From: Cyanobacteria bacterium UBA11153
GTDB taxonomy: Bacteria; Cyanobacteriota; Cyanobacteriia; Cyanobacteriales; Coleofasciculaceae
DNA length: 32,532 bases
Reading direction: 5' to 3'
NCBI GenBank assembly: GCA_003511885.1
Contig: DOIX01000021.1
Span: 14,008-46,539, forward strand
Part shown: piece by piece, positions 1-32,532 of the stretch
How positions within the stretch are numbered: position 1 is the stretch's first letter
How the letters are laid out: every line of letters starts with the position of its first letter
The notes under the pieces: model-generated
Databases searched by the model: none
Seen by the model: the letters and a program-made list of their open reading frames with translations, nothing else
What the model was told of the DNA's origin: nothing
Made by a program: the position numbers and the translations under genes

Positions 1-229
1 CCCCACCAGAGAAAGAAATACCATCCAATCCCGGTATCTGCCGAAACACTTCCCATACCCAATCCACTGTGACAATTTTATTAGCTCGAAATTCTAGATA
101 ATCTGGATTCTGACACCCTGCACAGCGAAAAGGACAACCCTGTAACCATAATACCATCCTTGTACCCGGACCATTCGCACGAGAACGAGGTAACCATGTT
201 GCTACGTTTAATAATCGGGGCTTGTTCAT
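1..229 (-). CDS. Radical SAM 4Fe-4S activase-like protein, N-terminal part (runs off the left edge)
   Basis: The minus strand reads from an ATG at 229-227 and stays open to base 1, so only the first 76 residues are present. They contain the radical SAM cysteine triad CX3CX2C at residues 32, 36 and 39, with Gly-Cys-Pro-Phe-Arg-Cys around it, and end near a Ser-Gly-Gly motif that usually binds SAM. An early CX3CX2C in such a short N-terminus is typical of NrdG/PflA-like activases, which generate a glycyl radical on a partner enzyme. The actual partner is outside the window, so the substrate is unknown. No clear Shine-Dalgarno sequence precedes the ATG. A longer overlapping frame on the same strand (272-81) lacks any family signature and is a shadow. 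Confidence 0.8.
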   Translation of the reverse strand, partial: MNKPRLLNVATWLPRSRANGPGTRMVLWLQGCPFRCAGCQNPDYLEFRANKIVTVDWVWEVFRQIPGLDGISFSGG

Positions 230-352
230 AAGAGGGTAAGAGAGATGATTCCATGTGGTTTGATAATGTCACATTTCGTAGGGGTGAGTTTAGCCTGTTA
301 ATCTATCACTTTTAAGGATAACATTAGTACAAAATCCACCCTACAGAAACAA

Positions 353-1570
353 TCAAAACTCTTGAATTTTCTGGCGGCGTTGAGACAATTTTTTTATCTC
401 AGAATTAACAGATTCGTCCTCAGCTAAATCTACTTGAGAAGAAACAACAGAATATAATTGCCGCCAATCATCTGGCACAGGTTCACCATCCCAAGTTTCC
501 CATTCCATATAATAGCCTTGTTCCTGAAAAATTTGCAACGCTTCCTTAGTTCTTTCTGCACAAGAACTACTCTCTTCCGGAGGACCAAATAAATTTATTT
601 GTTGCCCACTAAACTCCACACGCATTTGGGTATTTGCCCCCTCATGGGTTTCCACTTCAATTACCGCATCCCCATTGTCAATTCCCATCAAACTGGCAAT
701 ATACCCAACCTCTGTCCAAGAATTAACTAAATTCTCAGCCGCCTCCTGCACCCGCTCCGCTTGAGCCTCAAATTCGCTAATTTGCTGATGTATCGCCTGT
801 AAATCAGTATCAGAAAGTTCCGGCAAATTATTCCTAACTTGGTCAATCTTAATTTGTAATTCATGAATCACTGTAGCCGGAAAGCGATCGCGCAATCCAT
901 CTAATCGTTCTTGCAGGTATTGAATTTGGGCAAACCATTGCACTTTAAACTGCTGCATAACCTGAATTCGGGCATCATCCAAAGCCCGTAAATTAGCTTC
1001 CGCTTCTCCTAAATTATGCCCATTTAAAGCTTGTTCTGTTCTTTCTATTGCTTGGTTGACAGTTTCCTCATCAAGTAGTTGCTGTTCAATCAACGCCTGA
1101 TACTCTAATCTAATTTTTGGTAGCCGAGATTTTTGTTCTTGAATTCTACGTTGAGCATCTTTTTCTACTGCCACTTTTTCCGGATTAGCCAATTTACCAG
1201 CAGTGCCAACAACATCAAAAGATGACTTTACCTTTGTATAATTAGTTACAGTATCAGGCAATTTAACCGCTATTTTTCCTTGACTATAATTAGAACGAAC
1301 CCGCGCCCTAATCTCAGCAATCCGCTGCTGAAGTTCCAATTCCCGTTTTTCCGCCGCCTCCTTTTCCCGCCGCACCCTTTCCTGATAAGCTTGCACAGCT
1401 TTTACACCCATCTTTGCCACAGTAGCCCCAGCCACCACCACCGCACCTGTGGCTAAAACTATCCCCGCAACAGGTGCCAAAGCTGCTAAAGTAGTTCCTA
1501 TTCCGATCGCAGAACCAGTCGTTGTCGATGTCGCACCTGCCACTACAGAATACGTTTTGACTCCACTCAT
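353..1570 (-). CDS. Hypothetical protein with glycine-zipper hydrophobic N-terminus and long coiled coil
   Basis: This 405-residue protein has no family I can name. Residues about 10-55 form a long Ala/Gly/Val-rich hydrophobic stretch with repeated small residues, resembling glycine-zipper membrane segments. Residues about 60-285 are strongly charged and heptad-like (many Glu, Arg, Gln, Leu), predicting extended coiled coil. Residues about 295-375 look like a small globular domain with beta-strand character and a Trp-rich end (YYMEWETWDGEPVPDDW). The architecture suggests a membrane-anchored or membrane-inserting scaffold, but that is inference. It starts with ATG at 1570 and is a single gene, with more than 100 bases to either neighbour. 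A HIP1 octamer lies inside it near 884. Confidence 0.75.
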   Translation of the reverse strand: MSGVKTYSVVAGATSTTTGSAIGIGTTLAALAPVAGIVLATGAVVVAGATVAKMGVKAVQAYQERVRREKEAAEKRELELQQRIAEIRARVRSNYSQGKIAVKLPDTVTNYTKVKSSFDVVGTAGKLANPEKVAVEKDAQRRIQEQKSRLPKIRLEYQALIEQQLLDEETVNQAIERTEQALNGHNLGEAEANLRALDDARIQVMQQFKVQWFAQIQYLQERLDGLRDRFPATVIHELQIKIDQVRNNLPELSDTDLQAIHQQISEFEAQAERVQEAAENLVNSWTEVGYIASLMGIDNGDAVIEVETHEGANTQMRVEFSGQQINLFGPPEESSSCAERTKEALQIFQEQGYYMEWETWDGEPVPDDWRQLYSVVSSQVDLAEDESVNSEIKKLSQRRQKIQEF

Positions 1571-1887
1571 ATTTAATACCGCCTACAGTTTTCTCTCTGA
1601 TTTACCTAACACTTTTCAAACACCCTCTGCTATAAATATTAACTGTAGGACTTACCTATTGTCAGGACTTACCTACTGTGACAAACAGGACTTACGCAAC
1701 AAATCTGCTCATTTTGTGGATAGTGCCTTAGCTTTCGCATAACGCACCCTACAGATGGAGACTTTCCGTAACTCCTGTTATAGTGGGGACGTAGCCTGAA
1801 AACCTGAAATATTAGCTGATGGTACAACTTAGTCCAAATATCATGAGTCAGCGGGATTAATTTTAAACCTTTGGAGAAATTAGATTA
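1571..1887. other. Intergenic region between divergent genes, with a short tandem repeat
   Basis: This 317-base gap separates two divergently transcribed genes, so it should carry both promoters, although I see no convincing -35/-10 pair. It holds the GGACTTAC repeat described separately and a short segment reading TAACGCACCCTACAG, a fragment of a common cyanobacterial intergenic repeat. No convincing small gene was found. Confidence 0.5.
1646..1700. repeat. Tandem repeat with GGACTTAC core (two and a half units)
   Basis: Two adjacent 17-base units (1646-1662 and 1663-1679) differ at two positions, and a third partial unit begins at 1686 with CAGGACTTACGCAAC. The last form is the commonest version of this repeat in cyanobacterial intergenic DNA. 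Function is unknown. Confidence 0.7.
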
Positions 1888-2382
1888 GTGGATATCAACC
1901 AACAAAAAGAGCAATTTAGCAGCACTTTTGTCCGTGTTGTTACTGCGGTTGCTGGTTATACCCTCTACAAGCCAGAAGTAGATGAAGACAGTGTTGACTG
2001 GGGTATTGCTGCTAAAGGGGGGGCAGGTTCCCTATACTCCCCTAGACTAGAATTGCAGTTAAAATCTACCTCTAGAAAAGTTATAAATGATGCCTACCTG
2101 CGATATCCTCTCAATCTGAAGAACTATAATGAACTGAGAATCAATACCCACGTTCCCCGCATCCTAGTTTTAGTTTTAATCCCAGAAAATCTATCCGATT
2201 GGGTGGTACAGTCTGAAGCAGAAATATCAATGCGCTACTGTGCCTATTGGATATCGCTGCGGGGAAAAACAAAGACAAAAAACTTAACAAGTGTAACAAT
2301 AGAAATACCCCGCAGCAATCAATTTACTGTAGAAGTACTGCAATCAATGATTCAACGCATTGGTAATGGAGGTTCCCCATGA
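1888..2382 (+). CDS. DUF4365 domain protein (PD-(D/E)XK nuclease-like)
   Basis: The 164-residue product begins with GTG at 1888, preceded by GGAG at 1873-1876. Its N-terminus (QQKEQFSSTFVRVVTAVAGY) and the following VDEDSVDWGIAA and SPRLELQLKST blocks match the DUF4365 pattern: an alpha helix, an aspartate strand (Asp37) and a Gln57-X-Lys59 strand. I place this family, from memory, in the PD-(D/E)XK nuclease superfamily, with Q-X-K replacing E-X-K. Such proteins are often found in defence or mobile contexts, but the substrate is unknown. It overlaps the next gene by four bases (ATGA at 2379-2382), which implies translational coupling and a joint function. Family assignment is fairly sure; nuclease activity is inference. 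Confidence 0.8.
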   Translation: MDINQQKEQFSSTFVRVVTAVAGYTLYKPEVDEDSVDWGIAAKGGAGSLYSPRLELQLKSTSRKVINDAYLRYPLNLKNYNELRINTHVPRILVLVLIPENLSDWVVQSEAEISMRYCAYWISLRGKTKTKNLTSVTIEIPRSNQFTVEVLQSMIQRIGNGGSP

Positions 2383-2918
2383 AAGTCACTATAAGAGATA
2401 GCCAGATTCTGAAAACAATTGAACCTAGTAAACTAGCCGAATACCTCCAAATGAGGGACTGGTATCAACACCATCCTCTCAATGAAAATAGTATAATCTG
2501 GCTAAAAGACTATGAAGGTGAATCTGCTGAAATTCTCCTACCCCTCAAACCGGAATTGGGTGATTACGCTGCCCGCATCAGTGATGTCCTCAAAACGCTC
2601 GAAGTCATAGAAAAACGTTCCCAACTAGAAATATTAGGGGATATTTTCACCTGCGCATCAAATATCCTGGTACAGGGGATTGTGACTAATCTACAAGAAG
2701 GAATTATTGCCGGAAAAGTTACCATCATGGGTGTTATAGTGGGAAAGTTACGACGAATTCAGTTAGAATTAGCTGAACCAGTTTACGAATTGGCAGTCAA
2801 AGCTTATCAAGCTAGAATTCCAGTAATTTGCCAAGGCGATTTGGCAAAACAAGGCAATTATTTTGTCCTGAAAAACATCCATAATTTTACATTAGATTTA
2901 GAAGCATGGGTATGTTGA
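2379..2918 (+). CDS. Hypothetical partner of the DUF4365 protein, possible C-terminal OB-like domain
   Basis: The ATG overlaps the stop of the DUF4365 gene, so the two are one transcriptional and translational unit. The 179-residue protein has no signal peptide or membrane segment. Residues 1-95 are mixed and helical. Residues about 105-178 alternate short strands with a central helix (GKVTIMGVIVGKLRRIQLEL, then VICQGDLAKQGNYFVLKNI). This resembles the small beta-barrel at the end of some nucleic-acid-binding or antitoxin-like proteins. I do not recognise the family. The tight coupling suggests an antitoxin, immunity or targeting partner for the putative nuclease, which is inference from gene order only. 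Confidence 0.7.
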   Translation: MKVTIRDSQILKTIEPSKLAEYLQMRDWYQHHPLNENSIIWLKDYEGESAEILLPLKPELGDYAARISDVLKTLEVIEKRSQLEILGDIFTCASNILVQGIVTNLQEGIIAGKVTIMGVIVGKLRRIQLELAEPVYELAVKAYQARIPVICQGDLAKQGNYFVLKNIHNFTLDLEAWVC

Positions 2919-3011
2919 AAAAATCAAAATGGGGAATGGGAAATAACAACTAATTTAAACATCTAATAAACAACAAATAATAAAAAACTAGCAACAAACA
3001 ACCAATAACCA

Positions 3012-5297
3012 ATGAATAAAATAATTGGAATAGGATTAACAGGAATAATCGCCACCGTACCCATAATATCCTACGCGAGTGCGGCATCAGCCCAAGCAAC
3101 ACCAACACTTATAAGACAAGGATTTGGCTTACTAAATCAAGGGCGAATCCAAGATGCGATCGCAATTTTTGAACAAGCGGTGCAGCGCTATCCGGATTCC
3201 TTGGAAGCTAAGTTAGGTTTGGCTATTTCTTATCGGCGACAGGGATTAATTCCCCAAGCTTGGAGTGCTTATCAACAAGTGCTAGTCCAAGATCCTAATA
3301 ATCAATTAGCATTGAAAGCAGTAGGTTTATTGGGGACTTATCGTAGCGAGTGGCAAGTCAGAGGAATTGAAGCCTTAACTACTTTATTAAATATTAATCC
3401 TAATGATAACGAAGCCCGTGGTATTCGTGCCTTACTTTATGGATATCAACAGCGATTTATTGAAGCTATTGCTGACTATCAAATTGTACTGCAAGCTAAT
3501 CCGACACCAGAAATAATCTTAGGTGCTGCCGAAACCTATACTAATGCAGGAAATTTCCAACAAGGATTAGATTTATTTAATCGTTACCTCGCTACAGGTG
3601 GTAAACCAATTACTGGTTTTCCCGCCCTCGCTTATGCCCGTGCCTTGCGAGAAACTGGCAATCCAGGCGGGGCAATTCAAGTATTAGAAAATCAACTAAG
3701 AATCTCTCCCCAATTAGATGAATTAGGAATCCAAACGCGGGCATCTCTATCTCAAGCCTATCTCGCTAATCGACAGATAAATGAAGCACTAAACGTATTA
3801 GCCCCATTGCAAGGAATTCCCGCTGCTGCCTTACCTTTAGCGAGATCCTTAAATGAAATTAGAAATAAAACCAATAATCCTGCCCTAACGCCACAAGTTG
3901 TTAGTTTATATCGTCAAGTATTAGCCCAAACACCAAATCCCGATCCCAAATTTCTCCGAGAAGTAGCAGATATTTTCAGTAGCATACCATCAGAAAGACA
4001 AACCGCACTCCAAATATATCGACAACTTTCCAGCCTCGAACCCAATAACCGCACCCTAATTATCAAACAATTAGCCTTAGAAAGCCAACTGGGATTAATA
4101 TCTAAAGCCGATTTGCGATCCCGTTTATTTGCAGCCGTACAACCTCTACCCGCAGATCCCAATGAAAGACAACAACTAGCTCAAAGTTTAGCAGGAATCG
4201 ATCCGCCAGGACCAGAATTTATTGCTGTTTATTTCGGCTTACTCCAATCGGGTGCTAACGTGCCCTTTTTAAATTTCCGCATCGCCCAACTTTTAATTGA
4301 AAATGGCGATTTAGGAGGGGCAAGACAAGCATTAGCTGCTTACGCATCTACCCCAGAAGGCGCAAAAGATTTAGCTCCGCAATTATTAGCAGCCGAAATT
4401 GAAAGACGAGAAGGTAATTTAGAAGGAAGTGCCTATCGCTATCAAGCTTTAATTGCTAGTAATCCATCGGATCCAGATATTCTAACTGGCGCATTGCGAG
4501 GTTTAGCCACAGTGCGAGTACAACAGAATCGCCCCATCGATGCCCTAGTCATATTTGACCAAATAATTGCCCGCAATCCCCAAGATTTAACCTTACAATT
4601 AGCCCGTACATCTCTAGCTTATGAAGCGAAAGTCATTTCCGAATTACAAGCCGAGGGAATTATTAATTACTGGTTTCAAAGCCAACCACCTAACTATGCA
4701 CCACCAGAATTATTTGCTCTAGTTGGCACATTACCCGCCAATCCTAAACGAGAAGCAATATACAATTACCTCCTCCAAATCGATCCCAATAATATTCCCA
4801 TCAACATTCGCGCCATTCAAGTTATCGCCCAGAGAAGTCCAGAACAAGCTAGAGTAAGAGTAAATCAATTAGTAGCTCGAGATCCGAATAATATTCGCAG
4901 TTACTTTTTACAAGGAGAATTAGGACAAGCGATTAAAGATTTTGAATTAGCATCCCAAGCCTATCAAATTATATTAGCCGCCCAACCCAGCAATAAAGAT
5001 GCTTTATCTGCCTTAGCCGGAGTGCGATTTCAAGAGAGAAAATTTAATGATGCCGCTGATTTATATTATCAAGCATTGGCAATTAACCCAAACGATAAAG
5101 ATATTCGCCGGACTTTGCTAGATTTAGATAGAGCTAGAGACTTTCAAATGAAAGCATTTACTGAAATTGAGAGAATGCAAATTGAACAAATTCAAAATGG
5201 GGGAATAGTTAATAGCGATTTATCCCGTCGCCGTCAGGAAATTCAAGAAGATTTCTTGCAACGGCGGGGTTTTCAACCGCCTTGGGAACAGTATTGA
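3012..5297 (+). CDS. Exported tetratricopeptide-repeat protein, BcsC-like TPR region
   Basis: The 761-residue product starts at ATG 3012 and has a signal peptide: charged start, hydrophobic core through about residue 22, and an Ala-Ser-Ala-Gln-Ala cleavage region near residues 25-29. The rest is almost entirely tandem TPRs; recurring patterns are A..YQ..L...P.N and AL..L. at about 34-residue spacing. It resembles the periplasmic TPR part of cellulose/exopolysaccharide export proteins (BcsC type), but the C-terminus (residues 725-761) is charged and has no outer-membrane beta-barrel. A periplasmic scaffolding role in polysaccharide export or envelope assembly is plausible. No synthase lies nearby, so this is family-level inference. 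The leader is A-rich, with no obvious Shine-Dalgarno. Confidence 0.8.
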   Translation: MNKIIGIGLTGIIATVPIISYASAASAQATPTLIRQGFGLLNQGRIQDAIAIFEQAVQRYPDSLEAKLGLAISYRRQGLIPQAWSAYQQVLVQDPNNQLALKAVGLLGTYRSEWQVRGIEALTTLLNINPNDNEARGIRALLYGYQQRFIEAIADYQIVLQANPTPEIILGAAETYTNAGNFQQGLDLFNRYLATGGKPITGFPALAYARALRETGNPGGAIQVLENQLRISPQLDELGIQTRASLSQAYLANRQINEALNVLAPLQGIPAAALPLARSLNEIRNKTNNPALTPQVVSLYRQVLAQTPNPDPKFLREVADIFSSIPSERQTALQIYRQLSSLEPNNRTLIIKQLALESQLGLISKADLRSRLFAAVQPLPADPNERQQLAQSLAGIDPPGPEFIAVYFGLLQSGANVPFLNFRIAQLLIENGDLGGARQALAAYASTPEGAKDLAPQLLAAEIERREGNLEGSAYRYQALIASNPSDPDILTGALRGLATVRVQQNRPIDALVIFDQIIARNPQDLTLQLARTSLAYEAKVISELQAEGIINYWFQSQPPNYAPPELFALVGTLPANPKREAIYNYLLQIDPNNIPINIRAIQVIAQRSPEQARVRVNQLVARDPNNIRSYFLQGELGQAIKDFELASQAYQIILAAQPSNKDALSALAGVRFQERKFNDAADLYYQALAINPNDKDIRRTLLDLDRARDFQMKAFTEIERMQIEQIQNGGIVNSDLSRRRQEIQEDFLQRRGFQPPWEQY

Positions 5298-5332
5298 TAA
5301 AGGGGTTGATGTGGGATTTTTTTCAGAAGCCA

Positions 5333-5788
5333 TTACTGGATTATTCGCCATTCACGGGCATCAACAAATTGAGATAAATGTGCTACATTAGTGGTAGCAA
5401 TTATAACTTCATGCCCCTCCTCTGCTATCAATGCCGCCTGAGCTGCTAAAATTACATCACCATCCAAAGCTTTAGAGTCAGCGGTTGGTTTTCCTTCCTG
5501 TCTTGCTTGTGCCCAAAAATCGGCAGCCTTAAGCATTACTTCTGTAGTGATAGGCAAGTAGCAAAGGATAACCTTAAGTTGGTTAAGTCGTTGAATACCT
5601 GCTATTTTACCTGCCCGAAGCAATTCACGTCGAACTTCATAGTCTGCGATTTCAGGTAACATCACTGTGTAGCCCTTTTGCTCCAGAGAATTGAACCAAA
5701 GTTTGCATTCATGACATATAAGTGATTTCGCTTTAGGAGTGGTAACCATTCCTAAAGGGCCAGAATCTAGTAATATTATTTTGCTCAT
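5333..5788 (-). CDS. PIN-domain ribonuclease, toxin of a type II toxin-antitoxin pair
   Basis: The 151-residue protein has the PIN acidic set: Asp8 in LLDSGPLG, Glu46/Glu51 in the LPEIADYEVRREL helix, Asp111 in LDGDVILAA, and the late strand ATTNVAHLSQF (compare TRNxxHF of VapC-like proteins). PIN proteins are Mg-dependent RNases, and VapC types cut tRNA or rRNA. It lies eight bases downstream of a small acidic protein on the same strand, the usual antitoxin-first order. The gene is convergent with the TPR gene, whose stop is 35 bases away. Toxin identity is well supported; the RNA target is unknown. Confidence 0.85.
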   Translation of the reverse strand: MSKIILLDSGPLGMVTTPKAKSLICHECKLWFNSLEQKGYTVMLPEIADYEVRRELLRAGKIAGIQRLNQLKVILCYLPITTEVMLKAADFWAQARQEGKPTADSKALDGDVILAAQAALIAEEGHEVIIATTNVAHLSQFVDAREWRIIQ

Positions 5789-5796
5789 GGAATGAT

Positions 5797-6156
5797 TTAT
5801 ATTGATACGGGATTTTCTTCTAGGTTTTGACAGAGAATTTCAGCGGTTTCTGTTTGCTCTGCTTCATCTCCATCTTCTTCCCATTTCCTTAACAATTCAC
5901 TCAACGCAATCTGCTGCACAGCTTTCTTTACAGGATGAGGATTCTTAATTCCATCCATCGCCTTTACCCAAGCATCTGACGATACTGGCTTCATTGTGAC
6001 GCTTTCACGAAATAAACGCACGATTTGCAGTAAATTGGGCAAATATTCGTCTGGTGTTTGCTGAATTTCGAGCATTAACTTGGCGAGGAGATAGTTTTCA
6101 TGTGCAACTTCTGTACTCGGTATGTTGGTTAAACTACTTAAATTTTGCTCAGACAT
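5797..6156 (-). CDS. Probable antitoxin partner of the adjacent PIN protein
   Basis: The 119-residue protein is encoded immediately upstream of the PIN gene with an eight-base gap. It is acidic at the C-terminus (EEDGDEAEQTETAEILCQNL), helical, and has no recognisable DNA-binding motif. The middle (MLEIQQTPDEYLPNLLQIVR) resembles the dimer/helix region of small cyanobacterial antitoxin-like proteins. Assignment rests mainly on gene order. A near copy of its last 48 bases appears at 8303-8350, downstream of the hicB gene, showing that this antitoxin family was once present twice in the island. Confidence 0.65.
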   Translation of the reverse strand: MSEQNLSSLTNIPSTEVAHENYLLAKLMLEIQQTPDEYLPNLLQIVRLFRESVTMKPVSSDAWVKAMDGIKNPHPVKKAVQQIALSELLRKWEEDGDEAEQTETAEILCQNLEENPVSI

Positions 6157-6602
6157 ATTTTCCTCCCTAGATTGGATTTCTCCCTTACCATAAAAATCAG
6201 TAAGGTGGATATTTTTCCACTATACCTCAAGTATCTTACTTAATTTTAGGATATTTTGATTGGGGTTTTCGATTTGATAGTCATATATTTAATGTAGCGC
6301 GATCAACTTTGCTGCTGCCGCAGGCAATCTTACTCAACCAGAACAGGTTTTTCATCTAGTAATCTGGATTGAGGAGATTGAGCTGCAATGGGAGGGTTTC
6401 CATCCAGCGCGATCCCGCGCTACTTTATGTTATACAAAAATTATAACACTAACAACGCTGAACTAAATAATTAAACAGCCTAATACATTTGAAATAAATT
6501 AAATTGAAAATAATATCGAACAATTCATGCCGTCAAAAACATTGATTTATTGCTTAATGATAATGATAAAATTATCGAATAAACAAATTAAAAAATATAT
6601 CC
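6157..6602. other. AT-rich intergenic region with a possible coding remnant
   Basis: This 446-base gap separates divergent genes and should contain both promoters. Plus-strand codons from about 6292 to the TAA at 6464-6466 are open and read like protein (for example NLTQPEQVFHLVIWIEEIEL), but there is no in-frame start and a stop lies just upstream, so it could be a gene remnant. The flanking words GCGCGATC at 6298 and 6408 are repeated. The final 130 bases are very AT-rich. Confidence 0.35.
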
Positions 6603-7781
6603 ATGACTCGATTTGTCCACGATCAATTTGCTAAAGACTTATTAGATGAAATCCTTGGCTATATGAGAACAGGAAATCCCGCACAAGAGGTAGCTTCTGA
6701 AGTTAAACAGATTGATTTTTACTTCACGCCAAGTCCAGAGAAGCCAGATTATTTAGAATATAGAGAGAAGTTGGGATTATTAGGCAAAATGGCGACAACT
6801 CCAGCGTTGTTTGAACCATTTCGCAATGGTGTAACTGTGGATGATGTCCAGAGTTGTATGAGTAAATTGTGGGATGTAACTGCCAAACTTAAGCGACAAG
6901 CCCGTCGCGAAAATACTACTATTAGTGAATCAGAATTGCCTTTTTTATGGATTTTAACTCCCACAGCTTCAACGAGTTTGTTAAAGGGATTTAAGGCGAC
7001 GGCTGATGAAAAGAATTGGGGCAAAGGAATTTATTTTTTTGGTAGGCATTGGCGAGGGGCGCTTGTGGTGATTCATCAGTTGCCGAAAACGCCGGAGACT
7101 ATCTGGTTGCGGATTTTGGGAAAGGGTAAGGTACAAGCTGAGGCAATTACATCTCTGGGCGCTTTGCCCGTGGACGATCCTTTGCGGGTAAATGTGCTAA
7201 ACTTAGTTTATCAGTTACAACAAAATTTACGTGTTAATCAGTCAGAAAAGTCGGAATTAGAAGCACAGGAGGATGAGAATTTAATTATGGCGATCGCTCC
7301 TTTATTTCAAGAACAGTTACAAGCGGCTGAACAAAAAGGTATTGAACGTGGAATTCAGCAAGGAAAACAAGAAGGTAGAGAAGAAGGTATTCAACAAGGG
7401 CTTTCACAAGGATTAGAAAGAGGAAGACAAGAACAGCAACGTTTAATTTTAGATAATTTTCTCGGAGCCAGATTTGGGGAATTAGATGAAAAAATGATCG
7501 GTTTCATACCGAGTTTATCTACTTTGTCTGCTCCTGATTTTACAAGAATGTTACTGTCAATATCGCTCTTTCCTGTCGATGAAAATGGTCGTCAGGAAGC
7601 GATGAGATTATTAGCGGAAAATGTTTTGAGGTTGCGGGGAAATGAATTAGGGGATATCCTCCCGACAGTTGTGACTAATTTGCTGGCATTATCAGGAGAA
7701 GAATTGAGATTGTTGTTGGAGAGATTGCCTCAGTTATCGACGGATGAATTGCTAAATTTGTTGGGAGAGAGGCGAGAATAA
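6603..7781 (+). CDS. Rpn-like PD-(D/E)XK family protein with Gln/Glu/Gly-rich linker
   Basis: The 392-residue product belongs to a large cyanobacterial family related to Rpn/transposase-like nucleases. The N-terminus (MTRFVHDQFAKDLLDEILGY) and EVKQIDFYF (Asp38) match the start of the PD-(D/E)XK fold, with further nuclease-domain strands through about residue 200. Residues about 235-280 form the family's typical repeat of GIQQGKQEGREEGIQQG character, predicted as a long charged helix. Residues 285-392 are a helical C-terminal domain. Rpn proteins nick DNA and promote recombination, but activity here is unproven. The gene has its own leader and is not coupled to its neighbours. The start at 6603 gives the usual family N-terminus. 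Confidence 0.7.
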   Translation: MTRFVHDQFAKDLLDEILGYMRTGNPAQEVASEVKQIDFYFTPSPEKPDYLEYREKLGLLGKMATTPALFEPFRNGVTVDDVQSCMSKLWDVTAKLKRQARRENTTISESELPFLWILTPTASTSLLKGFKATADEKNWGKGIYFFGRHWRGALVVIHQLPKTPETIWLRILGKGKVQAEAITSLGALPVDDPLRVNVLNLVYQLQQNLRVNQSEKSELEAQEDENLIMAIAPLFQEQLQAAEQKGIERGIQQGKQEGREEGIQQGLSQGLERGRQEQQRLILDNFLGARFGELDEKMIGFIPSLSTLSAPDFTRMLLSISLFPVDENGRQEAMRLLAENVLRLRGNELGDILPTVVTNLLALSGEELRLLLERLPQLSTDELLNLLGERRE

Positions 7782-7815
7782 TTGGGTGGGATTTATTTGA
7801 GGGGGGAACTTAGGT

Positions 7816-7842
7816 GGTGCGTTACACGCTCGCTAACGCACC
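7816..7842. repeat. Palindromic GGTGCGTTA/TAACGCACC hairpin, copy 1
   Basis: Perfect nine-base arms at 7816-7824 and 7834-7842 enclose a nine-base loop. The same arms with a different loop recur at 30360-30386. No T-run follows, so it is a dispersed palindrome rather than a standard terminator, although it sits 35 bases after a stop codon. Confidence 0.8.
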
Positions 7843-7948
7843 TGAAAAGATTTGCGATCGCACTTTTGTTGATACAGTGGGATTATTGGGATAAATTAGT
7901 CTTGATAAAAAGCGATCGCAAACCTGATAAGTTAATGAGGAAGGAGAA

Positions 7949-8050
7949 GTGATTATTATACCGAAAAAAGGAGGTAAAAAAGTCAAAAGAACTTATATTG
8001 AAGAAACCATTAGATTACTAGATTTAGCAAACTGCAAAGATGAAAAATAA
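7949..8050 (+). CDS. Short 33-codon ORF overlapping hicB; possible remnant of a HicA-like toxin
   Basis: A GTG at 7949 preceded by GGAG (7943-7946) opens a 33-codon frame, with IIIPKKGGKKVKRTYIEET in its first part. The stop at 8048-8050 overlaps the hicB start at 8040, as partner genes in toxin-antitoxin operons do. The sequence loosely resembles the C-terminal strand and helix of HicA toxins (IPxxGG..K..TI..I), so it may be what is left of the HicA partner. It could equally be a leader peptide. Support is weak. Confidence 0.35.
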   Translation: MIIIPKKGGKKVKRTYIEETIRLLDLANCKDEK

Positions 8051-8294
8051 TTATCAGATCGAACAGCAATCTTTAGAGTATTATCTATCTTTAAGATATC
8101 CGATGTCTATTTACCCAGAAGATGATGGAGGATATACAGTAATTATCCCTGATTTACCAGGCTGCATGAGTCAGGGAGAAACCTTAGAAGAAGTACTTGA
8201 AAATATTAATGAAGCCAGAGAGTTATGGATCGAAACAGTTTACTCTAGTGGGAAAAAGCCAATTCCTTTGCCTTCTAAGCGAATTTATATCTAA
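8040..8294 (+). CDS. hicB: HicB-family antitoxin
   Basis: The 84-residue protein has the HicB partial RNase H-like fold: YPMSIYPEDDGGYTVIIPDL followed by PGCMSQGETLEEVLENINEA and a Trp-Ile-Glu-Thr helix. The YxxxIP.DLPGC.S.G.T pattern is diagnostic. HicB binds and neutralises the dsRBD-like RNase HicA and often represses its operon. There is no C-terminal DNA-binding extension, and no complete hicA lies next to it; only a 33-codon ORF overlaps its start. It is therefore either a solitary antitoxin or one that lost its toxin. Family assignment is strong. Confidence 0.85.
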   Translation: MKNNYQIEQQSLEYYLSLRYPMSIYPEDDGGYTVIIPDLPGCMSQGETLEEVLENINEARELWIETVYSSGKKPIPLPSKRIYI

Positions 8295-8295
8295 G

Positions 8296-8350
8296 CTACA
8301 AAATTGATACGGGATTTTCTGCTAGGGTTTGACTGAGAATATCAGCGGCT
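8296..8350 (-). pseudogene. Decayed 3' end of a second copy of the 5797-6156 antitoxin gene
   Basis: Bases 8303-8350 match 5801-5848, the 3' end of the antitoxin gene, at 43 of 48 positions and in the same (minus) orientation. Read on the minus strand, the segment gives AADILSQTLAENPVSIL and then a stop, against the antitoxin's C-terminal EILCQNLEENPVSI. Nothing upstream of it remains recognisable. It marks a duplication or recombination junction between hicB and the next toxin pair. Confidence 0.7.
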
Positions 8351-8374
8351 ATCGCAAACTTGACAATTTTAGGT

Positions 8375-8380
8375 TATAAT
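8375..8380 (+). promoter_or_regulatory. Possible -10 box of the RNase/immunity pair
   Basis: A perfect TATAAT at 8375-8380 lies 33 bases before the TTG start at 8414. A TTGACA at 8360-8365 is only nine bases away, too close for a sigma-70 pair, so only the -10 is proposed. Confidence 0.3.
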
Positions 8381-8413
8381 GGCGCTATCAACTATAAAAT
8401 ATAGGAGAATTTA

Positions 8414-8854
8414 TTGGCATCAGATGAGTTAGAAACTATCGAAATTGTTGAAGCAGATATTATTGATTCAACCGTTGAAGTAGGGAGTGGGTGTATTTGG
8501 CGAGGGAGTGGTAAAGAGCCTCAATGGGATAATCCTAAATCAACTAAAGCTTACGATCATATTATCCGTCATCATGGTTCTAAGCTCAAATCTAGTAATT
8601 TACAGGGAAGAGCAGCGAGTAATAATAAAGCTCAAGGACAATGGTTAAACGATCGAGATTGGATAATAGCGGAAAAATTAATTCCTAAGTATTATGGGCA
8701 ATATACAATCAAGTTTCATCGCCCAATTGGTAGAGTTTATCATCCTGATGGCAGGATTACGGAAAATGTTTGCTATGTTCAAATAGGGAGAAATGTTGAC
8801 GGTACAATTAAATATGCTTATCCAATTGTTAAGCCTTACATAAAAAATAATTGA
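8414..8854 (+). CDS. Predicted BECR-fold RNase toxin domain (EndoU/colicin-like), stand-alone
   Basis: The 146-residue protein starts at TTG 8414, with AGGAG at 8403-8407 setting the start; no in-frame ATG is near. After an acidic N-terminal 25 residues comes a toxin-like module. Its parts are AYDHIIRHHGSKL (His49, His53, His54), GQWLNDRDWI (Trp77), a strand IKFHRPIGRVYHPDGR, and a final NVDGTIKYAYPI. The H...G / QW / IG / dG-I-x-x-AYP series matches the C-terminal RNase domains of polymorphic toxins in the Barnase-EndoU-colicin-RelE superfamily. There is no secretion leader or delivery domain, so it probably acts inside the cell as a toxin-antitoxin toxin. The following gene, 17 bases away, looks like its neutraliser. 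Fold assignment is by pattern only. Confidence 0.6.
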   Translation: MASDELETIEIVEADIIDSTVEVGSGCIWRGSGKEPQWDNPKSTKAYDHIIRHHGSKLKSSNLQGRAASNNKAQGQWLNDRDWIIAEKLIPKYYGQYTIKFHRPIGRVYHPDGRITENVCYVQIGRNVDGTIKYAYPIVKPYIKNN

Positions 8855-8871
8855 AAGGGAGGTAAGTGAAG

Positions 8872-9399
8872 ATGAAAAGAATAACTAATTTTACTTGGCA
8901 AATAGGCGAACGTAATTTAGATAATTATGCGTTACCTCCTGACGATCCTTTGGGGGAATTATCTGATTTTGAATTAGGGTTACGTCGTTTTTGTTATGAG
9001 TGCGATCGCAAGGTAGTATTGAAAATTGGTGAAATCGAGTTTGCTGTGTTTCTCGATCCGGATATATGTATGGTACTAGAAGATCGCTTACCGGAACAAA
9101 TTGGGGAATTAGCAGAGGGTAAAAGTATCCGGATAGATTTTGCCGAAAGTTATCAGCTTACGGTGATTTTAACGCCTATAGGTGAGATGATTCATTGTCA
9201 ATTAAAAAGGTTTGGCGATCGGGAGTATAATTATGATTATGAGTTGGATAAAGAGCAAGTTTTAGGTGAGTTAAGAAGGTTTTTGGCTGAAGTGATGCAG
9301 TTGGCGGTTAATGGGGGTTATGTGAGTTTAGAGGATAAGGAATGGTTTATTGCTCCAGCTTTTGCTGAGAGGATAAAATCAGTGATAGTGGTGCGATAG
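8872..9399 (+). CDS. Putative immunity protein or antitoxin for the preceding RNase-like toxin
   Basis: AGGGAGG at 8856-8862 is well spaced from ATG 8872 (nine bases), while the in-frame GTG at 8866 is too close, so I start at 8872 (175 residues). The protein is acidic, soluble and of no family I can name. It alternates strands and helices: VVLKIGEIEFAVFLDPDICM, YQLTVILTPIGEMIHCQL, then a C-terminal helix EVLGELRRFLAEVMQLAV-like. Small acidic proteins directly downstream of BECR RNases are typically dedicated inhibitors. Overlap with no other gene and a 17-base gap fit a two-gene operon. Function is inferred from position; a HIP1 site lies at 9001. Confidence 0.55.
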   Translation: MKRITNFTWQIGERNLDNYALPPDDPLGELSDFELGLRRFCYECDRKVVLKIGEIEFAVFLDPDICMVLEDRLPEQIGELAEGKSIRIDFAESYQLTVILTPIGEMIHCQLKRFGDREYNYDYELDKEQVLGELRRFLAEVMQLAVNGGYVSLEDKEWFIAPAFAERIKSVIVVR

Positions 9400-9469
9400 T
9401 CACGTAGATCGGTTTATGTTACATTATAACTTGCGATCGAATTAATTGATCTTTTAAGGAGATACCATA

Positions 9470-9718
9470 ATGCAAGCATTTGAAGTGATGGGGACAATTG
9501 ATGAAAAAGGTCAATTAATTTTAGATCGCCATCTGAATATTCATACATCGAGGAGAGTGAAAGTAATTGTTTTAGTAAATAGTGAGGATGAGTCTGAATT
9601 CGATCCTGATGATACTCCTGTGGCAGAAATTAAAGCGAGTTTAAGACGGGGATTGCAACAAGTAAAAGCCGGAGAAACCAGACCTATTTCTGAATTATGG
9701 GATAGGATAGATGACTAA
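9470..9718 (+). CDS. RelN/AbrB-like type II antitoxin
   Basis: The 82-residue protein begins at ATG 9470, with AAGGAG at 9456-9461. Its N-terminal half (VMGTIDEKGQLILDRHLNI, then RRVKVIVLV) matches the swapped-barrel-like start of cyanobacterial RelN-family antitoxins. The C-terminal SLRRGLQQVKAGETRPISEL is the common toxin-binding tail. No RelE/ParE-type toxin follows. The next gene is a different antitoxin-like protein paired with a PIN toxin, so this one is orphaned or shares partners. A decayed copy lies at 10507-10668. Confidence 0.75.
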   Translation: MQAFEVMGTIDEKGQLILDRHLNIHTSRRVKVIVLVNSEDESEFDPDDTPVAEIKASLRRGLQQVKAGETRPISELWDRIDD

Positions 9719-9750
9719 TAATACAGTATTATTTACTTGGTGCGAAAATT

Positions 9751-10014
9751 ATGACAACAGCAATAATTGAACAAATAATTAAACAGCTTGATACTCTTGA
9801 AATAGAAGAGATTCAACAGCTTAATCAAATAATTCACAAATATCTAGCCCAACGAGAAGAAAAGCTCAAAAAAGCAGCATTTCACCAATATCTGATTAAT
9901 GCCGGATTAGTGAAGGAGATTAAGCATCCTGCATATCAGCCCATTGCGGAAAGACAATTGATTCAGGTGGAGGGAAAGCCTGTTTCTGAAACTATTATTG
10001 AGGAACGGCGTTAA
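9751..10014 (+). CDS. Probable VapB-like antitoxin partner of the downstream PIN toxin
   Basis: The 87-residue protein is highly charged. Residues 1-45 form a predicted helix (IIKQLDTLEIEEIQQLNQII) and the C-terminal part has short strands (HPAYQPIAERQLIQVEGKPV). Its TAA stop is immediately followed by the ATG of the PIN gene (TAAATG at 10012-10017), so the two are co-translated. This helical, Glu-rich N-terminus is common in cyanobacterial VapC partners that lack a canonical ribbon-helix-helix. Antitoxin function is inferred from the coupling. Confidence 0.65.
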   Translation: MTTAIIEQIIKQLDTLEIEEIQQLNQIIHKYLAQREEKLKKAAFHQYLINAGLVKEIKHPAYQPIAERQLIQVEGKPVSETIIEERR

Positions 10015-10479
10015 ATGGCAATTTACTTTATAGATAGTAGCGCATTGGTGAAGCGTTATATTAGCGAAGTTGGCTCTACTTGGGTTTTAGGACTATTCGA
10101 TCCTACTCTGAATAATGAGGTATTTATTGCAGCAATAACTGGTGTAGAAATTATTGCTGCAATTACGCGGCGATCGCGAAGTGGTAGTATTAGCATTGCT
10201 GATGCAAGATTAATATGTAATCAATTTAAAACTGATTTACAGAAAGACTATCAAATTGTTGAAATTACGGAGGCTATCATTAATTTGGGAATGGTATTGT
10301 CAGAAACTTACGGATTACGAGGTTATGACGCTATCCAACTAGCTGCTGGTTGTGCAATTAATACTATTTGCATCGCTAATGGATTACCTCCTATGATTTT
10401 TGTTTCGGCAGACAATGAGTTGAATGGAGCAGTTGTGAGTGAGGGATTGACGATTGAGAATCCTAATAATCACCCATAA
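10015..10479 (+). CDS. vapC: VapC-type PIN-domain ribonuclease toxin
   Basis: The 154-residue protein has all the acidic PIN residues: Asp7 in YFIDSSALVKRY, Glu45 in TGVEIIAAI, Asp105 in LRGYDAIQLA and Asp133 in FVSADNELN. This is the classic VapC pattern of a Mg-dependent RNase. It directly abuts its antitoxin-like partner upstream. Compared with the first PIN protein in the island (5333-5788), the motifs are more canonical and the two are only distantly similar, so they were acquired independently. A HIP1 octamer lies at 10170. Substrate is unknown. Confidence 0.9.
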   Translation: MAIYFIDSSALVKRYISEVGSTWVLGLFDPTLNNEVFIAAITGVEIIAAITRRSRSGSISIADARLICNQFKTDLQKDYQIVEITEAIINLGMVLSETYGLRGYDAIQLAAGCAINTICIANGLPPMIFVSADNELNGAVVSEGLTIENPNNHP

Positions 10480-10506
10480 CTCAGAGGAGTAAATACGATC
10501 TGGTAA

Positions 10507-10668
10507 GGATTTAAAATAATGGGAACAATTGAGTAAAAAGGTCAATTAATTTTAGACTATTATCTAAATATTCCTGCACCGACTAGAGTGAAAGTTGTCG
10601 ATTTAGTTTCTATTTCTCCTACTATTACCGCATGGGGATTAGATGCAGGAGAAACAGAAATATTCTAA
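10507..10668 (+). pseudogene. Decayed copy of the RelN-like antitoxin gene
   Basis: Bases 10507-10590 align with 9476-9560 of the intact antitoxin gene. MGTIE is followed by an in-frame TAA where the intact copy has Asp-Glu, then KGQLILDYYLNI and RVKVVDLV continue in the same frame. The C-terminal part diverges and ends at TAA 10666-10668. With the intact copy at 9470 it brackets the vapC pair in direct orientation, consistent with a duplication or insertion history. Confidence 0.8.
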
Positions 10669-10685
10669 ATTATAGTCCTTTCTAT

Positions 10686-11174
10686 TTAGTTTCTTTTTCT
10701 TGGTCTTTTTTCGGCATTAGTTAAAGGTCTTTGTTTCCAACTACCATCACTTTTATTTAAAACAAAAGCTGCTTCATTTTGATCGTTCTCATCACGAATC
10801 AGAATCTCTATAGTTCCATTTTTATCTAAGACATGGTGATGTACATTCTTGGAATTTCCAGATAATGGTGTTATATAAAGTCCTTCTTTACCTTCAGAAA
10901 TTTTCACAGAAATTTGATCACCAGTAGGCATTCTATATGCAACTATAGAATCTTTGATTTTAGTATTACTATTCATCAAGTCTGTAACATCACTTACTGA
11001 ATTCAGAGGAATTTGTAGCATTTCTCGACCAGAACTTTTTTCTCTAATAAGTAGTAGTTTTCTACCTGTATCCCACTTAAATTCATAACTTCCGGGCTTA
11101 CCTCCAGGTATTTTGCGCAGAATTGGATGATCTGTGGTAATATTATGAGTAACCCAACGATCTTTCATGGTCAT
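10686..11174 (-). CDS. Hypothetical soluble protein, co-oriented with a membrane protein gene
   Basis: The 162-residue product has no family I recognise and no membrane segment. It is rich in beta strands and Lys/Asn, with conspicuous segments GGKPGSYEFKWDTGRKLLLI and VHHHVLDKNGTIEILI, and a basic C-terminus (NAEKRPRKRN). It starts at ATG 11174; the second Met codon (residue 3) is also possible. It follows the membrane-protein gene on the same strand with a 55-base gap, so the two may be co-transcribed. AT content is higher than in most neighbours, which fits an accessory gene. Confidence 0.6.
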   Translation of the reverse strand: MTMKDRWVTHNITTDHPILRKIPGGKPGSYEFKWDTGRKLLLIREKSSGREMLQIPLNSVSDVTDLMNSNTKIKDSIVAYRMPTGDQISVKISEGKEGLYITPLSGNSKNVHHHVLDKNGTIEILIRDENDQNEAAFVLNKSDGSWKQRPLTNAEKRPRKRN

Positions 11175-11229
11175 GGTTTTTGTGATAAATAAAGTGGATA
11201 TTTTAGACTTTTAGATCGAAAACTTAAGG

Positions 11230-11934
11230 CTAGCACCCAATAAGGGATTCAAAAAGCATTATAGCTAACTCTTCCATCTCTTCTTCTTTCAGAATATCTT
11301 CCGGCGATGATTGAGGATTATTTTCTAATAATACCATAATGCGCTCGCGGATGGGTAAAGATTTAATATCTTGTTCTGAAAGTTGCTTGCGTGGCTGTTG
11401 CTGAATAAGTTTTTTTCCGTACTTATCTAGGAAGTCTTTTGACTGTTGCTGCCCAATCTCTTGACGAATTTTCTTTTTAGCTTTTGTTGGATTTGTTTTT
11501 TTATTAAATGTTTTTATTTTCGGTTTTCCTATATCTATTCCTAGAAAAAATATACCAACAAAATACATGAGCCACGGGATCGCAATTAAAAAGTAGAAAA
11601 CAAGCCGTAAATAAGTTATAATAGGGAATAATAACCAGTACCAACCCTGATACTCAGGATTACCTTTCCTCACATAATCTATTCCTAAACCAATCAAAGC
11701 TACTAAACACAATGCACTTGTAATCACAAATAAATAGTAAAGGTATTCTTCTATTCTTACATCTTTTGTATTTCCTTCTATTCCTGCAGCTATAAATATG
11801 ATTAATCCTAAAATTATCCCCAGACTAATCCAACTGTAAAAGACTCTAGCCCGAAAACGAAAAGTCTCCGTCATTGGACCAGGAGTAATAAAATAGAGAA
11901 TCTTCTCAAGCATATATAATAAACACTCGCTCAA
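11230..11934 (-). CDS. Hypothetical membrane protein with four transmembrane helices and charged cytoplasmic tail
   Basis: The 234-residue protein has hydrophobic segments at about 31-50 (SWISLGIILGLIIFIAAGI), 66-86, 100-120 and 122-136, followed by a basic linker (KKTNPTKAKKKIRQ) and an acidic C-terminal helix (EDILKEEEMEELAIMLFESL). No known family is evident. It probably sits in the inner membrane with the tail in the cytoplasm. The gene shares its orientation with the soluble protein downstream (10686-11174), and its start faces the divergent STAND ATPase gene across 194 bases. Together the three genes could form an accessory block, but nothing in the sequence proves a joint role. Confidence 0.65.
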   Translation of the reverse strand: MSECLLYMLEKILYFITPGPMTETFRFRARVFYSWISLGIILGLIIFIAAGIEGNTKDVRIEEYLYYLFVITSALCLVALIGLGIDYVRKGNPEYQGWYWLLFPIITYLRLVFYFLIAIPWLMYFVGIFFLGIDIGKPKIKTFNKKTNPTKAKKKIRQEIGQQQSKDFLDKYGKKLIQQQPRKQLSEQDIKSLPIRERIMVLLENNPQSSPEDILKEEEMEELAIMLFESLIGC

Positions 11935-12093
11935 ATGTATGTTGAGTGAGAAAATTTCACTTTTTCTTATTAGAAGTTTAAATCATATTTCCCAAACACT
12001 GCTACTCGAAAATCATTGGTTTTCTTGCAGTTTTATTAAAAAATATTAAGCAAATCCCTTGAAAACCCTCGATCCTCTCGCATTAAACTAAGC

Positions 12094-12099
12094 TATAAT
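12094..12099 (+). promoter_or_regulatory. Possible -10 box of the STAND ATPase gene
   Basis: TATAAT at 12094-12099 lies 29 bases before the ATG at 12129. No matching -35 is present at the normal distance. Confidence 0.3.
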
Positions 12100-12128
12100 A
12101 GCTAAAAGCCTTACTAGCTCTAGCTTAT

Positions 12129-13481
12129 ATGAGTGTAATAGAATTTTTACAATTTGTGGATCAGTTAGTCTTCCAGCATACAGGCAACCACCTCAATAAT
12201 TTACAAAAAAATGTAGTTCAAGGAATTTGGCAAGGTAAAACTTACAGTGAAATTGCCGATGAGTTTGGCTATGATAGCGAGAATCATATCGGCAATGTTA
12301 GCCGTGAATTATATAAAATTTTATCTAAACATTTAAAAGAAAATTTCAACAAGTCTAATTTTCGTTGGACAATAGAAAGATTAGCTAACTCCAATTCATC
12401 ACAGCAAGTTCTTAGCAGTAGTATTATTAACAATAGCCATATTAATCTCTGTGCCAATCATCCTCAAGATTCTCCTAAAAATCCCGAACAAAACATTTCA
12501 ACTAAATCTTATCACGACTTAACCCTAGCCCCTAAAATCACCCATTTCTACGGAAGAAAAACCCAACTCGAAACCCTATCCCACTGGCTAACCCAGCAAA
12601 ACACTCGCCTCATCTCAATCTTAGGAGTAAGTGGAATAGGCAAAACCACCCTAGTCAAACACTTCATTGACATCAACCTCGAACAATTCGATGTAATAGT
12701 CTGGAAAAGCATCAAATTAACTCTGTCTTTAGATGATATTATTACTGAAATTCTCGCGGGTATTAATACCGAGCCGATTAAAGATAAAAATAAATTAACT
12801 CAACTATTCAATCTTTTTCGCCAACAAAGATGTTTACTCATACTTGATGATGTGCAAAAGTTATTTGTCAGTGGAGAATTTGCTGGACAGTACAAAACTG
12901 AATCCAAAGACTATAAAACCTTTTTCACAATGATGACAGAAACTGAACATCAAAGTAGTTTAATTTTAATTAGTCAGGAACAATGTCAAGAAATGATCTC
13001 CTTAGATGAGGAATTGTACCCGGTTAAATCTTTAGAGTTAGAGGGTTTAGATAATACCGAGATTTTGAAAGGCTATGGATTGAAAGACGAGTCAAGCTGG
13101 TTAAGACTGATTCAGTTATATGAAGGCAATCCTGTTTATTTAAAAAATATTGCTATTTTAATTAAAAAGATATTTTTGGGCAAGGTATCTGAGTTTTTAA
13201 TGGAAGATAGCTTGATATTAACAGAAGATATAAAATTTCGCTTCAATGACTTATTTGCACGATTGTCACCTGGAGAAAGACAGATTATTTTAGAATTAAG
13301 TAAGACGAATCAACCGATGTCAAGAGAAGACTTGAGACAAGCTTTATCATTATCGTCAGTGGATTTAATTAATGGGTTACAATCTTTGAGTAAGCGCTAT
13401 TTACTTAAAACAACAGAAGAGGATAAAATCTTGTTTAATTTATCTCCTGTTTGGCGAGAGTATGTTATGATTTCTCCTTAA
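12129..13481 (+). CDS. STAND/NB-ARC ATPase with N-terminal HTH (vMAP-type)
   Basis: The 450-residue protein starts at ATG 12129. Residues 1-85 form a helix-turn-helix (LQKNVVQGIWQGKTYSEIAD, then IGNVSRELYKILSKHL) of the kind fused to NB-ARC ATPases in the cyanobacterial vWA-MoxR-associated (vMAP) family. After a Ser/Asn-rich linker comes the NTPase: entry motif HFYGRKTQLETLSHWL, Walker A GVSGIGKTT (residues 166-174), and Walker B LLILDD (237-241). Residues about 350-450 are a winged-helix domain. STAND proteins are signal-gated oligomeric switches in regulation or antiphage defence. The usual C-terminal sensor repeats (WD40, TPR) are missing, so this is a minimal form. The output is unknown. 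Confidence 0.85.
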   Translation: MSVIEFLQFVDQLVFQHTGNHLNNLQKNVVQGIWQGKTYSEIADEFGYDSENHIGNVSRELYKILSKHLKENFNKSNFRWTIERLANSNSSQQVLSSSIINNSHINLCANHPQDSPKNPEQNISTKSYHDLTLAPKITHFYGRKTQLETLSHWLTQQNTRLISILGVSGIGKTTLVKHFIDINLEQFDVIVWKSIKLTLSLDDIITEILAGINTEPIKDKNKLTQLFNLFRQQRCLLILDDVQKLFVSGEFAGQYKTESKDYKTFFTMMTETEHQSSLILISQEQCQEMISLDEELYPVKSLELEGLDNTEILKGYGLKDESSWLRLIQLYEGNPVYLKNIAILIKKIFLGKVSEFLMEDSLILTEDIKFRFNDLFARLSPGERQIILELSKTNQPMSREDLRQALSLSSVDLINGLQSLSKRYLLKTTEEDKILFNLSPVWREYVMISP

Positions 13482-13524
13482 AATAGCTGATTAATTGCCG
13501 TAATACTATAATCTCAAATATCAA

Positions 13525-13923
13525 ATGATATCAGATCCTAATCTTCGCATTCCCATTGCTATTAGTTTGGGCGCAATCGCGGGTGCATTAAGTCGCTATT
13601 ATTTGACTTTATGGTTTGCCAAAACCTTCGGGATAGATTTTCCATTCGGTACTCTTTTTATTAACTTAACTGGCTGTTTGGGGATGGGATTTTTTGTTAC
13701 CTTTGCTTTAGAAAGAGTGGTGGCAATTTCTCCTGAGATAAAATTTATGGTAACCACTGGTTTTCTGGGTGCTTATACGACTTTCTCTGCCTATGGATTG
13801 GAGAGTGTGATGTTGTTGCGGGATGGCAGGTTTACCGCTGCGGGTTTTTATTGGGCGGGAAGTGCGATATTGGGGCTGATTAGCGTTGAATTGGGAGTTG
13901 TTTTAGCTCGGTTATTAAAATGA
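13525..13923 (+). CDS. crcB: CrcB/Fluc fluoride ion channel
   Basis: The 132-residue protein has four hydrophobic segments and the Fluc signatures [10 protein letters not shown] (Asn47) and [17 protein letters not shown] (Thr85, Phe87, Ser88), which line the pore and bind the central Na+. Fluc channels form antiparallel dual-topology dimers that export toxic fluoride across the inner membrane. The length is normal. The gene lies 43 bases after the STAND gene on the same strand, but has no functional link to it. I see no fluoride riboswitch fold in the short leader. Some genomes carry two crcB copies; only one is here. Confidence 0.93.
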
Positions 13924-14010
13924 AATGAACTACAAAGCCTCTGGCGATTCTGATAACTTCTTGACATACCCAATCGTTCCTACTCAGCATTGCCACTACT
14001 TGGGAAACGC

Positions 14011-14016
14011 TATAAT
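14011..14016 (+). promoter_or_regulatory. Possible promoter of recX
   Basis: TATAAT at 14011-14016 is preceded by TTGCCA at 13990-13995 with a 15-base spacer, slightly short for sigma-70. It lies 48 bases before the recX ATG. Confidence 0.3.
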
Positions 14017-14063
14017 TAGCCTAAATTAGGTTTAGTATAAATCTAATACACCTGACAACGACT

Positions 14064-14528
14064 ATGACTTCCCTAGACTATTTCTACAAACTTTTGTCTC
14101 GCCGAGAGTACAGCGTGCGGGAACTTACTCAAAAAGCTCAAGCTAAAGGGTTTAGCCTTGAGGAAATTGCTGCATCTATTGAGGATTTACAGCAGCAAAA
14201 TTATCAATCTGATGCCCGCGTAGTCGAAAGCTTAATTACCTCTTACCATGGGAAATATGGGAAAGCTTCGATTAGGCGCAAATGTATGGAAAAGGGGATT
14301 AATTTGGATCTATTTGAGGAAATATGGCAGTCTCAAATGGAGGAAGAGGAAAGTGGGGCATTGGATGAGTTAAAGGAGAAGGTGAGGCGAAAGTATAAGA
14401 TTGATGACTTTCGTTCTATTGAGCAGAAAACTAGGGTAAAGTTATGGAATTATCTTCAGTATCGGGGGTTTAATCCGGGTGAGGTTTTGGCACAGTGGCG
14501 GCGGGAGGAGGATGAGATGGTTGAGTAG
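14064..14528 (+). CDS. recX: RecX-family regulator of RecA
   Basis: The 154-residue protein shows the RecX tandem three-helix repeats: YFYKLLSRREYSVRELTQKA, then IEDLQQQNYQSDARVVESLI, YHGKYGKASIRRKCMEKGIN and a last repeat ending in YLQYRGFNPGEVL. RecX binds in the RecA filament groove and limits recombination and SOS induction. The length is typical. The gene stands alone, without recA next to it, which is common in cyanobacteria. ATG 14064 gives the family's normal N-terminus. Confidence 0.88.
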   Translation: MTSLDYFYKLLSRREYSVRELTQKAQAKGFSLEEIAASIEDLQQQNYQSDARVVESLITSYHGKYGKASIRRKCMEKGINLDLFEEIWQSQMEEEESGALDELKEKVRRKYKIDDFRSIEQKTRVKLWNYLQYRGFNPGEVLAQWRREEDEMVE

Positions 14529-14549
14529 GGGCGCGGAGGTGTTTTTTTT

Positions 14550-14590
14550 AACGCAGAGTACGCAGATGGTATCACAGAGGTACGCAGAGG
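14550..14590. repeat. ACGCAGAGG-type repeat, copy 1
   Basis: Irregular tandem copies of ACGCAGA(G)G follow a T-run directly after recX. The same family occurs at 30453-30498 and, on the other strand and degenerate, at 21134-21172. Confidence 0.6.
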
Positions 14591-14630
14591 TTTTGAGATG
14601 GGAGGATGATTTTTTGATACATATCGATAG

Positions 14631-14658
14631 CAACTAACAACTAACAAGTAATAACTAA
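14631..14658. repeat. Heptanucleotide repeat (CAACTAA), four units
   Basis: Units CAACTAA, CAACTAA, CAAGTAA and TAACTAA run without gaps and end five bases before the ATG of the radical SAM gene. This is a short tandemly repeated repetitive (STRR) sequence. Confidence 0.75.
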
Positions 14659-14663
14659 GAATT

Positions 14664-16097
14664 ATGCCAACTCGACCTTATTTATTTTATGCTTTGACTA
14701 ATAGTGTTTGCTCGAAATGTTTGGTTAAGGTGGAGGCGAAGGTTATTTTTAGAGACGATTGCGTTTATTTGGTGAAACATTGTCCGAGTCATGGGAATGA
14801 GGAAGTACTGATTGCTGATGATATTGAGTATTATAAGAGGTGTCTGGAATTTATTAAGCCGGGGGATATGCCGCTGAAGTTTAATACGCCGATTAAGTAT
14901 GGTTGTCCATTCGATTGCGGACTTTGCTCGGATCACGAACAACATAGTTGTCTTACTTTAATTGAAGTTACGGATCGTTGCAATCTTTCTTGTCCTATTT
15001 GTTATGCGGATTCGGGTTTGGAGGAATTTTCGGCTGGTGGAAATCAACCTCGCAGGCATAGAAGTTTGGCGGAAATTGAAGGGATGTTAGATGCGGTGGT
15101 GGCTAATGAAGGGGAACCGCAAATTATTCAGTTGAGTGGAGGGGAGCCAACTATTCATCCGGAATTCTTTGCCATTATGGATTTGGTGAAGAGTAAGCCA
15201 ATTAAGCATTTAATGATTAATACTAATGGGGTGAGGATTGCGAAAGATAAAGGATTTTGCCATCGCCTCAGTCAGTATAAGCCAGGAATTGAAATTTATT
15301 TGCAGTTTGATAGCTTTGAAGTGGCAGCACTTCAGGAGTTGCGGGGGGCGGATTTACGGGAAGTGCGGAAGGGCGCGATCGCAAATCTGAACGAGTATAA
15401 TATTTCTACTACCCTAGTGGTTACCCTGAAAAAGGGTTTAAATGATGGGGAAATCGGTAAAATTATCGATTACGGGTTACAGCAGAAATCGGTGCGCGGT
15501 GTCACTTTTCAACCCATTCAAGCAGCGGGGCGTTTAACTGGATTTGAGGCAAAACGGAATCGATATACTCTCACCGAAGTCCGCAGAGCCATTTTACAGC
15601 AAAGTCCTCACTTTAAACCAGAAGATATTTTACCTGTTCCCTGCCATCCCGATTGTTTAGCGATGGGTTATGCCCTCAAGTTAAATGGTAAAGTAATCCC
15701 TTTAACTGGATTAATCGATCCTAGCAAATTTGTCGATATCGTGCCCAATAGCGTTCTTTACGAGCAAAATGAAGAACTAAAACGCCATATTTTCGATCTA
15801 TTTTCTACCAGTCATTCTCCCATGTCTTCTGCTACTTCATTAAAACAATTACTCTGTTGTTTGCCGATGCTACCAGTACCCGAAGGGATTAATTATGAAA
15901 ATGTATTTCGCGTGATGATTGTGCAATTCCTAGACGCTTATAATTTTGATGTTCGCTCCGTCAAAAGATCCTGTATTCACATTGTCCATCCCGATGGCAG
16001 AATTATTCCTTTTGATACCTTTAATATGTTTTATCGAGAGGGTAGTGCTGGATATGATTTATTATCTAAACTTCAGAAAAATACACCAAATATATAG
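14664..16097 (+). CDS. Radical SAM enzyme of the tetraether lipid synthase (Tes/MJ0619) type
   Basis: The 477-residue protein has two CX3CX2C motifs: Cys81/85/88 in YGCPFDCGLCSDH and Cys106/110/113 in EVTDRCNLSCPICYA. The second is the SAM-cleaving cluster; the first, with N-terminal VCSKC (Cys16, Cys19), probably binds auxiliary iron-sulphur or metal centres. This layout, the SGGEPTIHPE SAM-binding motif and the C-terminal CIHIVHPDGRIIPFDTFN are those of the MJ0619/Tes family, where archaeal members join lipid tails by C-C coupling. Cyanobacteria make no archaeal lipids, so the substrate must differ. As I recall the family, its PFC-x-YN motif has Asp in place of Cys here, a possible loss of a ligand. 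It stands alone with no lipid genes nearby. Family fairly sure, reaction unknown. Confidence 0.8.
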   Translation: MPTRPYLFYALTNSVCSKCLVKVEAKVIFRDDCVYLVKHCPSHGNEEVLIADDIEYYKRCLEFIKPGDMPLKFNTPIKYGCPFDCGLCSDHEQHSCLTLIEVTDRCNLSCPICYADSGLEEFSAGGNQPRRHRSLAEIEGMLDAVVANEGEPQIIQLSGGEPTIHPEFFAIMDLVKSKPIKHLMINTNGVRIAKDKGFCHRLSQYKPGIEIYLQFDSFEVAALQELRGADLREVRKGAIANLNEYNISTTLVVTLKKGLNDGEIGKIIDYGLQQKSVRGVTFQPIQAAGRLTGFEAKRNRYTLTEVRRAILQQSPHFKPEDILPVPCHPDCLAMGYALKLNGKVIPLTGLIDPSKFVDIVPNSVLYEQNEELKRHIFDLFSTSHSPMSSATSLKQLLCCLPMLPVPEGINYENVFRVMIVQFLDAYNFDVRSVKRSCIHIVHPDGRIIPFDTFNMFYREGSAGYDLLSKLQKNTPNI

Positions 16098-16174
16098 CAA
16101 CCGCCAGGGCGGTTAAGACATTCTCAATTCCTCAAACCCTGGATTAGACAGCCCCTAGTCCCTAGCTATAAATT

Positions 16175-16435
16175 ATGTTACCCAGCAATGAGAATGAGTG
16201 GCAAGATATTATCTTAGGAACATTACAAGTATTGTTCTGGAATATTTTTATCATGCTTTTCGGAATTACAATTCCTATCATCGGTATAGTGCAGTTTTTA
16301 TATGTTATTCCTCTGGCAATTCACCTGAAGCGCAAAGAAAAGATAGGGATCGTGAAAGGTGTTATTATTGGTGCAATAATCACCATTTTATTGAATGGAG
16401 GTTGTTGGTTATGGATGCTTGGCTATTTTAACTAG
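16175..16435 (+). CDS. Small two-helix membrane protein, paralogue 1 of 3
   Basis: The 86-residue protein has hydrophobic segments at about 12-50 and 61-80, joined by a basic loop (HLKRKEKIGIVKG). The block IVQFLYVIPLAIHL...GVIIGAIITILLNGGCWL is shared with the next two genes. Function is unknown. The N-terminus (MLPSNENEWQ) differs from the other two. A MITE-like element separates it from paralogue 2. Confidence 0.65.
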   Translation: MLPSNENEWQDIILGTLQVLFWNIFIMLFGITIPIIGIVQFLYVIPLAIHLKRKEKIGIVKGVIIGAIITILLNGGCWLWMLGYFN

Positions 16436-16441
16436 CTCTAG

Positions 16442-16589
16442 TAACCCAAGTTGCTAGTTACAAAGTTAGATCTTTTCAATCCCCCTAAATCCCCCTTAAT
16501 AAGGGGGACTTTGAAGGCATATTCCCCCTTTGACAAGGTTGGATGGGGGGGATCTAACCATCAATATTTGTAACTAGCAACTTACGTTA
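16442..16589. mobile_element. MITE-like palindromic element with 23-base inverted ends
   Basis: Terminal arms at 16442-16464 and 16567-16589 match at 21 of 23 positions (core AAGTTGCTAGTTACAAA). The interior holds an inner palindrome of C-runs and G-runs (CCCCCTAAATCCCCCTT and AAGGGGGACTTTG) that recurs at 21201-21310, at 26231-26368 and inside a gene at 18025-18060. There is no coding capacity. It lies between paralogues 1 and 2. Confidence 0.7.
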
Positions 16590-16641
16590 GTATCTATCAT
16601 CCACTCAGACAATGCTATTAGCAATATTAAGAGATAAAACA

Positions 16642-16941
16642 ATGAATGAATTGGGTAAAATATTCTTAGGTGTGTTGTTACTGACAGGATGCCATATATT
16701 GATCCTGACGATATTAGGAGCAATTGCATCAGCAGCAACAGGGAACTACAATATCGGTATTATATACTTATATGCACTATTAGGAATTGGCATAGCTCAA
16801 CTCATCTATGTAATTCCCCTCATAATTTGGCTGAGGTGGAAGCGAAAATGGGGCATAATGAAAGGAGTAATTATCGGGGCGGTAATCACAGCTTTGCTAA
16901 ATGGGGGTTGCTGGTTATTGCTGAGTAATTTTTATCGCTAA
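16642..16941 (+). CDS. Small membrane protein, paralogue 2 of 3
   Basis: I start at ATG 16642 rather than 16612 because the resulting MNELGKIFLGVLLLTG aligns with MNEVIQVFLGILIVAV of paralogue 3. Both starts share the upstream word AAAACA. The 99-residue protein has hydrophobic segments at about 8-30, 40-60 and 75-95 and the shared block AQLIYVIPLIIWLRWKRKWG, GVIIGAVITALLNGGCWLL. Its stop codon overlaps a duplicated piece of the neighbouring LpxB-related gene, showing that it arose with paralogue 3 by tandem duplication. Function is unknown. Confidence 0.65.
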   Translation: MNELGKIFLGVLLLTGCHILILTILGAIASAATGNYNIGIIYLYALLGIGIAQLIYVIPLIIWLRWKRKWGIMKGVIIGAVITALLNGGCWLLLSNFYR

Positions 16942-16997
16942 ACTAGTTCCTCACACACTAATTGCGCTAACTTTTGCGCTGCACCGGGTTTACCTCG
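16938..16997 (-). pseudogene. Duplicated 3' end of the LpxB-related gene
   Basis: These 60 bases match 17425-17484, the 3' end of the LpxB-related gene including its stop, at 58 of 60 positions. Homology ends abruptly after 16997. The offset (487 bases) nearly equals that between the ATGs of paralogues 2 and 3 (483 bases), so one event duplicated the small gene together with the end of its neighbour. Confidence 0.9.
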
Positions 16998-17124
16998 AAC
17001 GATTAAGATCAGATATAGCTGGGCGCGAGTCGTGTATCTACAGTAAAATTGTTCTGGTAGCTTGCCAATCTAGCATCCATGTTCTAATGTATAACTATAC
17101 CAGCATAAAGTTTTCATTAAAACA

Positions 17125-17412
17125 ATGAATGAAGTTATTCAAGTATTTTTAGGTATTTTGATAGTGGCAGTACTCCATCTATTGATATTTACTATCTTAG
17201 GAAAACTGGTATTCGGAGGAATTTCAACAGCAAACTATGGTTTTGGGATTATATATTTATTTGCAGTATTGGGAATTGGCATAGTTCAACTCATCTATGT
17301 TCTTCCCCTCATAGCTTGGCTGAAGCGACAACAACAATGGGGATTAATGAGAGGAGTGATGATCGGTGCAATACTAACAGCGTTACTAAATGCAGTTTGC
17401 TACTTATTGTAA
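17125..17412 (+). CDS. Small membrane protein, paralogue 3 of 3
   Basis: The 95-residue protein has hydrophobic segments at about 6-30, 36-60 and 72-95 and the shared core (VQLIYVLPLIAWLKRQQQWG, then GVMIGAILTALLNAVCYLL). The final Cys of the LLN-x-x-C motif is kept in all three paralogues. It ends 12 bases before the convergent LpxB-related gene. The family is unknown to me. It is small, basic in the loop and likely an inner-membrane protein. Confidence 0.65.
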   Translation: MNEVIQVFLGILIVAVLHLLIFTILGKLVFGGISTANYGFGIIYLFAVLGIGIVQLIYVLPLIAWLKRQQQWGLMRGVMIGAILTALLNAVCYLL

Positions 17413-17424
17413 TAAGATGTTTCC

Positions 17425-19026
17425 CTAAACTAGTTCCTCGCACACTAATTGGGCTAACTTTTGCGCTGCACCGGGTTTACCTCGTACCCCACGCAAACGC
17501 GATCGCATTTTTGCTAATTTCTCTGGATTATCCAGATAATCCAGAACCAATTTTGCCACATCCTCCGGCTGAAGTTTACCCACTAATTCTGGTACAATTT
17601 CCGACTTTGCCCAAATATTAGGCCATGCAAATAAACCTCCCTTTCGCAAAACTTTCTGGAAAACAAACCAGTTAATTAACTTAGCAAAAATAGACCCCAC
17701 TCCTGGCAAATTTGCCAATAATCCAGGCAAACCATCCCAACTCCGCATCGCATCCAATTGATTAGTCGGAAGTAAAATAATCATCGGTATTCCTAATGAA
17801 CCTAATTCAGCAGTATTTGCCCCTACTGTAGTCAAGCATATTTGGCATTGAGATAAAAGATGATAAGCCGGAAACTCTTGCCAAAGTTCAACAAATAAAC
17901 CCTTACTTGTCTTGATAAATGGTTTTTGGTAATTGGATGAATCGCCAATTTTTAAAGATGAATTAACAGGAGTAGTGAGAGGAGCCTGTTTTGGCAAAGA
18001 TACTGGGAAGTCGCCACAATTTTCACCCCCCCAACCCCCCTTATTAAAGGGGGGAGCAAGAAGATAATCTCGGTTTTTGCTAAATTGGGATGCTCCCGAA
18101 GTAGTTTCTGGTTTGCTCGATCCGAGCTTATCTGTATTTTCTGCTATAATTAGTTCAGCACTTGCCCAGCCAAATTTGTTAATTAGTGGATTTTGTTGCG
18201 GATTAGCAAAAGATACCAAAGTTTCCAAATCTAAAGTTGGTGCAACCGGAATAGCAAAGCGAATTTCGGGTTTAGCTGCGCTAATATATTCTGCGATTGC
18301 TAAAGTTAAAGGTAATCCCTGTGTTAGTTTAGCAGCTTTAGATCCGGGAAATAAGGCAATTAAGTCTGGTAATGGATGGGTAGGCGATTTAGTAGCGGAT
18401 GGGTTATCGGTGGGAGGTGAAGTTTCTGGAGAAATAGAAAGATTTTCAGCAATTGGTAAACTATCGCCACCAACCGATAACCCATCCGCTATCTCACGAT
18501 TAACATTGCCACCAACAGACAAACCATCCCCAGGTAAATCCGACATTAAATCTCCCACAACAGTAAACTTATCAGCATACTTTTGGGGCACGCGAGCCAT
18601 AGTTTCAGCCTTCATCACCCCAAAAGAATCGATTAAAGAATGCCACCTGGCTTCCCATTCCCCATAAACAACAGTACGATAACCTAAACGCTTACCAATA
18701 ACAACAGTAAAAAATTGATCTCCACCCAAGAAAACCACCACACCTTTAGCTCGCCAATCCCAATTTTGGGCAGTTTTACCCCATAGCAAAAACGACCAAA
18801 AATACTCTGGACTTTGCACTCTATCTACCTCAGAATAGGAAAGTGCGATTGCAGCTTCTTTACCAGTAGCATTAGGGCATGGGGATAAGATAACGGAAAT
18901 TCTGATTAAATCTGAATCATTGCCTAATTGTTGCCTCAAGGCTTTGACTACAGGCAGTACCCAGGTAGTTACTTCTCCCGGGCCGTTAGATAGAATTATG
19001 ATATCAATTGGATCTCTTAATGGCAC
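17425..19026 (-). CDS. LpxB-related glycosyltransferase-like protein with two repeat-derived insertions
   Basis: The 533-residue protein starts at ATG 19026 and matches the cyanobacterial 'lipid-A-disaccharide synthase-related' family. The N-terminal half has ILSNGPGEVTTWVLPVVKAL, VVFLGGDQFF and TVVGDLMSD; the C-terminal half has ALFPGSKAAKL, CLTTVGANTAELGSLGIP and a final GKPGAAQKLAQLV. It is about 100 residues longer than I expect. The excess is in two low-complexity inserts: residues about 166-219 (repeats of DGLSVGG, then SPPTDNPSA) and about 299-377 (containing LLAPPFNKGGWGGE). Both are encoded by palindromic repeats. Whether it still works is unclear, but the frame is intact and the core motifs flank the inserts. 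The role is probably in glycolipid metabolism, by family only. Confidence 0.8.
   Translation of the reverse strand: MPLRDPIDIIILSNGPGEVTTWVLPVVKALRQQLGNDSDLIRISVILSPCPNATGKEAAIALSYSEVDRVQSPEYFWSFLLWGKTAQNWDWRAKGVVVFLGGDQFFTVVIGKRLGYRTVVYGEWEARWHSLIDSFGVMKAETMARVPQKYADKFTVVGDLMSDLPGDGLSVGGNVNREIADGLSVGGDSLPIAENLSISPETSPPTDNPSATKSPTHPLPDLIALFPGSKAAKLTQGLPLTLAIAEYISAAKPEIRFAIPVAPTLDLETLVSFANPQQNPLINKFGWASAELIIAENTDKLGSSKPETTSGASQFSKNRDYLLAPPFNKGGWGGENCGDFPVSLPKQAPLTTPVNSSLKIGDSSNYQKPFIKTSKGLFVELWQEFPAYHLLSQCQICLTTVGANTAELGSLGIPMIILLPTNQLDAMRSWDGLPGLLANLPGVGSIFAKLINWFVFQKVLRKGGLFAWPNIWAKSEIVPELVGKLQPEDVAKLVLDYLDNPEKLAKMRSRLRGVRGKPGAAQKLAQLVCEELV
18025..18060. repeat. C/G-run palindrome inside the LpxB-related gene
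   Basis: Arms CCCCCC at 18035-18040 and GGGGGG at 18049-18054 flank TTATTAAA. The same family lies between genes at 16480-16560, 21201-21310 and 26231-26368. Here it is translated in frame as part of APPFNKGGWGG. Confidence 0.85.
18393..18491. repeat. Inverted repeat inside the LpxB-related gene
   Basis: Perfect 19-base arms at 18393-18411 and 18473-18491 (TAGCGGATGGGTTATCGGT and its complement) lie in the first insert. A weaker third copy follows at about 18512-18533. Together they encode the repeated DGLSVGG-type peptides. Confidence 0.85.
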
Positions 19027-19341
19027 GATTAGGTTTCCTTAATTATGTTTCTTTTTAAGGCAGAGGTAAGCCAAGGTTACCACAGAGGTAGACTGAGGTT
19101 TAAGCATAAAATATGAGCAATTAGCAATTAGCAATTAGCACTAGATGGAAAAATTTAATTATCTGACGGTACACTAAGTAGCGGGTGTTACAAAATCATG
19201 ACATTAGCTTTGTTAACCTGAAAGGCAAAGCCTAAAAGTAAGTAGGTTCGCCATGGCAACATTACTGCAACTGCGTATTAAAATCGCCCTTCTTCATTCT
19301 AGCTTCCCCATTCCCTACTCCCTATTTTCCCAGGAGGTGCC
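19027..19341. other. Intergenic region between divergent genes, rich in small repeats
   Basis: This 315-base gap holds a degenerate GCAGAGGTA-type repeat (about 19060-19100) and a heptamer repeat at 19116-19140, followed by unique sequence that must carry the response-regulator promoter. A 36-codon frame from ATG 19253 shows no coding character and was not called. Confidence 0.5.
19116..19140. repeat. Heptanucleotide repeat (AGCAATT), three and a half units
   Basis: AGCAATT is repeated three times and followed by AGCA. The same heptamer occurs at 26410-26427. Confidence 0.8.
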
Positions 19342-20106
19342 ATGGCTTCAGTTCATATTTTAATTATCGAGGGTAACCCTCACTTGCGATCGCTACTAGG
19401 CTGGCACTTACAACAGGCAGGCTATGGGGTATATCAAGCAGCCTCACTTCAGCAAGCCAGAGATATCATCTACCATCGTCAGCCCACACTGATTATTCTC
19501 GACTCCGACTTACCCGATGGGGATGGCGTAGAATTTTGTGCCGGGATTAGCCAGCAACAACAATCGCCCATCCTCATGTTATCAGCCCGCGATCGCGAAA
19601 CTGATATTGTCAGAGGTTTGAAAGCTGGCGCTGACGATTATCTAAAAAAACCCTTTGGAATGCAAGAATTTCTCGCACGGGTTGAGGCACTACTTCGTCG
19701 CCTCCGCATCAGTGCTGCTCCCATGATACTGGAATACGGCGACCTCAAAATCGATCTAGTTCAGCGTCGGGTATGTTTTAAAGGTGAATTTATTGAGCTA
19801 ACCCCTCAAGAATTTAGCTTACTTTATGTTTTAGCACAAGCCGAAGGATTACCATTAACTCGTTCCGAATTACTCCGTCGCGCTTGGCCAGATGCTATCG
19901 ATAATCCCCGTACTATTGATACCCATGTCCTCTCTCTCCGCAAAAAAATTGAAAAAGATCCCCGACAACCAAACTTAATTCAAACTGTTCGCAATGTCGG
20001 CTATCGCTTTAATCCAGATATCCTGCAAAGAGAGCAATTTACAACAAAAAATCTCGCCAATCGTAACAATAATTCTCAGTTACTCTCAGTAGGAGCTAGA
20101 AATTAG
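19342..20106 (+). CDS. OmpR/PhoB-type response regulator with atypical acidic pocket
   Basis: The 254-residue protein starts at ATG 19342, with a strong AGGAGG just upstream. Receiver domain, residues 5-118: the phosphoacceptor is Asp54 in LIILDSDLPDGDG, with Ser81 and Lys103 (YLKKPF) in the expected places. The acidic pair that binds Mg is Glu10-Gly11, so one acid is missing. The C-terminal winged helix (residues about 128-230; LTPQEFSLLYVLAQAEG, PRTIDTHVLSLRKKIEK, VGYRFNPD) is of OmpR type. The missing acid may weaken phosphorylation, as reported for NblR-like atypical regulators. No kinase is adjacent, and a Ser/Asn-rich tail follows residue 231. The target genes are unknown. Confidence 0.9.
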   Translation: MASVHILIIEGNPHLRSLLGWHLQQAGYGVYQAASLQQARDIIYHRQPTLIILDSDLPDGDGVEFCAGISQQQQSPILMLSARDRETDIVRGLKAGADDYLKKPFGMQEFLARVEALLRRLRISAAPMILEYGDLKIDLVQRRVCFKGEFIELTPQEFSLLYVLAQAEGLPLTRSELLRRAWPDAIDNPRTIDTHVLSLRKKIEKDPRQPNLIQTVRNVGYRFNPDILQREQFTTKNLANRNNNSQLLSVGARN

Positions 20107-20113
20107 TTATAGC

Positions 20114-20155
20114 AGTTGACAGTTGATAGTTGATAATTGACAATTGTCAATTGTC
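20114..20155. repeat. Heptanucleotide repeat (AGTTGAC/AATTGAC), six units
   Basis: Six gapless seven-base units (AGTTGAC, AGTTGAT twice, AATTGAC, AATTGTC twice) lie just after the response-regulator stop. Confidence 0.8.
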
Positions 20156-20220
20156 CCTCCCTATAACAAACAACAATAGAGATCTCCAAAATATAATTTT
20201 GAGATCTTTCATCTATGTAG

Positions 20221-20285
20221 GGGTGAAGCATTTGGGCGACAATTTATGTCGAAAACCCTAGATATACAGTCCAAATGCTTCCCCT
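20221..20285. repeat. GAAGCATT palindromic element, copy 1
   Basis: The left arm GGGTGAAGCATTTGG (20221-20235) pairs with CCAAATGCTTCCCCT (20271-20285), with two mismatches. The same family occurs at 30556-30620 and 31374-31439, and as a half at 31298. Confidence 0.8.
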
Positions 20286-20342
20286 CCCCCTGGATCTCTA
20301 AACACACTCTATGCGATAATTTATTTGTTGGAGATGTCAAAT

Positions 20343-21131
20343 TCAAAACCAGTCTTGAGAAGCTTGAGATTTAGCCTCAACCAACCTTTCTCGCAGCTCT
20401 TGCCAATCCATCTGACTCGCCGAAATATCCTCAAGCAACCGCCCCTGCTGCAAATATAATACCCTGTGACAAAACCTTTCAGCCATATCAAGCTGATGAT
20501 TAACCATGAAAATAGTCATCCGATTATTTTCCGCCAAATCAACCAAAACATTAAGAATATGAATAGCTGTACCAGCATCAAGAGCAGATGTTGGCTCATC
20601 AAGTAATAATACTTTAGGTTCCATAACTAAGCCACGCGCAATCGCAACTAATTGCCGTTGCCCCACAGAAAGCTGCAATTCCAGTCTCTCCAACCATTCA
20701 CCAGGAATATGACAAACTTCCCTAATTCTTTCCACCCGTTGCGCTATGACATTTTTGGGTAACTTCTGCAAAACTAAAGGATAAGCCAAAGCCTCCTGCA
20801 CCGTCATCCCCAATAATTTAGCTTCCTGAAGCACCAACACCACTTGCCGTCGCCAATCTAAAACCGGAATTTTCCGATAATCTCGATCCTCAAAATAAAC
20901 CATACCACCAGTCGGTTCCGCCAATCGATTTAACAATCGCAACAGAGAAGTTTTTCCAGCACCAGATGGCCCAATTATACCAATACGTTCCCCTCTATTC
21001 ACCGCCAAAGAAATACCCGTTAATATCGGGATTCCCTGAAGTGCCCCCTTTCCCTCAGTCACAAGACTCACATCTTTTAACTCAAGTTGATGCGAATGAA
21101 TTTCCGAATCTAATCCTTCTTCAAAATTCAA
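20343..21131 (-). CDS. ABC transporter ATP-binding protein, FetA/YbbL-like
   Basis: The 262-residue protein has a complete ABC ATPase core: Walker A GPSGAGKTS (residues 54-62), Q-loop Gln102, signature LSVGQ (154-158), Walker B LLLDEP (175-180), D-loop SALD and switch His212. The short, two-domain form with LSVGQRQLVAIARGL resembles the YbbL/FetA ATPases that pair with a YbbM/FetB permease, linked to metal handling or export. No permease gene lies next to it, so the substrate is uncertain. Its leader carries an ACGCAGAGG-type repeat at 21134-21172. Confidence 0.85.
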   Translation of the reverse strand: MNFEEGLDSEIHSHQLELKDVSLVTEGKGALQGIPILTGISLAVNRGERIGIIGPSGAGKTSLLRLLNRLAEPTGGMVYFEDRDYRKIPVLDWRRQVVLVLQEAKLLGMTVQEALAYPLVLQKLPKNVIAQRVERIREVCHIPGEWLERLELQLSVGQRQLVAIARGLVMEPKVLLLDEPTSALDAGTAIHILNVLVDLAENNRMTIFMVNHQLDMAERFCHRVLYLQQGRLLEDISASQMDWQELRERLVEAKSQASQDWF

Positions 21132-21133
21132 AA

Positions 21134-21172
21134 CTTTGCGTCCTTTGCGCTCTGCCTTTGCGCTCTTTGCGT
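21134..21172. repeat. ACGCAGAGG-type repeat, copy 2 (opposite strand)
   Basis: The minus strand reads as imperfect units of GCGCAAAG and CGCAAAGG. The run sits directly upstream of the ABC ATPase start and is related to the copies at 14550 and 30453. Confidence 0.5.
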
Positions 21173-21200
21173 TAAAAAAAAATATCTGATGAATTACAGA

Positions 21201-21310
21201 GAGATCCCCCTAAATCCCCCTGAAAAAGGGGGACTTTGACTATTCCCCCCTGAAAAAATCGGACTTTGACTATTCCCCCCTTTTGAAGGGGGGCTAGGGG
21301 GGATCGATCT
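21201..21310. repeat. C/G-run palindromic repeat with internal direct repeat
   Basis: GATCCCCCTAAATCCCCC at the left and GGGGGGCTAGGGGGGATC at the right are complementary ends. Inside, GGACTTTGACTATTCCCCCC is repeated twice about 30 bases apart. It is the same family as the interior of the element at 16442-16589. Confidence 0.75.
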
Positions 21311-21343
21311 TTGATGCTAGATAATGCGTAAATTATAACCATA

Positions 21344-21913
21344 TTAAGCAACCAAACCCAAACTCATTGCCGTCAAAATAGTCCACCCATCAACAAGCAA
21401 CAACAGCAAAGTAAAACCTAACAAAATCAGATACATCCAAGGCTGAGACAAAGGACGAATATCACCAGTATCAATTCCCGTATAATTTTCGATCAATTTC
21501 ACCAACCGAGCAAAACCCACCACCCGCATTGGCAACAAATAAGCTTGTGGGGAAGATTTACTCACAAAATAATACACCAATCCCCCTTGACCAGTAGTAC
21601 GCATTTTCAAATCCTGCACCTCCGCCCAAGCCAAAAACCACCCTTTGCGGAAGAAAGAAGGAAACCAACGGGGATAAGCCACCTGAATTTTTTCCTCATC
21701 CACAATTACCCTTTCGCTTAACGCACCCCAAAGGGCAAATAAGCCCAAACCCAATCCCACCCATAGCACCTGTGACGGTATCGGTGCGGCAGCAGCTTCC
21801 GCTAAAAAGGGTAAAGGAATAGTCAGCGCCAGATAGAAGGCGAGTAAGGTGATGCGAATCAAGGGGGAAATGCGAAAGATACAAGAATTAGATGGCTGAG
21901 ATTGCGATCGCAT
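21344..21913 (-). CDS. Conserved membrane protein, possible PH-like central domain
   Basis: The 189-residue protein has hydrophobic segments at about 17-38, 46-62 and 158-185. The soluble middle (residues 65-145: VIVDEEKIQVAYPRWFPSFF, then AEVQDLKMRTTGQGGLVYYF) looks like the strands of a PH-like barrel between membrane helices. I do not recognise a named family. The start codon lies inside a HIP1 octamer (GCGATCGCATG on the plus strand). It is on the same strand as the ABC ATPase but 212 bases upstream, with a repeat between, so an operon is not certain. Confidence 0.7.
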   Translation of the reverse strand: MRSQSQPSNSCIFRISPLIRITLLAFYLALTIPLPFLAEAAAAPIPSQVLWVGLGLGLFALWGALSERVIVDEEKIQVAYPRWFPSFFRKGWFLAWAEVQDLKMRTTGQGGLVYYFVSKSSPQAYLLPMRVVGFARLVKLIENYTGIDTGDIRPLSQPWMYLILLGFTLLLLLVDGWTILTAMSLGLVA

Positions 21914-22043
21914 GTTTATGTTTTGTAACAGTTAAGATCTTTCTCTATTATGTCTCAGCTTTACATTCTTTGACATTCTCATTGATTAAATTGTGCTAAA
22001 CTTAAAGTTGTTAGGCTTTAATATAAATATAAGGGGAGGCTGT

Positions 22044-22286
22044 ATGTTAGTACTGCACAAACCGACTGGCGCGTTGGTAGAAGTCCTGACGCTGGAAAGC
22101 CTTTATAATCCGTGCATGATGGAGATTATGGGTCAATTGCAGGCAGGAGAAGAAATGCAAGATCCCGAATCTTTCCCCAAATCGGATTTAGTATTTCCCT
22201 CTGGTGAATCTCTGCCTCGTTGCTGGTTAGATTCTCACTATCGCGAACATAATCTTAACAAAATGGATTTAGCGATCGCAGTTTAA
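22044..22286 (+). CDS. Small conserved cyanobacterial protein of unknown function
   Basis: I start at ATG 22044 because AAGGGGAGG (22031-22039) stands just before it. An upstream in-frame Met at 21993 lacks a ribosome site and adds an unlikely 17 residues. The 80-residue soluble protein begins MLVLHKPTGALVEVLTLESL and ends with the codons of a HIP1 octamer (AIAV). It has a compact sequence with DLVFPSGESLPRCWLDSHYR. No family function is known to me. A strong hairpin lies directly after it. Confidence 0.75.
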   Translation: MLVLHKPTGALVEVLTLESLYNPCMMEIMGQLQAGEEMQDPESFPKSDLVFPSGESLPRCWLDSHYREHNLNKMDLAIAV

Positions 22287-22340
22287 AGAATTATGTCCAG
22301 TAGGGTGTGTGCGTGGGAGCATCCTACTGGACATAATTCT
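22287..22340. terminator. Perfect 18-base hairpin between convergent genes, probable bidirectional terminator
   Basis: Arms at 22287-22304 and 22323-22340 (AGAATTATGTCCAGTAGG and its exact complement) enclose an 18-base loop. A T/C-rich run follows on the plus strand. It lies between a plus-strand stop and a minus-strand stop. Confidence 0.75.
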
Positions 22341-22373
22341 TTTCTCTTCCTTCGTGTCTTGGTGTCTTTGTGG

Positions 22374-23339
22374 TTAAATAATTCCGTGTTGCCGACAATC
22401 CTCTTCGTATAAAGTTTTCAAGAAAACAGGAATATGATATCTAGTATCACTACTTTTCTCCTTATAAAATTCTGCTATTTGTAGTAATAGCATATCTCTA
22501 TATACCCCGACTTCTCTCGTCCAGTCAATGGGAGGTTGAATTTTGTGCCAGTAATCCTTTACTTGTTTAATTGTCAACAAAGCATAGATTAACTGATTTT
22601 TGCTCGTCTCATCTTGGGCATTTTGAAACTCAGTTTTCCAGGAATCCTGTAATTTATCCACTCCAGTACAATCCAATCCAGCACAATAGCTAATACGTTT
22701 GGATGCTGTTTGTAATTTTTCCTGTAAAGCCATATCCCTATCAATTCCATCTACCATATCCATATAAACTTTTTCCAGCACTATAGGATTGCCCTTATAA
22801 ATAGGAGTGCCGGAAAGATAATTATCAAAGATGGGCTGAAGTTCTGGTACAATAAAATACGCTTCCTTATAGATTAATCCTGTCACCCATATCCGGTGAT
22901 TTATCGCATTTTTATCGTTAACTTTGCCTTTCTCATATAAAGAGTAGAAAATTGCTTCTGTATCTGGAAAGGAATAATTATCAATAGTTTTCACTTGCAA
23001 ATCCAAATCGACAATAGCGAAAAGCTTTTCTGGCGTTAAATAAGAATTACTGCTATCTTCAGCGTGTAACTCAGAAAGGGCGAAGTAAGTATCGATTACA
23101 TCTTGACGATCCCCACAATTAAAAAACTGAGGTCGATAATTTTTATTCCAGTACTTTGGTACACAGGCTTGATAAAAGTTAGAATCTGGCATTTGTTCCA
23201 TTTTGCCATAAGATTGAGGTGACAATCTGCCCTCCTCTTTAATTCCCCCTTCGCATAGCACCACAATCTTATTTTTAATTCTCCGAGATTTCAGAATATA
23301 TTGACAGTGTTGTTTTAACTCTTGTTGACTGAGACTCAT
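22374..23339 (-). CDS. DUF4435/TOPRIM-like putative nuclease, downstream partner of the ATPase
   Basis: The 321-residue protein has the order of a TOPRIM nuclease: Glu30 in IVVLCEGG, an Asp-X-Asp at 111/113 in FAIVDLDLQ, and Glu159 in TGLIYKEAYFIVPEL, which aligns with the I-E-N-Y-L position of DUF4435/OLD-type TOPRIMs. The C-terminal half is helical. Such domains cut DNA or RNA in OLD, PARIS (AriB) and retron modules. It starts at ATG 23339, only two bases after the ATPase stop, so the two form an operon. The order ATPase then TOPRIM matches PARIS. Motifs are seen; catalysis and defence are inference. Confidence 0.65.
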   Translation of the reverse strand: MSLSQQELKQHCQYILKSRRIKNKIVVLCEGGIKEEGRLSPQSYGKMEQMPDSNFYQACVPKYWNKNYRPQFFNCGDRQDVIDTYFALSELHAEDSSNSYLTPEKLFAIVDLDLQVKTIDNYSFPDTEAIFYSLYEKGKVNDKNAINHRIWVTGLIYKEAYFIVPELQPIFDNYLSGTPIYKGNPIVLEKVYMDMVDGIDRDMALQEKLQTASKRISYCAGLDCTGVDKLQDSWKTEFQNAQDETSKNQLIYALLTIKQVKDYWHKIQPPIDWTREVGVYRDMLLLQIAEFYKEKSSDTRYHIPVFLKTLYEEDCRQHGII

Positions 23340-23341
23340 TG

Positions 23342-24553
23342 CTAATTTTGTGATTCCGGTTTGATAAGTTTAGGTTCAATTTCCTTGACATGACTAGGCG
23401 TAAGGGCTTGGCATAATTCATAAGAGTGAGTTGCTAGAATATATTGATTATTCGGTGCCCATTCTTTGAGATCGGAAATAATTTGATATTGCCAATCCGG
23501 ATGAAAAGCGATTTCAATTTCATCCATGAGGACAATCGCATCTTCTATATTACGATATTTGAGCCATATATAAATACTGAGTCTTTTTAGTTCGCCATGA
23601 CTTAAATCTTCTGGATAAAGTTCTATAGTTTCTCCATCTTTGTCTAATGTGAAGCTGATTCCGGAAAAATCTGTGGTAATATTTACTTTTTTATTACCTA
23701 ATACCAATTTCAGTTCATTTAATATTGCCTGGTAATTATTACCATATTCACCTGTTTCTATCGCTTGTCTGAAATCGCGATCGCGAGCAGCTATAAATGC
23801 CTCTATCAAAAGTTCTACAGCAACAAAATCATAAGCAAAGAAGCCAGGTAGCTTAGATTTGGCTTCTTCAAAATGTAAATAATAATTTGATTGATCATTT
23901 TCCTTCCTAAATAATAATTTTCGACATTCTTGAGAAAGAAAAAGAAAAACTTGGGTAGCAGGAGCTGCTAAAAATACTTGTTTTGATAATTCTTGTAGAA
24001 AATATTCTGCTTCTGTTATATCTATACCATCTATATGACATAGCAAAATTGCTGCTGTTTCTTCTTCGTTATTATATAGTTCTTCTGTTTGTTTGTAGTC
24101 ACATATATATAGTAATCCTTCTGAAGTGAAATAGGATTCTATTTTTTGACTTATTTCATCTTGCCGTATGCTAATATAATCATCATTATATTTTAAATTC
24201 AATTGGCTATTTTGATATTTTTCATTCAATAAATGTTTGAAATAAAAATATGGATAAGAAGAAAAATTAATTTGTATAGTTTTCTCTGAATGCCAAATAT
24301 CAATTATTGCTAAAACCCTTTTATCCTCATCTTCACGAATTTTAAATCCTTGAAGTAGATTTTTCAAAAATTCTATTTGTTCAGGTTTGATAGAACAATG
24401 TAATAGTATAAAAATTAATTGTAAAAGCGTACTCTTACCCCCACCATTGAGACTGCCAAGAGGAAAGATGGGAGGCTCAAATTCCTTCTCGAAGATAATA
24501 TCAACATCCTTTAAAACTCGGAAATCGGGAACTTGAATTCGTTGCAGGTGCAT
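23342..24553 (-). CDS. AAA/ABC-type ATPase of an OLD/PARIS-like module
   Basis: I start at ATG 24553 because AAGAGGA lies seven bases upstream; the longer frame would need a TTG at 24583. The 403-residue protein carries a Walker A variant (SLNGGGKST, residues 34-42, with Ser for the first Gly), an ABC signature (LSHGELKRLSIY), Walker B IVLMDEIEIAFHP and a switch His in LATHSYEL. It belongs to the SMC/RecF-like AAA_15 group used in defence. The TOPRIM gene follows after two bases. In PARIS the ATPase holds the nuclease inactive until a trigger appears; that role here is inference. No restriction genes are near. Confidence 0.75.
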   Translation of the reverse strand: MHLQRIQVPDFRVLKDVDIIFEKEFEPPIFPLGSLNGGGKSTLLQLIFILLHCSIKPEQIEFLKNLLQGFKIREDEDKRVLAIIDIWHSEKTIQINFSSYPYFYFKHLLNEKYQNSQLNLKYNDDYISIRQDEISQKIESYFTSEGLLYICDYKQTEELYNNEEETAAILLCHIDGIDITEAEYFLQELSKQVFLAAPATQVFLFLSQECRKLLFRKENDQSNYYLHFEEAKSKLPGFFAYDFVAVELLIEAFIAARDRDFRQAIETGEYGNNYQAILNELKLVLGNKKVNITTDFSGISFTLDKDGETIELYPEDLSHGELKRLSIYIWLKYRNIEDAIVLMDEIEIAFHPDWQYQIISDLKEWAPNNQYILATHSYELCQALTPSHVKEIEPKLIKPESQN

Positions 24554-24593
24554 ATATAAATCCTCTTGTTTAGTAAGTATCAACTATTCATTG

Positions 24594-24621
24594 TCAATCG
24601 TCAATCGTCAATAGTCAAACG
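24594..24621. repeat. Heptanucleotide repeat (TCAATCG), four units
   Basis: Units TCAATCG, TCAATCG, TCAATAG and TCAAACG run without gaps between the lone antitoxin gene and the ATPase start, in the ATPase leader. Confidence 0.8.
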
Positions 24622-24628
24622 TACTTCA

Positions 24629-24856
24629 TTACGATAAAAGTCCCCTAATCTGAGCCAATCCTTCTTCTCCTGAAATTGGTTTAACCGCACCACTGCGGAT
24701 TTCATCCCGACGTTTCTTGGCTTCATTAGTCCATAACGTTTGAATTGTTTCGTCTAGATCCAATTCCAGACTTTCAACCAGTTTATCTGCTAGTATAGCT
24801 CTCAATGCGCTCGGCAAAGATAAAGCTTCGGTCATCAGTTGATCGATTGATAGCAT
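24629..24856 (-). CDS. Addiction-module antitoxin, TIGR02574-like
   Basis: The 75-residue protein matches the short 'putative addiction module component' family: LMTEALSLPSALRAILADKL, VESLELDLDE, a Trp-x-x-Glu-Ala (WTNEAKKRRDEI) and GAVKPISGEEGLAQIRGLL. These proteins usually sit just upstream of a ParE/RelE toxin. No toxin gene follows; the next gene on the strand is the ATPase, 76 bases downstream beyond the heptamer repeat. It is therefore an orphan, or the operon's regulator. Family is well supported; role in the neighbouring module is not. Confidence 0.8.
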   Translation of the reverse strand: MLSIDQLMTEALSLPSALRAILADKLVESLELDLDETIQTLWTNEAKKRRDEIRSGAVKPISGEEGLAQIRGLLS

Positions 24857-24962
24857 AATTACTGAGAAACTAGAGTTATCTAAAGTATAGCAATATAAGG
24901 ATGGGTTTCACCAGTGCCAGAGACAATTTGATCTGAGGGTGGGAGAATTCCCACCCCAATTA

Positions 24963-26198
24963 TTACACCTTAAACTTCTCCGTAATCCGTCTCATTGCCT
25001 CCTCTACATTCTCCCGACTATTAAATGCGGAAATACGAAAATAACCTTCACCCGCAGCACCAAAACCAGAACCTGGAGTGCCTACTACATTGCAGGTATT
25101 AATTAACTTATCGAAGAAATCCCAACTGGATAAACCATGGGGAGTTTGCACCCAAACATAAGGAGCATTTACACCACCATATACTGCTAATCCGGCGGCG
25201 GTTAGTTGCTGGCGAATAATTGAGGCATTTTCCAGATAGAAACTAATTAATCCCTTAATTTGGGCTTTGCCTTCTTCTGAGTAAACTGCTTCTGCCCCTC
25301 GTTGAATGATATAGGAAACACCATTAAACTTAGTCGATTGGCGGCGATTCCATAGTTTCCAAAGTTCCACATCGGAACCATCTGCGGCTTTGGCTGTGAG
25401 TGTTTTTGGTACTACTGTTAAGGCGCAACGAGTTCCCGTAAATCCGGCATTTTTCGAGAAAGAACGAAATTCAATGGCACAATCTCTCGCTCCTTCTATT
25501 TCATAGATAGAATGGGGTAGAGTTGGATCGGTAATATAGGCTTCGTAAGCGGCATCAAAGAAGATAATCGAACCATGGCTCTTGGCATAATCTACCCATG
25601 CTTTCAGATGTTCCTTAGTAGCAGTTGCTCCAGTAGGATTATTGGGGAAGCAAAGGTAAATTAAATCTACTTTTTCAGAGGGAATCTGGGCGGTAAAGTT
25701 ATTTTCCGCAGTTATGGGTAAATAGATTAACCCTTCATATTCGCCTTTTTCGTTGCCATCTCCAGTATGTCCTGCCATGACATTTGTATCTACATAAACA
25801 GGATAAACTGGATCGGTAACAGCAATGGTATTATTGTCACCGAAAATATCGAGAATATTCCCAGTATCGCATTTAGAGCCATCGGAGATGAAGATTTCCG
25901 AAGCATCAACCTCGCATCCTCGCGCTTGGAAGTCGTGAGTAGCAATTTTCTCCCGTAACCAAGGATAGCCTTGTTCTGGACCATACCCTTTAAATGTAGC
26001 GCGATCGCCCATATCATTCACAGCCTGAATCATCGCCGTGCGGCAGGCTTCTGGCAATGGCTCGGTGACATCGCCAATTCCGAGACGGATAATTTTTGCA
26101 TCGGGGTTAGCGTCGGCAAAGGCATTGACTCGTCGCGCAATTTCGGGAAAGAGGTAACCTGCTTTGAGTTTGAGATAGTTATCGTTAATTGTTGCCAT
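24963..26198 (-). CDS. dapL: LL-diaminopimelate aminotransferase
   Basis: The 411-residue enzyme converts tetrahydrodipicolinate directly to LL-diaminopimelate in the lysine and peptidoglycan pathway. It is a fold-type I, PLP-dependent aminotransferase. Diagnostic segments are [39 protein letters not shown], the PNNPTG motif (residues about 185-190) and the PLP lysine Lys249 in [13 protein letters not shown]. Length and ends are normal for plant/cyanobacterial DapL. The gene stands alone; its leader is full of C/G-run repeats (26231-26368). Assignment is very secure. Confidence 0.96.
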
Positions 26199-26230
26199 GG
26201 TAGATTATCAGGAATGGGCTATTGGAGATA

Positions 26231-26368
26231 GATCCCCCCTAACCCCCCTTTTTTAGGGGGGAACCAGATAGAAAATCCCTCTTTTTAAGGGAGGAAACCG
26301 GATAGAAAATCCCTCTTTGTTAAGGGGGTAACCGGATAAAAAGTTCCTTTTTTTAAGGGGGATTTATG
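26231..26368. repeat. C/G-run repeat followed by a 33-35 base tandem array
   Basis: An initial palindrome (CCCCCCTAACCCCCC against GGGGGG) is followed by three units starting at about 26255, 26288 and 26323. Each has an ACC(A/G)GATA-AAA core, a TTCC/TCCC-CTTTTT run and AAGGGGG. It lies in the dapL leader. Confidence 0.75.
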
Positions 26369-26409
26369 GGAATCTCCAGTTGTTTGCACTAATTGCTAAA
26401 CAGCCTCTT

Positions 26410-26427
26410 AGCAATTAGCAATTAGCA
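26410..26427. repeat. Heptanucleotide repeat (AGCAATT), two and a half units
   Basis: The same heptamer as at 19116-19140, located between the secreted-protein gene and dapL. Confidence 0.75.
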
Positions 26428-26459
26428 TATTAACACTAATTGCGATCGCTATCGCTATT

Positions 26460-26942
26460 TTATATTTTAATTCGCGCTACTTCCGCTTGGGTTGGAGAAT
26501 ACATTATTAAAAAACGCGCTCTTGTGCCTTGTGGCACATCAAACATCAAATCTTCTAATCGTATTTCTCCTGGTTTAAAGGGTTCTCCGATATTCCGAGA
26601 TTTGTACTCAATTCGGGTAAGGGGATAGTAAAACCCATTGGTGTCAACCAGTTGAGCATTAACAAACCCCAAAGGTGGATGATTCGTCCCCCCCACACCA
26701 ACCTTTCGGATACTTGCTGAAACAATCAACCATGTTTGCTCCGCAGTATAGGAAGTATTTGCTGTTTGCGCGGTTTTCCCTGTGGTGCGATATCCATTAG
26801 TTTTTATCTCCCACCCTTCATAGACAAATCGAGATTCGGAAGATACTTGTTTGGGTGTTGCTACAACAGAAGCGCTCATAGCGACAGGGAAACCCATTCC
26901 CATCAACAGAGATAAAGCCAGCACTTTAATTCTATAATTCAT
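26460..26942 (-). CDS. Exported small protein, DUF4352-like beta domain
   Basis: The 160-residue protein starts at ATG 26942 and has a signal peptide: Met-Asn-Tyr-Arg-Ile-Lys, hydrophobic core through about residue 22, Ala-x-Ala near 28. The mature part resembles the DUF4352 immunoglobulin-like fold: TWLIVSASIRKVGVGG, AQLVDTNGFYYPL and GEIRLEDLMFDVPQGTRARF. This domain occurs in secreted and lipoprotein accessory proteins of unknown function; here there is no lipobox cysteine. The protein is probably periplasmic. No partner genes are near. Confidence 0.7.
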   Translation of the reverse strand: MNYRIKVLALSLLMGMGFPVAMSASVVATPKQVSSESRFVYEGWEIKTNGYRTTGKTAQTANTSYTAEQTWLIVSASIRKVGVGGTNHPPLGFVNAQLVDTNGFYYPLTRIEYKSRNIGEPFKPGEIRLEDLMFDVPQGTRARFLIMYSPTQAEVARIKI

Positions 26943-27162
26943 AATTTTCCTGATGACAAATACCCCTCTTATTGAGAGCAGTAGTATTTTTAATATTTTC
27001 TCAATAATTGTACCACAAGTCTATCTTTCCCCAGACTCTTCCCTAAGCTATTGGCTGTTTCATCCCGGGCAGAGAAATGGACGAGAGGAGGATGGATAAA
27101 TGGAGAATCGTCACACCATCCCCCTAGTGTGATTACTGTACATTTTTTTTGTATTGTCTGAC

Positions 27163-27783
27163 TTAGTTATCAGTAGCATCTTCTGGATTATCTTCAGGAA
27201 AAACAACATCTTCATACAGCAACGAAATAGGACAACGGAAATCAACGCTGGTTAAGTGAATTTCTACTTCTGTGCCGTTATCTGTCGGTTGTTCGAGTGA
27301 ATAAGCTGTCAGTTCCCATTTTCCTTTCTCATTGATTCGATAGCATTCCACATTGATTTTATCTGCTTCAATAAGAACATATTCTTTTAAGGTGTCAATC
27401 TGACGATAATGCTGAAATTTTTTACCTCTATCGAATCCTTCTGTACCTGGAGATAAAACTTCGACAATTAAGCAGGGATGATAGATAATTTTACGGGCTT
27501 TTTTGTCTTGCGGATGGCAAGTAACCATCACATCTGGATAGTGAAATGGTCCTTTGGTTGAAACTCCCACTTTGGCATCTGCCATAAAGACTTTACAGTC
27601 TTTCCCCCGCAGGTGATTTTTAAGTCCAGATGTCAGATTGATGGCAATGGAATTATGGGGAAGGATTCCCCCAGTCATGGCAAAGACTTCCCCGTTGATA
27701 TATTCGTATTTAATGGGTTGTTTTTCTTCCCATTCCAGATACTCTTCGGGAGTCATGAGTTGAGGTTGGCGTTGAGCAATCAT
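27163..27783 (-). CDS. Uma2-family (DUF820) PD-(D/E)XK nuclease-like protein
   Basis: The 206-residue protein has the Uma2 pattern: MTPEEYLEWEEKQPIKYEYI, GEVFAMTGGILPHNSIAINL, HYPDVMV (Asp84), LIVEVLSPGTEGFDRGKKF (Glu108) and TLKEYVLIEAD. These are the metal-binding and fold residues of the family, which is very abundant in cyanobacteria and of unproven role. The length is typical. An AGGA sequence nine bases before the ATG at 27783 supports the start. No partner gene is adjacent. Confidence 0.9.
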   Translation of the reverse strand: MIAQRQPQLMTPEEYLEWEEKQPIKYEYINGEVFAMTGGILPHNSIAINLTSGLKNHLRGKDCKVFMADAKVGVSTKGPFHYPDVMVTCHPQDKKARKIIYHPCLIVEVLSPGTEGFDRGKKFQHYRQIDTLKEYVLIEADKINVECYRINEKGKWELTAYSLEQPTDNGTEVEIHLTSVDFRCPISLLYEDVVFPEDNPEDATDN

Positions 27784-28117
27784 TTTAAATATTTCCTGGT
27801 TTTTGATAATGTTTTGATTTTGGGGGATTTAGAAAAGTTATTGCGACATATTATACCATAAGATCTGGGGACTTTCAGTCGGGTAGGGTGGACTATTCCT
27901 ATCATCCAAACTGGAATCATAGAGACGATCTAGATTCCAGTTATATTTTTATGACTAAATCAGCGTTATAATACTCTCTTCATGAAATCTTTAAATAACT
28001 CTGGGCTTACTTCATCATAACTTCACAAATAATTTACTCATTATCAAGTAAATTAATAGACAAGTATGGAATTTAGGTTTAATTAGATCTCTCATTGAAT
28101 TGTTAGGAGGTAAATAA
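27784..28117. other. Intergenic region between divergent genes, with a strong stem-loop
   Basis: This 334-base gap is AT-rich. It contains the stem-loop at 27909-27942 described separately, and the strong AGGAGG ribosome site of the PEP-CTERM gene at its right end. No small gene was found. Confidence 0.5.
27909..27942. promoter_or_regulatory. Stem-loop followed by a T-run, function unclear
   Basis: AACTGGAATC (27909-27918) pairs with GATTCCAGTT (27933-27942), and TAG pairs with CTA past a one-base bulge, leaving a seven-base loop. ATATTTTTATG follows on the plus strand, so it would act as an intrinsic terminator for a plus-strand transcript, yet no plus-strand gene lies upstream. Confidence 0.55.
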
Positions 28118-28855
28118 ATGATTAGCATCTACCAAAAGTTGACAGTTGCTGGTGCTGTCCTGAGTTTCGCCGCAATTGGCACTAATGCAGTTCAGGCATC
28201 ACAGTTAGTTTACAGTAATGATTTTGAGGGAACGGTTGGCTCTGAGTGGTCAAAAACTTCCACAGAAATGACACCGAAGGGGGGACGGAATTTCCTCGGA
28301 AGGTTTGCCAGTGAAGCGGTTAGCCTAAAACTTGATAATCTCACCCCACATACGGATGTTTCAGTATCATTCGATTTATTTATTATCCAATCCTGGGATG
28401 GTAATAACACAATCTATGGGTCAGATATTTGGGAGTTGAGTGTAGCTAATGGGACAACACTATTAAGCACAACATTCACCAATAACCCTGCTTTTACCCA
28501 ATCTTATCCTAATGCCTTTTCCAGTGGAGATAATCCAGCTCGCAGCGGTGCAGATGAAAACAACACCTTGGGATACATCAATTACTATGGTGACTCAGTT
28601 TATAATTTAAGCTTTATCTTCCCTCATGTTGATGATTCTCTAGAGTTGATTTTTTCAGGATCTAAACTTAACTTTGCTGGTTTAACTCAAGATAGTGAAC
28701 GATGGGGGTTAGATAATGTTAAATTGAGTGTTACACCTGCTATCAGCATCGGATCTACAAAAATAGTTCCCATCCCGGAACCAGATACTATTTTAGGTTT
28801 AGCAACCTGTGGTGTAGTGGGTTTACTCATTAGGAAAAAAGCTGGTATTTCTTAA
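28118..28855 (+). CDS. PEP-CTERM-anchored exported protein
   Basis: The 245-residue protein starts at ATG 28118 with a perfect AGGAGG site. It has a signal peptide (residues 1-28, ending NAVQA-S), a beta-rich body (residues 30-215) and a C-terminal sorting signal: IPEPDTILGL, a hydrophobic helix and RKK. PEP-CTERM proteins are cut and processed by an exosortase, usually for cell-surface or exopolysaccharide export. The middle resembles a lectin/adhesin-like beta fold (DNLTPHTDVSVSFDLFI, LELIFSGSKLNFAG). The motif assignment is firm; the ligand is unknown. No exosortase gene is in the window. Confidence 0.85.
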   Translation: MISIYQKLTVAGAVLSFAAIGTNAVQASQLVYSNDFEGTVGSEWSKTSTEMTPKGGRNFLGRFASEAVSLKLDNLTPHTDVSVSFDLFIIQSWDGNNTIYGSDIWELSVANGTTLLSTTFTNNPAFTQSYPNAFSSGDNPARSGADENNTLGYINYYGDSVYNLSFIFPHVDDSLELIFSGSKLNFAGLTQDSERWGLDNVKLSVTPAISIGSTKIVPIPEPDTILGLATCGVVGLLIRKKAGIS

Positions 28856-28968
28856 AAAAACAAATAGTTGTTTGTTGGCAATAAGCTTAACCCGCTTGTC
28901 TATCACCAACAACTGACAACTATCCACTAATGCGGTATGCTAATCCAGAGACTTCTACCATTGGATTT

Positions 28969-30345
28969 ATGCTCAACGCTAAAGTAATAGGATTAGGAAG
29001 ATCTGGAATTGCCACCGCACGGCTTCTCAAGCAAGAAGGTTGGCAAGTAACAATCAGTGAAAGAAACATCTCCGAATCCCTCCAAAACCAACAACAAACT
29101 CTTGCTACCGAAGGAATTACCGTTAAACTAGGTGATGTCCAGACTCTAGATGATTCAGAGTTACCTAAGTTAATTGTAGTTAGTCCCGGCGTACCTTGGG
29201 ATATTCCTATACTTATTGATGCGAGAAATCGAGGAATTGATACAATTGGGGAACTCGAACTTGCTTGGCGTTATCTTAAATCATACCCTTGGGTTGGGAT
29301 TACGGGAACTAATGGGAAAACAACGACAACTTCTCTGATTGCGGCTATTTTTCAAACCGCAGGATTGAATGCGCCAGCTTGCGGTAATATTGGTTATGCT
29401 GCCTGCGAAATTGCCCTAAAAAGAGATAAGGAAGGAAATTCTGATTCTGGAAATCCAATTGATTGGATTATTGGAGAAATTAGCAGTTACCAAATTGAAT
29501 CTTCACGGGAACTAACGCCCAAAATTGGAATTTGGACAACCTTTACTCCAGATCATTTAAACCGCCACAAGACTCTGGAAAACTACTACGATATTAAAGC
29601 ATCTTTACTGGTGCGATCGCAAATCCAAATCCTCAACGGTGACGATCCCTATCTGCGGGATTTAGGGACAAAACATTGGCCTAATGCTTATTGGACTAGC
29701 GTACAGGGTAAATATGCAATTCCTCAACCTTGGATTTATATTCAAGATGGTTGGGTGGTTGCCGAAGGCGAAAAAATCGTAGAAGTCGCCTCATTAAAAA
29801 TGGTAGGGAATCACAATCAACAGAATTTACTCATGGCTGTAGCAGCGGCAAGACTAGCCGGAATTGACAAAAATGCGATCGCAAATGCTATTGCCAATTT
29901 TTCCGGTGTTTCCCATCGCTTAGAACATATTATCACTTGCCAGGGAATTGACTTTATTAATGATAGCAAAGCCACCAACTATGATGCAGCGCAGGTTGGA
30001 TTATCCGCCGTGAAATCACCGACTATATTAATAGCAGGTGGTGAAGCCAAAGCAGGAGACGATACTCAATGGTTGGAAACTATTCAAGCTAAAGCAGCAG
30101 CAGTTTTACTCATTGGCGATGCTGCATCTGCCTTTGCCGAAAGATTGAAACAAGTGGGTTACAGTAGTTATGAAATTGTGGAAACTATGGCTAAAGCCGT
30201 GCCCAGATCTTTTGAACTCGCCCAAGAATATAATGCTAGTGTAGTCTTGCTATCCCCTGCTTGTGCTAGTTTCGATCAATATCAAAGTTTTGAACATCGG
30301 GGAGATGATTTCCGTCAGCTATGTTTGGAGTTATTGTCATCATAA
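28969..30345 (+). CDS. murD: UDP-N-acetylmuramoyl-L-alanine:D-glutamate ligase
   Basis: MurD adds D-glutamate to UDP-MurNAc-L-alanine in cytoplasmic peptidoglycan synthesis. I start at ATG 28969 because the resulting [20 protein letters not shown] aligns with the family N-terminus and gives the usual 458 residues. The upstream in-frame ATG at 28930 would add 13 unconserved residues. The ATP loop GTNGKTTTT is at residues 113-121, followed by the Mur ligase segments [15 protein letters not shown] and DHLNRH. The ADP-binding end has [11 protein letters not shown] and [19 protein letters not shown]. Two HIP1 octamers lie inside. It stands alone rather than in a dcw cluster, as in many cyanobacteria. 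Confidence 0.96.
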
Positions 30346-30359
30346 CCCAAGCCTCTTAG

Positions 30360-30386
30360 GGTGCGTTATGCGCCAGCTAACGCACC
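30360..30386. repeat. Palindromic GGTGCGTTA/TAACGCACC hairpin, copy 2
   Basis: Perfect nine-base arms (30360-30368, 30378-30386) with a nine-base loop, 15 bases after murD. Same arms as 7816-7842. Confidence 0.8.
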
Positions 30387-30452
30387 ATCTACATTATCAG
30401 TAAATCTTAACTGATTTATATCGATTCCTTTGGCGTTGCTATGATTTTTTTT

Positions 30453-30498
30453 TAACGCAGAGGTACGCAGAGGTTTGCACAGAGGTACACAGAGGTTT
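30453..30498. repeat. ACGCAGAGG-type tandem repeat, copy 3
   Basis: AACGCAGAGGT, ACGCAGAGGTT, TGCACAGAGGT and ACACAGAGGTT follow one another after a T-run. It is the best-preserved copy in the window. Confidence 0.75.
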
Positions 30499-30522
30499 TT
30501 GGATAATTCTGATGCCAATAAT

Positions 30523-30644
30523 AGACATCTTGTAAAAGTCGATATTTAGGTGTAGGGGTGAAGCATTTGCGCCCGGATTTATGCGGAAAATCAATGGTTT
30601 CATCCGCAAATGCTTCACCCTTCCAGGATTTTCGCAAGAGGTCT
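30523..30644. mobile_element. MITE-like element with GAAGCATT inner arms and TCTTG outer arms
   Basis: Outer arms at 30523-30540 and 30627-30644 are near-complements (AGAC-TCTTG--AAA-TC). Inner arms at 30556-30571 and 30605-30620 are perfect 16-base complements containing GGGTGAAGCATTTGCG. There is no coding capacity. Copies at 20221 and 31271-31478 share the inner arms. Confidence 0.8.
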
Positions 30645-30750
30645 AATGATATAGTTAGAGACTAGGGGCTAGGGTAAGAAGGAAATAGAATCAAGGGTTT
30701 CAGCGACTCAGAATCTCCTAACCGCTAAGGCGGTTGCTGTATCAGTAATA

Positions 30751-31215
30751 TTATTTTCGTTTTTCTTCTGCCGCACCAGGGAGTTGAGGATTAGTTTCTG
30801 GTTGAGTGTATTCGCAAAAAGTATTTAGCCCAATTTTCACAACATATAGGACAATAATTGTAGCAATTGCTGGGTCAATGGGTAATCCATGTGCTACTGC
30901 GATGCTACTGACGGAGACTATTAATCCGGTGAGTAAAGGGGCACTGGCTGGATTATTGGTATATTCCTTAATTTTGCCGCGAAAGCCATCATCACCACAG
31001 ATTTCTTTGCGGATTTCTCCTAACATTACTTTCCAGAGGGATTTGCCTTGAATGAACATCTGTGTGCCGTTTTGCTCTTGCCAAAGTTCATCAAAACTGG
31101 CATCTAGTTTCCCTTGATTTTTGGTGAGGATGGTAAGGGCTGGTTGAGAAGGGTTGTAATCTTTGAGGATTTGCTGAATTTCTTGGATTTCAGTGAGTGT
31201 TAATTGGTTAGTCAT
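30751..31215 (-). CDS. Hypothetical membrane-associated protein
   Basis: I start at ATG 31215 (MTNQLTLTEIQEIQQIL), not at the in-frame ATG 31308: the extra 31 residues are encoded by the adjoining repeat element. The 154-residue product has a soluble N-terminal half (helix, then ILTKNQGKLDASFDELWQEQ) and hydrophobic segments at about 90-108 (PLLTGLIVSVSSIAVAHG) and 112-128, followed by a charged tail. I do not recognise a family. The N-terminal LTEIQEIQQILKDY resembles small effector-associated modules, but this is weak. It is convergent with murD. Confidence 0.6.
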   Translation of the reverse strand: MTNQLTLTEIQEIQQILKDYNPSQPALTILTKNQGKLDASFDELWQEQNGTQMFIQGKSLWKVMLGEIRKEICGDDGFRGKIKEYTNNPASAPLLTGLIVSVSSIAVAHGLPIDPAIATIIVLYVVKIGLNTFCEYTQPETNPQLPGAAEEKRK

Positions 31216-31270
31216 GGTATTTTTTTGTTTGGGTGAAGAATCTAGGGAGAATTTGTTAATTCTTGAATCT

Positions 31271-31478
31271 ATTATACCTCTTGCATAAATCTGAGAAGGG
31301 TGAAGCATTGGCGGATAAAAATCCTGATTTTATAGCAATAGACAAGGCAGTTAGGGTATCAATAGTGAGGGGAGGGTGAAGCATTCGGATATAAAGATTT
31401 AGGGTTTGTTGCCAAGGTTATCCCCCGAATGCTTCACCCCTACAGCCAAAAAATGACTTTTGCAAGAAGTCTATTAAT
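31271..31478. mobile_element. Nested MITE-like element of the GAAGCATT family
   Basis: The left end (ACCTCTTGCATAAATCT) and right end (GACTTTTGCAAGAAGTCT, 31455-31472) correspond to the outer arms of the element at 30523-30644. Inside are a half-copy GGGTGAAGCATTGG (31298-31311) and a full palindrome with perfect 15-base arms at 31374-31388 and 31425-31439. The extra half suggests one element inserted into or recombined with another. Confidence 0.75.
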
Positions 31479-31480
31479 TT

Positions 31481-31618
31481 TAGTCCGTTTTAACTGAGAT
31501 CTTGCACCAATGTCATTAAGCCTGAAAAAGCTTGATTTTTGGTGACGACATCAACGAAAGATCAAGGGTTGTAGCTCTTTATTGAGAATGGTGCAAGATG
31601 TGAGTTTTAACGGACTTT
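31481..31618. mobile_element. MITE-like element with long imperfect inverted ends
   Basis: The left end from 31481 (AGTCCGTTTTAACTGAGATC, then TTGCACCA) and the reverse complement of 31590-31618 match at 24 of 29 positions. The interior has its own weak palindrome (GAAAAAGCTTGATTTTTGG). There is no coding capacity; it may be the ends of a lost insertion sequence. It directly abuts the GAAGCATT element. Confidence 0.65.
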
Positions 31619-31649
31619 AGCTATGAGACAGTGGTTTTAACCACTGGCG

Positions 31650-31672
31650 GATTTGGCATTAGTTGCCAAATC
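31650..31672 (-). terminator. Hairpin just after the TPR gene stop
   Basis: Perfect nine-base arms GATTTGGCA (31650-31658) and TGCCAAATC (31664-31672) with a five-base loop lie three bases beyond the minus-strand stop. No T-run follows on the minus strand, so termination is uncertain. Confidence 0.45.
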
Positions 31673-31675
31673 TGA

Positions 31676-32532
31676 CTACTCCGAATCTAGCTTATCCCGC
31701 GCTGCCCAAATTGCCTCACGCAAGTCTCCGGTGCAATCAAAACCCGTCACCTCGCGCCAAACTGTATCAAATTGGCTTTCTCCTATTTGCTTGAGGATTC
31801 TTCCTAATCCCCTAATTGGATATCCAGCTTTATAGGAATCCTTTTTATCTACAAAAATCATTAAGGCTTTCACAAAATAAGAAATCGCCTCCTCAAACTC
31901 CCGTTTTTCCTCTGCCACCATTCCCAGTTGGTGATAGCCATACGCAGCCTGGTAAAAATCCCCCGCGTCTTCTTTTATTTTCAGGGCTTTGAGGTAGTAA
32001 GCTTTTGCCTCCTCAAACTCCCCTTTTCTCTGTGCCACCATTCCCAGTTGGTGATAGCCATACGCAGCCTGGTAAAAATTCCCCGCGTCTTCATATATTT
32101 TCAGGGCTTTGAGGTAGAAAGCTTTTGCCTCCTCAAACTCCGCTTTTTCCTCTGCCACTCTTCCCAGTTGGTGATATTCACCCGCAGCCCCGTAAAAATT
32201 CCCCGCGTCTTCATATATTTTCAGGGCTTTAAAATAGTAAGCTTTTGCCTCCTCAAATTCCCGTTTTTCCTCTGCCATCATGCCCAGATTGTGATATTCA
32301 CGCGCAGCCTGATAAAAATCCCCTGCATCTTCATATATTTTCATAGCTTTGAGGTAGTAAGCTTTTGCCTCTTCAAACTCCCGTTTTTCCTGTGCCACTA
32401 TTCCCAGTTGGTGATACTCATACGCAGCCCGGTAAAAATCCCCCGCGTCTTCATATATTTTCAGGGCTTTGAGGCAGTAAGCTTTTGCCTCCTCAAACTC
32501 CCGTTTTTCCTGTGCCATCACTCCCAGATTGT
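31676..32532 (-). CDS. TPR-repeat protein, C-terminal part (runs off the right edge)
   Basis: The minus frame is open to the window end; the residues at the edge (NLGVMAQEK) are already mid-repeat, so the start lies outside. Six 40-residue TPR units are visible, of the form AEEKREFEEAKAYYLKAL followed by KIYEDAGDFYQAAYEYHQLG. They end in a partly degenerate sixth repeat and a 40-residue capping region to the stop at 31676. Adjacent 120-base units are nearly identical in DNA, so the array has expanded or been homogenised recently. Such FEEAKAYYLKALKIYED repeats are typical of the C-terminal sensor of cyanobacterial NB-ARC or CHAT proteins; the effector, if any, is not visible. Confidence 0.85.
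   Translation of the reverse strand, partial: NLGVMAQEKREFEEAKAYCLKALKIYEDAGDFYRAAYEYHQLGIVAQEKREFEEAKAYYLKAMKIYEDAGDFYQAAREYHNLGMMAEEKREFEEAKAYYFKALKIYEDAGNFYGAAGEYHQLGRVAEEKAEFEEAKAFYLKALKIYEDAGNFYQAAYGYHQLGMVAQRKGEFEEAKAYYLKALKIKEDAGDFYQAAYGYHQLGMVAEEKREFEEAISYFVKALMIFVDKKDSYKAGYPIRGLGRILKQIGESQFDTVWREVTGFDCTGDLREAIWAARDKLDSE

Follow-up and report, generated by a model that had tools for sequence, protein, structure and literature searches.

A two-gene ATPase-TOPRIM cassette of cyanobacteria and other bacteria, probably a sequence-distinct sister of PARIS

On contig DOIX01000021.1 of Cyanobacteria bacterium UBA11153 (Coleofasciculaceae), two adjacent genes raise the question of whether they represent a divergent PARIS or a new ATPase-nuclease system. 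Both options had been put forward by a sequence-only reading of the whole stretch analysed (32,532 nucleotides, hereafter the window), and this interpretation is now partly supported; a sequence-distinct sister cassette is favoured. The cassette is a test case for the reach of ATPase-TOPRIM immunity, the number of classes of which is described as open in passages of a review of the OLD family (PMC10568477). Its hosts, which include mat-forming cyanobacteria, relatives of Beggiatoa and Thiomargarita, and methanotrophs, have been little used in such work. No description of the window family was found among the titles and abstract openings listed from PMC, which lacks most subscription papers.

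The first gene of the pair encodes an AriA/PtuA-like ABC-type ATPase of 403 aa (23,342 to 24,553, minus strand, ATG at 24,553), and the second encodes a partner of 321 aa with a predicted TOPRIM fold (22,374 to 23,339, minus strand, ATG at 23,339), which is AriB-like by predicted structure only. Both frames were found where they had been reported, two bases apart on the same strand, and the proposed PARIS gene order (ATPase, then TOPRIM) was borne out. Relatives of the partner comprise 507 proteins by protein search and 771 homologous clusters by profile search (best 120 of 771 listed); a locus was retained for 80 of 85 relatives, and 79 loci were analysed. In this species-level genome collection, the partner lies next to the ATPase or an ATPase remnant in 76 of the 79 loci, the remaining three having a partner at or near a contig end (L122, L132) or a split partner behind an intact ATPase (L125). 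When neighbours within 8 kb were clustered, only two gene families recurred throughout, the partner (79) and the ATPase (76). Among 386 genomes of the cyanobacterial phylum, partner matches occur in 20 at E 1e-3, one of which (G392; E 3.4e-4, 19.8 bits, within a 923-codon frame) was judged a chance match, and the ATPase family occurs at E 1e-30 in exactly the 19 other genomes; this cut-off was picked by us to exclude generic ATPases, which match 85 of 147 genomes at 1e-3. In addition, the distances of ATPase and partner correlate (r 0.84, 69 pairs, kinship of species included and uncorrected). The two genes form one unit.

The ATPase matches the Pfam families AAA_15 (9e-14, 52.3 bits) and AAA_21 (4.7e-13, 50.3 bits). 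Its Walker A motif, SLNGGGKST (residues 34-42; 24,428 to 24,454, minus strand), carries Ser at the first Gly position, and Ser34 and N36-T42 are present in all 73 relatives within the length filter (350-570 aa), as are S318, G320, and E321 of the ABC signature LSHGE (residues 317-321; 23,591 to 23,605, minus strand) and D344 and E345 of the Walker B motif IVLMDE (residues 340-345; 23,519 to 23,536, minus strand); His376 is also present among the motifs. The exchange of Gly for Ser, previously regarded as unusual, is real and invariant but not unique, since Ser or Ala stands there in six of 28 DUF4435 comparator loci (30 examined, with a Walker A pattern detected in 28). The term SMC-like holds for the ATPase head only, as no long coiled coil is seen in the 403-residue model; among relatives, the protein carries a length-variable region of 36-178 residues. 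Similarity to AriA exists, but PtuA is equal or better, according to profile scores (PtuA 1.1e-19, AriA 2.6e-17), comparison with PDB sequences (retron PtuA 7.1e-9, AriA 5.1e-5), comparison of the ATPase profile with PDB (PtuA 1.3e-13, AriA 1.8e-9), and Foldseek of the ATPase model. A tree was built from 17 of the 73 family ATPases (our choice) and 20 of 25, 25 of 30, and 26 of 30 comparator loci, with five further DUF4435 loci and PtuA left out. In this tree, the window-family ATPases group with those of DUF4435 loci, and the ATPases of RloB and DUF4276 loci fall in other clades; one DUF4435-locus row (L178) joins the window family, on a long branch marked as a potential false placement.

With regard to the partner, the Glu, Asp-X-Asp, and Glu that had been noticed at TOPRIM positions proved to be conserved among 72 relatives (length filter 290-360 aa, shorter decayed copies being dropped beforehand). 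Glu30, at the catalytic Glu position after strand 1 (23,250 to 23,252, minus strand), is found in 71 of the 72 and coincides, in profile alignment, with the Glu of both the DUF4435 set and the RloB set. Both Asp residues of Asp111-Leu-Asp113, the TOPRIM DxD motif that closes strand 3 (23,001 to 23,009, minus strand; strand 106-112 in the model), are present in all 72, and so is the pair Lys158-Glu159 after strand 4 (22,863 to 22,868, minus strand). The patterns used for fetching loci held E30 or K158-E159, which are thus partly selected, and D111 and D113 lie outside them.

Sequence profiles detect neither DUF4435 nor AriB in the partner, against the DUF4435-like identity that had been suggested, and the positive controls work: the PADLOC AriB profile recovers three cyanobacterial DUF4435 proteins (7e-24 to 1.7e-46) and lists none of 27 partner members at E 1. 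The window partner matches no Pfam, NCBIfam, or PDB sequence, and its one PADLOC match, to AbiLii, is weak (0.0037). A Pfam scan of the 27 members at E up to 1 yielded 17 scattered families, the best being a chance-like DUF4905 (two members, 0.0013), with DUF4435 (PF14491) weaker still (two members, best E 0.016); the scattered matches and a PADLOC match to AbiEii (one member, 0.0059) were taken as chance. Searching PDB with the partner profile gave chance-like matches only, and DUF4435 proteins provided no sequence bridge from the partner to AriB in PDB. In profile-profile comparison, RloB scores 37.7 (higher than all 30 shuffles, with a probability of 55) vs 36.2 for a mixed DUF4435 set. The four-protein DUF4435 subset D4435a lies above its 30 shuffles but with a probability of 4, the larger subset D4435b lies within its shuffles, and so does DUF4276 (15.9), for which the partner has no Pfam match. 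The sequence link between the partner and DUF4435 is therefore weak, resting mainly on the mixed set.

Structure prediction gives the partner a TOPRIM fold with AriB as its best structural match. In Foldseek, AriB comes first (E 5.4e-3, TM 0.32, a distant match) and is covered over most of its length; no AbiLii or RloB structure is among the PDB matches listed, so that this ranking does not decide between AriB and those proteins. Two of the five partner models have a mean pLDDT of 75 or less. A viral fold library contained nothing at E 0.001 or better, the best match being an RloB-like protein (E 0.076). Neither of the outcomes that would have spoken against the earlier proposal, a best profile match to a non-defence family or a missing TOPRIM fold, occurred.

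Going by record titles, the 79 loci come from 55 cyanobacteria, nine members of Thiotrichaceae/Thiomargarita/Beggiatoa, 12 Methylococcales, one Planctomycetota, one Bacteroidota, and one genome labelled Chloroflexaceae; the latter (L120) was not counted as Chloroflexota, as the matching contig (G029:C224) is placed by its genome set in the order of the window. The partner was detected in 26 genomes out of 147, a count that takes in the window's own genome and fragments, including G001, the other genome of the window's genus that was searched. Decay was also observed: both genes are broken in L089, L128, and L130, the partner alone in L120 and L125, and the ATPase alone in L113. L132 was not counted as broken in both genes, its partner frame beginning 62 bases from the contig end. 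In L130 (4723-8621, Candidatus Parabeggiatoa bin), two inverted ATPase copies are each split into two frames, possibly an assembly artefact or a duplication. A Prochloron didemni contig (L105/L049) carries two tandem cassettes, and the second partner frame is 87 codons long, with some 245 bases of contig left beyond its stop. The 18 gammaproteobacterial rows need three changes on the tree, of which well-supported branches force just one, and several horizontal transfers were thus not adopted. No homologue was found in IMG/VR using profile-derived patterns, nor was a partner copy found in phage and plasmid collections with the window protein alone as query.

The sites differ among groups, some recur within lineages, and several neighbours are housekeeping genes, a setting that sets the cassette apart from many mobile defence genes. 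The third most frequent neighbour within 8 kb is an aminotransferase (18 of 79 loci), which we take from its sequence to be LL-diaminopimelate aminotransferase (dapL), and a neighbour in 10 loci is presumably leuS. In Methylovulum, the cassette is flanked by a PF12706 gene, which appears to be pqqB-like, and a PqqC-family gene (PF03070). The PqqC-family gene was seen directly after the cassette in Methylococcales L117 (4772-9679; 23 bases past the partner), L116, L119, and L121, and the pqqB-like gene upstream of it in L117 and L116. In a Thiotrichaceae bin, the cassette lies near a glutamyl-tRNA-synthetase-type gene. For defence families, 94 of 120 listed immediate neighbours were scanned, near-duplicate sites being omitted; the list of 120 itself covers neither loci L058, L068, and L107 nor ORFs below 90 aa. 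PADLOC returned 115 families at E 1e-10 (25 of 115 listed), among them the RTasHel, Type II methyltransferase, GajB, and PD-T4-6 models with one neighbour each; in this crude test without a baseline, no PADLOC family was common to more than four of the 94. The varied sites, the missing viral, phage, and plasmid copies, and the lack of a common defence family point to an accessory, mostly solitary chromosomal cassette, which fits defence but would also suit a lineage-specific regulator.

A lone antitoxin (PF09720, 1.9e-13; 24,629 to 24,856, minus strand) had been noted upstream on the same strand; it is present, 75 bases from the ATPase start, but it is not part of the set. At E 1e-3 none of the 79 loci yielded a homologue, the sole match being the window's own genome, and of 30 loci at the dapL site three have it, namely those of G001, G007, and the genome of the window. 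In G007 (L247), which has no partner match and no ATPase-TOPRIM operon, an antitoxin of 77% identity and an overlapping ParE toxin (PF05016, 3.6e-9) occupy the same site. The window's own antitoxin is intact, and the corresponding toxin frame begins at its stop and ends after four codons, so the antitoxin is a relic of a separate toxin-antitoxin pair, and its role as a third cassette component was rejected. The relic takes up the stretch 24,554-24,856, with short tandem repeats (TCAATCG-like) between the truncated toxin frame and the ATPase start. On the other side of the operon, 3′ of it and between convergent genes, a perfect inverted repeat (22,285 to 22,342, unstranded; 20-base arms, 18-base loop), the middle 28 bases of which occur just once in the genome when up to three mismatches are allowed, is a possible terminator. 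Elsewhere in the window (17,425-19,026), a 533-aa ORF contains in-frame repeat-like stretches (SVGG..SPPTDNPSA, PPFNKGGWGG), reminiscent of interspersed repeats that have invaded a coding gene.

We consider it rather probable that the two genes make up an ATPase-TOPRIM cassette complete in itself, with a PARIS-like mode of action, and that it is the sequence-distinct sister of PARIS; by analogy it is probably defensive. Against this reading stand the distant structural match, the better scores of PtuA for the ATPase, the missing DUF4435/AriB signal of the partner, the absence of viral, phage, and plasmid copies, the lack of a common defence family among largely varied and partly housekeeping neighbours, and the harmless deletion of either gene in the E. 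coli PARIS. According to PMC12409363, AriA holds AriB inactive and frees it on a phage trigger, and the AriB dimer cuts tRNA. The analysis itself yielded the two open frames, their pairing, the conserved motifs, the predicted folds, and the structural relatives; sequestration, triggered release, RNA target, and defence are by inference from PARIS. On this model, the ABC-type ATPase would assemble as an oligomer holding the TOPRIM nuclease inactive and would sense an infection cue, perhaps via its length-variable insert. An ATP-dependent rearrangement would then free the nuclease, a putative two-metal enzyme (Glu30, Asp111, Asp113) that would cut a nucleic acid essential to the cell, tRNA or another RNA being the likeliest target, and thereby stop growth and phage production. 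More tentatively, and with some doubt, the family may be an undescribed fourth lineage of ATPase-TOPRIM immunity whose preferred hosts are filamentous and giant bacteria, with triggers and RNA targets unlike those of PARIS, AbiL, and HEC-01.

Some of the same evidence can be read differently. If the partner belonged to the RloB/AbiLii branch of TOPRIM proteins rather than to that of AriB, the pair would be an abortive-infection system of the AbiL/RloB type; RloB is the top profile-profile match, the AbiLii profile recognises three of the 27 partner members (best 5.4e-5) as well as an RloB protein (2.1e-31). The partner has no Pfam RloB match. An AbiL/RloB-type system appears improbable to us, given the structural match to AriB, the separate clade of RloB-locus ATPases, and RloB frames of mostly 200-240 codons, compared with 321 aa in the partner. 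A stand-alone addiction cassette, in which the ATPase neutralises a TOPRIM toxin and selection acts on maintenance or stress growth arrest, overlaps with the PARIS-like reading. AAA ATPases with separate TOPRIM_OLD toxins are documented, in parts of PMC10440598, as having passed neutralisation assays in E. coli, and the ATPase stays intact beside a broken partner in L120 and L125; the reverse in L113 means that this asymmetry says little, and deletion of either gene of the E. coli PARIS is non-toxic according to portions of PMC9122126, so that we hold this reading to be unlikely too. It is also rather unlikely that the pair is a module for regulation or repair in large or filamentous bacteria with no anti-phage role, although some OLD-family ATPases, such as archaeal Cran1, are non-defensive (extracts of PMC12796447). 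The absence of viral, phage, and plasmid copies, the housekeeping neighbours, and the one neighbour common to 18 of 79 loci would suit such a module, whereas the cassette is accessory rather than core, being present in 19 of 386 cyanobacterial genomes, decayed in places, and variable in its surroundings.

Compared with PARIS, the PARIS-like cassette shares an adjacent AAA_15/AAA_21 ATPase followed by a TOPRIM effector, the predicted AriB fold, and TOPRIM acidic residues including a Glu30 that corresponds to the catalytic Glu26 of AriB by position and family profile alignment. It differs in its undetectable DUF4435/AriB, the length-variable ATPase region, the invariant S-x-N-G-G-G-K-S-T, and the lack of copies found in phage or plasmid collections. 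The detection rule for PARIS, as given in part of PMC9122126, asks for DUF4435 (27 bits) together with AAA_15 (32 bits) or AAA_21 (27 bits); the ATPase exceeds its half and the window partner has no DUF4435 match, and the cassette is therefore called PARIS-like, not PARIS. Since the published census required AAA and DUF4435 profiles, it would omit a cassette that has the same predicted pair of folds and an effector beyond those profiles, although this effector family counts 771 homologous clusters; PADLOC-DB 2.0.0 clearly matches the ATPase only. AbiL (AbiLi-AbiLii) and RloA/RloB likewise combine an ATPase with a separate TOPRIM effector of weak profile similarity, but the ATPase lies in another clade, the RloB-type effector is shorter, and sequence similarity is marginal. 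HEC-01/DUF4276 resembles the cassette in having a small partner in an ATPase locus (common in related genomes, with 47 of 97 over the DUF4276 cut-off; HEC-01B is matched by one of these proteins at 9.1e-78), whereas the window effector has no profile similarity to it above chance and the ATPases are in different clades. PtuB of Septu and retron I-A (PtuA-PtuB) is an HNH nuclease, unlike the window partner, which is predicted to be TOPRIM and has no HNH profile among its matches. In OLD (classes 1 and 2), Gabija GajA, and Retron-Eco8, ATPase and TOPRIM share one chain, while the window has two frames separated by a stop and a new start; Gabija also has a helicase gene, whereas clustering of the neighbours within 8 kb gave no common helicase family. 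A 583-codon frame with a DUF4435 match and an N-terminal Walker A was seen in the window's own genome (G000:C381; L170 1282-2925); its product is likely a fused AriAB, which suggests that both types can coexist.
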